DNA of 64,000 nucleotides from Anaerolineales bacterium (GTDB lineage: Bacteria; Chloroflexota; Anaerolineae; Anaerolineales; Villigracilaceae). The stretch covers positions 1-64,000 of the forward strand of contig JAFGCG010000010.1 in NCBI GenBank assembly GCA_016932715.1, in the 5' to 3' direction. Positions 1 through 64,000 of the stretch are shown in pieces. The notes below the pieces were generated by a model. That model did not search any database, had not been told where the DNA came from, and worked only from the letters and a program-made list of their open reading frames with translations. The number at the start of each line of letters is the position of its first letter. Position 1 is the stretch's first letter. The position numbers and the translations under genes are program-made.

Positions 1-298
1 AGAGATGCGTCAAGAGACGACAGCAGTTCACGATGTCTTGAGCCTTTTTCGAGATAAGATTGTCCACGATGTCATGAACCCTAACACCTAACTCATTGAT
101 CAAACATTCCTGTACCGATAAGTCTTCGCTCGGACTGACCCACTGGGCGCTCACCTGCACTTGCACGATTTGCCAAGCAAATCGAGGTGCAAGTGTCGCG
201 AAGTCCTCTCTCAGTTCATGGAAGCCACTTCGACAGGCTCAGTGCGCCGCCTTTGGGCAGGTGCGTCTGTCCGTGAATCCGTGACAGAGTCCGTTTTC
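1..298. other. Intergenic stretch with hairpin repeats, no gene seen
   Basis: No convincing gene is visible before the end of glmS. The stretch holds two near-identical 16-nt segments (around 33-48 and 64-79, both beginning cacgatgtc), the hairpin listed at 152-198, and at about 227-240 a piece of the CTTCGACAGGCTCAG repeat class that recurs at the start of gcvPB. Short open frames here are made of repeat sequence. Confidence 0.5.
152..198. repeat. Hairpin repeat, CACCTGCACTTG type
   Basis: The outer arms CACTTGCA and TGCAAGTG enclose an inner stem CGATTTG/CAAATCG. The opening CACCTGCACTTG and the ending TGTCG are shared with the hairpin nested in the mobile element at 10788-10840. The inner stem recurs at 37396-37414. 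Confidence 0.6.
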
Positions 299-2086
299 CT
301 AATCCACTGTCAGCGTCTTCGACAAGTTCCTCGGGAAATCAGGGTCAAAGCCGCGCATGATGCTCATGTGGTAGGAGAGCATCTGCAGCGGCAGGACTCC
401 CAATAGGGCACTGATCTGCGCGTCCGACTTGGGGAGCACGATCACATCGTCGGCGTTGGCGTGCAGGCGCGGATCGTCCTCCGCGATGACGATCGTCCGG
501 GCGCCGCGGACCTTGACCTCGTTGATGCCGCTGATGATCAATGGCACATCTTTAGGACCCGCGACGAAAATGATCGGGAAATCCCTGCTCACCGCCGACA
601 GCGGTCCGTGTTTGAATTCGGTGGAAAGCATCCCTTCGCAGTGGGCGTAGGTGATTTCCTTCAGCTTCAAGGCGCCTTCGAGGGCGATGGGATAGGTCGC
701 GCCGTAGCCGAGACAATACATGTCCTCCCACGAGTTGATGTCTTTGGCAATCGATTCGACCTGCGCGCCGGTCGCGTCCATGGTTTGTTCCATCAGTTCC
801 GGGATGTGGTCCAGCTCGCGCGTGTCTTGTCCTGCCATGCGGTAGGCGAGGTACAGGAACGTGATGACCTGGTTGGTAAACGTCTTCGTGGCGGGAACGC
901 TGATCTCGTAGCCGCAGCACAGGGGCAGGCAGAACGAAGTCGCTTTCGTCAGCGTGGAACCGATGACGTTGGCGAGTCCGTAACACTCCATGCCGCGCTT
1001 CTCGGCGGCTTCCAGTGCGTTGAGCACATCCTTCGTCTCGCCCGATTGGCTGATGAAGAGTCCCACATCCTCATGTCCCACTGCGGGCGCATATTGCGGG
1101 ATGAACTGCGGCGCAAGCACAGGGATGGCGGGCCTGCCCGCCAGCTGCGCGAAGTAGACCGAGCCTGCCAGTGCCGCGTGATAGCTCGTTCCGCAGGCGA
1201 TGAAATACAAGTGGCGTGCTCTCTTCATCCTGTCCACGAGCTGTTCCACTTCGGGGCTGCCGTCGAGCAAGTGCAAAAGCTCGCGCGCCACTTGCGGCTG
1301 TTCGTGGATCTCTTTGAGCATGAAATGCGGATACCCGCCCTTCTGCACCGCATCCATCGACTCGCTGACCTGTTCGGGCGCGCGTTCGATCAGCCGGCCG
1401 TCCTTGACCGAGCGGACCTCCACGCGGTCGGCCCAGAGCGTGACGATCTCGCCATCCTGCGGGCGGATGATCGTGCGCGTGAGCGGCAGGATCGATGGCA
1501 GGTCGGACGAGACACAGGTGAAGCCTTCACCAAGTCCCACTACCATGCCCGAACCTTTTTTGAAGGCATAGAGCTTGTCGTCGTTCGCGCGCCCGATGAC
1601 GAAGGCATAATCACCCTGCAGGTCGCCGTATGCCAGGCGGATGGCGTCGATGAACTGGTAGCCGCGGTTGATGTAACGTTCCACCGCGTGGACGCAGGTC
1701 TCGCCGTCGTTCTGCGAGCGGACGGTCATGCCCTCGGCGATGAACTGTTCGCGCAGCTCGACGTTGTTCACCACGTTGCCATTGTGCGCTCCGACCATGT
1801 CGCCATCGGAGTCGATGTGCGGCTGCGAATTGACCTGCGAGGGTTCCCCGAACGTTGCCCAGCGCAACTGCGTGATGCCGCGCGACCCGGTCATCTCGGC
1901 GAAGCGATATTTCTCCGAGACGGCTTCCACCTTGCCAACATCCTTGCGCAGATCGATCGTGCCGTCCCTCAACGTCGCCGCGCCGACCGAGTCATAGCCG
2001 CGGTAGGTGAGTCGCTGCGCCGCTTCGATCAGGATCGGTCCAAGTTTTTCTTCTTTATTTGTTACGTATCCGAAGATACCGCACAT
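299..2086 (-). CDS. glmS: Glutamine--fructose-6-phosphate aminotransferase (isomerizing)
   Basis: GlmS makes glucosamine-6-phosphate from fructose-6-phosphate and glutamine, the first step towards UDP-GlcNAc, in the cytoplasm. The protein starts MCGIFGYV, so Cys2 becomes the N-terminal nucleophile of the class II glutamine amidotransferase domain (about residues 1-220). Two SIS sugar-isomerase domains follow; FIACGTSYHAALAG near residue 310 and FISQSGETKDVLNAL are the sugar-phosphate loops. The C-terminus KTLTVD is typical. At 595 residues it is near the usual 600-610. An AGGAG site precedes the ATG. It follows the DUF1786 gene by 52 nt on the same strand. No glmS ribozyme is evident upstream. 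Confidence 0.97.
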   Translation of the reverse strand: MCGIFGYVTNKEEKLGPILIEAAQRLTYRGYDSVGAATLRDGTIDLRKDVGKVEAVSEKYRFAEMTGSRGITQLRWATFGEPSQVNSQPHIDSDGDMVGAHNGNVVNNVELREQFIAEGMTVRSQNDGETCVHAVERYINRGYQFIDAIRLAYGDLQGDYAFVIGRANDDKLYAFKKGSGMVVGLGEGFTCVSSDLPSILPLTRTIIRPQDGEIVTLWADRVEVRSVKDGRLIERAPEQVSESMDAVQKGGYPHFMLKEIHEQPQVARELLHLLDGSPEVEQLVDRMKRARHLYFIACGTSYHAALAGSVYFAQLAGRPAIPVLAPQFIPQYAPAVGHEDVGLFISQSGETKDVLNALEAAEKRGMECYGLANVIGSTLTKATSFCLPLCCGYEISVPATKTFTNQVITFLYLAYRMAGQDTRELDHIPELMEQTMDATGAQVESIAKDINSWEDMYCLGYGATYPIALEGALKLKEITYAHCEGMLSTEFKHGPLSAVSRDFPIIFVAGPKDVPLIISGINEVKVRGARTIVIAEDDPRLHANADDVIVLPKSDAQISALLGVLPLQMLSYHMSIMRGFDPDFPRNLSKTLTVD

Positions 2087-2138
2087 TTATTTTTCTCCTC
2101 GATAATTTGTAGGGGCGGGGTCATCCTGCCTTGGGCAG

Positions 2139-3332
2139 TTAATTATCCCACGGTGCGACGCCGCCTCCGCGTCCGTCTCGCAGCGACCCGTGGATTGCTT
2201 CCGTTAAACCAGGTATGACCTCCGCTGTGGCTGCCAGCAGGCCAAAACAGCCCGCGATCATCATGTCACCATATGAGGTTGCGAAGTACGGACGTAACCG
2301 ACCATGGACGATGGACGATTGACCATGGTCTATGGTCTGTGGTCTATCGTCTCTCGTCCGAAACATCGATCTCCTCGGTCCCGTCACCACCACATCAAAA
2401 TCGTCTTTGCCAAATTCAAACTTATCCTGCGCGTACATCAGCGCGCCGTGCCCCATGTCATTGAAGACATCTTCGTGTTTCAATGTGCCCTCTGCCAGGG
2501 CTCGCAACAATGACTCCAGCTTGGGTAAATCGATCTCACCTGTATGATGTTCGAAGACCCCTTCGATGCCCATTTCACCCAGGCGGAAGGCGAGCGTATG
2601 GAAATTCCCCACATTGCAAATGATCTTTTGCTTGCGCCCAGCGACAACTGGGTCGAAGCTGGCGCCTAAAACGGAGGCCGGCGCGGTATCCATCACCACC
2701 AGCGGACAGGGCAGCTCGCCAGCCGAGTCCGCCACGGATTGCAGGCGGGTCATGATTTTCGGAATAGTAGAGGAAAGAAAGGCGAAAGAGGAAAGAGAAT
2801 TTTTGGCACGGATGCGCTCGTCCAGGTAATCGAACCGGAACTGACGATCGGATACCCCTGCAGGCGCGTTGCCATGATCGAAGACGGCGACCGCAATGGC
2901 TTCGAGATCATTCAGCGACACGCCGTAATCTTCGAAGGTTTTGGAAATCAATTCGAAGTCGAAATCTCTTAATTCGAGACGATGGACGATGGACGATAGA
3001 CCATGTGCTTCGTCTTCAGAGATTATTTTTATCCCCAGCGCCTCAACCTTCTCCAGTTCATCATTGAGCGTCGTCGCGGCGGAGGGCGTCATGTAGACAG
3101 GGATCCCTGCCCGCGCGGCTTCTTCGATCGCCCAGGCCGAGGGTCCGCCTCCCATCTGGTGGCCGGTCAGCAGGAGTGGGGTCCGCGCCGCGAGCGCCTG
3201 CCTGACGCGGCGATGGATCATCATGGTGGGGGAGGGCAGGACCAGCTTGAAACCGTTCTCGAGGTCGAGGCGGGAATCGCAGAGGAAAATATCCTGCGTA
3301 CCGGTACCAATATCTACCGTTAAGATTTTCAT
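2139..3332 (-). CDS. DUF1786 family protein with embedded micro-repeats
   Basis: The N-terminus MKILTVDIGTGTQDIFL resembles an ASKHA-type phosphate-binding loop, and the whole protein matches the DUF1786 family, often labelled pyruvate formate-lyase activating-like, with no established reaction. A GGAGG site precedes the ATG. Three micro-repeat tracts are translated in frame: HGLSSIVHRL (2976-3005), a stretch near NSLSSFAFLSS (2769-2800), and an Arg/Asp/His-rich stretch about 60-90 residues before the C-terminus (2301-2361). These look like insertions into surface loops. The gene is probably cotranscribed with glmS downstream. The family call comes from recognising the sequence, and the function is unknown. 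Confidence 0.75.
   Translation of the reverse strand: MKILTVDIGTGTQDIFLCDSRLDLENGFKLVLPSPTMMIHRRVRQALAARTPLLLTGHQMGGGPSAWAIEEAARAGIPVYMTPSAATTLNDELEKVEALGIKIISEDEAHGLSSIVHRLELRDFDFELISKTFEDYGVSLNDLEAIAVAVFDHGNAPAGVSDRQFRFDYLDERIRAKNSLSSFAFLSSTIPKIMTRLQSVADSAGELPCPLVVMDTAPASVLGASFDPVVAGRKQKIICNVGNFHTLAFRLGEMGIEGVFEHHTGEIDLPKLESLLRALAEGTLKHEDVFNDMGHGALMYAQDKFEFGKDDFDVVVTGPRRSMFRTRDDRPQTIDHGQSSIVHGRLRPYFATSYGDMMIAGCFGLLAATAEVIPGLTEAIHGSLRDGRGGGVAPWDN
2301..2361. repeat. Inverted micro-repeat array inside the DUF1786 gene
   Basis: Units of the form GGACGATGGACGATTGACC are followed by inverted units TGGTCTATGGTCTGTGG. The two halves can pair into one long imperfect hairpin. Length and frame keep the surrounding reading frame open. 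The same unit type recurs at 2976-3005 and 21727-21796. Confidence 0.8.
2769..2800. repeat. GGAAAGA micro-repeat inside the DUF1786 gene
   Basis: This purine-rich tract of degenerate GGAAAGA/GCGAAAGA units is read in frame. The same unit family occurs inside recJ and the bi-domain oxidoreductase gene. Confidence 0.7.
2976..3005. repeat. GACGATGGACGATAGACC micro-repeat in the DUF1786 gene
   Basis: Three degenerate units of GACGATG or GACGATAGACCATG are present. It is a second copy in the same gene of the unit type at 2301-2361, again in frame. Confidence 0.75.
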
Positions 3333-3341
3333 AGCGTTCCT

Positions 3342-3364
3342 CCCCTCTCCCTTTAGGAGAGGGG
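3342..3364. repeat. Hairpin overlapping the DUF1786 gene leader
   Basis: Perfect 9-bp arms CCCCTCTCC and GGAGAGGGG surround a 5-nt loop. The arm nearest the gene abuts the GGAGG ribosome-binding site of the gene starting at 3332, so folding could influence its translation. The palindrome has the look of a dispersed repeat. Confidence 0.6.
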
Positions 3365-3377
3365 CAGGGGGTGAGGG

Positions 3378-4250
3378 TTAAACCTCAATCCCAAGCCAGA
3401 TGCGAATGAAATACCCGATGATGAACGAGAAAGTTGCGACACCCAGGCTCAAACCTGCCATCTCCAAAAACCTTGTACGGAACGATTCGCCCTTGGCAAC
3501 CGAGATGTAGTAATTGAATACTGCGATAATCACCACAGCAATGCTGAGTGTAATGATCAGATCAAGAATATAGTTTTCAAATAACAAATAGGGCAGCACC
3601 AGCAACGCGACCGTGATAATGTAGGCAATCCCGGTATAAATCGCCGCGCGCACGGGATGCTTGCTGGTATCTTCCGAACGCGTGGAAAGATACTCACTCG
3701 CCGCCATGGACAGGGAGGCGGCGATGCCGGTGATGAGTCCGGAAAGGGCGATCAGTTTCACGTCCTGCAGAGCCAGCGTCAGCCCCGCCAGGGCGCCGGT
3801 TAATTCCACCAGGGCGTCATTGAGGCCGAGTACGATCGAGCCCGCGTAGCGCAGCCGCTCCTCGTCCAGCATGTTGATCAGCCGTTCCTCATGCACATCC
3901 TCCTCATGCTGAAGATCCACCGCTTCCGGGATGGTGCTGGAGACAGCTGCATAATTCTTCTGGGCGGACTCTTCCCCGCGCTCCATTAATTTGATGCCAA
4001 AGGTGAAGCCAAAAGCCACGCTGATGAGATAGTAGAACCAAACGAAGAACCAGCGCGGCTGGACATCCTGATTTGTGTATTTCTTCCAGCTATTGTAATG
4101 GCGCAGTTCATCATCTCCGATCTGCTCGATGATCTTTGCGTTTTCAGGTGATTTGACTCTTTTTGCTAGGCGCTTGTAAATGTGGTGTTCGGTGATTTCT
4201 GTCTGTTGAAATGCCAGGACTTGTTTGCGAACACTTTCGGAAAGCTGCAT
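3378..4250 (-). CDS. Ferritin-like/VIT1 (CCC1) membrane metal transporter
   Basis: The protein fuses an N-terminal rubrerythrin/ferritin-like four-helix segment (about residues 1-90) to a VIT1/CCC1 transporter domain with about five membrane segments. Metal-ligand residues are visible in FQQTEITEHHIYKRL and DDELRHYNSW. The transporter part carries the family sequence GLNDALVELTGALAGL and AASLSMAASEYLSTRSE. Such membrane-bound ferritins move or detoxify Fe(II) and Mn(II). AAGGAGAG precedes the ATG. The gene is divergent from the cyclase gene across a 217-nt spacer. Confidence 0.85.
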   Translation of the reverse strand: MQLSESVRKQVLAFQQTEITEHHIYKRLAKRVKSPENAKIIEQIGDDELRHYNSWKKYTNQDVQPRWFFVWFYYLISVAFGFTFGIKLMERGEESAQKNYAAVSSTIPEAVDLQHEEDVHEERLINMLDEERLRYAGSIVLGLNDALVELTGALAGLTLALQDVKLIALSGLITGIAASLSMAASEYLSTRSEDTSKHPVRAAIYTGIAYIITVALLVLPYLLFENYILDLIITLSIAVVIIAVFNYYISVAKGESFRTRFLEMAGLSLGVATFSFIIGYFIRIWLGIEV

Positions 4251-4467
4251 TTTACTCTCCTTGATTTAGATGCCTGTATTGTAAGCCATTTTACATCTTC
4301 TTTTTGTTCCCGGCTCTTTCAGGCTTTTGGCACGCGCTAAACGATTGCCCGGGTATATGTGTAATTTCCCTGTATCTCATAAATTTGTTTACACTCGGTC
4401 TCCCATTTAATTCGGAGTAGCGGTATCATATTGAGGCTATCCTGGAAACCAATATGGAGTTGTCTGA

Positions 4468-7400
4468 ATGTCTAACCTCGCGCTGACGGAACTGCTTGCC
4501 AGCTACGTCCCCAGGCTCATTCGAAACAGAGTCATCGCAGATCCATCTCCCATCGAATCACCGGTTGCAGAGGAATTTCAGGCTGCCATTTTGTTCGCTG
4601 ATATTTCCGGCTTTACGCTTCTCACGGAGCGCATGGCTGAAATGGGACCTACCGGGGTGGAGACGCTGGCGCGGATCCTCAATGAATATTTTGGCCAACT
4701 GATCGATATTATTCACAATTATGGGGGCGATGTGGTCAAGTTCGCGGGCGATGCCGTGATCGCGGTTTGGCCCATCGTCCCGGACCGGCCTTTCGAGGCG
4801 GCGGTGCCGGCCCCCCCGAGCCCCGTTTCACGCGCGGATCAATGGCAATGGACGATGCGCGCCGCCGAATGTGCCATCGAAGTTCACAAGCGGCTGACCA
4901 ATTACAGCGTCGAGAATGCCAACCTGTATCTTAAACTCGTGGTCAGCATGGGGAAGATCGATACCGCGCACGTGGGCGGGGTATTCAACCGCTGGGAATT
5001 CCTGATGACCGGCGCGCCGCTCGTGGAGCTGGGCATTGCCAACAATATTGCCAAAGCAGGTGAAATCCTGATCACCCCTGCGGCCTGGAAATTGATCCGG
5101 AATGACTGCAATGCCGAGACAATGGAATTCGAACTCAAGGATGCCATTGCGCAGGGCGGGCGTCTCGAAAGCCTCAACAAACCGTCCTCCATATTCAGCT
5201 TACCTAAAAAGCCCGTTATCCCCGAGGGGGCTGAAAATTCGCTGCGCCCCTATATTCCCGGCGCGGTGATCAACCGCCTGACAGCGGGCCAGGGCAGCTG
5301 GATCGCGGAGTTACGGCGTGTGACCATTCTTTTCATCAACCTGCCCGATCTCGATCAACATACCGAATTGGAGAATGCGCAAAATATCGCCCGCCTGGTG
5401 CAGAAATCGGTCTATCGCTATGAGGGCAGCATCAACAAAATCAACGTGGATGATAAGGGCATTACCATTGTTGCCGCCCTGGGGCTGCCTCCCTTTTCCC
5501 ATGAAGATGACCCGGCGCGCGGCGTGCAGTCTGCCCTGATGGTTCGCAAGGAACTGACGAATCTCAATATCCGCAGCCACATTGGAATTACGACCGGTCA
5601 TATTTTCTGCGGATCGATCGGAAATGATTCGCGGCGCGAGTATACGATCATCGGGAATGCTGTGAACCTCTCGGCGCGCCTGATGGGGGCAGCCAGCCAT
5701 CAGGACGAATTGATCGTGAAGCATGGAATTCCTATCCTGTGCGATCGGGTTACGTATGACAGCGCCAAAGAAGCGGTGGAGTTCGAGACCATCGCGCCGC
5801 AGCATGTCAAGGGCCGGACCGAACCGGTCGAGGTCTTCCATCCTCTTGAACTGCGAAAAAGCGTGATCCGCCCGAAGACCGAATTGATCGGTCGTCAGGA
5901 GGAAAAGGCACTGATCGCCAGCGCACTGCAGGAGTTGACGCGCGGTACACCACATCAAACCATCGTCCTGCAGGGGGAGGTGGGAATTGGCAAATCGCGC
6001 CTGTTCGAAGATCTTGTCCGTCAGGCAGAGACATTGCATGTAAAAATGTTCGTAGGCAGCGGGGATACCATCGAAAAGTCCAATCCTTACCATGCCTGGC
6101 GTCCCATCTTCAACAGGATTTTTGGAATTGAAGAATTGCTTGCCAAAGGCGACTCCACGGAAGAGGCGCGCCTCGCGCTTCAGAACAAGGTCATTGAAAA
6201 ACTGGCAAGGATCGATCCTGACCTCGCGCGTTACGCTCCCCTGGCTGATGTTGTTTTGCCAATTTCCCTGGCTGATAATGAATTGACTTCAGCCATGTCA
6301 GGTGAGATTCGCGGCGGCAATGTCCGCGAACTGCTAACCCGTCTGCTGTCTTTTGAGGCGAGCCAGGCGCCCCTGTTGATCGTCATGGAAGATCTGCACT
6401 GGTTCGATTCAGCCTCCTGGGCGCTGCTGGTGGATGTCCAGCAAAAGGTGCAGCCGCTCTTCCTGGCTCTGAATACGCGCCCGTTGTCTGACCCGCTCCC
6501 GGCGCCATTCAAACAAATCATCGATACGCCAGACGCACGGCTGGTCAGGCTGGAAGCCATGATGCTCGATGACGTGGAAGCCCTGGTGTGCCAGCGCCTG
6601 GGCGTCAAGTCGGTCCCACAGATGATCGGCCGGTTGATCCGCGAAAAATCGGAGGGGAATCCCTTCTTCGCGGAGGAGTTGGCATATGCGCTGCGTGATT
6701 CAGAGATCCTGGTGATCGAGAATCAGGAATGCCGGGTGGATGCGCGCTTCATCGATATCGAGGGCCTCACACTCCCGGACACGCTGCAAGCCGCCATCAC
6801 GAATCGGATCGACAGCCTCGACCCCGCGCAGCAGCTGACGCTGAAAGTTGCCAGCGTGATCGGGCGCATCTTCGCTTTTCGTGTCCTGCAGGCGGTCCAC
6901 CCCATCGAGGCGGACAAGCCTGCCCTTTACGATTGCCTGGAAACCCTGACGCGTCTGAGCCTGACCCTGGTCGAATCCGAAGCGCCTGACCTTGCCTACG
7001 TCTTCAAACATGCATTGACCCAGGAAGTCGCCTACAACCTGATGCTCTTCTCCCAGCGCCGGCAGTTGCATCAGGCGGTTGCGGAGTGGATCGAAAAGAA
7101 CTACGAAAAAAATCTCGAAGCGTATTACACCATCCTGGCGCATCACTGGTCGCAGGCTGCCGAAACAACGGAAGCGCTGCGGAACAGTCATGCTCTCCTG
7201 AAGGCTGTGGAATATCTCGACAAGGCTGGCGAGCAGGCTGTGCAGAACTATGCCAATAAGGAAGTGATCCAGCTTTTCAGCCAGGCCCTCGAGCTGGATC
7301 AGAAGCTGCCGGGACCCGAGGTTGGGCGTCTGGCGCGCGAACGGCAGATCCCGCAAAAAGCACGCGGGACTATAGTCCGCAGGGCGCGCTGGCACAGCCG

Positions 7401-8787
7401 AATCGGATTGGCGTACTACGGCATCGGTTCCCTGCCAGATTGCGAAAAGCATGTCCGCAAAGCCCTGCAGCTATTGGGATATCCCATTCCGAAATCCAAG
7501 ACCCAATTTGCTCTGGGTTTGCTGCCTCAAATCGTCCGTCAGGTGTTCCATCGCTACTTCCCGACGCGTTATATCGGGTCCCTTAAAGAGCAGGAGCGGG
7601 AAGTTGCCATTGAAGTTTCCCGTCTTTACGAGCTGTTGGGAAGAAGTTATTTCTATTCCCAGGACACGCTTCCCATCGTGTATTGTGTCCTGCGGTTTGT
7701 GAACATTGCCGAAAGAGCGGGTCCTTCCCCTGAACTGGCGTCTGCGTATGCGGGTCTGGCGATCCTGGCCGGTTTTGCTCAGTTACATTCCCTGGCAGAT
7801 GCTTATGTCGATCGAGCCCTGACGGTTGCCGAAAATGTGGATCAGCCTTCCAACCGTATCACAGTCGCAGTCATGGCCGGGGTCTACAAGATCACGGTGG
7901 GGAAATGGGAGGAGATCCGCATCCGGGCAAAGGAAGCCAGGGCGCTCTGTGAGCAATTGGGGGATTACCGCCAGTGGGGAGACAGCATGGAGGTATTGGG
8001 CGAGAGTGCCTTGATCGCAGGCGATCTTCCGTACGCCCTCCAGATCCTGAAGACATTGCTGGAGGATGCACGCCGGCGGCGGAATCCTTTACAGGTCTGC
8101 TGGGGATTGTTTGGTGTGGCTGCGATCTATATCCGGACGGGGGATGTGGCAACAGCCATTCCGATGCTGGAGGAGGAGCTGCAGATCCTGGAAGAGCTTC
8201 CCAATCTTGCCTCTGCGATCAACGCCAACGGACAGCTGGCTCTGGCTCATTTGCGACTCGGCCGCTACGACGAGGCGGTTATGTATGCCGATAAGGTGAT
8301 CGATCTGGCAGCGAATAAGTCCCCAACGGTTTATTCCATGGATGTCGGGTTTTCCGCCGCGGCGGAGGTCTATTTCGAACTGTGGGAAAAGGCGTTTCGG
8401 AAATCCAACCGGGGACTGGATATTGCCCAGCATAAACTGTACGCTGGAAAGGCACTCAGCCTCCTGCGTGCCTTTCGGAAGGTCTTTCCCATCGGTCAAC
8501 CCTATGCCTATTATTACCAGGGCCGGTATGAAGAGTTAACGGACAAACCTCACATGGCTGTCAAAACCTGGCGCAGGGGCCTGGAAGCGGCACGGAAACT
8601 CAACCTGCCGTATGAAGAGGGTTTGATCCGGGTTAAGCTGGGATCTCTTTCACGGGAAGACCCACAGACGTGCCGGGGGCACTTGGAGCGCGCAATCCAA
8701 ATCTTCGAGCAGATGGGGGCAGTTCACGAACTGCGGTTCGCAAAGTGGGCCTGGGAGGCGCTCGATTCGAAGAACCGGGTGTCATAA
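4468..8787 (+). CDS. Soluble-adenylyl-cyclase-type protein: two class III cyclase domains, ATPase, TPR
   Basis: This 1439-residue cytoplasmic protein probably makes cAMP in response to a cell signal. Cyclase domain 1 (about residues 35-240) has the metal site FADISGFT (Asp45) and KFAGDAVIAV, but lacks the Asn/Arg transition-state pair. Cyclase domain 2 (about 285-470) lacks the first metal Asp (FINLPDLDQ) but keeps GNAVNLSARL. The two should form one composite active site, as in mammalian ADCY10. An AAA/NTPase module follows, with P-loop GEVGIGKSR near residue 505 and Walker B LLIVMEDLHWFD near 640. The C-terminal half is TPR-like helical repeats. The architecture is seen directly; cyclase activity and bicarbonate sensing are inferred. 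Confidence 0.9.
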   Translation: MSNLALTELLASYVPRLIRNRVIADPSPIESPVAEEFQAAILFADISGFTLLTERMAEMGPTGVETLARILNEYFGQLIDIIHNYGGDVVKFAGDAVIAVWPIVPDRPFEAAVPAPPSPVSRADQWQWTMRAAECAIEVHKRLTNYSVENANLYLKLVVSMGKIDTAHVGGVFNRWEFLMTGAPLVELGIANNIAKAGEILITPAAWKLIRNDCNAETMEFELKDAIAQGGRLESLNKPSSIFSLPKKPVIPEGAENSLRPYIPGAVINRLTAGQGSWIAELRRVTILFINLPDLDQHTELENAQNIARLVQKSVYRYEGSINKINVDDKGITIVAALGLPPFSHEDDPARGVQSALMVRKELTNLNIRSHIGITTGHIFCGSIGNDSRREYTIIGNAVNLSARLMGAASHQDELIVKHGIPILCDRVTYDSAKEAVEFETIAPQHVKGRTEPVEVFHPLELRKSVIRPKTELIGRQEEKALIASALQELTRGTPHQTIVLQGEVGIGKSRLFEDLVRQAETLHVKMFVGSGDTIEKSNPYHAWRPIFNRIFGIEELLAKGDSTEEARLALQNKVIEKLARIDPDLARYAPLADVVLPISLADNELTSAMSGEIRGGNVRELLTRLLSFEASQAPLLIVMEDLHWFDSASWALLVDVQQKVQPLFLALNTRPLSDPLPAPFKQIIDTPDARLVRLEAMMLDDVEALVCQRLGVKSVPQMIGRLIREKSEGNPFFAEELAYALRDSEILVIENQECRVDARFIDIEGLTLPDTLQAAITNRIDSLDPAQQLTLKVASVIGRIFAFRVLQAVHPIEADKPALYDCLETLTRLSLTLVESEAPDLAYVFKHALTQEVAYNLMLFSQRRQLHQAVAEWIEKNYEKNLEAYYTILAHHWSQAAETTEALRNSHALLKAVEYLDKAGEQAVQNYANKEVIQLFSQALELDQKLPGPEVGRLARERQIPQKARGTIVRRARWHSRIGLAYYGIGSLPDCEKHVRKALQLLGYPIPKSKTQFALGLLPQIVRQVFHRYFPTRYIGSLKEQEREVAIEVSRLYELLGRSYFYSQDTLPIVYCVLRFVNIAERAGPSPELASAYAGLAILAGFAQLHSLADAYVDRALTVAENVDQPSNRITVAVMAGVYKITVGKWEEIRIRAKEARALCEQLGDYRQWGDSMEVLGESALIAGDLPYALQILKTLLEDARRRRNPLQVCWGLFGVAAIYIRTGDVATAIPMLEEELQILEELPNLASAINANGQLALAHLRLGRYDEAVMYADKVIDLAANKSPTVYSMDVGFSAAAEVYFELWEKAFRKSNRGLDIAQHKLYAGKALSLLRAFRKVFPIGQPYAYYYQGRYEELTDKPHMAVKTWRRGLEAARKLNLPYEEGLIRVKLGSLSREDPQTCRGHLERAIQIFEQMGAVHELRFAKWAWEALDSKNRVS

Positions 8788-8796
8788 GCTTTGAGG

Positions 8797-9405
8797 CTAC
8801 CCAAGCATTCCCTTCCATAACTGGAACAGTCCAAAGCCAAACAAGGCGATTGCGGAAACGCCTAACAGGATGCGATTGATTTTGGGTCCCAGCTGCCGCG
8901 CAGAACCGAAGACGAGGATGGTTACACCAAGACACAGGATCATCGTCGCGTAGAAGCCAGCCAGGAAGCCCAATCCGTGAGTTGGCGTTTCGCGCCAGCC
9001 TGCCAGAAGGATGGGTCCCGTTACCAGACTCCAGAAAATGTACGGACTGGGGTTCAGCATATTGATCAATGCAGCTTTGAAAACACTTTGCTGCGTTCCG
9101 GTCTCTGCCGAGGGAAGGTTTGGATCCCAGTTTTTCCAGGTTTTGCAGGCGCTGTAGGCGAGATATAAAATAAATAATCCCCCGCCGATGTAGAGAAATC
9201 GCTGCAGCCAGGCTGGGACCTGGCTGAGCGCCAATAAACAAAGGGCAATAATGGGACCGTCACTGATCAATGGGGCGAGGCTGGCTGGGAGAGTCCGTCT
9301 CCAGCCTTTGGTCAGGGTTTGGGAGATGAGGTAGGTCTGGAAGGGACCAGGCTGCACGGCTGCGGCGAACCCGTAGCCAATGCCCTGTACGATGTAAAGC
9401 CACAT
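8797..9405 (-). CDS. LysE/RhtB family exporter
   Basis: This integral membrane protein of 202 residues has about six hydrophobic segments and the family start YGFAAAVQPGPFQTYLIS, where the QPGP turn is diagnostic of LysE/RhtB amino acid exporters. The substrate cannot be told. Its ATG overlaps the stop of the upstream gene (TAATG), so translation is probably coupled to the flavin-binding protein gene before it. Confidence 0.85.
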   Translation of the reverse strand: MWLYIVQGIGYGFAAAVQPGPFQTYLISQTLTKGWRRTLPASLAPLISDGPIIALCLLALSQVPAWLQRFLYIGGGLFILYLAYSACKTWKNWDPNLPSAETGTQQSVFKAALINMLNPSPYIFWSLVTGPILLAGWRETPTHGLGFLAGFYATMILCLGVTILVFGSARQLGPKINRILLGVSAIALFGFGLFQLWKGMLG

Positions 9406-9920
9406 TATTTTTCTTCAAAGATGAACTTGGTTGGATCTTCGTTGAATTTCGACCAGGCAATGCATTGCCGCGGGGTGAACACACACAGCCCGCCTCCATC
9501 CCATGAGTCCGGTTCAGGCGCGTACCCAAGGTCCTTGTATTTCCGCTTGTATTCCTGCGAGATTCGCTTGCCTAATTCAGAAGCGGGCTTTCCCGCCGGT
9601 CCGGAGGTCCCTTCGAGCATGATGGCTTGCGTGCCGCTTTCCAGATGAACAGAAATATATGGATTCAATTCGATATTGCGGCCGTGACGAGTCTGCGGGC
9701 TGCCATCGTAATAGAACTTCTCGTCCAGGAAGACGCCCCAGCGCGGGATCACGTGCGGGCGTCCCGCGGGCGCTTCCGGCTGAGGCGGGCGGACGGAACA
9801 AAGCCAGTAGTTTTTGGATTCGGTCAATTGCGCGGCGACCCAGTCCCAGGTCAGGTAAGAGACGGGTTTGTCCACGTATCCCTTTGGAAATTGCGGGCGG
9901 GTGACTTTTGTCGGTTTCAT
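9405..9920 (-). CDS. Pyridoxamine 5'-phosphate oxidase-like flavin-binding protein
   Basis: The 171-residue protein has a split beta-barrel pattern: a conserved YWLCSVRPPQ strand, then GRPHVIPRWGVFLDEKFYY, then ISVHLESGTQAIMLEG. The family binds FMN or F420 and reduces or oxidises small molecules; the specific reaction is unknown. The ATG at 9920 is preferred over a longer form because a TATAGT box with a TTGCGA -35-like element 17 nt further upstream ends 7 nt before it. This suggests a leaderless message. It overlaps the LysE gene by one base. Confidence 0.8.
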   Translation of the reverse strand: MKPTKVTRPQFPKGYVDKPVSYLTWDWVAAQLTESKNYWLCSVRPPQPEAPAGRPHVIPRWGVFLDEKFYYDGSPQTRHGRNIELNPYISVHLESGTQAIMLEGTSGPAGKPASELGKRISQEYKRKYKDLGYAPEPDSWDGGGLCVFTPRQCIAWSKFNEDPTKFIFEEK

Positions 9921-9927
9921 GTCCCAG

Positions 9928-9933
9928 ACTATA
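9928..9933 (-). promoter_or_regulatory. Candidate leaderless -10 box for the flavin-binding protein gene
   Basis: TATAGT on the minus strand lies 7 nt before the ATG at 9920. TTGCGA lies upstream at a 17-nt spacing. Transcription would start at or next to the A of the start codon. Confidence 0.5.
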
Positions 9934-9956
9934 CAGCAGTTTCCGGCAAATCGCAA

Positions 9957-10628
9957 TCAGTTCAACGCGGAGGGCATTCTTTTCCTGGCAGAGTAAAAAC
10001 CAGCCCACCATAGACCGAAGTGATAACCCGCCAGCGCGGCGACATATCCACCTGCGATGTCGAGAAGGTAATGCTGGCCCGTGAATAACGTGGAAAGCGA
10101 AACGATCACCAGGATCAGGATCCATAAAAGTTTCCAGCGCGGATACCAGCGGCTGAAGAAGAACGTCAGCAGGGCAGTGATATACACATGACCGCTGGGG
10201 AAAGCATCATATCTTCCCCAGTTTTCGTGGATATAGCGCAGGAGGGAGGTAAAGATATCATTCCCCTCCAGGATCGCGGCTCTGACGTAGGTTGGAAAGA
10301 AAATAAACGTCGCGACACCAATGGCAAATGTCAGCATGCAGGCTGCAACGAACGCCTGAAATGAACGGTCTTCCACTTTCAGGATGATCCACACCAGACT
10401 AGCCAGCCAGAGGACATAACACAATACGTAGGGCAGAACCCAGATGGACCAGATCGGAAAAATATCAATCGGCAATTTGGGTTCGATCCCACCGGAGATC
10501 CGGCTACTGGTGGGAATATAGATCATCTGGATGCAGCATGCGAGAAAAACAAGGAAAACCCGTTTACTCAGTTTCAAAGACAGCCCTTTTCCGGTTGACG
10601 TTTCAATAGGATAAGATGGCGAACTCAC
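9957..10628 (-). CDS. PAP2 superfamily membrane phosphatase
   Basis: This 223-residue membrane protein has about six hydrophobic segments and the PAP2 signature motifs 2 and 3: FPSGHVYITAL (residues about 137-147) and SLSTLFTGQHYLLDIAGG (about 170-187), with catalytic histidines. Such enzymes dephosphorylate lipid or isoprenoid phosphates, or transfer inositol phosphate (Aur1/Ipt1-like). The substrate is unknown. It starts with GTG at 10628 behind GGAG at 8 nt. Confidence 0.85.
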   Translation of the reverse strand: MSSPSYPIETSTGKGLSLKLSKRVFLVFLACCIQMIYIPTSSRISGGIEPKLPIDIFPIWSIWVLPYVLCYVLWLASLVWIILKVEDRSFQAFVAACMLTFAIGVATFIFFPTYVRAAILEGNDIFTSLLRYIHENWGRYDAFPSGHVYITALLTFFFSRWYPRWKLLWILILVIVSLSTLFTGQHYLLDIAGGYVAALAGYHFGLWWAGFYSARKRMPSALN

Positions 10629-10691
10629 TCTTTATCTCCAATTACCAGGAATAAAGGAATGCCGCAACAACGGCTATGGGGGAATTCCTTG

Positions 10692-10867
10692 AGAGAGTGT
10701 TTTGAAATTCCGCTTTGACCTGGTTGATGTGCTCATTTGGAAAGGATTCAGCCACGGATTCCACAGATTTTTTAAGCCTTTGTGTCCCTCACCTGCACTT
10801 GAAGCTGAACGCTTCACGTTCAGGTGCAGGTGTCGTGTCCTTCGTGGTGAATTCTTAAACACTCTCT
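10692..10867. mobile_element. MITE-like element, copy 1, with a nested hairpin
   Basis: The 11-bp terminal inverted repeats AGAGAGTGTTT and AAACACTCTCT bound 176 bp with no gene. Internal blocks such as GGATTCAGCCACGGATT and CCTTTGTGTCC match the inverted copy at 61439-61591. Relative to that copy, it carries about 53 extra bases at 10788-10840. Confidence 0.8.
10788..10840. repeat. Hairpin inserted within the MITE-like element
   Basis: CACCTGCACTTG... pairs with ...CAGGTGCAGGTG. The segment is absent from the other element copy and is bracketed by TGTCC at 10783-10787 and 10836-10840, which looks like a 5-bp target duplication. It is related to the hairpin at 152-198. Confidence 0.65.
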
Positions 10868-10906
10868 GAGGGAAAAACTGTAGACACAAAAATCTACGAG
10901 ATTCAG

Positions 10907-11941
10907 CTACTCCTGTTGCACGATCACGGCGCGGACATCGCTGGTGTACGCTTCCAGATCGTCGAGCCGCTGGTTGATTTTCTGCGCCTCGAGTGGGATC
11001 GTCTGTGAAACGACCCGAGATGTATCCAGTCTCTTTTTCCGTACCAGGTCGATCAGCACAGGCAATTCCTGCAGGAGATGATCGTTCGAGCCGATGATTT
11101 CCGCCTCCCGTCCGATCAAGGTTCGATAGGGATCGACTTCCAACGGGCTTTGACAGATTCCGACGATGACTGCGCGCCCCATTGCGCCAAGTGACTCGAT
11201 GGTTTGTTTCATCGTGACCGGCAAGCCGATCATCTCCAGCGCAACATCCACGCCTCTGCCCTTCGTCAACCGGCGGATCTCCTCAGCCGCCTCGAGGCGG
11301 CGCGCGTCGACCGGGATCGCGCCATAGTCCGAGGCAAGTTCGAGTTTGTCCGATTTGATATCGACCGCATAGACTTCGCCGGCGCCCAGGGCTTTTGCCA
11401 GTTGGATGGCGGACAAGCCGAGTCCGCCCACGCCGAAAACTGCCACCGTTTCCCCGTCTTTTACCCGGCCTTTGCGCAGTGCGTGGAGCGCCGTGGCAGA
11501 GGCACACATCAGGGTCGCGCCCTCTGCAAAAGAGATCTCTGCAGGCAGAGGGATGGCATTGCGGGCCGGGACCGCAATGTACTCCGCGTAGCCGCCGTCG
11601 AGGTGATGGCCGATCATTTTGACTGTGGCGCAGAACTGCTCGCAGCCTGCTCGGCAGTACTCACAGTTTCCACAGGAAATATTGTAGTGCAGGCAGACGC
11701 GCTCACCCGCCCGGATGCCGGTTACGCCCGGACCGACCCGCTCCACTTCACCGGCAACTTCGTGACCCAAGGTAATTGGAAGCATTCCCATCGGAGATCG
11801 TCCGGCGCGATAGTGCGCGTCGGAATGACAGATCCCGGCCGCCCGGATGCGGACGAGCACCTCTCCCTCACCAGCCGAAGGAATGGGAATTTGCTGTAAC
11901 TCCAGTGGTTGCCCTGGCGCAACCATGCGGACTGCTTTCAT
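10907..11941 (-). CDS. Zinc-dependent alcohol dehydrogenase family protein
   Basis: This medium-chain dehydrogenase of 344 residues oxidises an alcohol or polyol with NAD(P). Catalytic zinc ligands are visible in CHSDAHYR and GHEVAGEVE, the structural zinc lobe in CGNCEYCRAGCEQFC, and the nucleotide loop GVGGLGL near residue 180. The substrate is not determined. The start at 11941 is chosen because GAGGAGAG precedes it and it overlaps the upstream gene by ATGA, so the two are coupled. Confidence 0.9.
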   Translation of the reverse strand: MKAVRMVAPGQPLELQQIPIPSAGEGEVLVRIRAAGICHSDAHYRAGRSPMGMLPITLGHEVAGEVERVGPGVTGIRAGERVCLHYNISCGNCEYCRAGCEQFCATVKMIGHHLDGGYAEYIAVPARNAIPLPAEISFAEGATLMCASATALHALRKGRVKDGETVAVFGVGGLGLSAIQLAKALGAGEVYAVDIKSDKLELASDYGAIPVDARRLEAAEEIRRLTKGRGVDVALEMIGLPVTMKQTIESLGAMGRAVIVGICQSPLEVDPYRTLIGREAEIIGSNDHLLQELPVLIDLVRKKRLDTSRVVSQTIPLEAQKINQRLDDLEAYTSDVRAVIVQQE

Positions 11942-12432
11942 GCAAACTCTCCTCGGAATAAAAGCTCGCTTTCTACGGGCTGGGGCAGGCGTAGCCCATC
12001 CAGCGCTTTTCGTTCTCTTGTTCCTGATCTTGGCGACAATTTTATCTCGTGACGGGTCGTGCCTTCCCCCTGGGTCGACCAAAAAGGATTCTGTACCTGG
12101 ATCTGATAGCAGATTGCCCGCGTAACACCTTCTGCTGCCTGTTTCTGCGGGACAGTGCCTTCTCCGATCACCCTGATATCAACCGTTCCGCATTCAGGCT
12201 GGCGCGTATTGCCGGGCCAGACGGGTGTATCTTCAAAGGTGATACAGGTTACATAGCGCTTTTCGATTTTCGCTGTCAATTCGGATGGCAGGGAATCCCC
12301 ACCATTTAAAACACAGGCGCGCAGGAGGTAATAACCGATCAATGCCCATATGATGATGGACACTAATTTTTTTCGATCACTGAGCAGGCTCGAGATGAAA
12401 GTTTGGATGTTTATGGCGGATACTGACTTCAC
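11938..12432 (-). CDS. Membrane-anchored extracytoplasmic protein of unknown function
   Basis: I do not recognise the 164-residue product. One hydrophobic helix (about residues 22-42) follows a short positively charged N-terminus, so the rest probably faces outside. The exposed part has four Cys, including CITFEDTPVWPG and QPECGTVDIRV, and is beta-rich. The stop codon overlaps the alcohol dehydrogenase start by four bases. Confidence 0.6.
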   Translation of the reverse strand: MKSVSAINIQTFISSLLSDRKKLVSIIIWALIGYYLLRACVLNGGDSLPSELTAKIEKRYVTCITFEDTPVWPGNTRQPECGTVDIRVIGEGTVPQKQAAEGVTRAICYQIQVQNPFWSTQGEGTTRHEIKLSPRSGTRERKALDGLRLPQPVESELLFRGEFA

Positions 12433-12459
12433 AAAGTGATAATAACACTCTTCATGGAA

Positions 12460-13122
12460 TTATGGCAGCACGCCGAGTTCATCGAGCGAGCGGTGCAGTT
12501 CCGCCGGGTCGCGATAGACCCGATAGGCGCCGGCCTTGCTCAATTCATCTTCCCCGTAACCGCCGCTCAGCAATCCAATGCTCAACATGCCTGCCCGCCG
12601 CGCCGCCAGCAGATCCCAGACCGCGTCGCCGACCACGTAGCAGTCGCCCGCGCTGACCCCCATCCGCTGCTGGCAGGCCAGGAAGAGGTCCGGTTCGGGT
12701 TTGGCGCGCAGCACATCGCCGCGTTCGACCACGACCGTTTCCGGGCGGATGCCGAGGATATCGAGTGAGCCATTGATCTCCGGGCGGCGGCCGGAGGTTG
12801 CAATCCCGAACAGGATGTTATTCGCATATAGAAATCGAATCAACTCGATGGCGCCGGGCAGAGGCCGGCGTTCCGGCAGAAGCTGGATGAAGATTTCGCC
12901 ATGTCGCTGCTGCAGGGCTTCGACTTCCTCCGGGGTGAGGTCGCGCCCAAGTTCCCGCGCGACCGCGCGGGTAAAGAGCCCGCCGCTCATCCCGATCTTA
13001 CGGTGGATGCGCCAGCCTTCGATCGCCATGCCTGCCTCCGCCAGGGCTTTCTGCCAGGCAAAGATATGGGCATAAACTGTGTCGACCAGCGTGCCGTCCA
13101 GGTCGAAAATAAGTGCTTGCAT
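12460..13122 (-). CDS. HAD superfamily hydrolase (phosphoglycolate phosphatase-like)
   Basis: This 220-residue cytoplasmic phosphatase has HAD motif I IFDLDGTLVDT at the N-terminus, motif II FGIATSGRRPE, the lysine region VLRAKPEPDLF and motif IV YVVGDAVWDLLAARRAG. The helical cap lies between motifs I and II, as in beta-phosphoglucomutase and Gph. The physiological substrate is unknown. AGGA precedes the ATG. Confidence 0.88.
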   Translation of the reverse strand: MQALIFDLDGTLVDTVYAHIFAWQKALAEAGMAIEGWRIHRKIGMSGGLFTRAVARELGRDLTPEEVEALQQRHGEIFIQLLPERRPLPGAIELIRFLYANNILFGIATSGRRPEINGSLDILGIRPETVVVERGDVLRAKPEPDLFLACQQRMGVSAGDCYVVGDAVWDLLAARRAGMLSIGLLSGGYGEDELSKAGAYRVYRDPAELHRSLDELGVLP

Positions 13123-13131
13123 TTCTTCCTC

Positions 13132-14019
13132 TTATTTTCCTAACAACCATTCATCGAAAAAATCAACCAGCCTTCTTTGATACCGGCGGGGATTATCCAG
13201 ATACCCGGAAAGGTGCGGAACATTTTCCTGTTTCCATAGATAGCGCGGCTCGCCGGCCGCATGGAAGAGTTTCTCGCCCGAATCCGGAGGCGCAACGCTG
13301 TCCCCCATGCCTTGAACGATATATACCGGGCGCGGGCTGATTTTGGAAATGTCATTCAATGGGTTGACATGCTCGAGCCTTAACCCGGTCCTGGAAGTGA
13401 CGATAAACTTCGCGAGCGGATTAATGACCGGATACGGCACAAGATAGTTGAACTCATCTTCGAGAGAGGTAAATGAACTGTCGATAAATAAGGCTTCAAT
13501 CTGTGGAAGCCGGGCTGCGGCACGGATAATCGTCGCGCCGCCCATCGAGCCGCCCCACGCGCCGACATGCTCCACACCCGGTTGAGCCAGTACGTAATCC
13601 AGCGCAGCTTTGACGTCCAGCACTTCCAGATACCCAATGGTCGAAATATCCCCATCACTTTCGCCATGCGCTCGCGCATCCCAGGCAAGCACACCATACT
13701 TTTTCCTTGCCAGCAGCGCGTAGACCCACTCCGGGCGTTTATTGCCATATCCATGTGCAAGTAGAATCACCGCGCCATTCCCTGGAGGCGTATACCAGGC
13801 CGAGAGTCGCACCCCATCCGCGGTGGTCAGGTCAACGGGCCGATAGTCAATCTTATATTTTCTGAGCGTCTTTCCCTGCGGGACGGTGCGCGGCGGATGC
13901 AGGATATGATCGACCTCGAGCAGGCTCATAACGATGGTCAGGATTGTTAAGGTGATAGTGACTTTGGCTGCAAAAACGAAAATGGATTTTACCCAACGGC
14001 TCCCGCTCGCAGTATTCAT
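13132..14019 (-). CDS. Alpha/beta hydrolase, membrane-anchored
   Basis: This 295-residue serine hydrolase has an N-terminal transmembrane anchor (about residues 12-32). The fold is marked by VILLAHGYGNKRPEW, the nucleophile elbow GAWGGSMGGA (Ser about 156), an Asp region near VYIVQGMGDSVAP, and a C-terminal His in VPHLSGYL. It is probably a peptidase- or esterase-like enzyme on the outer face of the membrane. A TATAAT box ends 6 nt before the ATG and no Shine-Dalgarno is visible. Confidence 0.85.
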   Translation of the reverse strand: MNTASGSRWVKSIFVFAAKVTITLTILTIVMSLLEVDHILHPPRTVPQGKTLRKYKIDYRPVDLTTADGVRLSAWYTPPGNGAVILLAHGYGNKRPEWVYALLARKKYGVLAWDARAHGESDGDISTIGYLEVLDVKAALDYVLAQPGVEHVGAWGGSMGGATIIRAAARLPQIEALFIDSSFTSLEDEFNYLVPYPVINPLAKFIVTSRTGLRLEHVNPLNDISKISPRPVYIVQGMGDSVAPPDSGEKLFHAAGEPRYLWKQENVPHLSGYLDNPRRYQRRLVDFFDEWLLGK

Positions 14020-14025
14020 GATTTT

Positions 14026-14031
14026 ATTATA
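14026..14031 (-). promoter_or_regulatory. Candidate leaderless -10 box for the alpha/beta hydrolase gene
   Basis: A perfect TATAAT on the minus strand ends 6 nt before the ATG at 14019. No clear -35 and no ribosome-binding site are present. Confidence 0.55.
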
Positions 14032-14046
14032 CAGTAATCGATTCCA

Positions 14047-15207
14047 TTATTTATGTGCCGAAGAGACCCTCCCCGCAATCTGACTGATCAGGAAAACACC
14101 GATCAGCAGTACGAGGACGACGCCATAGGCTGAACGGATATCGGTCTGATCTGCCAGGCGACCCAGGACCAGCGGCAGAGCCAGGATGGCGGTGCCGGAT
14201 GCCAGGGTCGCGCGGGCGCTCGCCTGGACCGTGTTCCCGTCCGCGGCGCCGATCGCGAGCGAAAGGAGCAAAGGATACAAACTTGCAACGCCCAGTCCCG
14301 TGAGAAACAGGCCGCTCAGTCCGGGAAGAATGTTCTCCGCCCGCCAGAAAACCAGAAAGCCAGCCAGCGCGGTGAGGATCGAGATCAGGACCACACGCGG
14401 TGTGGAAAAGCGCTGGACCAGCCGGCTGCCTGCCATGCGACCCAGAATCATCCCGACCAGGAACAGGCTGGCAGCCTGGGCGGCGTTGGCTTTGAGCAGG
14501 CCGAGCACCTTCTCCAGATAAGAAGTGCTCCAGAAGATCATGCAAAACTCCACAGAGACAGCCAGAACGATCGCCACCCAATACACCCAGAACAGCGGGG
14601 ATAGCGGCTGGCTGGACCGGCTTGTCTCTTCCATGGAGGACGAGTCCGTTGCGGAAGCGCCTTTCCCAAAACCCAGGAAAAGGAAGAGCGGAGTAAATGC
14701 CGCGATCCCCAACGCCGGGCGCCAGCTGCCGGTCAAATGGGCGGACCATCCCACCATCAAACCTGCGGCGGCGGCGATCAGTGATGAAATGACGTTCGCT
14801 TCCGAGAGGGCGACCGCCCTCATTTCGCCATGCCGGTCCGAAAGCGCAGCAGGGACAATGGCAAGGATGAGCGAACCGATCGATCCCATCAGAAAAGAGG
14901 CTCCGATTGTGACGATCGGGTTCCTGCCCGACAACAGGAGCAGGGCACTCAGGCTGATGCCGAGCATCCCGATCCACAGCGAACGCCAGCGACCCATCCG
15001 CTGGATGGGCAGGTGCCCGCCGAAACCGATCAATAAGATACCCACAGCGAACGCCGTGAAGTGAAAGCTGCTCACCGTATAAGATAGCCGAAGTTCTTCT
15101 TTTAGGAAGGGCGTGATCGGTCCCAGGACGTTGAGAAAATACGCATAGAAAGCCAGCGCGCAATAAGCCAGCCACGTGAAGCGGTCGCGATGAAAGGTTC
15201 GAGACAT
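14047..15207 (-). CDS. Major facilitator superfamily transporter
   Basis: The 386-residue integral membrane protein has about 12 hydrophobic segments and a central polar loop (residues about 190-205, GASATDSSSMEE). The loop after helix 2 contains GGHLPIQRMGRWRSL, a variant of MFS motif A. The protein is probably a proton-driven sugar, drug or metabolite carrier; the substrate is unknown. It lies 13 nt from the GT39 gene upstream on the same strand. Confidence 0.85.
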   Translation of the reverse strand: MSRTFHRDRFTWLAYCALAFYAYFLNVLGPITPFLKEELRLSYTVSSFHFTAFAVGILLIGFGGHLPIQRMGRWRSLWIGMLGISLSALLLLSGRNPIVTIGASFLMGSIGSLILAIVPAALSDRHGEMRAVALSEANVISSLIAAAAGLMVGWSAHLTGSWRPALGIAAFTPLFLFLGFGKGASATDSSSMEETSRSSQPLSPLFWVYWVAIVLAVSVEFCMIFWSTSYLEKVLGLLKANAAQAASLFLVGMILGRMAGSRLVQRFSTPRVVLISILTALAGFLVFWRAENILPGLSGLFLTGLGVASLYPLLLSLAIGAADGNTVQASARATLASGTAILALPLVLGRLADQTDIRSAYGVVLVLLIGVFLISQIAGRVSSAHK

Positions 15208-15220
15208 GATGAAAGTTTCC

Positions 15221-16993
15221 TTATCGGATTTTATAAACCCGCACGTACTCCAGCCCGTCGACCCAGACGGAGTATTCCGGCGTCATGCCTCTCAAACGGT
15301 CCAATACCTCGGTGGGAAGATCCCGCTGCCACTCGTGAATGTAGACAACCACATAGTCTGATTTATTGAACTCATCCCAGTCGGCAGCCGACCATGGGTG
15401 ATCGACATCCAGCGCGCTGACACGACTTTTGGAGAAATAAGAAAACGGTCCGCCCGCATACCAGGCCATCACACGGATCTGGTCCGCATTGGGTTTGTCG
15501 TTGATGTAACGCGCGGCCTGGTCCAGGCCCTCGCCCCATCCGATCTGCATCACCGTCAGCGCCTGCCGGCTGCCCCCGAGCAGTGGATTGTAGTAGTTGA
15601 AGAAATAGGGGAAAGCTTTCCATGCCAGTGTTGCCTGCATGGCAACAAAACCGAGAAGCACCACTCCTGTGAGAATAATTCTCCACCTTGTATGCAAACC
15701 CTGCCTTGCCCATGCGACCAGCCAGACCAGCCCTATCCCTGCTACCAGGTCCAGTGGCACGATGGAGGGCATCATGTAACGATCAAACTTCTTTAATCCC
15801 AGAGTCATTAAAGCGCTGAACCCCAGGGCGAAGAGCAGCAATGCGGCGATTGCCCATTTTTGACGATCCACATTGTGAAGAACGTTCACCTGGCTCCCTG
15901 GACGATCCTGCGGAAAAACAGGTTTCCTTCGGAGGAGCAGAATCGGTACTGCCAGCAAGCCCAACAGCGTGACCGGGGTGGTGCGCCACAGGAAATTGAT
16001 CGGATAGAAGTTAAGGTCAGGGATCTCACCGCCGGGGTAGATCTTCCCGTTGAAAAACACGGGGGATTCGTGTCCCCCCTGGGCATAGCCAACGGCATCT
16101 GTAAAGATCCGGACCAGGCTACCCACCGGATCCACCCACATCGCCGGCCAGAGCAGGAAGAATACCAGCGCAGCAATCCCGCCCCAGGCTGCCAACTCTC
16201 TTACACTGCGGCTGACAGATTTTCGCCAGCCTGCCTCGCCCCGGTCGCTTCTCGAATATAGCGGGGTGAGCAGTCCCAGCAGGACGATCAACGGAACGAG
16301 GAACAAGCCAGTGGATTTCGTCAGCCCTGCCAGACCGGCCGCCGCAGCCGAAACCAGGAACGCGGTCCTCTTGCGTTCCTCCAGATATACCAGGAAGGCT
16401 AGCAGCGATAGCAGCATCAGATTTGCCAGCAGACCGTCCAGGTGCAGCACCTTGGACAGGGCGATATGGAAAGGATCGAAAGCGATCAGCAGGAAGCCTG
16501 CCAGGGCCGGCAATGTACCGAACAATCGACGAGCGAACAGGAAACTCAAACCCAGTACCAGCACATGCAGCAGGACCATGGTCCGGCGTCCTGCCGCCAG
16601 AATCCGGAGCGGCAGGTTGAAGTCACGTTTCGAGAGTGTTCCCAACCCGATCGGGCGGTCCTGGTCTTGATAGCTTTCACGATACTCGGGATAAACTCTC
16701 GTGTAACCAGTCAGCCCTGCCCACATCACCGTTACCCCGGGATGACTTCTCTGGAATGTCGCGGCGAAATCACGATGAGCCAGGGCGTAATAGAACCTGC
16801 CTGAACGTTCCAGCCAGAGCCGTTCGTCGGTGGTGACGAAGTGATCGAGTGCCAGAAGACGCGGCAATGCAAGAGCCAGAATCAGCACGAAGGCGGCTGC
16901 AATTTCCAGCAAAAGGCGCAGCGATCGTTGATTGTGGCTGTATTTCATGAAAAAAGTTTTCCAGCGGCTTTGCTGATCGATGGGTGTGGTCAT
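15221..16993 (-). CDS. GT39-type membrane glycosyltransferase
   Basis: This 590-residue polytopic protein resembles PMT/ArnT-type glycosyltransferases, which use polyprenyl-phosphate sugars on the outer membrane face. The first extracytoplasmic loop carries VTTDERLWLERSGRFYYAL with an Asp-Glu pair typical of the active site. SHPGVTVMWAGL and an FDPFHIALSKVLHLDGLL segment are family-like. The C-terminal about 100 residues are soluble. It probably glycosylates proteins or lipids; donor and acceptor are unknown. Confidence 0.85.
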   Translation of the reverse strand: MTTPIDQQSRWKTFFMKYSHNQRSLRLLLEIAAAFVLILALALPRLLALDHFVTTDERLWLERSGRFYYALAHRDFAATFQRSHPGVTVMWAGLTGYTRVYPEYRESYQDQDRPIGLGTLSKRDFNLPLRILAAGRRTMVLLHVLVLGLSFLFARRLFGTLPALAGFLLIAFDPFHIALSKVLHLDGLLANLMLLSLLAFLVYLEERKRTAFLVSAAAAGLAGLTKSTGLFLVPLIVLLGLLTPLYSRSDRGEAGWRKSVSRSVRELAAWGGIAALVFFLLWPAMWVDPVGSLVRIFTDAVGYAQGGHESPVFFNGKIYPGGEIPDLNFYPINFLWRTTPVTLLGLLAVPILLLRRKPVFPQDRPGSQVNVLHNVDRQKWAIAALLLFALGFSALMTLGLKKFDRYMMPSIVPLDLVAGIGLVWLVAWARQGLHTRWRIILTGVVLLGFVAMQATLAWKAFPYFFNYYNPLLGGSRQALTVMQIGWGEGLDQAARYINDKPNADQIRVMAWYAGGPFSYFSKSRVSALDVDHPWSAADWDEFNKSDYVVVYIHEWQRDLPTEVLDRLRGMTPEYSVWVDGLEYVRVYKIR

Positions 16994-17081
16994 TGGTTTT
17001 TGTCCCGCCTGATTATACTGTTGGAACGAGATGGGTAATCAAAAAGCCCCAGAGACCTAAACATCTCTGAGACTTTCCTGT

Positions 17082-17119
17082 TTCACTGAATACTGTCCAC
17101 TGACTACTGGTTACTGTAA
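17082..17119. repeat. Micro-repeat overlapping the gcvPB stop codon
   Basis: Degenerate CAGTAnCCAGT-type units are present. On the minus strand they encode the last residues YSNQ of gcvPB and its TAG stop, then continue downstream. Confidence 0.7.
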
Positions 17120-18654
17120 TCCTCCGGCAGCCCGCAGCACAGCACCAACTCTCTCGCCGCCTTGACCTCATCCATCCTGCCGAAGCGCGTGGTGCTCGGA
17201 GCGTTGTGGAGCAGGTCGGGCTGGGTTTTGGCTTCCTCCGCGATCTTGATCAGCGCGTCGGTGAAGGCATCGAGCGTGTCCTTGTTCTCGGTCTCGGTCG
17301 GCTCGATCATCAGCGCTTCATGGACGATGAGTGGGAAGTAGTTTGTGGGTGGGTGGAAGTTGTAATCGATCAGGCGCTTGGCGATGTCCAGCGCGCGCAC
17401 ATCGGAACCTTCGAAACGCCCTTCCGCGACAAATTCGTGCATGCAGATGCGGTCGAACGGAACACGATAAGTATCGCGCAATCTTGCGAGAAGATAATTC
17501 GCGTTCAGCACGGCGTACTGCGAAATATCCTTGAGCCCGTCGGGTCCGTGCATGGCAATGTAGGTGAAGGCGCGCACGAAGCCGCCGCCGAAATGACCGT
17601 GGAAGGCTTTCATACGCCCAATGGATTTGGCGGGTTTGAGGAAGCCATACAGCGGAGCCGTGTCATCGTCGCCTTCTTCGATCATGCCGACGAGCGGCTC
17701 CGGCAAAAAGTCCGCCAAGCGCGCCGCGACGCCGACGGGGCCGACACCCGGTCCGCCGCCGCCGTGTGGGACGGAGAAGGTCTTGTGCAGGTTGAAGTGC
17801 ATCACGTCGAAGCCCAGGTCGCCCGGGCGGACGATGCCAAGCAGGGCATTGAGGTTCGCGCCGTCGCCGTACATCAAGCCGCCGCAGCCGTGCACCAGCT
17901 CGATGACCTTCTCGATGTTCTCATCGAAGAGACCGAGCGTGTTCGGGTTGGTAAGCATCATGCCGACGACGGTATTGTCACAGGCGGCTTCGAGGGCTTT
18001 GAGGTCCACGTTGCCGCGCTCGTCCGACGGGACTTGTACCACCTGCAGTCCCATCATGCCGACCGAGGCGGGATTGGTCCCATGTGCGGAATCGGGGATG
18101 ATCATCTTCACGCGCTTCGTGTCGCCGCGTGACTTGTGGTAGGCGCGCATCATCAGCACGCCGGTAAACTCGCCGTGCGCGCCCGCAGCAGGCTGCAGGG
18201 TCACTGCCGCATAGCCGCCGATCTCCTTCAACCATTCCTGCAGGGTGTACATCAGGAGCAAATTACCCTGCACCGTTTCAATCGGCTGCAAGGGATGAGT
18301 GTGTAAAAATCCCGGAAGGCGACACGTGTCTTCGTTGATCTTCGGGTTGTACTTCATCGTACACGAGCCGAGTGGATAGAAGCCGCTGTCCACGCTGTAG
18401 TTGAAGCTGCTGAGATGCATGTAGTGCCGGACCACATCCACTTCGGCGAGCTCGGGCAGGGGCAGGTCCGAGCGCAGAAGCTCCCTGGGAGGCAGAGTCG
18501 TTTCCGGGACGTCTGGATCGGGCATCGTCACGCCAATTCGCCCGGGGGAGGACAGGTCGAAGACCGTCGGTTCCACTATTTTCGCGCTGAGCGGAGGAAC
18601 AGGTCCTGAACCTGTCGAAGGACGATGTTTCGCAGTCGAAGCGGCGTTAACCAT
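17104..18654 (-). CDS. gcvPB: Glycine dehydrogenase (decarboxylating) subunit 2
   Basis: This is the PLP-binding half of split P-protein of the glycine cleavage system, which decarboxylates glycine and passes aminomethyl to lipoyl-GcvH. The PLP lysine is in NLHKTFSVPHGGGGPG, and family landmarks include LGSCTMKYNPK and TLQPAAGAHGEFTG. At 516 residues it has a slightly long N-terminus. Residues about 11-23 (RPSTGSGPVPPLS) are the translation of a dispersed palindrome (18594-18624). The C-terminus and stop codon fall in a micro-repeat. The start overlaps gcvPA by 8 bases. Confidence 0.96.
   Translation of the reverse strand: MVNAASTAKHRPSTGSGPVPPLSAKIVEPTVFDLSSPGRIGVTMPDPDVPETTLPPRELLRSDLPLPELAEVDVVRHYMHLSSFNYSVDSGFYPLGSCTMKYNPKINEDTCRLPGFLHTHPLQPIETVQGNLLLMYTLQEWLKEIGGYAAVTLQPAAGAHGEFTGVLMMRAYHKSRGDTKRVKMIIPDSAHGTNPASVGMMGLQVVQVPSDERGNVDLKALEAACDNTVVGMMLTNPNTLGLFDENIEKVIELVHGCGGLMYGDGANLNALLGIVRPGDLGFDVMHFNLHKTFSVPHGGGGPGVGPVGVAARLADFLPEPLVGMIEEGDDDTAPLYGFLKPAKSIGRMKAFHGHFGGGFVRAFTYIAMHGPDGLKDISQYAVLNANYLLARLRDTYRVPFDRICMHEFVAEGRFEGSDVRALDIAKRLIDYNFHPPTNYFPLIVHEALMIEPTETENKDTLDAFTDALIKIAEEAKTQPDLLHNAPSTTRFGRMDEVKAARELVLCCGLPEDYSNQ
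18594..18624. repeat. In-frame palindrome at the gcvPB N-terminus
   Basis: ACAGGTCCTGAACCTGT followed by CGAAGGAC belongs to a dispersed CTTCGACAGG-TTCAGGACCTGT repeat class. It adds about ten residues (PSTGSGPV) to a poorly conserved N-terminal tail. Confidence 0.7.
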
Positions 18655-20002
18655 GGCTCACCTCCGATAAAATATTCACCAGCATATCGATATCTTCCTT
18701 GCTGTTCATCTCGGTCACGGCGATCAGCATGTGATCCTTGAGGGCAGGATAATCCTGCCCGAGATCGTATCCGCCGAGGATGCCGTGATCGAGCAGATGG
18801 GCATTGACCTCCGCGACGGGGCGATTGAGGCACAATGCGAACTCGTGGAAGAACGGCTCGCTGAAACACAGTCCCATGCCGTCGATCTGGCTGAGCTGCT
18901 GCGCGGCGTAGTGTGCCTTTTGGTAACAAAGTTCGGCGACCTGCCGCAAACCTTTTTTGCCGAGCAGCGAAAGATAAACAGCCGTTCCGAGGGCGATCAA
19001 GCCCTGATTGGTGCAGATGTTGGACGTGGCGCGCTCACGCTTGATGTGCTGCTCGCGGGCGGTCAGTGTCAGGACGTAGGAGCGCTGCCCGCGATTGTCG
19101 ACGGTCTCGCCGACCAGGCGGCCCGCCATCTTGTGGACGAAACTCCTGCGGGTCGTGAAAAAGCCGACGCTGGGTCCGCCGTACCACATCGGGATGCCCA
19201 GCGGCTGCCCGTCGCCGACGACGATGTCCGCGCCCAGGGAGCCGGGTGTCTTGAACAGCGCCAGGGCCGTGGGATTGGCAACGATGCAGACCAGCGCCCC
19301 TTTGGCGTGCGCGGCTTCGATCAGCTTGGCGTAATCGTAGACGCGCCCGAAGAAGTCGGGATACTGAACGACGAGCAGGGATGTATTCTCGTCGATCAGG
19401 GTTGCCAGTTCATCGGGCTGCGAGTCGAGGTCGGTATTTGGATTGTCGCCCGCGAGTTCCATGTCCGTGCCCTGGATGTAGGTGCGGATGACGGCGCGAT
19501 ACTGTGGGTGGACGGCAGGAGAGACGACGACTTTCCTGCGCTTGCCGCGGAACTGTGCGTACGCCAGGTTGACCGCTTCGGCGGTGGCTGTCGCGCCGTC
19601 GTAATGCGAAGCGTTGCAGACCTCCATGCCGGTGAGCGCAGCCATCAGGGATTGATACTCGAAGATTGCCTGTAATGTGCCCTGTGAGATTTCCGGCTGG
19701 TAAGGAGTATAGGCTGTGTAGAACTCGCCGCGCCGCAGGATGTGATCCACCACCGAGGGGATATAGTGGTTATACATACCCGCGCCCAGGAAGGAGACCA
19801 GGTCACTGCGCACGTTCTCATTGGCTTGCGCGAGACCAGATAACTCCTCCATGGCTTCCATTTCGGTCAGCGCGGGAGGCAGGTTTAGCATTGGGAAGCG
19901 GTGTCTGGCGGGGACAGCCTCGAACAAGTCGTCCAGCGACTTGACACCGACAGTCTCCAGCATCGCATCCCGTTCTTTGGGGCTGATGGGGATATAAGAC
20001 AT
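18647..20002 (-). CDS. gcvPA: Glycine dehydrogenase (decarboxylating) subunit 1
   Basis: This is the first half of the split P-protein, 451 residues, the usual length. It begins MSYIPISPKERDAML. Conserved segments include FLGAGMYNHYIPSVVDHIL, YTPYQPEISQGTLQAIFE and ASHYDGATATAEAV. It forms an alpha2beta2 complex with GcvPB. It lies 69 nt downstream of gcvH, a gap that contains a perfect 23-bp inverted repeat, and overlaps gcvPB. The glycine riboswitch upstream of gcvH should control it. Confidence 0.97.
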   Translation of the reverse strand: MSYIPISPKERDAMLETVGVKSLDDLFEAVPARHRFPMLNLPPALTEMEAMEELSGLAQANENVRSDLVSFLGAGMYNHYIPSVVDHILRRGEFYTAYTPYQPEISQGTLQAIFEYQSLMAALTGMEVCNASHYDGATATAEAVNLAYAQFRGKRRKVVVSPAVHPQYRAVIRTYIQGTDMELAGDNPNTDLDSQPDELATLIDENTSLLVVQYPDFFGRVYDYAKLIEAAHAKGALVCIVANPTALALFKTPGSLGADIVVGDGQPLGIPMWYGGPSVGFFTTRRSFVHKMAGRLVGETVDNRGQRSYVLTLTAREQHIKRERATSNICTNQGLIALGTAVYLSLLGKKGLRQVAELCYQKAHYAAQQLSQIDGMGLCFSEPFFHEFALCLNRPVAEVNAHLLDHGILGGYDLGQDYPALKDHMLIAVTEMNSKEDIDMLVNILSEVSHG

Positions 20003-20015
20003 AATTTGCCTTTCG

Positions 20016-20064
20016 ATGTCGTTGCGAGAAGTGACGCCAAAGGCGTCACTTCTCGCAACGACAT
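20016..20064. repeat. Perfect 23-bp inverted repeat between gcvH and gcvPA
   Basis: The arms start ATGTCGTTGCGAGAAGTG and are separated by 3 nt. Ends are the ATGTCGTTGCGAG class also seen at 60406-60487 and, with TCATTGCGAGG ends, at 41209-41326. In the transcript it would fold into a very stable hairpin 13 nt before the gcvPA start and could block its translation or protect the upstream gcvH message. Confidence 0.85.
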
Positions 20065-20071
20065 GGGTAGT

Positions 20072-20449
20072 CTAGTGCGACCGTTCCTCACAATGTTTTT
20101 CATATGCGGCGGAGTCCAGGGTTTCGCCGGCCGCGCCGCCCTCCACTTTGACCATCCAGCCTGCGCCGTAGGGATCGGAGTTGAGGGTCTCGGGCTTGTC
20201 GGAAAGGCCCTTGTTGACGGCGGTCACTTTCCCGCCCGCGGGGGCGTAGATCTCCGCCGAGGCTTTGACCGATTCGACCGAGGCAATCGCTTTGCCAGCC
20301 TCGATGGTGTCGCCTTCCTCGACCAGGATCTCCACGAAGACGATGTCGGAGAGCTGGGACTGGGCGTAGTCGCTGATGCCCATCGCGCCGGTCGCGGGGT
20401 CGAACCACTCGTCGGACTTTGTGTATTTCAGATTGGCAGGTGCGTTCAT
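20072..20449 (-). CDS. gcvH: Glycine cleavage system H protein
   Basis: This is the lipoyl carrier of the glycine cleavage system, 125 residues, the usual size. The lipoylated lysine is in VESVKASAEIYAP (residue about 63). AAAGGAG stands 8 nt before the ATG. It is the first gene after the tandem glycine riboswitch and is followed by gcvPA and gcvPB. The T-protein and lipoamide dehydrogenase genes are not in the window. Confidence 0.96.
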   Translation of the reverse strand: MNAPANLKYTKSDEWFDPATGAMGISDYAQSQLSDIVFVEILVEEGDTIEAGKAIASVESVKASAEIYAPAGGKVTAVNKGLSDKPETLNSDPYGAGWMVKVEGGAAGETLDSAAYEKHCEERSH

Positions 20450-20474
20450 GAGGTTTTGCTCCTTTAGAGATTTT

Positions 20475-20524
20475 GGAGTCCGACAGCTTGCTGTCGAAAT
20501 TTCAGGAGCAAGCTCCTGGACTCC
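20475..20524. repeat. Three-way-junction palindrome upstream of gcvH
   Basis: The outer arms GGAGTCC/GGACTCC enclose two hairpins, AGGAGCTTGCTCCT and CGACAGCAAGCTGTCG. The same plan (outer stem, two inner hairpins) is seen at 20806-20855 and 29895-29957. It sits in the gcvH leader between riboswitch and ribosome-binding site. Confidence 0.75.
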
Positions 20525-20546
20525 ATAAGATGCTGGCGATTAAACG

Positions 20547-20575
20547 TAAAAGGCGCACGAGTACGATCGCGCGCC
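20547..20575 (-). terminator. Candidate terminator of the glycine riboswitch
   Basis: On the minus strand GGCGCGCG pairs with CGTGCGCC (one G-U) and is followed by TTTT. It starts within the last bases of aptamer II and may be the expression platform. The U-tract is short. Confidence 0.55.
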
Positions 20576-20603
20576 TCTGTTATTGGACCTGAGAGATTCG
20601 TTT

Positions 20604-20685
20604 AGTCGCCTGGTTGTCTGGTTGTATGGTCTTGTAGTCCTGACTCCTTGACCACATGACCATGTGACTAACAGACTAGCTGACC
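20604..20685. repeat. Inverted micro-repeat array in aptamer II of the riboswitch
   Basis: The degenerate units GGTTGTCTGGTTGTATGG and TTGACCACATGACCATGTG are arranged as two inverted halves, so they can pair. They replace the loop of the P3 arm between TTTGGTC and GACTAAA. Confidence 0.8.
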
Positions 20686-20805
20686 AAATTTACACCGTCG
20701 GTATCCCTGAAAGGGATTTTCCAGAGTTTTTTGGGGACAGGGTCCTTTTGCCTGAGAGTTTCATCTGGTTTCGCCTGTTCCAGACTTGCACCTTCGGCGC
20801 TCACC

Positions 20806-20855
20806 GTAGTAGCGACTTCAGTCGCTCAGGTTTGGACGACTAAAGTCGTCACTAC
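20806..20855. repeat. Three-way-junction palindrome in aptamer I of the riboswitch
   Basis: The outer arms GTAGTAGC and GTCACTAC enclose two hairpins, GCGACTTCAGTCGC and GACGACTAAAGTCGTC. It forms the end of the P2 arm of aptamer I. Confidence 0.8.
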
Positions 20856-20894
20856 TTTGAGACTCTTCCCTGCTACCCATTTAATTGTAATTCC

Positions 20895-20923
20895 ATTGTA
20901 TGGTTGACGGGAATGAGAGTCAA
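20895..20923 (-). promoter_or_regulatory. Sigma-70-type promoter of the gcv operon
   Basis: On the minus strand TTGACT and TACAAT are separated by exactly 17 nt. The predicted start near 20888 is about 10 nt before the first riboswitch aptamer. Confidence 0.75.
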
Positions 20924-20943
20924 GAGGAGAAAAATCATCTTAA

Positions 20944-20982
20944 TTAAACACAAAGACTTCCAATTCAGCCCTGGAAGTCTTT
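20944..20982 (-). terminator. Terminator after the membrane protein gene at 20989
   Basis: On the minus strand AAAGACTTCCA and TGGAAGTCTTT form an 11-bp stem with a 9-nt loop, followed by TGTGTTTAATT. It lies just past the stop of the 20989-21537 gene and ahead of the gcv promoter. Confidence 0.75.
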
Positions 20983-20988
20983 ATTCGC

Positions 20989-21537
20989 TTATTTTCCTGC
21001 CACTTTGCGAGAGCGCTTTGGCTTTTGCGGAGTCTCTTCAGGTGCAGGCTCGGGGGCAGGCGGTTCCTCTGCCGGGGCGGCTTCTTCCGGAGCAACGGGA
21101 GTCGGCTCGGGTTCCGAGGCAGGAGTGGGCTCAACCGGTGGAACGGGCGTGACAGGCGCCGCAGGAGCGAGAGTCCCATTGAGCCGCGCAAAGTAATCCC
21201 TGACTGTGACGTCGTTATAGAAGACCAGTGCAAGGATGCCGACCACCACGGAAAAGATGTTGAACGCCAGAACGCAAACAACCTCGAGGATGGCGATCGT
21301 GGTAGATGGCTGGACCGTCTGCGGGGGATTGCTCATCAATTTTGCTGCGTAAATGATCTCGAAAATGCCCAGGATGGTAGGCAGAATCGTGAACGGCGTG
21401 CAGACTACACCAATGATAGTTGCCAGTACAGTAAGTGAGAGTCCAAGGCCCCAAAAGAGATTGACGATGCCGCTGGCAAGCGTCATCCAGGCGATGACAT
21501 TCACCAGGGTAGGTTTTTCTGTAAATTGTGTATTCAT
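20989..21537 (-). CDS. Membrane protein with acidic proline-rich tail, unknown function
   Basis: The 182-residue product begins MNTQFTEKPTLVNVIAWM. Hydrophobic stretches at about 12-35, 36-60 and 80-105 suggest three to four membrane helices, followed by a disordered tail rich in Pro, Ala and Glu (PEPTPVAPEEAAPAEE region) ending in a basic patch KPKRSRKVAGK. Start 21537 is chosen because AGGAG precedes it. It resembles small DUF4870/DUF5362-like membrane proteins in layout, but I cannot assign a family. Confidence 0.65.
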   Translation of the reverse strand: MNTQFTEKPTLVNVIAWMTLASGIVNLFWGLGLSLTVLATIIGVVCTPFTILPTILGIFEIIYAAKLMSNPPQTVQPSTTIAILEVVCVLAFNIFSVVVGILALVFYNDVTVRDYFARLNGTLAPAAPVTPVPPVEPTPASEPEPTPVAPEEAAPAEEPPAPEPAPEETPQKPKRSRKVAGK

Positions 21538-21726
21538 ATTTTTCTCCTGAATTACAGAGTCCATTCGCCTCGCGAAGGCTGGCTGATTAGCCAGCCAGGC
21601 GGGATGATAAAACCTCCACAAGGCTGACGCTCTTGTGAACTAAACTCACTTTCTTATACGCCGCTTTTTCAGAAGAGTTGCAGATAAACCGGGTCCGACA
21701 AACGCAAACCTTGCAGTACTGTTAAC

Positions 21727-21796
21727 TCGACGATGGACGGTAGACCATGGACCATTTCCTCCTGTCATCGTCCGTTGTCCGTGGTCTATCGTCTAA
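21727..21796. repeat. Inverted micro-repeat array at the recJ 3' end
   Basis: The units CGATGGACGGTAGACCATGG and GTCCGTTGTCCGTGGTC are inverted halves of the same type as in the DUF1786 gene. The TAG stop of recJ (21793-21795) lies in the last unit. Confidence 0.8.
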
Positions 21797-23538
21797 TCAG
21801 GTATCCCGGCCGGTTTCAAATCTTTCAGATTCAGCTGCAGGGTCGTCCGCCCGTTATATTCGTTTGCTTCGAGGTGATAGAGAAGATCCACACGCGGCGG
21901 AAGATCGGGTTTGAGGTGTCCCATCCGGAACCCGATCGAATCATAGGTTGCGCCGCGCTCATCCTCGAATGTCAGTTTCAAATGTTTGCCCTCTGCCCCG
22001 ACCGTCCGCGCGACCTTGACTTTGGCATTGCGCGAGACAAAGACCGCCTCCGGATTGCCATAACCGGTCGGCTCCAGATAGGTGAGATGCTTCAACACCT
22101 CGAAGTTCAAATCGGAAAGCGGGATTTCCATGTCAGCCATGAGGGTTTGACGCAGATCTTTCGAGCCAAGCTGGTCTTTGGCGATCTGCTTCAAACGCGC
22201 GACCAGTTCAGGGAGGTTTTCATTCCTGACCGTGAAGCCCGCCGCCGCGGCGTGCCCGCCATGCCGGACAAGCAAATCCTTGCACTGATCGAGCGCGTCG
22301 GTGATGTGGAACTCAGGGATCGAGCGGCACGAGCCGCGCGTCTCTTCGGCATTTTTCGCCGCAACGATCGCGGGACGGTAGTAAACCTCCGTGAGACGGG
22401 AAGCCGCCAGCCCCACCACACCGGGGTTGAAATCCTCGTGGGCGGCAAAAAGCAGGAACGCTTCGGGGTCCTCGCTCATGGCAATCGCTTCGGCTTGTTC
22501 CTGCATGGCACGGGTCAATGCCTGGCGCTGACGGTTCTGTGTATCGAGCTGCATGGCGAGCTGGCCGGCACGCATGAAGTCGGTGGTGGTGAGCAGCTCG
22601 AACGAAGCCAAAGCGGATTCGAGCCGGCCGGAGGCGTTCAGGCGCGGTCCCAGCATGAAGCCGATGTCCCCGGCCGTGACTTTATCGATTTTTATGTCTG
22701 CGACGCCTGCCAGCGAGAAGAGTCCCTGCCGCTGGGTCTCGCGGATCTGGCGAAGGCCGCGGCGTACCAGCACGCGATTCTCGCCGACGAGCGGGGCAAG
22801 ATCGGCAACGGTGCCGAGGGCGACGAGATCAAGCAGAGAGGAAAGAGGAAAGAGGAAAGAGGCATCTTTCGTCCCTTCGAGAGCCTCAGGGCGGCGCTTT
22901 CCTCTTTCTTGAATCAGCGCTTCGACGATTTTGTAGGCGATGCCGACGCCTGCCAGGTCCTTGTCGGGGTACGGATCGCCGTGCTGTTTCGGGTTGATGA
23001 CCGCCAGTGCCGGAGGCAGGTTCTCGCCGTCGGGGTGGTGATGGTCGCTGATAATGAGATCCAGGCTGAGGGTCCGCGCGTGAGCCGCTTCGTCCGGGGA
23101 GCGGATGCCGCAATCGACGGTGATCACCAGTCTGACGCCGTCGGCTTTGAGGGAGTCCAGCGCTTCCTTGTTGAGACCGTAGCCCTCATCGAAGCGATTC
23201 GGGATATAGCCGCGCACATTTCCCCCAAGCGTTCCCAGCGCTTGTACCAGCAGCGCCGTGGCGGTCACGCCGTCCACATCGTAATCCCCATAGATCGCGA
23301 TGGACTCATTCTTTTCGAGCGCGTAACAGATCCGGTCCACCGTGGCAGCCATGCCGGTCAATTGAAAAGGGTCTGTACCTGCGTTCGGTTCTGCCTTGAG
23401 GAAGGCGCGGGCCTCCGCGTCCGTCGCCAGGCCGCGGTTGAACAAAATTTGTTTTAGAATAGGCGGGAACTTGGCAAGTGCTTCGTCGGCCTGTAAAGTA
23501 ATGGGTGGGGCAACCACCCAGCGCTTATTGTGCATCAT
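21793..23538 (-). CDS. recJ: Single-stranded-DNA-specific exonuclease RecJ
   Basis: RecJ degrades 5'-ended single-stranded DNA in recombination and mismatch repair. The DHH motifs are present: AIYGDYDVDGVTATALL (residues about 78-95), LIISDHHHPDGENLP (DHH box), and DLVALGTVADLAPL. The DHHA1 domain with HGGHAAAAGFTV and the C-terminal OB region follow; 581 residues is normal. Between the HD region and DLVALG, about 25 residues (RGKRRPEALE to LFPLSSL) come from an in-frame pair of inverted GGAAAGA repeats. The stop codon lies inside another micro-repeat. Confidence 0.95.
   Translation of the reverse strand: MMHNKRWVVAPPITLQADEALAKFPPILKQILFNRGLATDAEARAFLKAEPNAGTDPFQLTGMAATVDRICYALEKNESIAIYGDYDVDGVTATALLVQALGTLGGNVRGYIPNRFDEGYGLNKEALDSLKADGVRLVITVDCGIRSPDEAAHARTLSLDLIISDHHHPDGENLPPALAVINPKQHGDPYPDKDLAGVGIAYKIVEALIQERGKRRPEALEGTKDASFLFPLSSLLDLVALGTVADLAPLVGENRVLVRRGLRQIRETQRQGLFSLAGVADIKIDKVTAGDIGFMLGPRLNASGRLESALASFELLTTTDFMRAGQLAMQLDTQNRQRQALTRAMQEQAEAIAMSEDPEAFLLFAAHEDFNPGVVGLAASRLTEVYYRPAIVAAKNAEETRGSCRSIPEFHITDALDQCKDLLVRHGGHAAAAGFTVRNENLPELVARLKQIAKDQLGSKDLRQTLMADMEIPLSDLNFEVLKHLTYLEPTGYGNPEAVFVSRNAKVKVARTVGAEGKHLKLTFEDERGATYDSIGFRMGHLKPDLPPRVDLLYHLEANEYNGRTTLQLNLKDLKPAGIPD
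22836..22913. repeat. Inverted GGAAAGA repeats inside recJ
   Basis: A tract of GAGGAAA units (22836-22862) is followed about 35 nt later by its inverse CTTTCCTCTTTCTTG (22898-22912). The pair could form a hairpin and is translated in frame within a loop of RecJ. Confidence 0.75.
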
Positions 23539-23636
23539 ATCGATTTTCCATCACGATCCGCTAAATTTCAAAGTTGAAAGCTATATTACAGTATAACAGA
23601 TGCAGGCAAGTGTATAATATTCAGGGAGAGGCAGCC

Positions 23637-24158
23637 ATGTATATTCTGAGGCCCGATGAAAAGACGACCCCGGTAATGCTGTACACACAGCAAAGCGTTG
23701 TGCGCGGCGATCTAGTGACAAAACAAAGCGTTCTGCGAGTCAATATCTGGCTGCGGACGGATGGCGCGCCCCGCTATCTGCACATCCTTAAACCCCATGT
23801 CCTTGTATTTGGGGGAGGTCCCGCGAAGGCACTCTCTTATTCGGAAATTTATTTCCCCGCCTCCGAGGCAGTTGCTTTTCACACCCTGCCTCCGACGGAT
23901 GAGCCGTTGGACTATGACTCTGGCGAAGCCAATCGCACCATGGAAGCTGTGGAGGTCCTGGTGGGGACGTTTGTCATGAAGGGGAAACTCCGCATCTCGA
24001 CACAGACGGAAATAAGCGCCAGCCTGGAGATGGCTCGCGTCAACTGGACGTCCATCTACGATGTTTCCGTCAGCAATCCACATCTGCCGCAAATGGCTAC
24101 TTTACAGGTGCCAATGGCGCTGGTCAATCCCAACCGTGTGGCGTTTACGCTGGCTTAA
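23637..24158 (+). CDS. Conserved hypothetical protein, beta-rich
   Basis: The 173-residue soluble protein begins MYILRPDEKTTPVMLYT. It has no signal peptide or membrane helix; strands alternate (VLRVNIWLRTDG, KLRISTQTEISASLEM). The pattern suggests a small beta-barrel or PilZ-like fold, but I do not recognise the family with confidence. The start at 23637 is preferred because GGGAGAGG precedes it and a TATAAT lies about 20 nt further upstream. Confidence 0.6.
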   Translation: MYILRPDEKTTPVMLYTQQSVVRGDLVTKQSVLRVNIWLRTDGAPRYLHILKPHVLVFGGGPAKALSYSEIYFPASEAVAFHTLPPTDEPLDYDSGEANRTMEAVEVLVGTFVMKGKLRISTQTEISASLEMARVNWTSIYDVSVSNPHLPQMATLQVPMALVNPNRVAFTLA

Positions 24159-24238
24159 GTTTCCCCTGCCGTACTCATCAGGATGTGAGCGCAACCTGTT
24201 CAGGGAGGCAGCGGATGCGGGGGTGAGGTCTGAAGCGA

Positions 24239-24244
24239 TATAAT
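24239..24244 (+). promoter_or_regulatory. Candidate leaderless -10 box for the DUF2721 gene
   Basis: A perfect TATAAT ends 6 nt before the ATG at 24251. No Shine-Dalgarno and no convincing -35 are visible. Confidence 0.55.
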
Positions 24245-24250
24245 CTCCGC

Positions 24251-24655
24251 ATGGAACTTACTCTCACCACCCCCGCTCTTTTATTCCCAGCCATCTCCCT
24301 GCTGCTGCTGGCGTACACGAATCGGTTTCTGACCATTGCTACCATCATCCGCAATTTGCACGACCGCTACAAGAATGAGGCGACCGATAATTTGCTCGGT
24401 CAAATCGCGAATCTGCGCTATCGTACCTATTTGATTCGCAATATGCAGATCTTCGGCGTGCTCAGCCTGCTGGTTTGTGTGATCAGCATGTTCGCCCTCT
24501 TCGCGGGCTGGATCGCAGCCGGGCAGTGGACCTTCGCGCTGGCGTTGATCCTGATGATGGCCTCCATGCTGATTTCCCTGCGCGAGCTGCAAATCTCCGT
24601 CGGCGCGCTGGACCTGCTGCTGATGGAACTGGAGCAGGAAGAGAAGGGCAAGTGA
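24251..24655 (+). CDS. DUF2721 family membrane protein
   Basis: The 134-residue protein begins MELTLTTPALLFPAISLLL, the DUF2721 signature, followed by AYTNRFLTIATIIRNLH. Three hydrophobic segments (about 8-24, 66-88, 94-112) and a C-terminal acidic helix are visible. The family function is unknown. It is convergent with the GT87 gene, whose stop lies 4 nt away. Confidence 0.8.
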   Translation: MELTLTTPALLFPAISLLLLAYTNRFLTIATIIRNLHDRYKNEATDNLLGQIANLRYRTYLIRNMQIFGVLSLLVCVISMFALFAGWIAAGQWTFALALILMMASMLISLRELQISVGALDLLLMELEQEEKGK

Positions 24656-24658
24656 GTC

Positions 24659-26050
24659 TCAGGCTGTTTTTGTCTGCGTTTTCAAGTCGAAAAGAGACTC
24701 AGCCCAGGTGTTGAAAAGAGGGAAAAAGGTGTTGCTGCTGCGCTGATGTGATTTCCACAATAAGAGCAGCAGGATCAGGATTCCCAACAGACGCCCATAC
24801 GACCATGGGAAGTAGTCAAACGTGGGGAGCAGGAACACCAGCAAATAGACCGCGCCATAGGATATCCATTCCGCGGGGGACTCTACTTTTTTGAGGAGCA
24901 GCAGGAAGGGCAGGCTCAGGAAGATGGCGTGATGTTCCCAAACCAGCGGCGATAAAAGCGTCATGCCGAGGAACAGCGGAATGACGGCATCGAAGAGCCG
25001 GTTTTTGCCTTCCGCAGTGGAAAGGAATCCCCGCGTGCGGACACACAGGAAGATCACGACCGCGGCGGTGATCCCTTTTGCCAGGAGAACCAGCACGCGG
25101 ACGATCGCAGCGTCGGCGCGGACGTAGGAAAGCGTCATGCCGAGCGCGGAATCGAACGAGCTGTCGTGCAGGCTCAAGCCATGGGGCGCATTGATGAACA
25201 GGAAGTTGTTGATGAAGTCGAAGTATGGGCTGGTGCCATAAAAGGCAGCCGGAAACAATGCGACCAGGATCAAACTACAGGCGAACGAGAGCAGCCACTT
25301 CCAGTTGCGCGGAAGCAGGAAAGCCAGAACCAGGACGGCGGGCGAAGCCTTGAAATGGATTGCCAGCGCCAGCATCAAAGCAGACAGCAGCGGGCGGTCC
25401 CTGTAAAAGAGAATGCTCAGGAGAATGAAGTTCATCACATGGAAGTTTACCTGCACGTACATGAACGTCCGCAGGACCGGCATGTTGACCAGGAGGAATA
25501 GCGTGGCGGTCAGCGCCGCGGCATAGGGTTTGAACTGATAAAGCTCGAGCGTGCGATGCAGCAGGAAATAAAACAGCAGGAACGACAGCACGTTCGCGAT
25601 CCAGGCGACGAGCAGGATGCCGTTCTCGCCCAGCGGCGTCAGGAAGGAGAGCAGCGTCGCCCATAAAGGAGGGTAGAAATAGGTGTCGGGCAGGGGCTGG
25701 TTTCGGATGAGCGCGAACGCCGCCTGGGTATAGTAGTCAATGTCCCCGTACCTGACTCTTTCACGCAATATGTTGATATAAAGAAATGCGAGGATGAAAA
25801 AGCCGGCCCAGGTGAGTCCCGCCGCCTTTGTGAACCTGCCCGTCAGAATCAACCACAGCAGCAATCCCGCCAGGAGCCAGGTCAATGCGGCGGAAGCCAG
25901 CGCAATGGGGATGTGGGTGTAAACGGCTTCCTGCATGAATGCCCGGAAGCCATCGAATCCATGCCGGCTGTAAATCCAGATGAATTCAAGGAGGATCAAG
26001 CCCGTGATGATTCCCCAACCGATCAGGGCGCTGCGAATGGTTTTTGTCAT
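24659..26050 (-). CDS. GT87-type polyprenyl-phosphate mannosyltransferase-like protein
   Basis: The 463-residue polytopic membrane protein has about ten helices. Features typical of GT87/DUF2029 are RVRYGDIDYYTQAAFALI (acidic pair in the first outer loop), YFYPPLWATLLSFL, ALAIHFKASPAVLVLAFLL and SPLVWEHHAIFLSLPFLL. Such enzymes transfer sugars from polyprenyl phosphate on the outer membrane face. Donor and acceptor are unknown. Confidence 0.85.
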   Translation of the reverse strand: MTKTIRSALIGWGIITGLILLEFIWIYSRHGFDGFRAFMQEAVYTHIPIALASAALTWLLAGLLLWLILTGRFTKAAGLTWAGFFILAFLYINILRERVRYGDIDYYTQAAFALIRNQPLPDTYFYPPLWATLLSFLTPLGENGILLVAWIANVLSFLLFYFLLHRTLELYQFKPYAAALTATLFLLVNMPVLRTFMYVQVNFHVMNFILLSILFYRDRPLLSALMLALAIHFKASPAVLVLAFLLPRNWKWLLSFACSLILVALFPAAFYGTSPYFDFINNFLFINAPHGLSLHDSSFDSALGMTLSYVRADAAIVRVLVLLAKGITAAVVIFLCVRTRGFLSTAEGKNRLFDAVIPLFLGMTLLSPLVWEHHAIFLSLPFLLLLKKVESPAEWISYGAVYLLVFLLPTFDYFPWSYGRLLGILILLLLLWKSHQRSSNTFFPLFNTWAESLFDLKTQTKTA

Positions 26051-26199
26051 TTCATGACCTCAGCCTCTGGCGATCTTGATGGTAATTTTTTTTGAGTATA
26101 AAGCAGGATTCGGTCACGGAGAAGGTTGAGTGTAGTACCGGTATAATATTCAGGCTGCAGTTTCAATCATATATTAAAACTCGGAGGCAGGAGAAAAAC

Positions 26200-27306
26200 G
26201 TGTCTGTTGCATCCAAAAACCAAGTCCTATTTGTTGGAACCTACACAGAGCATGAAGGCAGTCAAAGCAAGGGGATTTATGTTTATCGGATGGACCCCTC
26301 CTCCGGCGAACTGAAATTCGAGTGGGAGGTAAAAGGTGTCTTGAATCCCTCTTTTCTGGACCTGCACCCACAAAAGGATTTTCTTTACGCGGTGAATGAA
26401 GTCGGGAGCTTTGCCGGGGAGGAAGGAGGTGGTGTGAGCGCCTTCGCCGTCGATCCGGGATCCGGTGAACTCACTTTATTGAATGCCCATTCCTCGCGCG
26501 GCCAGGATCCCTGTTATATCAGCATCGAGCAGACGGGCCGCTTTGCTCTCGTCGCCAACTACAGCAGCGGAAGGGTCGCCATGCTCCCAATCCAGCCGGA
26601 TGGAGGGCTGGGACCCGCGAGCGATGAGGTTCAGCACTCCGGCTCCAGCGTGGATCCCGAACGTCAAACCGATCCGCACGCGCACTGCATCCGGCCCGAT
26701 CCGACAAATCGTTTTGCCATTGCTACGGACCTGGGCGCGGACAAACTGCTGGTTTACCAAATGGACCTGGAACATGGAAAGCTGAATAAACACACGGAGG
26801 TCAGGGTCCAGCCGGGTGCGGGTCCGCGCCATTTCAGCTTCCATCCCAACGGGCGATACATGTACCTGCTCAATGAGCTGAATGCCACTCTGATCGTTTT
26901 CCGCTACCATCCTGACTCCGGAAATCTCGAAGAAATCCAGACGATCACGACCTTGCCGGAGGGCTACCAGGGCCGAAACCTGAGTGCAGACCTGCATATT
27001 CATGGAAAATATCTGTATGCCTCCAACCGGGGACACGACAGCCTCGTTTGCTTTTTCATAGATGAAAATACCGGCAAGCTGATTTATCGAAGCCATACCT
27101 CCACTGGCGGAAAGGAACCGCGTAACTTTGCGATTGATCCAGGTGGCACTTTTCTGCTGGCCGCAAATCAGAACACAGATAACATTGTTGTCTTTGGGAT
27201 CGATGCGGAAAGCGGTCAATTATTCAGGACCGGGCATCAAGTGGAGGTGTCCATGCCGGTGTGTTTGAAATTTGCTGTTCGAGATCGTAATAGAGGCAAG
27301 AAATGA
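26200..27306 (+). CDS. Lactonase family protein (YbhE/Pgl-type seven-bladed propeller)
   Basis: The 368-residue beta-propeller resembles 6-phosphogluconolactonase of the YbhE type. Repeated blade motifs include VGTYTEHEGSQSKGIYVY, PSFLDLHPQKDFLYAVNE, GAGPRHFSFHPNGRYMYLL and REPRN-like EPRNFAIDPGGTFLLAANQ; the conserved HxH (DPHAHCIRPDP) and Arg positions are present. The substrate could be 6-phosphogluconolactone or another lactone. The GTG start at 26200 has GGAGGCAGGAG just upstream, so the longer in-frame ATG start is not preferred. Confidence 0.85.
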   Translation: MSVASKNQVLFVGTYTEHEGSQSKGIYVYRMDPSSGELKFEWEVKGVLNPSFLDLHPQKDFLYAVNEVGSFAGEEGGGVSAFAVDPGSGELTLLNAHSSRGQDPCYISIEQTGRFALVANYSSGRVAMLPIQPDGGLGPASDEVQHSGSSVDPERQTDPHAHCIRPDPTNRFAIATDLGADKLLVYQMDLEHGKLNKHTEVRVQPGAGPRHFSFHPNGRYMYLLNELNATLIVFRYHPDSGNLEEIQTITTLPEGYQGRNLSADLHIHGKYLYASNRGHDSLVCFFIDENTGKLIYRSHTSTGGKEPRNFAIDPGGTFLLAANQNTDNIVVFGIDAESGQLFRTGHQVEVSMPVCLKFAVRDRNRGKK

Positions 27307-27404
27307 AATCTAAAAACCAGTCGGTACCGCTTCAGCACTGAGCGCGGGTAGTCGGTGCGCAACGAAAAACGACCGACCATCGTTAAACAACCCAGGAGGC
27401 AGAG

Positions 27405-27749
27405 ATGAATAAACTACTCATTTTGATTGCGATCGTGCTCGTTTTCGCGACCGGTTGTGCTCCGGGTTCCAGCCTGGAAGTCAACACGCCCGAATCCACA
27501 ATCCAACTGACTACACCGGGTCCCAATCCGCTCGCGAACGAGCCGGCTGACAACGGCCGCGTGGCAGGCGTTGCGGAAGGGCTTTGGCATGGACTCATTG
27601 CCCCTGTCACTGCCATCGGATCCTTCTTCAACCCGGATATGCAGATGTACGAGGTTCACAATAATGGGCGTGAATATAACCTTGGTTTCCTGATTGGCGT
27701 GGCGCTGGTATTTCTCATCCTGGGTTTGATCGGCGGCCGGCGGCGATAA
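27405..27749 (+). CDS. Small lipoprotein with C-terminal membrane helix
   Basis: The 114-residue protein has a lipoprotein signal peptide ending in the lipobox FATGC (Cys18), a Pro/Thr/Asn-rich linker, a conserved-looking core (AGVAEGLWHGLIAPVTAIGS, FNPDMQMYEVHNNGREYN) and a C-terminal helix VALVFLILGLIGG with a basic end. AGGAGGCAGAG precedes the ATG. Function is unknown. Confidence 0.75.
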   Translation: MNKLLILIAIVLVFATGCAPGSSLEVNTPESTIQLTTPGPNPLANEPADNGRVAGVAEGLWHGLIAPVTAIGSFFNPDMQMYEVHNNGREYNLGFLIGVALVFLILGLIGGRRR

Positions 27750-27785
27750 ATACTGAAATCCGAGTCTGGTAATCCCTGGCAGCAT

Positions 27786-27822
27786 TAATTTGCCTGTAAC
27801 TATCCATGTTACAGGCAAATTA
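27786..27822 (+). terminator. Strong hairpin after the lipoprotein gene
   Basis: A perfect 15-bp stem TAATTTGCCTGTAAC/GTTACAGGCAAATTA has a 7-nt loop. It has no U-tract, so it may be a Rho-independent-like or message-stabilising hairpin. Confidence 0.5.
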
Positions 27823-27905
27823 ATTCCAACGAATAGGTTACAACCGGGCGCTCAGATGGGGTGGCAAGGATATAATACCTACTTCAGGTTGAAGAGGAAA
27901 AGCCG

Positions 27906-28118
27906 ATGGACAACGATTTTGATCTGCAAAACAGGGAGAATTTCAAAATCAATCCCCAGGTGTGGTTACATACTCTCCTGGCGATCGCGGGCGACAAGGA
28001 AACGAAAGAGGAAGTCATTCAAAGGGTCGCGCAGGAGACCGGATGGGCTCCCGAAAAAGTGGAAGTGATGTTTGCGACCACGATCAAGATTTTGATGAAT
28101 CAAACCCGCTCGAATTGA
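27906..28118 (+). CDS. Small conserved hypothetical protein, 70 residues
   Basis: A helical soluble protein (MDNDFDLQNRENFKINPQVW, then KEEVIQRVAQETGWAPEKVE). The second half resembles the helix-turn-helix start of HU-like or DUF1858-like small proteins, but no assignment is safe. AGAGGAAAAG precedes the ATG, and a strong terminator follows. Confidence 0.65.
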   Translation: MDNDFDLQNRENFKINPQVWLHTLLAIAGDKETKEEVIQRVAQETGWAPEKVEVMFATTIKILMNQTRSN

Positions 28119-28135
28119 TTCCCGATTTAGAAATG

Positions 28136-28165
28136 AACCGCAGGTGCTGAGCCTGCGGTTTTTAT
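28136..28165 (+). terminator. Intrinsic terminator, AACCGCAGG type
   Basis: The stem AACCGCAGG/CCTGCGGTT has a 7-nt loop followed by TTTTATTTTA. It is the same hairpin, differing by one base, as at 30735-30766. Confidence 0.85.
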
Positions 28166-28166
28166 T

Positions 28167-28943
28167 TTACTTTTTTATCTTGTCAACTTCTGCCTGTAAC
28201 TGAGTTTTGAGAGTTTCAAAATCCAATCCGGTTGCAGTTGCATGATCCTTGACTGTCATGGCGAGATCGGGCATGGGCGCCTCGATCATTTGTTCGATGA
28301 CATCCTGTGGGACGCCCCATTGGAGCAGCTCTCCGAAGGTTGTTTTGCCCTTGACAAGATACTCTTCCGTGCTGGATGTCGTCGGGTCGGGCGCAGGGGG
28401 AGCGGATTCCGTTTCAGGGGCCGACTCCTCACTTGGAGCGGGAGCCGCTTCGACGTCCGCGGGAGCGACTTCCACGGTATGGGCTTGCAGGTACGCCGTC
28501 TGTTCAGGAGTCAGCGTTGCATCCGCCAGGAGAATATCTGCTGCAGGCTTGAGAAGGTAGATTTCCTGTCCGGTGGTGTCAAATGGCAGACCGGCATAAA
28601 ATGCGACGAACAAGCGGATTGAATTTGTGCCGATCTCATATCCGCTATCGAGGTAAAGAGATTCCAAATCCTTCACGGCAAACGAGGCGGGATCGTCGCT
28701 TGTGATCTGGAACGCCCGCGCAAGAACATCCGGCGCGACATCGAATGAATTGGCGATGTCGCCAAAGGTGTACGAACCGCGGATATCGGCCGGGTTGGCT
28801 TGACCCGCAAACTCACCTTCCGTGAACGCGGCCGGGACTTTCGCGGACTCGGTCTGCCACCAGCCCAGCGCGGACGAGACCGAGATGCCGCCAAACATGA
28901 CAATAAAAAGAATAGCTGCAAGAGGTTTGGACGTGAGCGTCAT
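28167..28943 (-). CDS. Secreted/anchored protein with two repeats, partner of a polyferredoxin
   Basis: The 258-residue protein has an N-terminal membrane anchor (about residues 7-26). The exposed part contains two similar segments, IRGSYTFGDIANSFDVAP and VKGKTTFGELLQWGVPQD, each followed by a KD-containing helix, separated by a Pro/Glu/Ala/Ser linker. Similar repeats occur as C-terminal extensions of NapH-like ferredoxins in other lineages (recalled). The start at 28943 overlaps the ferredoxin stop (ATGA), so the two act together. Function is unknown. Confidence 0.65.
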   Translation of the reverse strand: MTLTSKPLAAILFIVMFGGISVSSALGWWQTESAKVPAAFTEGEFAGQANPADIRGSYTFGDIANSFDVAPDVLARAFQITSDDPASFAVKDLESLYLDSGYEIGTNSIRLFVAFYAGLPFDTTGQEIYLLKPAADILLADATLTPEQTAYLQAHTVEVAPADVEAAPAPSEESAPETESAPPAPDPTTSSTEEYLVKGKTTFGELLQWGVPQDVIEQMIEAPMPDLAMTVKDHATATGLDFETLKTQLQAEVDKIKK

Positions 28944-29794
28944 TTCAGGCCTCCGCTGGTGAAGACGACGGTTTTTGCAACGGGACAGATCGCTTCCGAG
29001 GTGCATTCGAGGCAGGAAATGCACTGGTGATCGCGCACGACGGTTTTGTTATCCACGGCAATATTCATGGGACACATGATGGAACAGGCGCCATCTGCCT
29101 TACAGGTGGAGGCAGCGCGCTTGATCGAGAACACGCGGAAGAGATTGGTCAGCCCCAGCACCGCACCGTAGGGACAGGCGTATTTGCACCACGGTCGTTC
29201 GACGAAAACCGAGAGCACGAGTGTCGTGCCCAGGATGAGCAGTGCCGTCGGCGCGACCTCGCCGCTCCAGAAGTTGAAGAGAGCGAAATAGGGATCGTAC
29301 GCCTCGAAGATCAACGTGCCGCTGATCGCGGTGACGTAGAGGACCCAGATCAAAATCCCATAGCGCGCGTAGCGCAAAATGTTGTCGAGCTTCGTCGGGA
29401 CAAAATGGTTGTAGCGGCGCTTGAAGAGCTTGCGCCCCAGCTTGCCGACCCACTCCTGGACCGTGCCCAGCGGGCAGATCCAGCCACAAAACACGGGACC
29501 GAAGAAGATCGCGAGCAGCAGGCTCAAGCCTGCCAGGACAAGCGCGGAACTATGGATCTTTTGGACAAGCACTCCACTGGAGGCAAGGGTGTAGAGAGTC
29601 ACCACGCCGCCAAAGGGACAGACCGCATGCAGGGAGGCGCTCGAAAGGACCGGGATCGCCGAGCCGCTTTCCGCCAGCGTATGGTTGACAGCGATCAGGG
29701 CGATAAGCAAAAAGAAGAACCATTGTACGAGTTTGCGAATCCAAATTGTACGTGGGCGAAATAAGCGAACCCGCTTTCCAAATACCTTTACCAT
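28940..29794 (-). CDS. NapH/CcoG-like membrane polyferredoxin
   Basis: The 284-residue protein has about four to five membrane helices. Two membrane-proximal Cys motifs, FCGWICPLGTVQEW and PWCKYACPYGAVLG, are followed by two [4Fe-4S] motifs, CKADGACSIMCPMNI and CISCLECTSEAICPV. The family passes electrons across or along the membrane, for example in nitrate, nitrous oxide or NO metabolism. The partner reductase is not visible here. The start at 29794 is preferred because GGAGG lies 5 nt before it. Confidence 0.85.
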   Translation of the reverse strand: MVKVFGKRVRLFRPRTIWIRKLVQWFFFLLIALIAVNHTLAESGSAIPVLSSASLHAVCPFGGVVTLYTLASSGVLVQKIHSSALVLAGLSLLLAIFFGPVFCGWICPLGTVQEWVGKLGRKLFKRRYNHFVPTKLDNILRYARYGILIWVLYVTAISGTLIFEAYDPYFALFNFWSGEVAPTALLILGTTLVLSVFVERPWCKYACPYGAVLGLTNLFRVFSIKRAASTCKADGACSIMCPMNIAVDNKTVVRDHQCISCLECTSEAICPVAKTVVFTSGGLK

Positions 29795-29894
29795 GCGTAC
29801 CTCCAAAATTTATTGTGCACGCAGTGTAATTTTTATTTGTATATGCGGAATAAAGGATATATGAAGATTGTGTAAAGATATTGATTCTCTCGCG

Positions 29895-29957
29895 GGTTCC
29901 ATACCCCGCAGCTTGCTGCGTAAGAAGGGGTTCGGGGCTTGCCCCGAGGTTGATACC
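29895..29957. repeat. Three-way-junction palindrome
   Basis: Two inner hairpins, CGCAGCTTGCTGCG and TCGGGGCTTGCCCCGA, share the CTTG loop seen at 20475-20524, inside weaker outer arms GGTTCCATACC/GGTTGATACC. It lies between the polyferredoxin and DUF2202 genes. Confidence 0.65.
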
Positions 29958-30072
29958 TGTCATTGCCTCTCAAATGCGAAACTCTTTACAGATTCTTCAC
30001 CAAATGTTTGAACCCGCTTTAAGCCTGCCGGGTAGACTGCCATCATATAAAACCTGATCGAAAGGATAGAAA

Positions 30073-30714
30073 ATGAAAAACATATTGATTGTTGGATTAT
30101 TGATCGCGGTAGTGGGAACAGCGTTTGGTTCGGTGACGCCGGCCTCTGCACAGACAACCTCTGTCACAGGGGCGTATCTCTCCGCCAGTGAACAGGAGGA
30201 TTTGATCTTTATGCGCGAGGAAGAGAAACTGGCACATGACGTGTATGTAACTCTCTACTCGACCTGGAGATTGCCTGTCTTTCAAAATATTGCGAACAGT
30301 GAAGCGACTCATACCGCTGCCATCAAAAGGCTGCTGGATCAGTATGGGATTGCCGATCCCACGGCCGGAAAGGGCGTTGGCGAATTCACTAACCCTGATC
30401 TGCAGAAGCTGTATGATCAGCTTGTCGCACAGGGAGCGAAGTCGCTGGCGGAGGCGTTGAAAGTGGGCATTACGATCGAGGAGATCGACATCCTCGACCT
30501 GCAAACCCGTATCGCCAGGACCGCGAGCGCAGATATCAAGCTGGTCTACAGCAATTTGCTGAGAGGTTCGGAGAATCACCTGCGCGCGTTCACATCGACG
30601 CTGCAGCGCCAGACGGGCGAGACATACGCGCCGCAATACCTGGACGCGGCAACCTACGGCTCGATTGTCGGCACATCCAACCGGCGTGGCGGCTGGCGCG
30701 GGGGCAACCGATAA
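30073..30714 (+). CDS. DUF2202 ferritin-like exported protein
   Basis: The 213-residue protein has a signal peptide (about residues 1-25, ending ASA-Q). The DUF2202 core has ferritin-like metal ligands in FMREEEKLAHDVYVTL, SEATHTAAIKRLLDQYG and SENHLRAF. The C-terminus is Gly/Arg-rich. It probably binds a di-metal site outside the membrane, but its role is unknown. AAAGGA precedes the ATG, and a strong terminator follows. Confidence 0.85.
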   Translation: MKNILIVGLLIAVVGTAFGSVTPASAQTTSVTGAYLSASEQEDLIFMREEEKLAHDVYVTLYSTWRLPVFQNIANSEATHTAAIKRLLDQYGIADPTAGKGVGEFTNPDLQKLYDQLVAQGAKSLAEALKVGITIEEIDILDLQTRIARTASADIKLVYSNLLRGSENHLRAFTSTLQRQTGETYAPQYLDAATYGSIVGTSNRRGGWRGGNR

Positions 30715-30734
30715 TTTCCCGGGTAATAGCATTG

Positions 30735-30766
30735 AACCGCAGGCGCTGAGCCTGCGGTTTTTGTTT
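30735..30766 (+). terminator. Intrinsic terminator, AACCGCAGG type
   Basis: The stem AACCGCAGG/CCTGCGGTT is followed by TTTTTG, ending the DUF2202 gene. It is nearly identical to the one at 28136-28165 although the genes are unrelated. Confidence 0.85.
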
Positions 30767-30846
30767 CTGATTGACGATGGAGAGCATCCGAACTTGCTCT
30801 TCCTACAATGAAAGTATCGGCTGAAAAGTCGTATCGTTTTCTCGTT

Positions 30847-31647
30847 TTAACTTTGTCGTAATGAATAGCTCTGTAATTCCTCAGGCGATAGCTCATCAGG
30901 TTGAACAAGCCTGTAATGTTTTTCGGAAGTTACTTTGATCCCATCATCTGCCTGCTCAAATTCAAATAGTGCGATGAGATTCTTTGCCATGAATTGCGTG
31001 GCAATTCCTCGACAAACCAGGCTTGGGAATTTCAGCGAGCAAAGTTCAAAATCCTGCTCTATTTGTACGATGCCGATTTTATCTCGCCCGCCTTTTGCCT
31101 GGACGGGTAACACATAATGTGCTCCGCGTTTATCCAAGCCAATATAGATTTCATCCGTTTCAACTTGTGAACCATCGCGGAGTGTGGTTCTGAGATGGCT
31201 TTGGAGTGAATAACAAGTTAAGCCAGTGAAAATATCAACCAGTCGATTGTAGCGAAGTTTTGCCAAGAGTGCTTGTTCGTCAGAGAGTGCATAGGCGGCA
31301 ATTACACCCGGTGTCGCGTCAGGGATTTTGGTCTCTGCCAGGATGCTTGAGGGAACAATGAGGGACTCCTTCACGATCACAAGTTTGTATTTCCCTTTGC
31401 CTGCTGGTCTGATAATCCATTCGTAACCTTTCGGAGCTTTTGATGTGATCGATTTGGGCAGAAGGGTTCGGTATCTAAAAGAATACAGTACATCCCCTAA
31501 ATTCTTGGGCAGGGTGATGCCGAGTTCCCCAGCGACTTGACTCAATTCAGCCCGCTCAAAGTTGATCTCGTTAGCGCCTTTTTCATAATGTCTTGCGAAG
31601 ATGGCTTCCAGGATTTTGGTGTAGCGATTCGGACCCTTATTTTCCAT
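30847..31647 (-). CDS. Probable type II restriction endonuclease
   Basis: This 266-residue protein is the partner of the adjacent DNA methyltransferase, only 3 nt apart. A PD-(D/E)XK-like site is suggested by TDEIYIGLDKRGAHYVLPVQ followed by AKGGRDKIG, with Asp/Glu and Lys in the expected strand order. The N-terminal about 90 residues look like a winged-helix DNA-binding part (ERAELSQVAGELGITLP). Assignment rests on context plus the motif; the target site is unknown. Confidence 0.65.
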   Translation of the reverse strand: MENKGPNRYTKILEAIFARHYEKGANEINFERAELSQVAGELGITLPKNLGDVLYSFRYRTLLPKSITSKAPKGYEWIIRPAGKGKYKLVIVKESLIVPSSILAETKIPDATPGVIAAYALSDEQALLAKLRYNRLVDIFTGLTCYSLQSHLRTTLRDGSQVETDEIYIGLDKRGAHYVLPVQAKGGRDKIGIVQIEQDFELCSLKFPSLVCRGIATQFMAKNLIALFEFEQADDGIKVTSEKHYRLVQPDELSPEELQSYSLRQS

Positions 31648-31650
31648 GTT

Positions 31651-33000
31651 TTACCCTCTCCAGCGTAATATGACGACTTCCTCTCGCAATTGTTCCTTTG
31701 TGGCAGTTGCCAGACGAGTACGAAATAGATCAATGCCAGCAAGCTCATAACCCAATTTTTGGGCTATATCTCCTAATATCTGACCCGTCCTGATCATCAC
31801 ACGCAAATAGGATGCCTGGTCGCCGACTACGTAGGCGAGCTTTGCACCCGGGCGAAGAACCTTGCGAAGGTCCGCTAAATGCTTTGCCATGCCGCCGAAA
31901 TACAGTTTTGTGGCTCGCGCATAGAGTCTTTCGAACCCTGAGTCTTTTCCAAGCTCAATTCGCCGTTTTTCTATCTTGTCCGCAATGCGCTGGATTTCCG
32001 GAAACTCAGACACCCATTGATCGTCATCATCGCCTTTGTAAATGCCGCGGGTATTCGAGCGGATGAGGCCTTTCTTCAACGCTCTCAATTCTTCCTTGCT
32101 GTTGATAAAACCAAGCAAGACGGACTCGAGCCGCGTAGTGCGCGTGTAATCCTTTTCATTGGGGTAGGGAGGTGACGTGATGACAGCGTCCACAGAATTT
32201 GGCTCGATCATGTCAAAACTGCGGGCATCTGCCAAATAAACTTTTGAATCAGGGTATGATTTTCCCGTAATTTGCCGCAAATCATTAGCCATTTTCTCGA
32301 CTTCCAGCAGCCAGTTGGAAACAACAGGTACATCAGCTTTTGGATGCTTGACGCCTACTTCCGGTCCAAAGTGCAGATTACTGATTTTGAAGACCAAAGC
32401 ATTTCCCAATGCCAAAAGCGCATGCCGATAAAACGACTCACCTTCAAATTGTTGCAGACATTCAAATAAGACTAATGTTTTATGTAATGGAAGTGGACTA
32501 ATCGAATTAGCCAGAATCAGCTTTTGGGTTTCGGGCAAAAGTGCTTTGAGTTCCAGGTCTTTCAGATCATCCAACGAGAGATTGTCATCGATTCCCTGTG
32601 ACTTGAATATCTGTGATGCCTCTTCTGCAACGTGTTGTGCTCGTGTGGATAATTCATCTGCATCTGTATTCCAATCTGTTTTTACAGAGGATGCAAAATG
32701 CGGGAACGGATTTCCCTCCAGCCCAATTGCATTCATCCCCGCCAATTTGGCTTCGACCAGTGTGGTGCCTGTTCCGCAAAACGGGTCCAGAACCACGCTC
32801 TTTTGATTCAAATCAAATTTTCGGATGTAATCTCTTACCAGGTGCGGTGGAAAAGACAACACAAACCGATACCAATCGTGAAAAGCACGGTCTTGCTGGT
32901 CCAGCTTGTTCGCACGACCATTGGAGAGTTCAGGCTTTTTAGTTTCCTGAATTTCTTCCGTACCTGTAAGTCCCAGCTTTAATTGAGTAGGCGTGGTCAT
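31651..33000 (-). CDS. DNA methyltransferase (N4/N6, TSPPY type)
   Basis: The 449-residue modification enzyme has SAM motif I VVLDPFCGTGTTLVEAKLAG (residues about 69-88), then GLEGNPFPHFA, and catalytic motif IV AVITSPPYPNEKDYTR (about 262-277). The order (SAM motif first) and TSPPY fit N4-cytosine or N6-adenine enzymes. With the endonuclease gene downstream it forms a compact restriction-modification unit. A TAGAAT box ends 6 nt before the ATG, which suggests a leaderless message. Confidence 0.85.
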   Translation of the reverse strand: MTTPTQLKLGLTGTEEIQETKKPELSNGRANKLDQQDRAFHDWYRFVLSFPPHLVRDYIRKFDLNQKSVVLDPFCGTGTTLVEAKLAGMNAIGLEGNPFPHFASSVKTDWNTDADELSTRAQHVAEEASQIFKSQGIDDNLSLDDLKDLELKALLPETQKLILANSISPLPLHKTLVLFECLQQFEGESFYRHALLALGNALVFKISNLHFGPEVGVKHPKADVPVVSNWLLEVEKMANDLRQITGKSYPDSKVYLADARSFDMIEPNSVDAVITSPPYPNEKDYTRTTRLESVLLGFINSKEELRALKKGLIRSNTRGIYKGDDDDQWVSEFPEIQRIADKIEKRRIELGKDSGFERLYARATKLYFGGMAKHLADLRKVLRPGAKLAYVVGDQASYLRVMIRTGQILGDIAQKLGYELAGIDLFRTRLATATKEQLREEVVILRWRG

Positions 33001-33006
33001 AGACTA

Positions 33007-33012
33007 ATTCTA
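33007..33012 (-). promoter_or_regulatory. Candidate leaderless -10 box for the methyltransferase gene
   Basis: TAGAAT on the minus strand ends 6 nt before the ATG at 33000. There is no visible Shine-Dalgarno. Confidence 0.4.
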
Positions 33013-33041
33013 TCATCGGCTGTAGGAATATGCTTTAATAA

Positions 33042-33071
33042 TTCAAACTCGAATTATGACTATTGTATAAT
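33042..33071 (+). promoter_or_regulatory. Candidate promoter of the exported-protein pair at 33116
   Basis: TTCAAA and TATAAT are separated by 18 nt on the plus strand. The predicted start is about 38 nt before the ATG at 33116. Confidence 0.45.
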
Positions 33072-33115
33072 CTCACTCGTATTCCGATTCCCATCATCCT
33101 ATCCTCAAGGGCAAA

Positions 33116-33628
33116 ATGATTCCTAAATTCACAAAACTCCTTCTGCTGTTACTTTTCTTCCAATTCCTCCTGCCGGCCCGCCTCGTCCTGGCGGATACCG
33201 GTCCCAAACCAACCATGGATTTCGAATTCAGGCAGGAAATGACCGGTGAACCCGTCACGATCACCTCGGGGATTTTGTACGAGTGTAAGCAGCCCGATTG
33301 CAGCGACGCCTCCCCGCTGATGGAAGCTGGTCCGCAGCGGTTTACCTGTGAGGCGAATAGCTGCCACGCAATGTCATACGGTTTCAGACCCTATCACAGG
33401 CTCGAGATCCAATTTTCGGACGGGCAGACGCGTCAGAGCAATATCTTCGAAACCGCCGGTTTCAACTCGAACTATACGGTGACCGTCCGACCGGAGGATC
33501 TGCTGGTCGAGACTCGATTGGGTTTGCGTACAGCCGTGCTGATTGTGACATGTCTCTGTGCCCTGTTGGGCGCAGGCCTGCTGACAGGCTTGATCGTTTT
33601 CCTGGTCCGCCGCTCGAAAAAGAGTTGA
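33116..33628 (+). CDS. Exported single-pass membrane protein, unknown function
   Basis: The 170-residue protein has a signal peptide (about residues 1-27, ending LVLA), a Cys-containing outer domain with KQPDCSDASPL and FTCEANSCHAMSYGF, a C-terminal helix (about 140-163) and a basic tail RRSKKS. I do not recognise the family. The stop overlaps the start of a small four-helix membrane protein, so they probably work together. Confidence 0.7.
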   Translation: MIPKFTKLLLLLLFFQFLLPARLVLADTGPKPTMDFEFRQEMTGEPVTITSGILYECKQPDCSDASPLMEAGPQRFTCEANSCHAMSYGFRPYHRLEIQFSDGQTRQSNIFETAGFNSNYTVTVRPEDLLVETRLGLRTAVLIVTCLCALLGAGLLTGLIVFLVRRSKKS

Positions 33629-33951
33629 TTGCCGCCCTTCTCATCACGATCCTCGTCGAAGGGCTGATCGCCGCCGCATATTCCATCCGGCGGGAGAAAC
33701 CGGTCCAGCCAATCCTGCTCACAAGCATCTGTGTAAATCTGATTACTCAATCGCTTCTCTGGATCGTGTTGGACCTGTTCTTCCGGCACTATCTCATCGT
33801 TTTACTCGCTGCCGAGATTCCGATCTGGATGCTTGAAAGCCTCTTGCTGCATTCCATTCCTGCCAACCGCCTGCGTTTCAGCGATGCCCTCCTCCTGAGC
33901 CTGGGCATGAACCTGGGGAGTTTCACACTTGGCTGGTTTTTGCCAATATGA
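33625..33951 (+). CDS. Small four-helix membrane protein
   Basis: The 108-residue hydrophobic protein has about four membrane segments (ALLITILVEGLIAA; ILLTSICVNLITQSLLWIV; YLIVLLAAEIPIWMLE; LLLSLGMNLGSFTLG). The TTG at 33625 overlaps the stop of the upstream gene (TTGA); a longer ATG start would extend into it with a poor sequence. The pattern resembles small membrane proteins encoded behind exported partners. Function is unknown. Confidence 0.6.
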   Translation: MIAALLITILVEGLIAAAYSIRREKPVQPILLTSICVNLITQSLLWIVLDLFFRHYLIVLLAAEIPIWMLESLLLHSIPANRLRFSDALLLSLGMNLGSFTLGWFLPI

Positions 33952-34086
33952 GTCCGTGCCTGCATAGGAATAAATTCCTCCACCCAATTGGGGATAGGAA
34001 ATGAGCGCCTGATACAGTAAATTAAACCGCCGGTTGTTTTATATTGGTAAACTAAGCTGTATTTTATAAGTAAGGAGAATAGAACG

Positions 34087-34758
34087 ATGAACAGAAATTC
34101 GAGTAAGACAGGGGTGTTTTTGCTGATCTTTGCGTCCCTAACCATGTTATTGGCAGCCTGCGGAAGTTCCACACCCGCCCCGGTCGTTTCCGAACCGACC
34201 TCTGAACCCGTTTCCGAGCCGACTTCGAATCCGCCTACAGCGGCGCCGACAGAAATCCCGCCAGCAACGGAAGCGCCTGCGGAATCCCAGGGCATGAGTC
34301 CGGAGAATCCCCTTCCGCTCACGGGAAAGGTCGTCACACCGGAATGGGAGATCGAGGTTTTGGAAGTCATCCGCGGCGAGGAAGCCATGTCAATGTTGAA
34401 ACAGGTCTCCGGATCCAATAAAGCGCATGAAGAGGCTGGCATGGAATATGCGCTTGTGAGGCTGCGTGTAAAATATGTGGGAACGCAAGACACAGGACAT
34501 GTCTACGGACCAATTTTCCGCAGTCTGGACAGTGCCAACGAGATATACCGCAGCGTTTCGTTCATTGACGTGAAGGTGCCTGAACCGGAATTGGAAGCCG
34601 ATCTCGCTTTCGGCGAGGAAACAGAAGGCTGGGTCGCGATCCAGGCCGGGAAAGAAGCAACCGGCTTGATGCTGGTCGTGTGGCCCTATATTTCCTATGA
34701 AAACTATACCGCTGTATTCAGTGATGCGACAGACAAATGGTACATCTCCCTGGAGTAG
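34087..34758 (+). CDS. Lipoprotein with DUF4352-like domain
   Basis: The 223-residue lipoprotein has lipobox LAAC (Cys about 25), a Thr/Pro/Ser/Glu linker of about 40 residues, and a beta-rich domain with VVTPEWEIEVLEVIRGEE, EYALVRLRVKYVGTQDTGH and GWVAIQAGKEATGLMLVVWP. The layout fits the DUF4352 immunoglobulin-like family. AAGGAGAATAG precedes the ATG. A terminator follows at 34802. Confidence 0.8.
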   Translation: MNRNSSKTGVFLLIFASLTMLLAACGSSTPAPVVSEPTSEPVSEPTSNPPTAAPTEIPPATEAPAESQGMSPENPLPLTGKVVTPEWEIEVLEVIRGEEAMSMLKQVSGSNKAHEEAGMEYALVRLRVKYVGTQDTGHVYGPIFRSLDSANEIYRSVSFIDVKVPEPELEADLAFGEETEGWVAIQAGKEATGLMLVVWPYISYENYTAVFSDATDKWYISLE

Positions 34759-34801
34759 GCATCGCTCCATCCCGGAGTGATGCAAAATCTCTTGTGCCTT
34801 C

Positions 34802-34836
34802 ATCAGACTCGTCCAACAGACGAGTCTGATTTTTTA
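34802..34836 (+). terminator. Intrinsic terminator after the lipoprotein gene
   Basis: A perfect 11-bp stem ATCAGACTCGT/ACGAGTCTGAT has a 7-nt loop followed by TTTTT. Confidence 0.85.
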
Positions 34837-34837
34837 G

Positions 34838-35983
<1,146 letters not shown>

Positions 35984-36085
35984 ATCATAGATCATGGTTA
36001 ATGGAGGGTTGAATGACGGTCATGAATCTGGATAAGCTGGAAGTATGAGGGAGGGCAAAGGATTTTGCAGTGGAGGGGTATAAGA

Positions 36086-36334
36086 TCTTACTATTTTGCC
36101 TATCCGTCTGAGATCCGTCGCTTGATCTATACGGCCAATTCTGTCGAAGGCTATCACCGCCAACTGCGCAAAGTCGCCAAATCAAAAAGCATTTTCCCGA
36201 CTCCCGAAGCAGCTCGCAAACTGCTCTTCCTGGCCAATCGGGATATCCTCAAAAAATGGACCATGCTCATTCACAACTGGTCACTGATCCTCAACCAATT
36301 GGTGATCCGCTTCGAAGGTCGTCTTGCGATCTAG
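36086..36334 (+). pseudogene. IS256-family transposase remnant (C-terminal fragment)
   Basis: About 80 residues match the C-terminus of IS256-type transposases: FAYPSEIRRLIYTANSVEGY, then RQLRKVAKSKSIFP, then KKWTMLIHNWSLILNQLVIR. The rest of the transposase, including the DDE residues, is missing. The AT-rich sequence after the stop (about 36342-36368, ending TTCTTGACACTCTC) resembles the end of such an element. Confidence 0.85.
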
Positions 36335-36421
36335 CGTACCCGTTTACATAATGTTCTTGACACTCTCGCGAGTCTCGCCACTATAGCCCCAGCGTGACGC
36401 CTGGTTGGGTGCAAGACTATA

Positions 36422-36823
36422 CTATTTCACTTTATTCCGCTCTATGTAATTATTAACTGCTTCTTGGTAAGCATTCTTTTTTACTATTTCTTCTAATGGT
36501 TGTATATGAATGTCTTGTTGATCTTTACTTTCGATAATTATTTCTTCAGTTACTTTCCAATATTTTGCTGCATTATTGCCTTTAATGCTTTTATATCGGT
36601 TCAATACTCTTTTCGAAAGCTTGTAGTTGCTTCCGCTTCGATAAATAATCTCTTTCTGTAATAGGAAGTGTATTCCCCCGAATAGTTCATCATATTTTAT
36701 GATGGCATGATTTACATAATCTGCTGCGGAAATAATAGATTCGATACTTGCTTGCTTCTCTCCCCCTCCAAATACTACTGCCATTAATACCCAGGCAATT
36801 TGCGATTCGTCATTAAGTGTCAT
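36422..36823 (-). CDS. AT-rich orphan gene, winged-helix-like, unknown function
   Basis: The 133-residue protein begins MTLNDESQIAWVLMAVVFGG and contains FLLQKEIIYRSGSNYKLSKR, suggestive of a small winged-helix fold. Codon use is strongly AT-rich, unlike its neighbours, and it lies between a transposase remnant and a GC-rich palindromic stretch, so recent transfer is likely. The call of a real gene is moderate. Confidence 0.5.
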   Translation of the reverse strand: MTLNDESQIAWVLMAVVFGGGEKQASIESIISAADYVNHAIIKYDELFGGIHFLLQKEIIYRSGSNYKLSKRVLNRYKSIKGNNAAKYWKVTEEIIIESKDQQDIHIQPLEEIVKKNAYQEAVNNYIERNKVK

Positions 36824-37145
36824 GTGCGAATATCCATATTCTTGCGCCCAACGGCTTGACCTTCCCCGCTACCGGGACCCTGCCCAACCGCTTTGACGGA
36901 ACTGGCCTGAGCGTAGTCTACTCTTTTGGCGGACGCATGTCGAAGATCTGTCGCCACGGCGCCACGCGACGCCGCGCAGCGGGGCTGTGTTAGCCACTGC
37001 TTAACTTCGCATGATGCTTTTTCCGTAACTCATCATCATAGTTTATATCTGGCATTTGTTACAATTTGACACTTCTCCACCTAAACTACCAAAAAATCAC
37101 CGTTTGCTATTGAATTATACACCCCGGTAAATGGGAAAATCAGAC
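36824..37145. other. Intergenic stretch with a GC-rich palindromic segment
   Basis: From 36846 (GCCCAAC) to about 36995 (GTTAGCC) the sequence is GC-rich with palindromic parts such as GGCGCCACGCGACGCCGCG. After that it is AT-rich with no gene. A GTTGGGT at 36404-36410 also flanks the AT-rich gene on its other side. The pattern recalls integron cassette borders but does not match cleanly (see findings). Confidence 0.35.
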
Positions 37146-37147
37146 AC

Positions 37148-37184
37148 AAAAGCAAATCCCGCTCATCATGAGCGGGGTTTGCTT
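37148..37184 (-). terminator. Terminator of tRNA-Glu
   Basis: On the minus strand AAGCAAACCCCGCTCAT pairs with ATGAGCGGGATTTGCTT with one mismatch, followed by TTGTGTCTG. It lies about 40 nt after the tRNA 3' end. Confidence 0.75.
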
Positions 37185-37225
37185 ACGACTTGGCACTCGA
37201 ATGGAATACTGTGCGTATATCGATG

Positions 37226-37298
37226 TGCCCCCAAGCGGACTCGAACCGCTGTTTGGGCCTTGAGAGGGCCCCGTCCTGGGCCGCTAGACGATGGGGGC
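37226..37298 (-). tRNA. tRNA-Glu (anticodon CUC)
   Basis: The 73-nt cloverleaf on the minus strand has acceptor stem GCCCCCA/TGGGGGC with discriminator A, a D-arm with TAGCGG, anticodon stem GGGCC/GGCCC around loop CTCTCAA (anticodon CTC), and T-arm GCGGTTCGAGTCCGC. The 3' CCA is not encoded. It has its own promoter and terminator, and its 5' leader is a dispersed palindrome. Confidence 0.95.
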
Positions 37299-37300
37299 GT

Positions 37301-37349
37301 CTGCTCGCGCTGAGCGGAGTGCGAAGCATGCAGTCGAAGCGAGCGGGCG
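37301..37349. repeat. Palindromic repeat forming the tRNA-Glu 5' leader
   Basis: CTCGCGCTGAGCGGAG...GCAGTCGAAGCGAGCG can fold and lies between the predicted start (about 37345) and the mature 5' end (37298). A related copy is at 54394-54442. Confidence 0.7.
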
Positions 37350-37351
37350 AG

Positions 37352-37380
37352 ATTGTATCATTCGAACCATCAATCGTCAA
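37352..37380 (-). promoter_or_regulatory. Sigma-70-type promoter of tRNA-Glu
   Basis: On the minus strand TTGACG and TACAAT are separated by exactly 17 nt. The predicted start is near 37345. Confidence 0.75.
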
Positions 37381-37395
37381 CAAGCGTACTCGCAG

Positions 37396-37414
37396 CGATT
37401 TGCTTAGCAAATCG
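37396..37414. repeat. Hairpin whose loop is the lutBC stop codon
   Basis: The perfect 8-bp arms CGATTTGC and GCAAATCG flank TTA, which on the minus strand is the TAA stop of the upstream gene. The inner stem is the same as in the hairpin at 152-198. Confidence 0.75.
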
Positions 37415-39446
37415 TGTGGACGAGAAAGACGATTAGTTCGCCGGGTCCATGCATGCCGATCGTGAGGGACATTTCGATGTCAGCTGTTCGCGAAGGACCT
37501 GTGATGACGACCGCTGACTTGCATTGGCGGACGATGGGCAGGGCCATGGCATCTGCAAGTGAGGGCAGGATGTCGGGGGTGCACAAGACTGCGATATGGA
37601 TCCGGGGCAGCAGTGACGCCTGCAGTGGATCTCCCGCTCCATCGGCGATCAGGATCGACCCGGTATCGGCGAGGCCGCAAATGGCTTTTGTGACACCGAC
37701 ACGTAACCCTGCATCCGGCGCGTCGCTGACGGTGATCCCGGCTTCCTGTAAAGTAATCTCGTCCAGCACATCTGGCTCGAGATGGATTGAATCCACTCCG
37801 CGCGATTTCAGGAAGTCGATCACCTGGCCGGTCAAGTTGACTCTGTTTGCGCGGATGACATTCCCGTTGACTTTGGTGAGCTCCTCGATGAACTGGGCAG
37901 TTCTTGTGTCACTCTGAGGGAGCGCAGCGACCGAAGAGTCTTCGTTTTTGTCTTCGAGATCCTTCGCTTCGCTCAGGATGACAGAATTTCGGCCATTTGA
38001 ATTCGCCTCTGCGCGGTGAAATCTTGCACGGAAGGGTTTCCCTGCGAAGCGCGGCAGGTCCTTGCTGTAGCCCCAGCCCGTGAACGCCGGCAGAGGCACG
38101 TAGTCGCTGAACGGGGAGAGGAGGCGCGTTCCCAGCGCCGCGAGTCGCTGCGAAACGGCGAACAGACGCGGGCTGCGCGCGAAGCGGCTGTACATCTGCA
38201 GGAAAAGTCTTCCAAGCCTCGAAAGTCCACTACTGTTTACTGGCGACTGACTACTGCTTACTGGTATCTGTCCTGCACGAACGCGTGTGAGCAGCTTCGG
38301 CAAGTCGATGTCGACGGGACAAGCCTCCCTGCAGGCGCCGCACAGTGACGATGCCTGGGCGAGAGGGATGAAGTCCGGGCCGAAGAATCCCGCGGAAATG
38401 ACCGAGCCGATCGGACCGGAGTAAGGGCTGTTGTAAGCGTGCCCGCCAAGCTCGCGGAAGACGGGGCAGGCATTCAGGCACGCGCCGCAGCGGATGCAAT
38501 AAAGCGATTCTTTGAGCGGGGAATTGCGAATGCCCGTGCGGCCGTTATCGAGGAGCACCAGATGCCGCTGCTGACCAGGGAGCGGCGCATGGATCAATTG
38601 TGTGTACACGCTGAGCTTTTGTCCCGTTGCCGCGCGCGGCAGCAGAGACAACATGAGCGCCAGGTCATCCAGATCCCGGACGAGCCGTTCCATGCCCATC
38701 AGCGCGATGTGGATGGGGGGCAGCGTCGTGACCATGCGTCCGTTGCCCTCATTGGTGACCAGGCATAACGTGCCGGTCTCTGCCACGCCAAAGTTCACGC
38801 CGCTGATGCCGATATCCGCAGTGAGGAAGACATCGCGTAAAACCTGGCGCGCGGTGTCTGTCAGGGTAGGGATGTCTTCGGTGTAGGGAATGCCCAGCTT
38901 TTCATGGAACAACTGACCGACGTCGCTGCGGCGCAGGTGTACGGCCGGCGTAACGATGTGAGCCGGCCTCTCCTTGCGAAGCTGCACGATGTATTCGCCG
39001 AGGTCCGTCTCGACGACGCGGATACCCGCGGCCTCGAGAGCAGGGTTGAGGTCGATCTCCTCCGAGACCATCGATTTGGATTTGGCGATTAAAACTTCTT
39101 TCCCACGAAGGGCACTAAGAGGTACTAAGGAATCCTTCGTGTTACTTTGTGGTGAAGCTTTTACAATTTCCAAAATGATCTTTACTGCCTCCGCCCCGTC
39201 TTTGGCGCGATGGACGACGATCCCGTTTCGCTCTGCCCGGTCGACAAATTGCTCGAGATATTCTTCGAGATGCTCGATCACGTCCGCGCGGATGGCGTGC
39301 GCTTGCTGGCGCTTTTCCTGCCAGTTAGGCAGCGATTCGAACGCGGCGATGCGGCCATTGGTCCGCCGTTCGGCGTTGGCGTCGAGGGCGATTTGCAGTG
39401 CTTCGTTGGCAAGCGAGGCGCGGATTCGGGTTCTGAAATCTGTCAT
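37404..39446 (-). CDS. LutB-LutC fusion, L-lactate utilisation iron-sulfur protein
   Basis: The 680-residue protein joins LutB (about residues 1-420) and LutC (about 500-680). The LutB part has the LUD segment DIGISGVNFGVAETGTLCLV and two ferredoxin motifs, CIRCGACLNACPVF and CGACREACPVDIDLP. The LutC part has GVTKAICGLADTGSILI. With LutA it oxidises L-lactate to pyruvate. Three unrelated repeats are translated in frame, near QSNTKDSLVPLSALRG, PVSSSQSPVNSSGL and NSVILSEAKDLEDK, and a fourth hairpin supplies the stop codon. The junction between LutB and LutC is the most repeat-rich part. Confidence 0.9.
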   Translation of the reverse strand: MTDFRTRIRASLANEALQIALDANAERRTNGRIAAFESLPNWQEKRQQAHAIRADVIEHLEEYLEQFVDRAERNGIVVHRAKDGAEAVKIILEIVKASPQSNTKDSLVPLSALRGKEVLIAKSKSMVSEEIDLNPALEAAGIRVVETDLGEYIVQLRKERPAHIVTPAVHLRRSDVGQLFHEKLGIPYTEDIPTLTDTARQVLRDVFLTADIGISGVNFGVAETGTLCLVTNEGNGRMVTTLPPIHIALMGMERLVRDLDDLALMLSLLPRAATGQKLSVYTQLIHAPLPGQQRHLVLLDNGRTGIRNSPLKESLYCIRCGACLNACPVFRELGGHAYNSPYSGPIGSVISAGFFGPDFIPLAQASSLCGACREACPVDIDLPKLLTRVRAGQIPVSSSQSPVNSSGLSRLGRLFLQMYSRFARSPRLFAVSQRLAALGTRLLSPFSDYVPLPAFTGWGYSKDLPRFAGKPFRARFHRAEANSNGRNSVILSEAKDLEDKNEDSSVAALPQSDTRTAQFIEELTKVNGNVIRANRVNLTGQVIDFLKSRGVDSIHLEPDVLDEITLQEAGITVSDAPDAGLRVGVTKAICGLADTGSILIADGAGDPLQASLLPRIHIAVLCTPDILPSLADAMALPIVRQCKSAVVITGPSRTADIEMSLTIGMHGPGELIVFLVHTIC
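37906..37986. repeat. TGTCA-CTGAG palindrome within lutBC
   Basis: The ends TGTCACTCTGAGGGAG and CGCTCAGGATGACA are inverted. It is the same class as 55922-56012 (ATGTCATCCTGAG). It is translated in frame in the LutB-LutC linker. Confidence 0.75.
38229..38270. repeat. Micro-repeat within lutBC
   Basis: Degenerate CTACTGTTTACTGG/CGACTGACTACTG units are translated as PVSSSQSPVNSSG just after the second ferredoxin motif. The unit resembles those at 17082 and 51619. Confidence 0.75.
39102..39156. repeat. CCACGAAGG-type palindrome within lutBC
   Basis: CCACGAAGG...CCTTCGTG plus CTTTGTGG belongs to the class found inside the MITE-like elements. It adds about 18 residues to the N-terminal LutB domain. 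Confidence 0.65.
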
Positions 39447-39448
39447 GG

Positions 39449-40474
39449 TCAGGATGCCAGGGACGACGCATGCGTCGCCCCTGCTTGGTGTTCACTGTTC
39501 ACGCGTTGATTGACCTTGCGAGCGACCCACCACAGGATGACAAGCAGAACCGGATTTGAGAAGTACATGATGGGATATTGCCCGTTCGTGACAAGAGGTG
39601 TCAGGATCAGGAAAAGGGACAGGGTTCCATTGATGAGCGCCAGCCTGTGCCGGTCATCCCAGCTTTGGGCATTGCCACTCCCGCGCAGGATCATCCATAC
39701 CATCAGGAGATCAAACAAAGCGATCAGGAACATACTCACGATGAAAGGTGGCTGGCTTTGCTCTGAGGTGTGGTAGACGATGAAGATGTGGCCGAAGGTG
39801 CCGAGGAAGCCGGCCCACCAAAAGAGGCGCGGATGCGGAACCTTGCCAGGGCTTGCTTCCTTCGCTGCGGCGCGTGCACGCCAGGCGGTGAGCGCCAGCA
39901 GTGCGATGGAGAGCCAGCAGACACCCAGCCAGACATCCGGTGCATCGTACGGATTCAGCAGCGCCCCAATCGGCAGCGTGGCGGCGAAGAAAATCGTGTT
40001 CCACGTCAAGCCGCGAGGACTGAGCCAACGTTCCGCCTGCCGGCCGGGATACAAAACCTCCACGAAAACGATGCTGACTGCAATGCTGATGACTGCATGG
40101 AAAACGATTAAGTGCTCGGTCCAGACCCAGTTGACGCCGGCTGCGCGTCCATAGGTACCCAGCGCGCCCAGGTCCATCCAGCCGGGATCGAAGAAGGAGC
40201 GCACCATCAACCCTTCCTCGTAAATTCCATATGCCATGCCGAGCAAAAGCAGCCTGCGCCAGTTTTTTCCCCAATGGATGAGCATCTCGCGGATGAGGAG
40301 GGCGCCGCTCCCGTACAGCATCCCCAAAAGCACGATGCTGATGGGGGAGATGTATTCGTTCAACGGTGTGGAACCTGAAACCATTTCCCCGAAGACCGGC
40401 GCGATCAGCCACAACGCCAGCGCGGGAGAAATTCCTCGCTTCCAAAAAGGTTTGACTTGACTGGAGTTGTTCAT
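39449..40474 (-). CDS. Polytopic membrane protein of unknown function
   Basis: The 341-residue protein has about nine hydrophobic segments. Recognisable stretches include LLGMAYGIYEEGLMVRSFFD and WVWTEHLIVFHAVISIAVS; the EE in YEEGL is in a membrane context and recalls CAAX-protease-like folds, but the match is weak. The start at 40474 is preferred, one base after the methyltransferase stop, preceded by GGGTGAG. The C-terminal GATHASSLAS is encoded by a palindrome (39460-39480). It lies 2 nt from lutBC in the same operon. Confidence 0.6.
   Translation of the reverse strand: MNNSSQVKPFWKRGISPALALWLIAPVFGEMVSGSTPLNEYISPISIVLLGMLYGSGALLIREMLIHWGKNWRRLLLLGMAYGIYEEGLMVRSFFDPGWMDLGALGTYGRAAGVNWVWTEHLIVFHAVISIAVSIVFVEVLYPGRQAERWLSPRGLTWNTIFFAATLPIGALLNPYDAPDVWLGVCWLSIALLALTAWRARAAAKEASPGKVPHPRLFWWAGFLGTFGHIFIVYHTSEQSQPPFIVSMFLIALFDLLMVWMILRGSGNAQSWDDRHRLALINGTLSLFLILTPLVTNGQYPIMYFSNPVLLVILWWVARKVNQRVNSEHQAGATHASSLAS
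39460..39480. repeat. Palindrome GACGACGCATGCGTCG at the membrane protein C-terminus
   Basis: A near-perfect palindrome centred on GCATGC gives the residues GATHAS. It is related to 54032-54055, which gives GAKHASPL in the ProRS-like protein. Confidence 0.65.
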
Positions 40475-40475
40475 C

Positions 40476-41192
40476 TCACCCAGCCATTTTCTTTTGTCCG
40501 ATGTACAGGCCGCGCCCGTCCAATCCCTCCGGATCATGAGTGACGTTGAGCCGCGCGGCTTTGAATGCCTCCATATACTCCCGGTGCGTGAACAAACCCA
40601 GTTCATGAGTTTCGGCATAGTGCTCGATCCCCTTTGTTGTGCCGATCAGGTAATGGAATTCGATCAGCGATAGTTTGCCTCTTTGTTTGCTGAGACTCAT
40701 GCGCACGATTTTCAAGTCTGGTTTACTGACCTGGGTCATGTATGTACGTCCGGGATGCCACTTTTTTGGCGTGAACCAGGGCTCGACCAGCAAAACGCCT
40801 CCGGGGAGGAGATGGCGTTCCATACTCCGGATCGCTTTTTGCAGACGCGCTTTTGTTTTGACATAACCGATGGAACTGAACAGGCAAATGATCGCGTCGA
40901 ATTGATGCCCCGGATCGAAATTCGTCATGTCGCCCTGGTGAAAGCGAATCCCTGGATATTTACGACGGGCAACTGACAACATCTTTGAATCAAGATCCAG
41001 ACCTTCCACCTGATAATGTCTGCTCAGCAGGCCCGCGTGGACGCCTGTCCCGCAGGCGACATCCAGCAATGATTTGCCTTTCGAGCGCTTGTACTTCTGG
41101 ATGAGCTTGTGCATCCTGGCTGCTTCCGCGGCGTAGTCCTTGTCCACAGAGGCATAGATCTCATCATAGTACTGGGCTGATTTTGAAAACAT
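40476..41192 (-). CDS. Class I SAM-dependent methyltransferase
   Basis: The 238-residue protein begins MFSKSAQYYDEIYASVDKDY. SAM motif I is SLLDVACGTGVHAGLLSRHY, followed by VEGLDLDSKML and FDAIICLFSSIGYV. The layout resembles amino-sugar N-methyltransferases of the DesVI type; the substrate is unknown. GGAG lies 6 nt before the start at 41192. It sits between lutA and the membrane protein in the lut operon. Confidence 0.82.
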   Translation of the reverse strand: MFSKSAQYYDEIYASVDKDYAAEAARMHKLIQKYKRSKGKSLLDVACGTGVHAGLLSRHYQVEGLDLDSKMLSVARRKYPGIRFHQGDMTNFDPGHQFDAIICLFSSIGYVKTKARLQKAIRSMERHLLPGGVLLVEPWFTPKKWHPGRTYMTQVSKPDLKIVRMSLSKQRGKLSLIEFHYLIGTTKGIEHYAETHELGLFTHREYMEAFKAARLNVTHDPEGLDGRGLYIGQKKMAG

Positions 41193-41208
41193 GATTTCTC
41201 CATTGTTT

Positions 41209-41326
41209 GTCATTGCGAGGATCGCGTAGCACGCCGAAGGCGAGGTGTTCGCCGCCTGCCTGCGCTTCGTCTGCGGACTTTGCTTCGCTCATCCTCCGCT
41301 CAGCGCGACGGCTCCTCGCAATGACG
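41209..41326. repeat. TCATTGCGAGG palindromic element
   Basis: The inverted ends TCATTGCGAGGA and TCCTCGCAATGA surround about 95 bp of GC-rich sequence with CGCTTCG-type hairpins. It occupies nearly the whole gap between lutA and the methyltransferase gene. Confidence 0.75.
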
Positions 41327-41334
41327 CGGAATTT

Positions 41335-42060
41335 TTACTTGTGGTTCAACACTTCGGCGATGTGAATCACTCTCTGTTTCTTCCTCTGCCTGTGCAATCC
41401 ACCGGTGATATGCATGAGACAGCCGGCCTCCGTCACGACCAATGTGGGGGACCGGGTGGCTTCCAGGTTGCTGATCTTACGCTTGAGCCATTCTGCAGAG
41501 AGCTCGGGATGTTCCATCGAAAAGATTCCGCCGAAGCCGCAGCATTCTTCCACCTGTGGCAGCTCCACGATCTGCGCGCCGCGGACGTTTGCCAGCAGGA
41601 GGCGCGGCTGGCGGTCGATGTGCATACCGCGCAGGGTGTGACAGGAGGAGTGATAGGTAAGAATCCCATCCCAGCGTGCCCCCAGGTCGGTGACGCCGAG
41701 CCGATCGACCAGATATTCGGTGAATTCGTAGACTCGCTTTCCCACTGCCTGGGCGCGCGGGAGCCAGACGGGATTATCCCTGAACAGCTCCTGATAGCCA
41801 TGTTTGATCATGTGGGCACACGAACCGGATGGAATGATGATGTCTCCCTCCGTTGCCTCGAAGACGCGCAGTGTGTGTTCCGCCAGCGGGCGGGCTTCCG
41901 CGCGCAGGCCTGCGTTGAAGGGGGGCTGTCCGCAACAGGTTTGGTCGTGGGGAAAGTTCACGGTCAGGCCGAGGCGGCGCAGAATGCTGACGATTGCCTC
42001 GCCCGTTTGCGGGTAGAACGAATCGACGAGACAGGTAATGAAGAGTTGCACAGTTGGCAT
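41335..42060 (-). CDS. lutA: (Fe-S)-binding protein LutA
   Basis: The 241-residue protein has two CCG-type cysteine motifs: QTCCGQPPFNAGLR (residues about 40-53) and VEECCGFGGIFSME (about 150). These CCG domains bind an iron-sulfur cluster and are typical of LutA/GlcF-type subunits. It is the first gene of an operon that ends with the LutB-LutC fusion and serves L-lactate oxidation. A TAAAAT box ends 6 nt before the ATG. Confidence 0.9.
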   Translation of the reverse strand: MPTVQLFITCLVDSFYPQTGEAIVSILRRLGLTVNFPHDQTCCGQPPFNAGLRAEARPLAEHTLRVFEATEGDIIIPSGSCAHMIKHGYQELFRDNPVWLPRAQAVGKRVYEFTEYLVDRLGVTDLGARWDGILTYHSSCHTLRGMHIDRQPRLLLANVRGAQIVELPQVEECCGFGGIFSMEHPELSAEWLKRKISNLEATRSPTLVVTEAGCLMHITGGLHRQRKKQRVIHIAEVLNHK

Positions 42061-42066
42061 GAGTCC

Positions 42067-42072
42067 ATTTTA
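42067..42072 (-). promoter_or_regulatory. Candidate leaderless -10 box for lutA
   Basis: TAAAAT on the minus strand ends 6 nt before the ATG at 42060. No Shine-Dalgarno is visible. Confidence 0.4.
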
Positions 42073-42086
42073 ACGCTGAATCTTCT

Positions 42087-42187
42087 TTTCACCACCGAGT
42101 TTACGGCACTCTGCGAGTACTGCCGCTCCTTTGCGCGGCGTTCGCGAAGAGCACAGAGGCTCTTTTTATTGTCTTCTCCGTGGTGAA
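42087..42187. repeat. TTCACCAC...GTGGTGAA element between lutA and glgP
   Basis: The ends TTCACCACCGAG and CTCCGTGGTGAA are inverted. The inside holds GC-rich hairpins and AGCACAGAGGCTC. It resembles the CCACGAAGGACAC class. It fills the divergent promoter region. Confidence 0.65.
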
Positions 42188-42205
42188 CGAAATCAGAAAG
42201 TTTGG

Positions 42206-42211
42206 TATGAT
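42206..42211 (+). promoter_or_regulatory. Candidate leaderless -10 box for the glucan phosphorylase gene
   Basis: TATGAT ends 8 nt before the ATG at 42220, with TGAACG about 16 nt upstream and no Shine-Dalgarno. Confidence 0.4.
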
Positions 42212-42219
42212 TCTCTTTT

Positions 42220-44388
42220 ATGGACACATTTCGCACTAAATTACCCGATGGATTTGATTTACCTAAACGCCTTCAACGTCTCAGCGAGCTGGCGTACAAC
42301 CTGTGGTGGACGTGGGAGCCTGAAGCTGCGCGTCTTTTCGGCCGCCTGGATTATGACCTGTGGGGACGAATCGGACACAACCCGATTCGGCTGTTGCGTG
42401 AGATCGACCCTCAGCGTTTGAATCAGGCTGCGGAAGACAAGGAATACCTGGCAGTCTTCGATCATGTGTTTGGTCTCTTCGATGCTTACATGAATCAAAA
42501 GAAGACCTGGACAAGCCAAACCTATCCAGAATTGAACGGCAGGCCCATTGCCTATTTCTCGATGGAATTTGGCTTGCATGAAACCCTGCCTATCTACTCA
42601 GGCGGCCTGGGTGTGCTGGCTGGCGATCACTTGAAGGAAGCCAGCGACCTCGGTTTGCCGATCACGGGCGTTGGCTTTATGTATGCGGAAGGTTATTTCT
42701 CCCAGCGCATCGCGGAGGATGGCTGGCAGGATGCGATCAACAATACGCTCGATTTCAAGAACCTGCCTGCGCTGCCGGTACTGGATCATTCCGGCAGGCG
42801 TCTGTGCGTGGAGGTGGAATTCCCGGACCGGATCGTGTCTTTGGGATTGTGGGAGCTCCACATTGGGCGCATCCCGTTGTATCTGCTCGATTCGAACCTG
42901 GACCAGAATTCCGAGTCCGATCAACAATTGACCGCGCGCCTCTACTGGTCTGATCTGGACCGCCGCGTGATGCAGGAACTTCTGCTGGGCGTCGGCGGTG
43001 TCCGTGCCCTGCGCGCGCTGGGATATAACCCGTCTGTCTGGCACATGAACGAAGGTCACGCGGCGTTCCTGACGCTCGAACGCGCCCGGGAGCTGGTGGC
43101 TGGCGGCAGTACATTTGCAGAAGCCATCGAAAAAACGCGTGCGCAGAACGTCTTTACCACGCATACGCCTGTCCCGGCGGGGAATGATGAATTTCCGCTA
43201 TGGCTGATCGAAAAATATCTCGGAGCATTCTGGCCCCAACTGAATTTAACGCTCGATCAGTTCTTCGAGATTGCACGCCATCAAATGCCGCAGGGGGAAA
43301 CATTCAGCATGGGAATCCTTGCCCTGCGACATTCCGCCGGACGCAACGCCGTCTCTGAATTACATGGACGCGTGGCGCGCAGGATGTGGCACTTTCTCTG
43401 GAAGGAGAAAGAGGAAAGTGATGTGCCAATCACGCATGTCACGAACGGCGTGCATGTCTCCAACTGGATGGCGCGCCGCCTGATGAATCTGTTCTGTGAC
43501 TACCTGGGGGAGGATTGGTACGACCATCTGGATGAGCCCGACTTTTGGTCGAATATCGATGGTATTCCGGATGCGGATCTCTGGGCGGTGCGTCTGCACC
43601 TCAAACGGAAACTTGCCTTTTACATGCGCGAGCGCGTCCGTGACCGCTGGACGCAGGGCGGATTCCATCCGGTGCAGGTTGTCTCTTCCGGGGTGTTGAT
43701 CAACCCTTACGCGTTGACGATTGGCTTCGCGCGCCGCTTTGCCACCTACAAACGCGCCAGCCTGGTTCTGACGGATGTGGAGAGATTACTGCATATCATC
43801 AACCGCCCCAACATGCCGGTCCAGATCATCTTTGCAGGCAAGGCGCATCCCGCCGATGAACCCGGCAAGCAGTTGATCCAGCAGGTCTATCGCCAGGTCA
43901 AGCGCGCCGAGACCGGCGGACGGCTTGTTTTCCTCGAAGACTACGACATGAATCTGGCGCGTTATCTGGTCCAGGGTGTGGATGTGTGGCTGAACACCCC
44001 GCGCCGCCCCTACGAGGCGAGCGGCACCTCCGGCATGAAAGCTGCGCTCAACGGCGCGCTGAACTTCTCGGTGCTGGATGGCTGGTGGCGCGAAGCCTAC
44101 AATGGTTATAACGGCTGGGCGATTGGCGAAGACAGGGAGGCGGAATCACAAGGCATCCAGGACGCCCAGGATGCTGAAAGTTTGTATACGACTCTGGAAA
44201 ATGAGATCATTCCCCTGTATTACGACCGCGACCCGAAGGAGATCTCTCGCGAGTGGATGGCGCGTATGAAAAATTCCATGAAAACGAACATTCCTCAATT
44301 TTCCACGCGCAGAATGGTAAAGGATTATGTGAAAAGGTTGTATGTCCAGGCACTGCCCTCCATATCTGCCGAGGAGGGTAAACGGTAA
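42220..44388 (+). CDS. glgP: Alpha-glucan phosphorylase (GT35)
   Basis: The enzyme releases glucose-1-phosphate from glycogen or maltodextrin. At 722 residues it is of the shorter bacterial/Thermus type, with an N-terminal DUF3417 region (RLSELAYNLWWTWEPEA). Landmarks are AYFSMEFGLHETLPIYSGGL, VWHMNEGHAAFLTLERA, FTTHTPVPAGNDEF and the PLP lysine in EASGTSGMKAALNGALN (Lys about 607). No other glycogen gene is next to it. A convergent aminopeptidase gene follows after a large inverted repeat array. Confidence 0.95.
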   Translation: MDTFRTKLPDGFDLPKRLQRLSELAYNLWWTWEPEAARLFGRLDYDLWGRIGHNPIRLLREIDPQRLNQAAEDKEYLAVFDHVFGLFDAYMNQKKTWTSQTYPELNGRPIAYFSMEFGLHETLPIYSGGLGVLAGDHLKEASDLGLPITGVGFMYAEGYFSQRIAEDGWQDAINNTLDFKNLPALPVLDHSGRRLCVEVEFPDRIVSLGLWELHIGRIPLYLLDSNLDQNSESDQQLTARLYWSDLDRRVMQELLLGVGGVRALRALGYNPSVWHMNEGHAAFLTLERARELVAGGSTFAEAIEKTRAQNVFTTHTPVPAGNDEFPLWLIEKYLGAFWPQLNLTLDQFFEIARHQMPQGETFSMGILALRHSAGRNAVSELHGRVARRMWHFLWKEKEESDVPITHVTNGVHVSNWMARRLMNLFCDYLGEDWYDHLDEPDFWSNIDGIPDADLWAVRLHLKRKLAFYMRERVRDRWTQGGFHPVQVVSSGVLINPYALTIGFARRFATYKRASLVLTDVERLLHIINRPNMPVQIIFAGKAHPADEPGKQLIQQVYRQVKRAETGGRLVFLEDYDMNLARYLVQGVDVWLNTPRRPYEASGTSGMKAALNGALNFSVLDGWWREAYNGYNGWAIGEDREAESQGIQDAQDAESLYTTLENEIIPLYYDRDPKEISREWMARMKNSMKTNIPQFSTRRMVKDYVKRLYVQALPSISAEEGKR

Positions 44389-44410
44389 GGTGATTGATAG
44401 ATCTGGGGGA

Positions 44411-44569
44411 TGTATTAGTAGGTAGCGAGTAGACAGGTAGCAAGTAGGCAGGTAGACAGGTAGACAGGTAGCAAGTAAACAAGTAAACAAGAAAGCTTTT
44501 TGGAATACCCGCAAGGCTTTCTTGTTTACCTGATCCCTGTTTACCTGTCTACTTTATCCCTGCCTACTT
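44411..44569. repeat. Large inverted micro-repeat array between glgP and the aminopeptidase gene
   Basis: About 70 nt of GTAGACAGGTAGCAAGTA-type units are followed by a core hairpin (AAGAAAGC/GCTTTCTT) and about 50 nt of inverted units CTTGTTTACCTGATCC. The whole can form one long imperfect hairpin, perhaps a bidirectional terminator. The aminopeptidase TAG stop (44564-44566) lies in the last unit. Confidence 0.85.
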
Positions 44570-45691
44570 TTCCCCGAACACAAATTCCCCATTCTTATAG
44601 AACAACTCACCGTCCACCAGGATATCGGAATCTGTGCGCATGTCGCAGATCATGTCCCAGTGGATGGCGGACTTGTTGTGCGAACCCGTTTCGGGGTAGC
44701 CCGCGCCGAGCGCCATGTGGAATGTCCCGCCGATCTTTTCATCGAAGAGGATGTTGCCTGTGAACCTATTGATGTCGGTGTTCGTGCCGATGGCAAACTC
44801 GCCCAGGTAGCGGGAGCCCGCATCGGATTCGAGCATCTTGAGCAGATAATCCTGATTTTTTTCGGCGTTTGCCCGGTCTACGCGCCCGCGATTGAACGTC
44901 AGTTCTGCGCCCTCCACAGCCACGCCGCCATAGATCGCGGGATAGGTGAACTTCACCCAGCCATTGGCTGAGTCTTCGACGGGCCCCGTGAAGATTTCAC
45001 CATCAGGCATGTTGAAGAGCCCGACCGAGTTCATGAACTTGCGATCCAGAACGGAAAGCGTCAGATCGACATTGGGTCCGCGCAGGACGACCTGATGCCT
45101 GCCAGCCAGCCAGTCGATCGCTTTTTGCTGGTCCACCGCGGTGTTCTTCCAATAAGTAATCGGATCGTCCTCCTGTGCATGGACCGCGCCGAAGACAAAA
45201 TCTTCATACTCTTTGAGGCTCATGCTCGCGTCCTGAGCGTATGCGTCTGTGGGGTAGAGGGTGGTGACCCATTTGAACTTGCCCTCCGCCCCCCGCCGCA
45301 TTTGTGATTCTGTGATCGGACTCAGCGCTCTCCCTCGCCGCTGGACTTTGGCGGGATCGATGTTCGTGGTGCCGTGCGTATTCGTCGCCGAGTGGATGCG
45401 GATGCGGCTTTCGAATTGATCGTAGGCAATCTTGTAAAAGGTGGGAATAAAATCGAGCTGCGCATCCTTTGCGTAGGTCAGGTGGAACTCATCCTGGCTG
45501 AATGGCAGCATGCCTGGCAGGGCAACCAGCGGTTCGGGATGACCGCCCTTTTCCAGGATTTGAATATACAGCTCCCGCACCAGGGGTTCGGCGGCGGTGG
45601 TCGCTTCGATCAGGACACGGTCGCCTGGCACGATACGCGCGGAATGCTCGACCAGGATTTTTGCGAATTTTGCAACACGGGGATCAGCCAC
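44564..45691 (-). CDS. M29 family aminopeptidase
   Basis: This metallo-aminopeptidase (AmpS/thermophilic type) has 375 residues. Metal ligands of the family are visible: Glu in RYLGEFAIGTN, Glu and His in DEKIGGTFHMALGAGYPET, and His/Asp in SAIHWDMICDMR. It releases N-terminal residues with Co or Zn. The start is GTG at 45691 behind AGGAG. Its stop codon is within the inverted array downstream. Confidence 0.92.
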   Translation of the reverse strand: MADPRVAKFAKILVEHSARIVPGDRVLIEATTAAEPLVRELYIQILEKGGHPEPLVALPGMLPFSQDEFHLTYAKDAQLDFIPTFYKIAYDQFESRIRIHSATNTHGTTNIDPAKVQRRGRALSPITESQMRRGAEGKFKWVTTLYPTDAYAQDASMSLKEYEDFVFGAVHAQEDDPITYWKNTAVDQQKAIDWLAGRHQVVLRGPNVDLTLSVLDRKFMNSVGLFNMPDGEIFTGPVEDSANGWVKFTYPAIYGGVAVEGAELTFNRGRVDRANAEKNQDYLLKMLESDAGSRYLGEFAIGTNTDINRFTGNILFDEKIGGTFHMALGAGYPETGSHNKSAIHWDMICDMRTDSDILVDGELFYKNGEFVFGEK

Positions 45692-45776
45692 AGAATTACT
45701 CCTGTTTTGTCATGGATGACTTGGATTATATCATTTACACTTCGAGTATACTTTTGCCTTGCCGTACGTTCCCTGG

Positions 45777-45824
45777 CAAAATTACTAAATCAGCAAGTCA
45801 CCAAATCGGCAAATCAGCAAATCA
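45777..45824. repeat. Micro-repeat replacing the leader of the bi-domain oxidoreductase gene
   Basis: Units of the form AAATCAGCAAGTCACC/AAATCGGCAAATCAGC run up to two bases before the ATG at 45826. No Shine-Dalgarno can be placed. Confidence 0.75.
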
Positions 45825-45825
45825 T

Positions 45826-47970
45826 ATGAAACAACTCCTCCAAAACATTAAAAACGGAAAATCCAGCGTTGAGGATGTGCCCATCCCGACCCCGCGCGAG
45901 GGCCAGGCGCTCGTCAAAGTGGAGGCAAGCCTGGTCTCGGCGGGGACCGAGCGCATGGTGGTCGAATTCGCGGAGAAGAGTCTGGTTGGCAAGGCGCGCT
46001 CCCGCCCCGATCTTGTCAGGCAGGTGCTGGACAAAGCGCGGCGTGAAGGGCTGATCAGCACGGCGCAGGCTGCATTCAATCGTCTTGACCAGCCAATGGC
46101 GTTGGGGTATTCGTCGGCTGGCACGATCGTTACACTCGGACAGAAAATGGAGGGGTTCAAAGTCGGTCAGCGCGTGGCCTGCGCGGGCGGGGGCTATGCC
46201 GTCCATGCGGAATACAACGTGGTGCCGCGCAATCTGCTGACCCCGCTTCCCAAAAATGTGGATTTCGAATCAGCCGCCTTCACAACGCTTGGAGCGATCG
46301 CCTTGCATGGATTCCGCCTGGCGGAGCCGCAGATCGGCGAAAACGTCGCGATCATTGGCATGGGACTCCTGGGGCTGTTGACCGCCCAGATCGCGGCCGT
46401 GGCGGGATGCAACCTCCTCGGCATCGATGTCGATCCGGCGCGCGTCGATCTCGCCTCCTCTCTCGGACTTCGAGCGGTCCGCCGCGACCAGGCCGTGGAC
46501 GCCTCTGCCGCGTTCACCCTCAGCCGCGGCTGCGACGTGATCCTGATCTGCGCCGACACCGCCTCGAACGATCCGGTCGAACTGGCGGGCGTCCTGGCGC
46601 GTGACCGGGCGCGCGTCGTCGCGACCGGTGCGGTGGGACTGGCATTCCCGCGCAAGATCTACTACGAAAAGGAAATTTCCTTCATCAACTCGCGTTCGTA
46701 TGGACCGGGTCGTTATGATTCGGACTACGAAGAAAGTGGAAACGACTATCCCATCGGCTACGTGCGCTGGACCGAGGGTCGCAACTTCGAAGCCGTCGTT
46801 GATTTGATAGCGAAGGGCCAGTTAAACGTAAAGCCATTGATCACCCATCGTTTCCCGATCGAGCAGGCGACGAAGGCATATGAAGTGATTACGGGGAAAA
46901 AGAAGGAAAAGTTCCTCGGCGTGCTGCTTACTTATCCGGAAGGAAAGAGGAAAGAGGAAAGAAGGATCGACTTTCCTTCAGTTGTCAGTCGTCAGTCGTC
47001 AGTCGTCAGTCTGGGCGTCCTGGGTGCCGGGATGTTCGCCAACTCTGTTCTCCTGCCTGCCATCAAAAAAGCCGGTGACATCCGGTTGGTTGGCATCGCA
47101 TCCTCCGGCGGACTCCACGCCCAGCATTCAGGAAAGAAATTTGGTTTCAAGTACGCGACCTCCAACGAGGATGAGATCATCAACGACCCGAATATCAACA
47201 CGATTGCCATTCTCACTCGTCATGACACACATGCTGAATTGGTCGTCAAAGCCTTGAAGGCAGGGAAGCATGTCTTTGTGGAAAAGCCGCTTGCGATCAA
47301 CAGCGCTCAGCTTTCAGCAGTTAGCGAACAGCTAAGCGCTAATCGCCAATCGCTAATCGCTGTCGGCTTCAACCGTCGTTTTGCCCCTCTCGCTCAAACT
47401 CTTTCCTCTTTCCTCTTTAATCGTACCGAACCTATGCATATCCACTACCGCGTCAACGCGGGATTGATCCCTCTCAACCATTGGACGCAGGACCCCGAGA
47501 TTGGCGGCGGACGGATCATTGGCGAAGGCTGTCACTTCGTGGATTTCATCACATTCCTCGTCGGCGCGCCTCCCGTCTCCGTGACCGCGCACGCGCTGCC
47601 GGATCGTGGCAAATATCGCCAGGACAATGTCTCCATGACCTTCACCTTCCCGGATGGCTCCCTCGGCGTCGTGGACTATCTTGCTAACGGCGACAAGTCC
47701 TTTCCCAAGGAACGGGTTGAAGTATTTTGTGGGGGACGGGTCGCGGTGCTGGATGATTATGTTTCGCTGCAAACGATCCATGATGGAAAGAAGAAAGAGG
47801 AAAGAGGCGCGCAGAACAAGGGCTGGGTGGAGGAGTGGAAGGTCTTTGCCAGAGCGATCCATGGAGGCGGCGCGCCGCCGATTCCCTATGAGCAATTAAT
47901 CGGCGTGACGAAGGCTACGTTCGCGGCGGTGGAGTCGCTTCGCCTGGGCAGCTCAACCTCAGTAAAATAA
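45826..47970 (+). CDS. Bi-domain oxidoreductase: zinc-less ADH-like plus Gfo/Idh/MocA
   Basis: The 714-residue protein fuses a medium-chain dehydrogenase-like half (about 1-365; SLVSAGTERMVVEFAEKSLV, Rossmann IIGMGLLGLL) to a Gfo/Idh/MocA half (about 390-714; SLGVLGAGMFANSVLL, VEKPLAIN). Such fusions occur in polysaccharide or nucleotide-sugar loci. Four repeat tracts are translated: the interdomain linker (KRKEERRIDFPSVVSRQSSV), the stretch after VEKPLAINS, LSSFLFN, and KKKEERGA. A fifth lies just upstream. The true start is at 45826, since upstream codons are repeat sequence and overlap the divergent gene. Confidence 0.88.
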   Translation: MKQLLQNIKNGKSSVEDVPIPTPREGQALVKVEASLVSAGTERMVVEFAEKSLVGKARSRPDLVRQVLDKARREGLISTAQAAFNRLDQPMALGYSSAGTIVTLGQKMEGFKVGQRVACAGGGYAVHAEYNVVPRNLLTPLPKNVDFESAAFTTLGAIALHGFRLAEPQIGENVAIIGMGLLGLLTAQIAAVAGCNLLGIDVDPARVDLASSLGLRAVRRDQAVDASAAFTLSRGCDVILICADTASNDPVELAGVLARDRARVVATGAVGLAFPRKIYYEKEISFINSRSYGPGRYDSDYEESGNDYPIGYVRWTEGRNFEAVVDLIAKGQLNVKPLITHRFPIEQATKAYEVITGKKKEKFLGVLLTYPEGKRKEERRIDFPSVVSRQSSVVSLGVLGAGMFANSVLLPAIKKAGDIRLVGIASSGGLHAQHSGKKFGFKYATSNEDEIINDPNINTIAILTRHDTHAELVVKALKAGKHVFVEKPLAINSAQLSAVSEQLSANRQSLIAVGFNRRFAPLAQTLSSFLFNRTEPMHIHYRVNAGLIPLNHWTQDPEIGGGRIIGEGCHFVDFITFLVGAPPVSVTAHALPDRGKYRQDNVSMTFTFPDGSLGVVDYLANGDKSFPKERVEVFCGGRVAVLDDYVSLQTIHDGKKKEERGAQNKGWVEEWKVFARAIHGGGAPPIPYEQLIGVTKATFAAVESLRLGSSTSVK
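46939..47011. repeat. Two micro-repeat types in the interdomain linker
   Basis: GGAAAGAGGAAAGAGGAAAG is followed by its partial inverse CTTTCCTT and then by four CAGTCGT units. It is read in frame and may have created or lengthened the linker between the two enzyme halves. Confidence 0.8.
47300..47363. repeat. Inverted micro-repeat inside the MocA domain
   Basis: CAGCTTTCAGCAGTTAGCG and AGCGCTAATCGCCAATCGC are degenerate inverted units. They encode about 20 Ser/Gln/Ala/Leu-rich residues immediately after the conserved EKPLA motif. Confidence 0.75.
47396..47419. repeat. CTTTCCT micro-repeat in the MocA domain
   Basis: Degenerate CTCTTTCCTCTTTCCTC units are the inverse of the GGAAAGA type, in frame. 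Confidence 0.6.
47784..47808. repeat. GGAAAGA micro-repeat near the oxidoreductase C-terminus
   Basis: GGAAAGAAGAAAGAGGAAAG is translated as GKKKEERG. It may pair with the inverse tract at 47396-47419. Confidence 0.65.
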
Positions 47971-47981
47971 TAGAGGCAGAC

Positions 47982-48986
47982 ATGAACATCCGAACGAGGC
48001 TCTTTTTAGCCTTTCTCCTCCTGGTGGTGTTGCCGCTGGCTGTCGTCAGCTCTGTCGGCTTGAATGCCATCGAACGCGTCAGCGAGTTGACCATGGTGGA
48101 AAGCGTGCAGCAGATGAAGGAACTGGGGGAAACGGCCATCCGGCAGAAAGCGCTCGATGTGGCGGCGCAGGTCCAGTTGTATTTCGAGGCGCATCCGGAA
48201 TTGTTATCCAGTACCGCGGACATGGTGGCAGATAAAGAATTGGCAGGGATCGCAGTCCAGCCTGTGGGCAAGACAGGCTACACCGCGCTTTACGATTCCA
48301 AAGGAATTACATGGTTCCATTCCAATCCGGCATTGGTTGGACAGGACATGCATATGCTTGCAGCCACCCTGCCCGAGTTTTGGGCGATTTTCGACGCCAG
48401 CCTGGATGGAACGGTGGTCGGTTCCTATTACCTTTGGAAAGATGCGGATGGTTCCCTGCGCGAGAAATACATGGAGTGTGTCCCTGTGCAAAACACACCC
48501 TTCCGCATTGCTGCCACGACCTATATCGATGAATTCTACGCGCCCATAAACGATACGCAGGAAAAAGCGCTCTCCATCTTTCGACAAACGCGCATGCAGA
48601 CGTTTGCTGCGATCGCGGCTGTGACCGCCCTGGCGCTGTTGATCGCGATCTGGCTCTCGTCCCACATCAGCCGCCCCGTCGCCTCCGTGATCGCGGCGTC
48701 CAAAGCTGTCGAGGTGGGGCACTTCTCATCTGTGGATCTGCGCGAGGTGGAGAAAAGGAAAGACGAACTTGGCGGCCTGGCGCGCGTCTTTTCCCGGATG
48801 GCAGAGCAGGTGCAGAGCCGGGAGGCAAACTTGAAGGAGGAAGTCAGAGAACTTCAAGTCAAGATCAACCTGTTCATCCAGATCGACGAGGAGCGCAAAG
48901 AAATGCAGGTGCGGGAGATCACCGAATCGGAATACTTCGATAGACTGCGCCAGCGCATTCAAATCCTGCGTGGGAAAAGGAAATAG
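47982..48986 (+). CDS. Cache-HAMP membrane sensor lacking an output domain
   Basis: The 334-residue protein has TM1 (about 7-27), an extracytoplasmic Cache-type sensor (about 35-205, GKTGYTALYDSKGITWFHSN), TM2 (about 207-227), HAMP (SSHISRPVASVIAASKAVE and onward) and a C-terminal coiled coil. No kinase, GGDEF or receptor domain follows, so it may act by pairing with a separate partner. The next gene, 12 nt downstream, is a methyltransferase. The ligand is unknown. Confidence 0.8.
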   Translation: MNIRTRLFLAFLLLVVLPLAVVSSVGLNAIERVSELTMVESVQQMKELGETAIRQKALDVAAQVQLYFEAHPELLSSTADMVADKELAGIAVQPVGKTGYTALYDSKGITWFHSNPALVGQDMHMLAATLPEFWAIFDASLDGTVVGSYYLWKDADGSLREKYMECVPVQNTPFRIAATTYIDEFYAPINDTQEKALSIFRQTRMQTFAAIAAVTALALLIAIWLSSHISRPVASVIAASKAVEVGHFSSVDLREVEKRKDELGGLARVFSRMAEQVQSREANLKEEVRELQVKINLFIQIDEERKEMQVREITESEYFDRLRQRIQILRGKRK

Positions 48987-48998
48987 GGATACCGCTGC

Positions 48999-49550
48999 AT
49001 GAACTCACACTTTGACTTAATTGCACGGTTCTATGATCGTGTCATACCCTTTGTACGGCTCGAGCAGGTGCTCCGGGTGTTGGATCTTCCTCGGGCGGCT
49101 AGCCTTCTGGATGCAGGTGGTGGGACGGGACGCGTGGCTGAAGCGCTCCGCCCACATCTGGATTGGGTCGTTGTCGCGGATGTCTCACGGGAGATGCTTG
49201 CTCAGGCGCACCAAAGAGATCTGGTTGTGACATCCACCGCGACAGAGCATTTGCCTTTCCCTGATGGTACGTTCGACCGCGTCCTGATGGTAGACGCCCT
49301 GCATCATGTGGCGGACCAGGCGCAGACGATCCGCGAGTTGTACCGCGTCCTCAAAGTGGGAGGCCGGCTGGTGATTGACGAGCCGGACGTTCGTACCTTC
49401 TCGGTCAAATTGCTCGCGCTGGCTGAAAAGCTGGCGCTCATGCGCAGTCATTTCCTTGCCCCGCCGCAGATCGCGCGCCTCTTCCCTTCCGAAGCCAGGG
49501 TCAGGATCGAGACCGAAGAATATACAGCCTGGGTGATCGCAGAAAAGTGA
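48999..49550 (+). CDS. UbiE/MenG-like SAM-dependent methyltransferase
   Basis: The 183-residue protein has SAM motif I SLLDAGGGTGRVAEAL (residues about 32-47), TATEHLPFPDGTFDRVLMVD and ELYRVLKVGGRLVIDEPD. It is shorter than typical UbiE (about 230). It is probably a quinone or small-molecule C-methylase, but the substrate is unproven. It follows the sensor gene closely. Confidence 0.82.
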   Translation: MNSHFDLIARFYDRVIPFVRLEQVLRVLDLPRAASLLDAGGGTGRVAEALRPHLDWVVVADVSREMLAQAHQRDLVVTSTATEHLPFPDGTFDRVLMVDALHHVADQAQTIRELYRVLKVGGRLVIDEPDVRTFSVKLLALAEKLALMRSHFLAPPQIARLFPSEARVRIETEEYTAWVIAEK

Positions 49551-49641
49551 CTGGCTCGCACTCCGCCAATTAAGCCTATAATGGAATAGTGCACGCGTTC
49601 GTTTACAACCTGATACGTGATACCTGACACCGGAGCACTCT

Positions 49642-50100
49642 ATGCGAATTCGCGCTGGCATCGTACTCATCAAAGATAACAAGGTCGCGCTGATCGAACG
49701 TCACCGCGCGGGATTGGACTACTTTGTCTTCCCCGGCGGCGGCGTGGACGAGGGCGAATCGCCTGAGGGGGCAGCCATCCGTGAGGCGCTGGAAGAATTG
49801 GGTATCGAGATTGCCATCAAACAAAAAGTGGCGGAAGTGCAGCTGGGCAGGAGAAGCCGGCAAATCTATTTTCTGGTCGAGCAAACCGGCGGCGAGTTTG
49901 GAACAGGGAAAGGCGAAGAATTTACAGATTCAGACCCCGATCACCCTCAACAAGGGACTTACATCCCGATTTGGATGCCCATTGACGAGTTGCCGCAGTA
50001 TACGAACATATATCCTGCCGATGTGTCGAGGCTGGTGGTCAAGTCTGTGAAGGAAGGCTGGCTGCCGGATCCCATTCGCACATTTGAAGAACCAAAATGA
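49642..50100 (+). CDS. Nudix hydrolase
   Basis: The 152-residue hydrolase of nucleoside diphosphate derivatives has the full Nudix box from Gly in GGGVDEGESPEGAAI through REALEELGIEI. It begins MRIRAGIVLIKDNKVALIER. The substrate is unknown. GGAG precedes the ATG. A terminator follows at 50185. Confidence 0.9.
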   Translation: MRIRAGIVLIKDNKVALIERHRAGLDYFVFPGGGVDEGESPEGAAIREALEELGIEIAIKQKVAEVQLGRRSRQIYFLVEQTGGEFGTGKGEEFTDSDPDHPQQGTYIPIWMPIDELPQYTNIYPADVSRLVVKSVKEGWLPDPIRTFEEPK

Positions 50101-50184
50101 AAGCCACTCCTGTTGAGACAGGTAAAAAAGGGAGGGAAGGTCCGATTAATACAGGGGGAGAGAAAAAGTAAGAAGTGAGAAGCA

Positions 50185-50219
50185 GGAAGGTTGAGAGGCA
50201 CTCAGCCTTCTTTTATTTT
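50185..50219 (+). terminator. Intrinsic terminator downstream of the Nudix gene
   Basis: The stem GGAAGGTTGAG/CTCAGCCTTC, with one bulge and a 5-nt loop, is followed by TTTTATTTT. Confidence 0.8.
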
Positions 50220-50289
50220 GCGGAACTTTCCGGGCTCTCCATCGTCAATCGATTAACGCCGATACAACAATCTTTCTCACGGAGGAAAA

Positions 50290-51333
50290 ATGAAACCCCG
50301 GTTTGTTTTGTTCATATTGTTTATCCTGATAGCAACGCTCCTGCTTTCAGCCTGTGGAGCTGCAGCGACCCCGGCATCGCCGAATGCCGGTTACAGAGAG
50401 GAGCCTGCTGCAACAGAGCCTCCTGCCGCAATGGGGGAACCAGCCTTTCAGGAAGAATTCCTCGACCAGTCGGATGCTTCTGCTGGTGAAAAGACAATGG
50501 GAGGCGCCCAACCCGCTGAAGGTCTGCCGCCCATGCCCACTGCTGCGGCGTATGAGATCTCCAATGCAGCGGGGGATTTGACAGTGATCGAACGCTCCAA
50601 TCGTATGATCATCAAAAATGGAGATATCCGCCTGACGGTGAAAGACACCGATGTCGCCATCGACCGCGCCACACAGGTCATTGCAGATGCGGGCGGATAT
50701 ATCGTCAGTTCGCGCGTCTGGTATCAGGACTATTATGGCAATAACCTGAAATATGCCACTATCACCATTGGCGTCCCTGTGGATCAGTTCGAGAGGGTGC
50801 TGGTCCGTTTGCGCGGGCTGGCTGTCAAAGTGGTGGACGAGACCGCAGCCGGCGATGATGTGACCGACCAGTATGTCGATCTGCGGTCGCAATTGACCAA
50901 TCTCGAAGCCACGCGCGCCCGCATCCAGGAATTCCTGACGGACGCCAAAACCGTGGACGAAGCCCTGCGCATCAACCAGGAACTGGCGAACATCGAGTCG
51001 CAGATCGAACAGATCAAGGGGCGGATGAACTACCTCAATGACCGTTCCGCCTACTCGACGATCACGATCAACTTCGAGCCCGAATTCCCCGCTCTGACCC
51101 CCACGCCGACCGTGACGCCGTACCCCACAGCTACACCTGTCCCGTGGAACCCCGGCCAGACGTTCGATGACGCGACAGATACAGTCACGGTCTTGTATCA
51201 GGGTATCGCGAACTTGCTCATCTGGATGTTTGTGGTTGTTCTGCCCATCCTGCTGCCGCCGGCACTCATTTTGTGGGGCTTGTGGAAGCTGATGAATCGA
51301 AAGACGGGGAAAGTGGCAAGTGACAAGCCATAA
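50290..51333 (+). CDS. DUF4349 lipoprotein
   Basis: The 347-residue lipoprotein has lipobox LLSAC (Cys about 21), a Pro/Ala/Glu linker, and the DUF4349 domain with IIKNGDIRLTVKDTDVAIDR, GYIVSSRVWYQDYYGN and DEAAAGDDVTDQYVDLRSQL-like segments. A coiled coil (about 215-250) and a C-terminal transmembrane helix (about 300-330) follow. The role is unknown; the family is cell-surface. GGAGG precedes the ATG. Confidence 0.88.
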   Translation: MKPRFVLFILFILIATLLLSACGAAATPASPNAGYREEPAATEPPAAMGEPAFQEEFLDQSDASAGEKTMGGAQPAEGLPPMPTAAAYEISNAAGDLTVIERSNRMIIKNGDIRLTVKDTDVAIDRATQVIADAGGYIVSSRVWYQDYYGNNLKYATITIGVPVDQFERVLVRLRGLAVKVVDETAAGDDVTDQYVDLRSQLTNLEATRARIQEFLTDAKTVDEALRINQELANIESQIEQIKGRMNYLNDRSAYSTITINFEPEFPALTPTPTVTPYPTATPVPWNPGQTFDDATDTVTVLYQGIANLLIWMFVVVLPILLPPALILWGLWKLMNRKTGKVASDKP

Positions 51334-51350
51334 GTAAGAAGTTCAAAGTG

Positions 51351-51392
51351 AAAGGATGAGGCAGATGATCGATCCCTGTCTCATCCTTTTGG
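51351..51392. terminator. Bidirectional terminator between convergent genes
   Basis: AAAGGATGAG...CTCATCCTTTT forms a stem of about 14 bp with internal mismatch (GCAG/CTGT). It separates the plus-strand DUF4349 gene from the minus-strand DUF92 gene. Confidence 0.75.
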
Positions 51393-51393
51393 A

Positions 51394-52194
51394 TTAAATT
51401 ACAAATGGGATTAAGGCGATTGCTACCCCAAACGCGCCGCACGCAAAATTGACCCGGTCATTGTTCAGCCACTTCCAGCCGCGGACGTGAACCGTCTCCG
51501 TGCCGCAGGTATGGAGCGGATGTTTCTCGGTCTCTTTTTTGTCGGTGGGACAGTAGTACATGGCTTGCACGGTCGCGCCGAGGAGGGAGTCGAAGAGTGA
51601 GCCTGCCAGTCCGGCAAAAGTAATCAGTAACCAGTAATCAGTGGTCAGTGTGCCAGTGGGGGAGAGCAGGATTGCCAGCAAAGCGATCAGGGCCGAACCC
51701 AAAAGGGATGCGCCCGTTCCCCATAACGAGATCCCGCCCGAGGTCCCTTTTTCGACGCGCTTTCGCAGGTCTGTGATCAGGCGCGGAGGCGTAGGATTCA
51801 GGACCCCCAACTCGGTCGCCCACGTGTCCGCGTTGACCGCCGCGAGCGAGACGGCGAACCCGACCCAGGGGATGAGCGACTCGGGATAAAGGGCGTGAAG
51901 CGCGGCGAAGAATGTCGCCAGCCCGCCGTTGCCGAGGACCTGGCCCGCATCGCGCTCGTGTCCCTTGGAGAATTTTTCGCTGAGACCTTCCTTGCGCTTT
52001 TTGAATGCCCGGCTCAGACCCGAGGATGTGATAAAGAAAGTGAGCAGCAGGATTGCCCACTGCCATCCGCCTACGCCGAAGATGATCGTACCGACAACGG
52101 TCGCGGCGGCGGCTCCGCTTCTGCTCAGGCTGTGGAGGCGATATGCCAGCACAGCGATAAGGATTGCAAGGATGAAACCGTATAGGATTTGCAT
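51394..52194 (-). CDS. DUF92 family membrane protein (VTE6-like)
   Basis: The 266-residue polytopic protein has about seven helices. The DUF92 signature is present: ASSGLSRAFKKRKEGLSEKF, GNGGLATFFAALHALYP, VNADTWATELGVLNPTPPRL and GLAGSLFDSLLGATVQAMYY. Plant VTE6 of this family is a phytyl-phosphate kinase; the function here is unproven. The residues TLTTDYWLLIT are a translated micro-repeat (51619-51657). The gene starts directly after the upstream stop (TAAATG). Confidence 0.88.
   Translation of the reverse strand: MQILYGFILAILIAVLAYRLHSLSRSGAAAATVVGTIIFGVGGWQWAILLLTFFITSSGLSRAFKKRKEGLSEKFSKGHERDAGQVLGNGGLATFFAALHALYPESLIPWVGFAVSLAAVNADTWATELGVLNPTPPRLITDLRKRVEKGTSGGISLWGTGASLLGSALIALLAILLSPTGTLTTDYWLLITFAGLAGSLFDSLLGATVQAMYYCPTDKKETEKHPLHTCGTETVHVRGWKWLNNDRVNFACGAFGVAIALIPFVI
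51619..51657. repeat. Micro-repeat inside the DUF92 gene
   Basis: The degenerate units GTAATCAGTAACCAGTAATC and GTGGTCAGTGTGCCAGT are read in frame as TLTTDYWLLIT in a loop between membrane segments. Confidence 0.75.
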
Positions 52195-53112
52195 TTAGAC
52201 CGGTGTGCTGACGAGGAACAGGACAGCCATGAGAAACAACACCGCGGAAAGGGCGCCTGAGATCCAGATGATGAATGCGAGCGGACGTTCCTTTTCCCAG
52301 CGGTAAAAATATAAACCAGCCAGGACCCCTGTGATGAACATCAGCGCGCTGATCAGCGGGAGCAGGATCAAACGGACGGAGGGCACGGTCACGTTTGGAA
52401 CGCCAAAAGGATTGAAACCAAACGGAACCTGCGAGAGCGATGGAATCAGAACCCCAACCCAGGCGACCAGGCCGAGGTTAAGCAGGAGTCCGCTGATCCA
52501 CAGGAAGCGCGCCACCGGACTCTCCCAGGCTTGTGTAATGACGAATGACGGATAAACGGATTTTGCTTCGGTGGGGGTGAGACTGCCCAGTTCCGTCGCG
52601 CGCGCAAACGTCCGGACGAGTGCCGCCGCGTCCCTGGGCGAGATCGCAAAGACATGCCGGGAGGTGGCAATCAGGATCAGGTTCCTGGGGCTGGAGGCGA
52701 TAAATTCCACGGCGCCCAGATCGGGATGGCGGCGCCTGCCGAGCACCGCGCCCGGCAGCCGAAGAGGCGGCAGCGCCAGCGGCTCTGTCAGGTCGGAGGC
52801 GGGCCGCACCCATTCGATGTCTGTCAGCGGGATATCTTCGATGCGCAAGCCCCAGAGGATGGCGAGGCTGTCGCGGTCGATGTAGTAATCTGCTTTGAGG
52901 AGAGCGTAGGCGCGATAACCCAGGAAGGGAATGGGCGCGAACGCAAGCAGACCCACCAGCAAATAGGAAACAAACATTGGACCGACCTGCGCGTTCGTGA
53001 GGTTCATAAATCCCCAAATCGAAGCGCCGGCCAGCAGGAGAATGATAATTCCGTGCAGGGTCAGGCCAAGTTGCTTGGCAGGGGGGAAGTGTCCGGTTTT
53101 AGTGTCATCCAT
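52195..53112 (-). CDS. Membrane protein with bacterial PH-like domain
   Basis: The 305-residue protein has two N-terminal helices (about 20-65), a PH-like soluble part (YYIDRDSLAILWGLRIEDIP, then SPRNLILIATSRHVFAISPR), and three C-terminal helices (about 205-300). The strand pattern matches bacterial PH domain (bPH) proteins. ATG 53112 is chosen over a TTG nine codons upstream; neither has a clear ribosome-binding site. Function is unknown. Confidence 0.65.
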   Translation of the reverse strand: MDDTKTGHFPPAKQLGLTLHGIIILLLAGASIWGFMNLTNAQVGPMFVSYLLVGLLAFAPIPFLGYRAYALLKADYYIDRDSLAILWGLRIEDIPLTDIEWVRPASDLTEPLALPPLRLPGAVLGRRRHPDLGAVEFIASSPRNLILIATSRHVFAISPRDAAALVRTFARATELGSLTPTEAKSVYPSFVITQAWESPVARFLWISGLLLNLGLVAWVGVLIPSLSQVPFGFNPFGVPNVTVPSVRLILLPLISALMFITGVLAGLYFYRWEKERPLAFIIWISGALSAVLFLMAVLFLVSTPV

Positions 53113-53145
53113 AAGCGTATGCGGGTCGCGCGAGTCCAAAGGGTC

Positions 53146-54369
53146 TTATTGGTCTTTGGTTAAATTCCAGAGTTCCGTTGGACCTGCAAGACTCATCAGG
53201 ATTGTGAGTCTTGTAAGACGATTCTCTTTTTCCTTGCGCGGTTTCAATTCTACCATTCCCTCTTTGAGACCCTTTTCTCCAACTGTAATCCTGATCGGGC
53301 AGCCGATCAGATCCGCGTCGTTGAATTTGACCCCGGCGCGCTCCTCGCGATCGTCGAACAAAACAGAAATGCCTGCACTTTGCAGCGAGTTGTAAATCTC
53401 TTCAGCCTTGCGGCGTGTGTCCATTTCCTTGCCGGGGACCTGCATGAGATACACGTCGAACGGCGCGGCGGGATGGGGGAGAGTCAAACCTTTTGGATCG
53501 TGATGTGCCTCGGCAAGCGCGAGCAGGATATTTTCAAAGTGATATGTGTTGCGGGTAGCCAAAATGACGGTGGAGGAGACCGAAAGTGGATTGCCACAGT
53601 TTATGCAGGCGTCGCCCGCCGCGGCTTGCACCAGGTCCGCGACAATTTCGGCGGAGTAATCCCGTCCGTAGTTGGTGTTCCTGAGATGATAGCCCGCTTC
53701 ATTTGCACCCGCGACCAGATTCTGCGACTGCGGAATCAAATCGTCCACGACGATCATCGTATTTTTCAACCCGATGGGCGAGGCGTAGCCCGTCGCCGCG
53801 CCCGACCTCTCGATCTCCTCCACGGTCGCGGCGCGGACCTCACCGGCGTGCTGTTTCAATTTTGCTTCGCTAAGCTGCATGTCACCGCGCACGACGACGA
53901 AGATGAATTGCCCGTCGCTCGGGCGTATGTACATCAGGGCTTTGGCAGTTTTCTCCCTGGGAACCTCGAGAAAGTTTGCCAGGGCTTCGATCGTGTGGCA
54001 ATCGGGAGTCAATACCTTTTCAATCGGCAGGAGGGGCGAAGCATGCTTCGCCCCTACAGGTTTTGCAAAACGCGCCAGTTCGAGCCGCTCTGCATATTTG
54101 CATGCGGGACAATGCGCAACCTCGAGCGGGCCTGAGGCAATCGGGAAGAAGGTCTCGTTGTTGCTGTTGAGTGTGGGTAAGGAAAGCTGAGAGAGGAAAG
54201 AGGGGTCGCTGGATAAATCGCGCAAGTGAGTGAGTGTATGTTCCCCAAGCGGGGTCGGTACGTTCTCGCGTGTCACATATCCGGCGCGGACCAGGAAGGC
54301 GAAGCCCTCCGTCCGCGCGTTGTTGGGAGCTTCTCGCTGGGTTTGGATGTTGAGGTCGCGGTATTTCAT
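53146..54369 (-). CDS. ProRS-like protein without aminoacylation core
   Basis: The 407-residue protein begins like prolyl-tRNA synthetase (TQREAPNNARTEGFAFLVRA), then skips the class II motifs 1 and 2. Next come HCPACKYAERLELA, the YbaK-like editing domain (EKTAKALMYIRPSDGQF, VVVRGDMQLSEAKLKQ) and CINCGNPLS. There is no motif 3 GxGR. An anticodon-binding domain (APFDVYLMQVPGKEMDTR) ends the protein. Full ProRS is about 570. It probably edits or binds tRNA-Pro. GAKHASPLLP comes from an inserted palindrome. Confidence 0.82.
   Translation of the reverse strand: MKYRDLNIQTQREAPNNARTEGFAFLVRAGYVTRENVPTPLGEHTLTHLRDLSSDPSFLSQLSLPTLNSNNETFFPIASGPLEVAHCPACKYAERLELARFAKPVGAKHASPLLPIEKVLTPDCHTIEALANFLEVPREKTAKALMYIRPSDGQFIFVVVRGDMQLSEAKLKQHAGEVRAATVEEIERSGAATGYASPIGLKNTMIVVDDLIPQSQNLVAGANEAGYHLRNTNYGRDYSAEIVADLVQAAAGDACINCGNPLSVSSTVILATRNTYHFENILLALAEAHHDPKGLTLPHPAAPFDVYLMQVPGKEMDTRRKAEEIYNSLQSAGISVLFDDREERAGVKFNDADLIGCPIRITVGEKGLKEGMVELKPRKEKENRLTRLTILMSLAGPTELWNLTKDQ
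54032..54055. repeat. Palindrome AGGGGCGAAGCATGCTTCG in the ProRS-like gene
   Basis: A perfect 24-bp palindrome centred on GCATGC is translated as GAKHASPL between the zinc motif and the editing domain. It is related to 39460-39480. Confidence 0.75.
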
Positions 54370-54393
54370 TGGAATTTGATCAGCCCTCCCCTG

Positions 54394-54442
54394 TTCTCGC
54401 GCTGAGCGGAGCGAGCGCCACGCGAGCGCAGTCGAAGCGGGG
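54394..54442. repeat. Palindrome related to the tRNA-Glu leader repeat
   Basis: CTCGCGCTGAGCGGAGCGAG and GCGAGCGCAGTCGAAGCG match the copy at 37301-37349. It lies between the ProRS-like and bactofilin genes. Confidence 0.65.
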
Positions 54443-54456
54443 CTAACATGATGTTA

Positions 54457-54966
54457 TCACTTCTTTTTCGTAATTTTTCGGGCTGTCGTTTCGGAAGCGG
54501 ATTCAGGGAGGCTGACCGGCGTCGAAGCGATGGATTCGGCTTGAGCCGCCTCGGACGGCGTGGACTCGGGAGCAGGCTCGAGGTCCAGGTCGACCGTTTC
54601 CTCCATGCGGATCTGACCGCGCAGGAACGCGCCTTCCTCCGTCACGAAGGCAGTCGTGACCACGTCGCCCCAGACGCGCCCCGACGAGCGGATCTCCAGC
54701 TTTTGGGTGGTGATGTTGCCGCGCACCGCGCCGGCCACGATGACCGCGTTGGCGCGCACATTCTGACAGGTGACGCGGCCCGTCTCGCCGACGACGAGCA
54801 TGCCGCGCAGGGCGATTTCGCCTTCGAACGCCCCCTCGATGCGGACTCCGCCCGAGCCGTTGATGGAACCGTGCCAGATCACACCCGAGCCAAGCACAGA
54901 GGTGATCCGTTCCACGGCTTGTACCGGTTGCTGCGTTTCAATTGGGGTGGTATTACGTTTGAACAT
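54457..54966 (-). CDS. Bactofilin (polymer-forming cytoskeletal protein)
   Basis: The 169-residue protein has the bactofilin beta-helix core: GSGVIWHGSINGSGGVRIEG, FEGEIALRGMLVVGETGRV, NVRANAVIVAGAVRGNITTQ and RVWGDVVTTAFVTEEGAFLRG. The tails are disordered. Bactofilins form nucleotide-free filaments at the membrane that guide cell-wall growth. TAAAAT lies 9 nt before the ATG, with no Shine-Dalgarno. Confidence 0.92.
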   Translation of the reverse strand: MFKRNTTPIETQQPVQAVERITSVLGSGVIWHGSINGSGGVRIEGAFEGEIALRGMLVVGETGRVTCQNVRANAVIVAGAVRGNITTQKLEIRSSGRVWGDVVTTAFVTEEGAFLRGQIRMEETVDLDLEPAPESTPSEAAQAESIASTPVSLPESASETTARKITKKK

Positions 54967-54992
54967 AGCGAGTTTATTTTACCGTAGATTGG

Positions 54993-55088
54993 GGACACAA
55001 GTACACAAGGAAACAGGTACACAGTTAAAAAGACACGCAAGCCTTTTGTGCTCACGTGTCTACTTGCTTACGTGCTTACTTGTCTACT
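54993..55088. repeat. Inverted micro-repeat array at the fabI 3' end
   Basis: Units ACACAAGTACACAAGG...AAGACACGCAAG are followed by inverted TTGTGCTCACGTGTCTACTTG units. It can form a long hairpin. The fabI stop TAG (55084-55086) is in the last unit. Confidence 0.8.
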
Positions 55089-55884
55089 TCCCCCCGCTCT
55101 TTTCTCCTTTCGGCCCCATCTGCACCCCCATGATATTGAAGCCCGAATCGACATACAGCACTTCACCGGTAACGCGCTTCGACAGGTCCGAAGCCAGGAA
55201 CACCGCGGCGTTGCCGACATCTTCGGTGGTGACATTCTCCTGCATGGGGGATATATCCGCAAAATGCTTGTACATATCGCGGAAGCCGCCGACGCCTGCC
55301 GCTGCCAGCGTGCGGATCGGTCCGGCGGAGATGGCGTTCACGCGGATCTGTTTGGGACCCAGGTCGTACGCCAGATACCGCGTCGATGATTCCAGCGCGG
55401 CTTTTGCCACGCCCATCACGTTGTAATGCGGCGCGACTTTGACCGAACCGTAATAGGTGAGGCACATCACCGAGCCGCCCGGATTCAGAAAGGATTGAAA
55501 CGCCTTGGTCAGGGCAACGAACGAGAACACGCTGATATCCATCGCCGTCCGAAAGCCTTCCCGCGTCGTTTGATAAAAATGCCCCTTCAATTCGTCGCGC
55601 CCGGCAAAGGCAATCGAGTGCACCAGGATGTCAATTTTCTTGAAGTACTTTTTCGCTTTCCTGGCTACCTTCTCGATTTGCTCGTCCGAAGCCACATCGC
55701 ACGGCTCGATGAACGTAGCGCCCAGTTTTGTGGCGAGGGGGCGGGCGTATTTTTCCACGACCGGGGCATAACTAAAGCCCAGGCAGGCGCCCTGTTCGTC
55801 GAAGGCTTTGGAAATGCCCCAGGCGATGGACCGTTCATTGGCGAGTCCAAAAATCAATGCAGTCTTACCGTCCAAGAGTCCCAT
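55084..55884 (-). CDS. fabI: Enoyl-[acyl-carrier-protein] reductase (NADH)
   Basis: The 266-residue FabI catalyses the last step of fatty acid elongation. It begins MGLLDGKTALIFGLANERSI. The FabI catalytic Tyr-x6-Lys is in YNVMGVAKAALESSTRYLA (Tyr about 158, Lys about 165). SIAFAGRDELKGHF and ITGEVLYVDSGFNIMG-like segments are typical. The last residues (EKSGGK) and the stop codon border a micro-repeat array. Confidence 0.95.
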   Translation of the reverse strand: MGLLDGKTALIFGLANERSIAWGISKAFDEQGACLGFSYAPVVEKYARPLATKLGATFIEPCDVASDEQIEKVARKAKKYFKKIDILVHSIAFAGRDELKGHFYQTTREGFRTAMDISVFSFVALTKAFQSFLNPGGSVMCLTYYGSVKVAPHYNVMGVAKAALESSTRYLAYDLGPKQIRVNAISAGPIRTLAAAGVGGFRDMYKHFADISPMQENVTTEDVGNAAVFLASDLSKRVTGEVLYVDSGFNIMGVQMGPKGEKSGGK

Positions 55885-55921
55885 ATTTTTTTACCCTTTC
55901 GATGATCTAACGTTAAACCAT

Positions 55922-56012
55922 ATGTCATCCTGAGCGGAGCGAAGGATCTCCGCCGCGTAGCGGCGGGATTCTTCGGTCGTGGCGCGAGGCGCCACTTCCT
56001 CAGAATGACATG
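55922..56012. repeat. ATGTCATCCTGAG palindromic element
   Basis: The ends ATGTCATCCTGAGCGG and CCTCAGAATGACAT are inverted, with inner hairpins CCGCCGCGTAGCGGCGG and GTGGCGCGAGGCGCCAC. It lies upstream of fabI and is the class that also inserted into lutBC. Confidence 0.75.
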
Positions 56013-56049
56013 ATACTCGCTCCTCAATTGATAGCAAGAAACTATTTTA

Positions 56050-57780
56050 TCAGAATGCTGCACCCAGGACCGTGTCCCGCGCCTGCAGTGGGGCGGCACT
56101 GGCATTCAGGATGGATTGATATGCGCGGGTAACATCCGGCAGGTGTTCGGCGAGATACACCTGCGCCAGGTCGCGTTTGCGCTCCGAGGCTTGGGCATCC
56201 TGAAGCAGCAGCCAGGAGTTGAGTACGTACACAGCCATATTCACAAGGTCGGAAGCGTAATAATCGATCATGTCCCGTTCCTGAGCCTTCAACACGTCTG
56301 TGGCTTGCTTCAACAGCTCGGTTGCTTCGGCGAGTTGGGCTTTCAACGGAGCCAGTTCGGGCCCGTAATCCTGTGCGCACCATTCGTCAAACAGCGGATC
56401 AAGTGCATGACCGAGCAGTTTGCCAATGGCAGCCACAATTTGAAGCTGGCTGGTGCCTTCGTAAATGTTGGTCACCCGCACATCGCGGAAATGACGTTCG
56501 ATGTTGAATTCGCGCATGTAACCCACACCGCCGTGGATCTGCATGGCAAGGTAACAGACGCGGTTGCCCATCTCGGTGGCGTAGTATTTTGTAAGAGGGG
56601 TCAGCGTATCGGCGAGATTGGAAGCCTGTTTCAGCTTCTGGCGGACGTCCGGATTCGCCGCGGCACGCTCTGTGTCACTGCTCAACTCTTCGTATGCCTT
56701 GAGGCGGTCCACCCAGCAGCCGGTTTCGCTCAGGAGGGCGCGCGTGGCTTCGATCTCGCCGCGCATCGACAGCAGCAGGCGTGAAACAGCCGGTAGATTC
56801 GCGATCGGCTGGTTGAATTGCCGGCGTTCCTGGGCATATTGATACGCCTCACGATAGGCGGCTTCGGCAATTCCCAGGGCTTGCGCGCCGACCGCCAGCC
56901 GGGCGCCGTTCATCAGTGCCATGGCATAACGCATCAAGCCAAAGCGGCGCTTCCCGACCAACTCAGCGGGGGTGTTGTTGTATTGAATTTCGCAAGTAGG
57001 GGAGGAATGAATACCCAGCTTGTTCTCGATGCGGCGGATGTGCACGGTCTCGTCCCGCTCGACCAGGAACAGCGACAGGCCGCGCGCGTCGCTCGAACCG
57101 GCTTCGCTGCGCGCCAGCACCAGCTGGATGTCGGCGCAGCCGTTCGTGATGAAACGTTTGACACCGTTGAGATGCCATTTGCCGGTCGCCTCGTCGAGGG
57201 TAGCGCGGGTCTGCACGGAGCCCAGGTCCGACCCGGCATCCGGTTCCGTCAGGACCATCGCGCCGGCAACTTCGCCGCGGCTGAAGCGCGGCAGGACGCG
57301 GGCTTTCATCTCGTCGCTGCCGAACTCGTTGATCGAGGAGGCGATCTCCTGCAAACCAAAGATCGTCATCAGGCCCGCCTCAGCCCGGGAAAGGATCTCC
57401 ACCATCATCTGGTACAGCGTCTCAGGCAGGTTCAAGCCGCCATATTGCCAGGGCAGCATGACACCCATCAACTCCGCCTGCTTCAATGCCTGAATGGCTT
57501 TCTGCGTTGCTGCAGCATATTGGACCTCTCCATTGCAGAACTGCGCTCCCTCTTCATCCGCTTCCGCGGCATGCGGCGCGACGACCGAGGCGCAAATATC
57601 ACCCAGCACTTCCAACAGCAGGCGGTAGTTATCCCTGGCGTCTTCATAGTTGCGCGGCGCAGCCGGATACCGGTTTGCCGTGCTGTATCCTTTTTCCTTG
57701 ATCTCGACCACTTCCCGCAGGTCCAGCCGTTCCAGGCGAAATTGTAAATCCAGGTTATCCAAAAAGAAGTTGTCAGCCAT
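56050..57780 (-). CDS. Acyl-CoA dehydrogenase
   Basis: The 576-residue flavoprotein oxidises an acyl-CoA at C2-C3 and passes electrons to ETF. It has the ACAD signatures VLTEPDAGSDLGSVQTRAT and QIHGGVGYMREFNIERHFRD. The extra C-terminal about 120 residues match the longer ACAD class. The start at 57780 follows TGGAG. It is the last gene of the operon with etfB and etfA; chain-length preference is unknown. Confidence 0.92.
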   Translation of the reverse strand: MADNFFLDNLDLQFRLERLDLREVVEIKEKGYSTANRYPAAPRNYEDARDNYRLLLEVLGDICASVVAPHAAEADEEGAQFCNGEVQYAAATQKAIQALKQAELMGVMLPWQYGGLNLPETLYQMMVEILSRAEAGLMTIFGLQEIASSINEFGSDEMKARVLPRFSRGEVAGAMVLTEPDAGSDLGSVQTRATLDEATGKWHLNGVKRFITNGCADIQLVLARSEAGSSDARGLSLFLVERDETVHIRRIENKLGIHSSPTCEIQYNNTPAELVGKRRFGLMRYAMALMNGARLAVGAQALGIAEAAYREAYQYAQERRQFNQPIANLPAVSRLLLSMRGEIEATRALLSETGCWVDRLKAYEELSSDTERAAANPDVRQKLKQASNLADTLTPLTKYYATEMGNRVCYLAMQIHGGVGYMREFNIERHFRDVRVTNIYEGTSQLQIVAAIGKLLGHALDPLFDEWCAQDYGPELAPLKAQLAEATELLKQATDVLKAQERDMIDYYASDLVNMAVYVLNSWLLLQDAQASERKRDLAQVYLAEHLPDVTRAYQSILNASAAPLQARDTVLGAAF

Positions 57781-57793
57781 GATGTCTCCATTA

Positions 57794-57866
57794 GGACGCT
57801 GATGAACGCAGACCAACGCAGATTTTTCTCTCTTTCTTCAGCGTGCATCAGCGTTTGTCTGCGTCC
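57794..57866. repeat. Inverted GGACGCTGATG-type repeat between etfA and the acyl-CoA dehydrogenase gene
   Basis: GGACGCTGATGAACGCAGAC and CAGCGTTTGTCTGCGTCC are inverted arms around ATTTTTCTCTC. It is intergenic within the operon. Confidence 0.65.
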
Positions 57867-57878
57867 AAAAGCCTCAGG

Positions 57879-58898
57879 TTATTTAACTCGCTCGCGCAAC
57901 GCGCGGATCAGTAGAGGCAGGACCTCGCCCAGGTCACCGACGATCTTGTAGTGCGCCACCTGGAAGATGGGGGCATCGGGGTCGGTGTTGATGGCGACGA
58001 TCTTGTTTGATTTATCCATCCCGGCGCGGTGCTGGATCGCCCCGGAGATTCCGGCTGCGATGTACAGCCGGGGCCGGACCGTCGTCCCGGTCTGACCGAC
58101 CTGATGTTCACGGGAGATCAAGCCGGCATCCACAGCCGCCCGCGAGGCGCCCACCTCACCACCCATCAGGTTTGCCAGTTGACGGATCAGGTCGAACTCA
58201 CTCTCACCGTCCACCCCGGCGCCGCCCGCCACGATCACGGGAGCATCTTTCAGCTTGACCGTCGCTTCGCGCATCTCACGGCTCAACACCTGCAAGGCGA
58301 AGTCCTGCGGCTGGAAAACCGGCGTGATGTTTTCGATGCTGCCCTTGCGCCTCAGGTCCGGGTCGTGACGGCGCATCACGCCTTCGCGCACGGTTGCCAT
58401 CTGCGGTCGTGTCTTCGGGTTGACGATGGTGGCGATGATGTTGCCGCCAAACGCAGGCCGGATCTGGTAGAGCAGATCCTTATAAACTACGTTTTCCTTC
58501 TTTGACGTGTATTCACCGATCTGCAGGTCGGTGCAGTCGGCGGTCAGGCCCGCCTTCAAGGCGCTGGCAACGCGCGGGGCCAGGTCACGCCCGACCGGCG
58601 AAGCGCCCACCAGAAAGATGTAGGGCTGCCGCGCCCGCACCAGGTCCGCGGCGACGCGCGAGTAAGGCAGGGTACGGTAGATTTCCAGTTCAGGATGGTC
58701 GACCACCAGGACGTGGTCCGCGCCGTGCTGAATTACAGATTCAGCCAGGTCTCCGATTTCGTGACCACACAACAAAGCCCAGACCTGGCTGCCTAATGTC
58801 CCTGCCAGTTCGTGACCTTTCGCCAGCAGTTCCAGGCTGATCTCGGCGATCTTTCCGTCTTCCTGCTCGATGAATATCCAAACGTTTCGCTCAGTCAT
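57879..58898 (-). CDS. etfA: Electron transfer flavoprotein, alpha subunit
   Basis: The 339-residue subunit carries FAD and takes electrons from acyl-CoA dehydrogenases. The C-terminal FAD-binding signature is [19 protein letters not shown], followed by [19 protein letters not shown] and [13 protein letters not shown]. It is 10 nt downstream of etfB and upstream of the acyl-CoA dehydrogenase gene. Confidence 0.95.
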
Positions 58899-58908
58899 GT
58901 TCGCACCT

Positions 58909-59814
58909 TTATCCCACGATGTATTCCTTGATCAGTTCCTGGATCAACGCCTGAACGCCTTCGGGTGTGGCGGGGATATCCTTGCTTTCGGAGGTCTCCA
59001 GCACCACATAGCTGACTTTATGCACCTGCGTCGGTGACCCGGCCAGCCCCAGTTGCGATTCATCCACCTTCAAGTCGGCTGCGCTCCAGACGGTAATCTT
59101 CAAGTTGCGTTCAGTCAGATGCTTGTCCAATAGCTCTTCGCTGCCAAACTCGGGCCATTTCTGGAGCAGTCCGGGATACTCCGCCGGGACAGCCGCCAGC
59201 TTGTATTCGATCCGCTTGCGCGCTGACGCCGGGCGCGGCTGGTTGGCAGAACCGACCACGGTCAGCAGGCAGGGGAGAGTGCACTTGACCAGTTCGGTCC
59301 CCAGGTCGAATGCCCGCTGGACGACGATTCCCGCCTCATCGGCTTCGATGATCGATTCAGCATAGGTGATCTGTGGAACCCCCAGTTTCTCCGCCACCTG
59401 CGGACCCACCTGGGCGGTGTCGCCATCGATCGCCTGACGCCCGCAGAAGACCAGGTCATACGGACCGATTTTGTCGATGGCGCATTTCAGCGTGTAGGAA
59501 GTTGCCTGGGTATCAGCCCCCGCGAACTTGCGGTCGGAAAGCAGGATCACCTGGTCCGCGCCGCGGCAGAGCGAATCGCGCAGGACCTCGGCTGCCTGCA
59601 AGGGTCCCATGCTCAGGACCGTTAACGTCCCCCCGTGACGATCCTTGAAATCCAAAGCCATCTCCAGGGCGTTCAGGTCTTCCGGGTTGAAGATCGCCGG
59701 CAGGGCACTGCGGTTCATTGTGCCGTCTTTTGTCATCACTTCGCCGGTCACATTACGCGTATCCGGAACCTGTTTGACAAGCACGATCGAGTGATAAGGT
59801 CTGGTATGGGGCAT
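58909..59814 (-). CDS. etfB: Electron transfer flavoprotein, beta subunit
   Basis: The 301-residue subunit is somewhat longer than the usual about 260. It begins with IVLVKQVPDTRNVTGEVM. Conserved regions are MNRSALPAIFNPEDLNALE, YDLVFCGRQAIDGDTAQVGP and LPCLLTVVGSANQPRPASAR. It forms a heterodimer with EtfA. AAGGAG precedes the ATG, and it leads the etfB-etfA-acyl-CoA dehydrogenase operon. Confidence 0.95.
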   Translation of the reverse strand: MPHTRPYHSIVLVKQVPDTRNVTGEVMTKDGTMNRSALPAIFNPEDLNALEMALDFKDRHGGTLTVLSMGPLQAAEVLRDSLCRGADQVILLSDRKFAGADTQATSYTLKCAIDKIGPYDLVFCGRQAIDGDTAQVGPQVAEKLGVPQITYAESIIEADEAGIVVQRAFDLGTELVKCTLPCLLTVVGSANQPRPASARKRIEYKLAAVPAEYPGLLQKWPEFGSEELLDKHLTERNLKITVWSAADLKVDESQLGLAGSPTQVHKVSYVVLETSESKDIPATPEGVQALIQELIKEYIVG

Positions 59815-59835
59815 CGATGAGTACTCCTTCTCGGC

Positions 59836-60396
59836 TTAATCTGTCGTTCTAAAGCGCCAGGGCTTCGAGAGCCAGGGCTCTGGTGTATTATTTAAACCCA
59901 CACGAGGACCTTTCGTCACGCGCGAATCCGGGACGTGGACACCCGCTTCGATCCACAAGCCGCCGGTTGTCTCCGTTAAATCGACATTATTCTCGCTTTT
60001 GGCGATCCCCATCGCCTGACAAAGTTTCCCGGGACCGAATGTATCCCGCCCATTGCGCCTCTGCATCATGATTTCAATCCCCTCGATCGGCTGGATAGCG
60101 CGGATCAACACCGCGGCAGGGAAGCCTTTGCGCTCGGTCACGGCGTTCAGCATCCAATGATTGCCGTATGTGAAGTAGACATAAGCATGCCCGGGGGGAC
60201 CGTACATGGGGGCGGTGCGCGGCGTACGTCCTGCCCTGGCATGGCAGGCGAGGTCTTCTTCGCCGATGTAAGCTTCAGTTTCAGTAATCAGACCAACTAA
60301 TTTCACGCTATCGAGAATCCGTACAAGGCGAGTACCAATCAAGTCTCGTGCCACTTTTAGTGTTGGGCGTTTGTAAAATTCTCTAGGAAACATCAT
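59836..60396 (-). CDS. DNA-3-methyladenine glycosylase (AAG/MPG family)
   Basis: The 186-residue enzyme excises alkylated and deaminated purines in base-excision repair. It has LIGTRLVRILDSVKLVGLIT, ETEAYIGEEDLACHARAGRT (catalytic Glu), APMYGPPGHAYVYFTYGNHW and LCQAMGIAKSENNVDLTETT. A dispersed palindrome ends only 9 nt upstream of the ATG, so the leader is repeat-derived. Confidence 0.92.
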   Translation of the reverse strand: MMFPREFYKRPTLKVARDLIGTRLVRILDSVKLVGLITETEAYIGEEDLACHARAGRTPRTAPMYGPPGHAYVYFTYGNHWMLNAVTERKGFPAAVLIRAIQPIEGIEIMMQRRNGRDTFGPGKLCQAMGIAKSENNVDLTETTGGLWIEAGVHVPDSRVTKGPRVGLNNTPEPWLSKPWRFRTTD

Positions 60397-60405
60397 ATAA
60401 GTATG

Positions 60406-60487
60406 ATGTCGTTGCGAGGAGCGGAGCGACGAAGCAATCTCCTAATAATGAGGGGGTTGCTTCGCTCTGCGGGCTCGCAACGACATG
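60406..60487. repeat. TGTCGTTGCGAG palindromic element
   Basis: The inverted ends GATGTCGTTGCGAG and CTCGCAACGACAT flank GCTTCG-type inner arms (GAAGCAATCTCC/GGTTGCTTCG). It lies between the glycosylase and epimerase genes. The same class is at 20016-20064. Confidence 0.8.
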
Positions 60488-60492
60488 TACTG

Positions 60493-61416
60493 TTATTTAA
60501 ATCTCGGATCACGTTTGAGTGTCAATCGCAAGCCATCGTCGAGTCCAATGGAGGGGCGGTAGTTTAATTTCTGGCTGGCAAGCGTCAGGTCCGCGCAGAG
60601 GCGCGAGACGCCGCCCGAGGTTTTGGGACTGTAGATCACTTCTGCATTGCTTCCCGTGACCTCCTGCACGCACTTGATCAATTCGCGGATGCTTGTCTCC
60701 TTGCCGGAACCGACGTTGATGACGAGTCCATTGACGTTTGGCGCGGTCGCGGCGGCGACGAGGGCGCTGACCACATCATCGACATAAACGTAGTCGCGCG
60801 TCTGGCTGCCATCGCCGTGTACCACCAGCGTCCCGCCCCGCAGTGCCTGTTTCAAATAATGCGGCACTACGGGTGGGTGCGAGGCGGGCAGGCGCTGCCC
60901 CGGACCATAGGCATTGAAGATCCGCAGGCTGACCGTCTCGATGCCCCACAATCCGCCGATCGTGCGGACATAATATTCCGCCGCGAGTTTGGAGACCGCA
61001 TAGGGCGAGCGCGGATTCGGCGTCGTAGACTCACGCAAGGGTTGTTCCGCAAGGTCGCCATAGACGGCGCCCGAGGAAGCCAGGACCACGCGCCGCACAC
61101 CGACGTCACGCATCGCTTCCATGAGCGCCACGGTCCCGCCAACGTTGACACCGTTGTAATCGCGGGGATACAAAATCGATTCGGGCACGGAGACGCGCGC
61201 CGCGAGATGATAGACAACATCCACTTCCTGGAGCAGCGTCCACAGCTTGGGGCGATCGCTCACGTCGCCGCGCGTAAAATGGACGTCGGGTCCCAGCGCC
61301 TGAGGATCGCCTGCGGAGAGATCGTCGAGCCCGCGGATCTGGTGCCCCTCCCGGGCAAGCTGGTTGGCAAGCGAAGAGCCGAGGAATCCCGCGGCTCCGG
61401 TGATGAGGAAGTTCAT
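60493..61416 (-). CDS. NAD-dependent sugar epimerase/dehydratase
   Basis: The 307-residue extended SDR has the NAD loop ITGAAGFLGSSLANQLA, VLASSGAVYGDL, the catalytic YAVSKLAAEYYVRTIGG (Tyr about 147, Lys 151) and RIFNAYGPGQRLPAS. It is probably a UDP-glucose 4-epimerase-like enzyme; the sugar is not certain. A TATAAT box ends 11 nt before the ATG. Confidence 0.9.
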   Translation of the reverse strand: MNFLITGAAGFLGSSLANQLAREGHQIRGLDDLSAGDPQALGPDVHFTRGDVSDRPKLWTLLQEVDVVYHLAARVSVPESILYPRDYNGVNVGGTVALMEAMRDVGVRRVVLASSGAVYGDLAEQPLRESTTPNPRSPYAVSKLAAEYYVRTIGGLWGIETVSLRIFNAYGPGQRLPASHPPVVPHYLKQALRGGTLVVHGDGSQTRDYVYVDDVVSALVAAATAPNVNGLVINVGSGKETSIRELIKCVQEVTGSNAEVIYSPKTSGGVSRLCADLTLASQKLNYRPSIGLDDGLRLTLKRDPRFK

Positions 61417-61438
61417 ACGTGAGAAGGATTATAGCATT

Positions 61439-61591
61439 AGAGAGTGTTTCTTAATTTACCACGAAGGACACAAAGGGCCACGTAGGCTTGAGAAAGAAGG
61501 CAAAATCTGTGTAAATCCGTGCAATCTGTGGCTGAATCTTGCCCAGGGGAGTGGGTCGACGCAATCTCAACGGAATTTCAAAACACTCTCT
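61439..61591. mobile_element. MITE-like element, copy 2
   Basis: 153 bp are bounded by AGAGAGTGTTT and AAACACTCTCT. Its reverse complement aligns with 10692-10867 across GTTTTGAAATTCCG, GATTCAGCCACAGATT and CCTTTGTGTCCTTCGTGG. It lacks the nested hairpin. It lies upstream of the epimerase gene and next to its promoter. Confidence 0.8.
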
Positions 61592-61646
61592 AAAGAAATT
61601 TAACTTTTATGTCTCTCCAATCTGAGAGAAGACTCACCCATATTGA

Positions 61647-61675
61647 TTGACTTATCCATGTTAGTGTGTTATTCT
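61647..61675 (+). promoter_or_regulatory. Sigma-70-type promoter upstream of the cold-shock gene
   Basis: TTGACT and TATTCT are separated by 17 nt. The predicted start is near 61682, about 140 nt before the csp ATG. Confidence 0.65.
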
Positions 61676-61681
61676 CCCTGC

Positions 61682-61759
61682 TGTAGGATAACAGTAAGTT
61701 CGTATTGGAAGTACAAATGCCAACAACTCACAGTTTGATCCGTGAGTTGTTTTGTTTTG
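61682..61759 (+). ncRNA. Candidate short leader RNA upstream of csp
   Basis: The interval runs from a predicted promoter to an intrinsic terminator and contains no open frame. A small hairpin CTGTAGGATAACAG is at its start. It could be an attenuated leader of the csp message or an independent small RNA. Confidence 0.4.
61722..61759 (+). terminator. Terminator-like hairpin in the csp leader
   Basis: A perfect 10-bp stem AACAACTCAC/GTGAGTTGTT with a 10-nt loop is followed by TTTGTTTT. It lies 60 nt before csp with no gene to terminate upstream on this strand, so attenuation is likely. Confidence 0.7.
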
Positions 61760-61820
61760 CCCTCCGATGGAACTAAACAGAACACCTAATTATTACAAAT
61801 TGCCAAAGGAGGCAAATACA

Positions 61821-62036
61821 ATGTCTGAACGTATAATTGGTACGGTCAAGTGGTTCAACGGTGATAAAGGCTTCGGCTTTATCGAGCGCGAAGGTGGCAA
61901 GGACGTTTTCGTCCATTTCTCTGCCATTCAAAGTGATGGCGGATATCGCAACCTGCAAGAGGGCCAGAAGGTCGAGTTCACTGTTGAACAAGGCCCCAAG
62001 GGACCCCAGGCAAGCAACGTCACAATCCCCCGGTAA
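61821..62036 (+). CDS. Cold-shock domain protein
   Basis: The 71-residue single CSD protein has RNP1 KGFGFIERE and RNP2 [10 protein letters not shown]. It binds single-stranded RNA/DNA and melts RNA structure. AAAGGAGG precedes the start at 61821. The upstream leader has a terminator-like hairpin that cold or CspA-type antitermination could regulate (inference). A strong terminator follows. Confidence 0.95.
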
Positions 62037-62048
62037 CTAAGTAAGACT

Positions 62049-62081
62049 AAAAAGAGCCCTGCGTTTTCGCGGGGCTCTTTT
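62049..62081 (+). terminator. Intrinsic terminator after csp
   Basis: AAAAGAGCCCTGCG/CGCGGGGCTCTTTT forms a long GC-rich stem with a U-tract and may work in both directions. Confidence 0.85.
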
Positions 62082-62120
62082 GATTCTCGGGCAGGCGTTC
62101 AATATTGTGCGATTGCTTTC

Positions 62121-62801
62121 TCAGCGGACGCCCACTCCATCCAAATGCATCTGGAACCATTCTATCGCGAGCTGCGCCGCGTATTCGAGAGTTCCGGGCT
62201 CCTCGAAGAGATGTGAGGCTCCGGGCACGATCGTCAACTTCTTCTCTGAGCCCTCCCGCATCTGCTCGAGCGCTTCCTCGTTCAACTCGATCACAGTCCC
62301 ATCATTGCCCCCAACGATCAACAATGTTGGCGCCTGCACTTTTGGCAGATAGCGTCCCGCCAGATCGGGGCGGCCACCGCGTGAAACGACGGCATGTACT
62401 TTATCAGGGAGTTCCGCGGCAGCCATTAGTGCCGCGGCTGCGCCGGTGCTCGAACCAAACAAGCCCCGCTTGAGTTCGTAGGCAAACGGCTGCAGCTCGA
62501 GCCACTCCAGCACGCCGGCAGTCCGCCGGGCGAGCAGGTCGATGTCGAAGCGGAGATGACGCGTCCGCAGGTCGATCTCTTCCTCAGACGGGGTCAACAG
62601 GTCGAAGAGCAGGGTGGCGAATCCGCCTTCCTGCAGCGTCTGCGCGACAAACTGATTCCGGGGACTGTGACGGCTGCTGCCGCTTCCATGCACAAACAGC
62701 ACCAGCCCATGCGGGTTCTCCGGGACGCTCACGATCCCCTCCAGGCGCACGCCCGTACTTAAAATCTGAACGTATCGATTCTCGGTTTTTGTTTTATTCA
62801 T
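62121..62801 (-). CDS. Alpha/beta hydrolase (dienelactone-hydrolase-like)
   Basis: The 226-residue protein begins MNKTKTENRYVQILSTG. The fold shows LVLFVHGSGSSRHSPRNQF, the nucleophile region LFGSSTGAAAALMAA (Ser about 116), LLIVGGNDGTVIELN and the His in VPGASHLFEEPG. The start at 62801 is preceded by AGAGGTGAT. It is 20 nt downstream of a phosphoribosyltransferase gene; the two are often fused or adjacent in other bacteria (recalled). The substrate is unknown. Confidence 0.85.
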   Translation of the reverse strand: MNKTKTENRYVQILSTGVRLEGIVSVPENPHGLVLFVHGSGSSRHSPRNQFVAQTLQEGGFATLLFDLLTPSEEEIDLRTRHLRFDIDLLARRTAGVLEWLELQPFAYELKRGLFGSSTGAAAALMAAAELPDKVHAVVSRGGRPDLAGRYLPKVQAPTLLIVGGNDGTVIELNEEALEQMREGSEKKLTIVPGASHLFEEPGTLEYAAQLAIEWFQMHLDGVGVR

Positions 62802-62820
62802 ATCACCTCTTCTAAAGTCA

Positions 62821-63477
62821 TTATCCATGCAGGAATTGCCGGGTCGCTGCTTCCAGAAGTACACGTACTTCCTCGTCGCTGACCTGTGAAAAATCCTCAT
62901 ACCACCGTCCGACGCCCATGAAAGGTTCAGGCGTCATGACGCAGACGATCTCATCCACTTCGAACTCGAACGCCTGGCGAGTTTCCGGCGCGGCGGTGGG
63001 TACGGCGATCACGATCCGGGCCGGGTTTTGGGTGCGTACTCCCGTCACGGCGGCGCGCATGCTCGCGCCTGTCGCCAGCCCATCATCGACCAGGATGATC
63101 GTTTTGTCGCGGGCATCCAGCGCGGGGCGGTCTCCGCGATAGCTGTGTTCGCGACGCCGCAGCTCCTCCAATTCCTGCTCAGCAACGAGATCGATCATTT
63201 TCTCGGAGATATTGAGGGCGTGAACGATGTCCTCGTTCAACACGCGTATCCCTCCCGAGGCGAGCGCGCCGATCGCCAATTCCTCATGACCCGGCAAGCC
63301 AAGTTTCCGAACGATGAATATATCCAGCGAGGCGTTCAAAGCCAGCGCCACTTCATAGGCAACCGGGACACCGCCACGCGGCAGGGCGAATACGAGCACG
63401 TCTGAGCGACCCGCATAGGCGGATAATTCCCGGGCTAGTATTCTGCCTGCGGCCCTGCGGTCCTTGAATTGTGCCAT
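62821..63477 (-). CDS. Phosphoribosyltransferase family protein
   Basis: The 218-residue protein has the PRPP-binding signature TIILVDDGLATGASMRAAV (residues about 128-146) and the N-terminal VFALPRGGVPVAYEVALAL. It lacks features that define a specific base, so the acceptor is unknown. It forms an operon with the alpha/beta hydrolase gene. Confidence 0.88.
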   Translation of the reverse strand: MAQFKDRRAAGRILARELSAYAGRSDVLVFALPRGGVPVAYEVALALNASLDIFIVRKLGLPGHEELAIGALASGGIRVLNEDIVHALNISEKMIDLVAEQELEELRRREHSYRGDRPALDARDKTIILVDDGLATGASMRAAVTGVRTQNPARIVIAVPTAAPETRQAFEFEVDEIVCVMTPEPFMGVGRWYEDFSQVSDEEVRVLLEAATRQFLHG

Positions 63478-63640
63478 CTTTCCTTCTTTCGTTCACTATG
63501 GAGTGCCTCCCCGCTGTTCCTTTGCTCTCCTATATTATACGTTCGAGCGACCTCCCAAAACAATATACCTTGCGCTTTTGAACGGTGGAATGAGGAAAAC
63601 TCCCCAATAAAGTAGGGTTTTGCCTGACGGGCATGGGAGA

Positions 63641-63667
63641 CAAAAAACCCGCCTCGCGCGAGACGGG
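63641..63667 (-). terminator. Terminator after the helicase gene
   Basis: On the minus strand CCCGTCTCG/CGAGGCGGG (one mismatch) is followed by TTTTTTG. Confidence 0.8.
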
Positions 63668-63687
63668 ATGCTGATTCCGCTATGGGA

Positions 63688-64000
63688 TTATTTTCTGTGC
63701 CTCGGCGCGAGCCGGTTGCGGGCGTGGCGCGTCGGTGTGGGGGCCGGGCGCGGGGGGCGATTCCCGCGACCTCGATCGGGGGCAGACCTCGGCGGCGCGG
63801 GAACGGCGTAATCAAACTCCGCGAGCGTCTCCCGCTTGAGGGGTCCCATGATGCGTTCGAGAGTCCGGATCATGTCGTTGTCATCGGGCGTGATGAGCGT
63901 GAACGCCTCCCCTGTGCGTTGGGCACGGCCCGTGCGTCCAATGCGATGGATGTACGCATCGGCGGTATCCGGCATGTCGTAATTGACCACGTGCGAAATA
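63688..64000 (-). CDS. DEAD-box RNA helicase, C-terminal part (runs off the window)
   Basis: Only about 104 residues are present. [20 protein letters not shown] and [16 protein letters not shown] are helicase motifs V-VI, followed by a basic, Pro/Arg-rich tail. The motif form matches RhlE/DeaD-like DEAD-box RNA helicases. The N-terminal motor domain lies beyond position 64000. The terminator at 63641 ends the gene. Confidence 0.92.

Follow-up and report, generated by a model that had tools for sequence, protein, structure and literature searches.

Dispersed folding repeats in the variable arms of a tandem glycine riboswitch of Anaerolineales: evidence for repeated arm exchange

Introduction

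How does a conserved regulatory RNA come to carry dispersed, mobile-looking repeats inside its aptamers, and why would such repeats persist there? This question is raised by the leader of the gcv operon on contig JAFGCG010000010.1 of an Anaerolineales bacterium (GenBank assembly GCA_016932715.1; genome G000 below), of which we analyzed a stretch of 64,000 nucleotides (the window). An earlier note on this DNA had proposed that a tandem glycine riboswitch carries two different repeats, one in the P2 arm of aptamer I (P2-I) and one in the P3 arm of aptamer II (P3-II), and that these persist because they fold. Our comparison of leader sequences leads us to suggest, with a probability of about 0.8, that an ON-type riboswitch controls the gcv operon and that the tips of P2-I, P2-II, and P3-II have been swapped, under selection, for dispersed repeats that fold.

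Results

Riboswitch, expression platform, and operon

The tandem riboswitch with intact cores was borne out: a search of the whole genome with the Rfam model RF00504 placed aptamer I at 20871 to 20739 (40.3 bits) and aptamer II at 20734 to 20567 (35.7 bits), both above the gathering cut-off of 32 bits. In two cmscan runs, aptamer I alone was listed and aptamer II was absent, and the model of aptamer I left a 50-nt stretch in P2 unmodelled. The leader and the genes downstream of it are made up as follows.

20895 to 20923, minus strand: predicted sigma-70-like promoter, TTGACT-17-TACAAT (consensus scan, 10 of 12 positions), upstream of the riboswitch
20730 to 20880, minus strand: aptamer I of the glycine riboswitch (RF00504, 49.3 bits, E 4.3e-7, cmscan of the window)
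20567 to 20734, minus strand: aptamer II of the glycine riboswitch (RF00504, 35.7 bits, own-genome search)
20548 to 20578, minus strand: intrinsic-terminator-like hairpin followed by a T run (-19.7 kcal/mol folded alone)
20474 to 20525, minus strand: another palindrome pair, in which TGGAGTCC and GGACTCCA flank two hairpins, located 3′ of the terminator and 5′ of gcvH
20072 to 20449, minus strand: gcvH, glycine cleavage H protein (PF01597, E 3.5e-31)
18647 to 20002, minus strand: gcvPA, glycine dehydrogenase subunit 1 (PF02347, E 1e-133)
17104 to 18654, minus strand: gcvPB, glycine dehydrogenase subunit 2 (PF21478 and PF02347)

The riboswitch therefore lies upstream of glycine cleavage genes, and 3′ of aptamer II an expression platform can be recognized, from sequence alone, in a terminator hairpin that overlaps P1 of aptamer II (P1-II). 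The motif AGAG is common to the 5′ side of the terminator and the 3′ strand of P1-II (20575 to 20579), and because both structures use it they are mutually exclusive, which would be the usual design of a ligand-ON switch. By stabilizing P1-II, glycine would tie up the nucleotides that the 3′ strand of P1-II has in common with the 5′ strand of the terminator; the terminator could then not form, so that gcvH-gcvPA-gcvPB would be read. A consensus terminator scan that needs five T in eight positions did not pick this hairpin. Among 80 relatives of GcvH, the 27 nearest are from Chloroflexota or Anaerolineae. Elsewhere among the own-genome loci examined, one element resembling the TGGAGTCC..GGACTCCA pair was found, and there is a related one in the leader of genome G017.

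A dispersed GTAG-tagged pair in P2 of aptamer I

20806 to 20855, minus strand: GTAG-tagged inverted palindrome pair in the loop of P2-I, arranged GTAG-hairpin-spacer-hairpin-CTAC

Below this pair, a short basal stem of P2-I is kept. As in the definition of GTAG-tagged repeats in PMC3733652, GTAG stands at one end of a palindrome of 5 to 13 bp, here in the form GTAG-T-GACGACTTTAGTCGTC with an inverted partner. The element is dispersed in many copies, the half-element pattern GTAGTNRCGRYTNNARYCG having 41 matches in the own genome against 0 for a reversed control. BLASTN with positions 20800 to 20861 likewise gave 41 rows for the own genome, among which the query, both strands, and in some places both halves are counted, and an exact 22-nt stretch of the arm was found at nine other places in the genome. 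Within the window, the riboswitch pair is the sole copy.

The earlier note had read this arm as a dispersed palindrome folding into a three-way junction; the palindrome and its dispersal stand, but the junction, while possible, is not the main predicted RNA fold, at -16.1 kcal/mol versus -27.3 kcal/mol for one long imperfect hairpin.

In its tag, short palindromic stem, dimer form, and dispersal, the pair is like the GTAG-tagged REP families known from Chloroflexi (PMC3733652), and it differs from them in its location inside a riboswitch aptamer and in that no link to a RAYT gene was found; the word "riboswitch" is absent from the main text of that paper. No GTAG half-element was present in the loci of six Y1_Tnp matches (five over the cut-off; about 1.5 kb on each side, one locus being cut by a contig end), which were taken together, whether RAYT or not. 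We therefore do not file the pair as RAYT-mobilised, and movement by RAYT is rejected for now.

Some GTAG copies are embedded in longer mobile-looking elements with similar inverted ends. At loci L012, L013 to L020, and L031, the same GTAG pair, with a longer spacer, lies at the center of a larger element, which in L012 measures 127 bp. The ends of these elements are like TTCAGTAAATCACAGATTCAG, and several contigs of this assembly end inside such copies.

An inverted array of 8-nt units in P3 of aptamer II

20601 to 20688, minus strand: inverted array of 8-nt units (TRGTY plus 3 variable nt) making up the P3-II arm

The inverted micro-repeat array that had been proposed for P3-II was likewise recovered. 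It consists of two inverted halves, each unit having five conserved nucleotides (TRGTY) and three variable ones, and a pattern of four units, (TRGTYNNN)x3+TRGTY, gave 116 overlapping matches in the own genome versus 1 in the control. BLASTN of the arm found three weak partial matches elsewhere in the own genome and no others, because the 3-nt spacers vary. The idea that mobile-looking repeats occupy two arms thus holds as far as dispersal goes, for both of them, but the Y1_Tnp loci gave no support for a known transposase as the mover of the GTAG pair.

Short tandem repeats (STRR) were reportedly described in cyanobacterial RNase P RNA by Vioque in 1997. STRR are tandem heptamers in direct orientation. 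The array described here resembles them as a set of short tandem repeats within an RNA gene, but with its 8-nt period, inverted halves, and three variable positions it falls outside a class of direct-orientation heptamers.

Leaders of related genomes

RF00504 had matches in 54 of 61 related genomes and in 131 of 150 family genomes; the two sets overlap, both include G000, and 14 of the 131 matched genomes were not fetched. Leaders were read at 140 loci, 123 of which fit a strict anatomical expression and gave 106 distinct leaders after 17 parsed duplicates were dropped; 17 loci failed this expression, 10 of them being parsed with a looser one and 7 not. Since the strict expression requires the core motifs, their conservation proves nothing here, and information comes only from how long the parts between them are and what they contain.

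Among the 106 leaders, P2-I measures 6 to 125 nt, P3-II 29 to 161 nt, and P2-II 12 to 38 nt. The length of P3-I is 36 to 43 nt in 101 leaders, and the stretch between the cores (the linker) spans 23 to 28 nt in all 106 and 21 to 29 nt in the ten loci parsed with the looser expression. A terminator-like hairpin of at least 6 bp plus TTT is present in 101 leaders, and CAGAG follows 3′ of the aptamer II core in 105. As far as these orthologous sequences indicate, the comparison shows the linker, the terminator, and P3-I to be constrained in length and the tips of P2-I, P2-II, and P3-II not to be. Short arms are found as well, such as a P2-I of 13 nt in G018 and G025 and a P3-II of 29 nt in G006, G130, G150, and G162.

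In G004 and G013 there is no riboswitch, and these genomes are uninformative on riboswitch loss, since gcvH was not found in either assembly. In G032 gcvH is present, and the stretch of the locus that was read is coding sequence. In G133 (L287), only the 5′ part of aptamer I is left, running straight into the start region of gcvH; without aptamer II and the terminator, which have been lost, gcvH may be constitutive in this genome.

Arrays across relatives and the question of need

P3-II arrays occur in 39 of the 106 distinct leaders, and for this reason the array in G000 need not be a recent insertion. In predicted folds of the 39 arms, with 122 units, pentamer positions are paired in 80 to 99% and spacer positions in 33 to 46%, and 35 of the 39 arms fold better than shuffled sequences at z < -2 (median z, -3.9). 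An array in P3-I was seen in one leader among the 106, that of G023 (L088), where the P3 arms of both aptamers are long inverted arrays of 8-nt units.

Sixteen genomes with an array in the arm have 5 to 190 further array matches each, whereas 10 of 20 genomes without one have none genome-wide. An array in the arm went with a higher genomic array count (Mann-Whitney p = 8e-6), relatedness among the 36 genomes being uncorrected, the genomes being of our own choice, and G014 and G035, which the strict expression missed, being set to "no array" by eye. On a tree of GcvH plus GcvPA (99 rows, 98 of them different; 41 of 95 inner branches below 80), presence of the array in P3-II changes 20 times. 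The threshold for presence was three unit pairs, at which G001 and G034 count as without an array while carrying recognizable units, and part of the 20 changes may, as in these two, be decay below the threshold.

It is conceivable that such arms are adaptive, in that long stable arms make folding faster, cause the polymerase to pause, or shield the leader from nucleases, and that repeats are recruited as ready hairpins. The keeping of a P3-II array in more than a third of the leaders and the stability of these arms relative to shuffles are in line with this, and the over-representation of repeats in the riboswitch loops, described below, would follow from it. Many leaders, however, are short-armed, and in half of the genomes whose arm lacks an array the four-unit pattern has no match at all, as would be expected from supply rather than need. 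We consider adaptive recruitment quite unlikely and favor the swapping of tips for whatever dispersed repeats fold.

Repeat families in the arms

GTAG elements lie in P2-I of five genomes, as pairs in G000, G010, G012, and G082 and as one half in G132, and these genomes have 12 to 41 GTAG half-elements each against 0 to 3 in controls. In the P2-I arm of G082 (L271), the second GTAG palindrome is interrupted by another hairpin, a nested insertion.

Palindromes of the form CAGTTGAACTG occupy P2-I of G009, G017, and G075 and P2-II of G010, G014, and G017; they were counted in leaders with two positions relaxed, and the P2-II arm of L140, which has one base changed, matches only under this relaxation. 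G009, G010, G014, G017, and G075 hold 12 to 51 copies of CAGTTGAACTG versus 2 to 4 in controls, and of the other 21 genomes searched, G004, G012, and G013 are rich (25 to 33 copies) and the rest have 0 to 7. With 33 copies in its genome, G012 nevertheless has only a variant of CAGTTGAACTG in P2-II, and repeat supply alone therefore does not decide the content of an arm.

A third family, repeat C (GGTYGAGTA..GTAYCGARACC), is found in P2-I of G015, G081, G168, and G170 (the last by a looser pattern), and in P3-II of G086; in P2-I of G120 and G167 it is turned the other way round. Copies number 22 to 94 in G015, G081, G086, G168, and G170, and repeat C is present in 24 of 26 genomes searched, controls having 0 throughout. 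The sets of 26 genomes used for the GTAG, CAGTTGAACTG, and repeat C counts were chosen by us and include genomes known to carry arm repeats. Two further candidate families seen in arms are AGACCTGACATGTCT, in G014 and L140, and TGCAGACTTCAGTCTGCA, in G157, of which G128 has a close variant.

Unrelated arms in otherwise similar leaders

Several pairs of leaders are alike except in their arms. G012 and G017 are identical in P3-I (39 of 39) and in the linker (24 of 24), and their terminator regions agree at 31 of 59 positions (unaligned), whereas P2-I is occupied by a GTAG pair in G012 and by an unrelated CAGTTGAACTG palindrome in G017. G153 and G154, identical in P3-I (40 of 40) and in the terminator region (59 of 59), likewise have unrelated P2-I arms. 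The pairs G140/G170 and G095/G086 are alike elsewhere and differ by the presence of repeat C, and G171 and G167, which agree in the inner part of P3-I (33 of 33) and in P3-II (53 of 55), have a plain P2-I and repeat C, respectively.

Because repeat C is tolerated either way round and near-identical leaders carry unrelated arms, the sequence of the arm itself seems not to matter, which agrees with the earlier proposal that only pairing counts in these arms. Comparison of orthologous gcv leaders, which that proposal had called for, revealed other arms at the same places. With both arms dispersed, the cores intact, and other arms in the orthologues, neither of the outcomes that the earlier note had named as contrary to it was found, namely a covariance model that fails to place both aptamers or arms that are ancient conserved sequence found nowhere else in the genome.

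That the arms are nonetheless ancient riboswitch sequence, with the dispersed copies as unrelated look-alikes, is highly improbable. The wide spread of P3-II arrays in the family would fit such an origin, but it is already contradicted by the 41-to-0 count of the GTAG pattern, by the exact copies of the 22-nt stretch of P2-I, several of them inside longer mobile-looking elements, and by the leaders that are alike elsewhere and carry unrelated arms. The exchange of tips for dispersed repeats remains our preferred reading.

The five GTAG cases correspond to five changes on the GcvH plus GcvPA tree; since its inner branches are often weak, a single insertion may account for both G010 and G012, and the changes may be four. 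In all five cases the element faces the same way with respect to transcription, the GTAGTGACGA half leading. The uniform direction points to common descent or to some directional process and away from neutral insertions that arose independently.

Over-representation of GTAG pairs in riboswitch loops

Among 16 genomes of the genus, 3 of about 88 GTAG pairs lie in riboswitch loops (2 events, should G010 and G012 have a common one), where uniform insertion would lead us to expect 0.01 to 0.1 (Poisson, with an assumed permissive length of 35 to 350 kb, an assumed loop of 40 nt, and half-elements divided by two). This excess may reflect a preference at insertion, selective retention, or the loss of copies at other sites; it fits repeats that persist by folding, and it fits an insertion hot spot too.

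Under such a hot spot, repeats would prefer hairpin-forming DNA, the stem-loops of the riboswitch would be targets, and selection would play a minor part. Apart from the excess itself, the report that GTAG-23 repeats of T. roseum lie inside small palindromes (PMC3733652) speaks for this. Among 14 GTAG pairs of the own genome with both flanks, the riboswitch copy included, the flanks were however no more complementary than shuffled ones (mean stem, 3.64 versus 3.93), giving no support for a preference of these pairs for small palindromes, and several unrelated repeat families occupy the same loops. We regard a hot spot as unlikely and return to selection on the leader as the more probable filter.

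Discussion

Our results lead us to propose that the cores, P1, the linker, and the terminator are under purifying selection, while the tips of P2-I, P2-II, and P3-II would be free as long as an insert closes on itself. In this lineage the tips have repeatedly given way to self-complementary sequences that are dispersed in the same genome, namely GTAG elements, 8-nt arrays, repeat C, and CAGTTGAACTG palindromes. A self-folding insert would survive purifying selection because the junction below it is left undisturbed, and inserts that fail to fold, or that lie at other sites in the aptamer, would be removed. It is possible, and we put this forward tentatively, that the loops are a preferred site of retention for palindromic repeats, every insert that folds being kept because it caps P2 or P3 harmlessly or even to advantage, such that arms swap with the repeat pool of the genome and the orientation and family of an insert record the repeat history of the lineage.

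Palindromic and tandem repeats in structured RNAs are known already. Rickettsia palindromic elements sit in tmRNA and in RNase P RNA (M1) (PMC2229807) and, like the elements described here, are dispersed palindromes inside conserved structured RNA genes. They differ in that one element type in two housekeeping RNAs is concerned, and the available excerpts of that source mention neither an exchange of families at the same loops nor a riboswitch. Upstream of the pneumococcal trp operon, a BOX element lies between two T boxes (PMC3049150), which is also a repeat element in a composite riboswitch leader, but one placed between two riboswitches and not in an aptamer arm. In Neisseria gonorrhoeae, the second aptamer of the gcvT glycine riboswitch has a P3 loop of 73 nt, and the genes of this switch are glycine responsive in vivo (PMC13104608). 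It is likewise a tandem glycine riboswitch with an enlarged P3 arm in aptamer II, which in that bacterium does not prevent function; it differs in being translational, and excerpts of that paper do not describe its extra sequence as a dispersed repeat.

In the available text of a conservation study of glycine riboswitches (PMC6944388), the terms "insertion" and "Chloroflex" are absent. Our search found no paper that joins "glycine riboswitch" with "repetitive extragenic palindromic", and among the matches listed, judged by titles and the starts of abstracts and with few subscription journals covered, there was none on dispersed repeats swapped in riboswitch arms. What is new against the literature searched is the repeated exchange of riboswitch arms, which did not appear there.

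The leaders amount to an insertion scan made by nature, in which about 100 orthologues show that the loops of P2-I, P2-II, and P3-II take up tens of bases, while the length of the linker hardly changes, nor, with a few exceptions, does that of P3-I. By having unlike arms on otherwise similar leaders, the pairs described above offer concrete material for testing how insertions affect the response to the ligand. Dispersed palindromes may moreover be a source of new arms for regulatory RNAs, which comes near a question that PMC2229807, in the excerpts available, left for future studies.

Some minor observations concern the surroundings of the leader. Weak Rfam matches to RNA-OUT, CRISPR-DR5, STnc310, and Lacto-phage-1 in the region are under the cut-off and were taken as chance. 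Between gcvH and gcvPA, at window positions 20016 to 20064, there is an inverted repeat of 23 pairs around AAA, and at 61676 to 62082 of the window a match to the cspA thermoregulator is over its cut-off at 101.4 bits.
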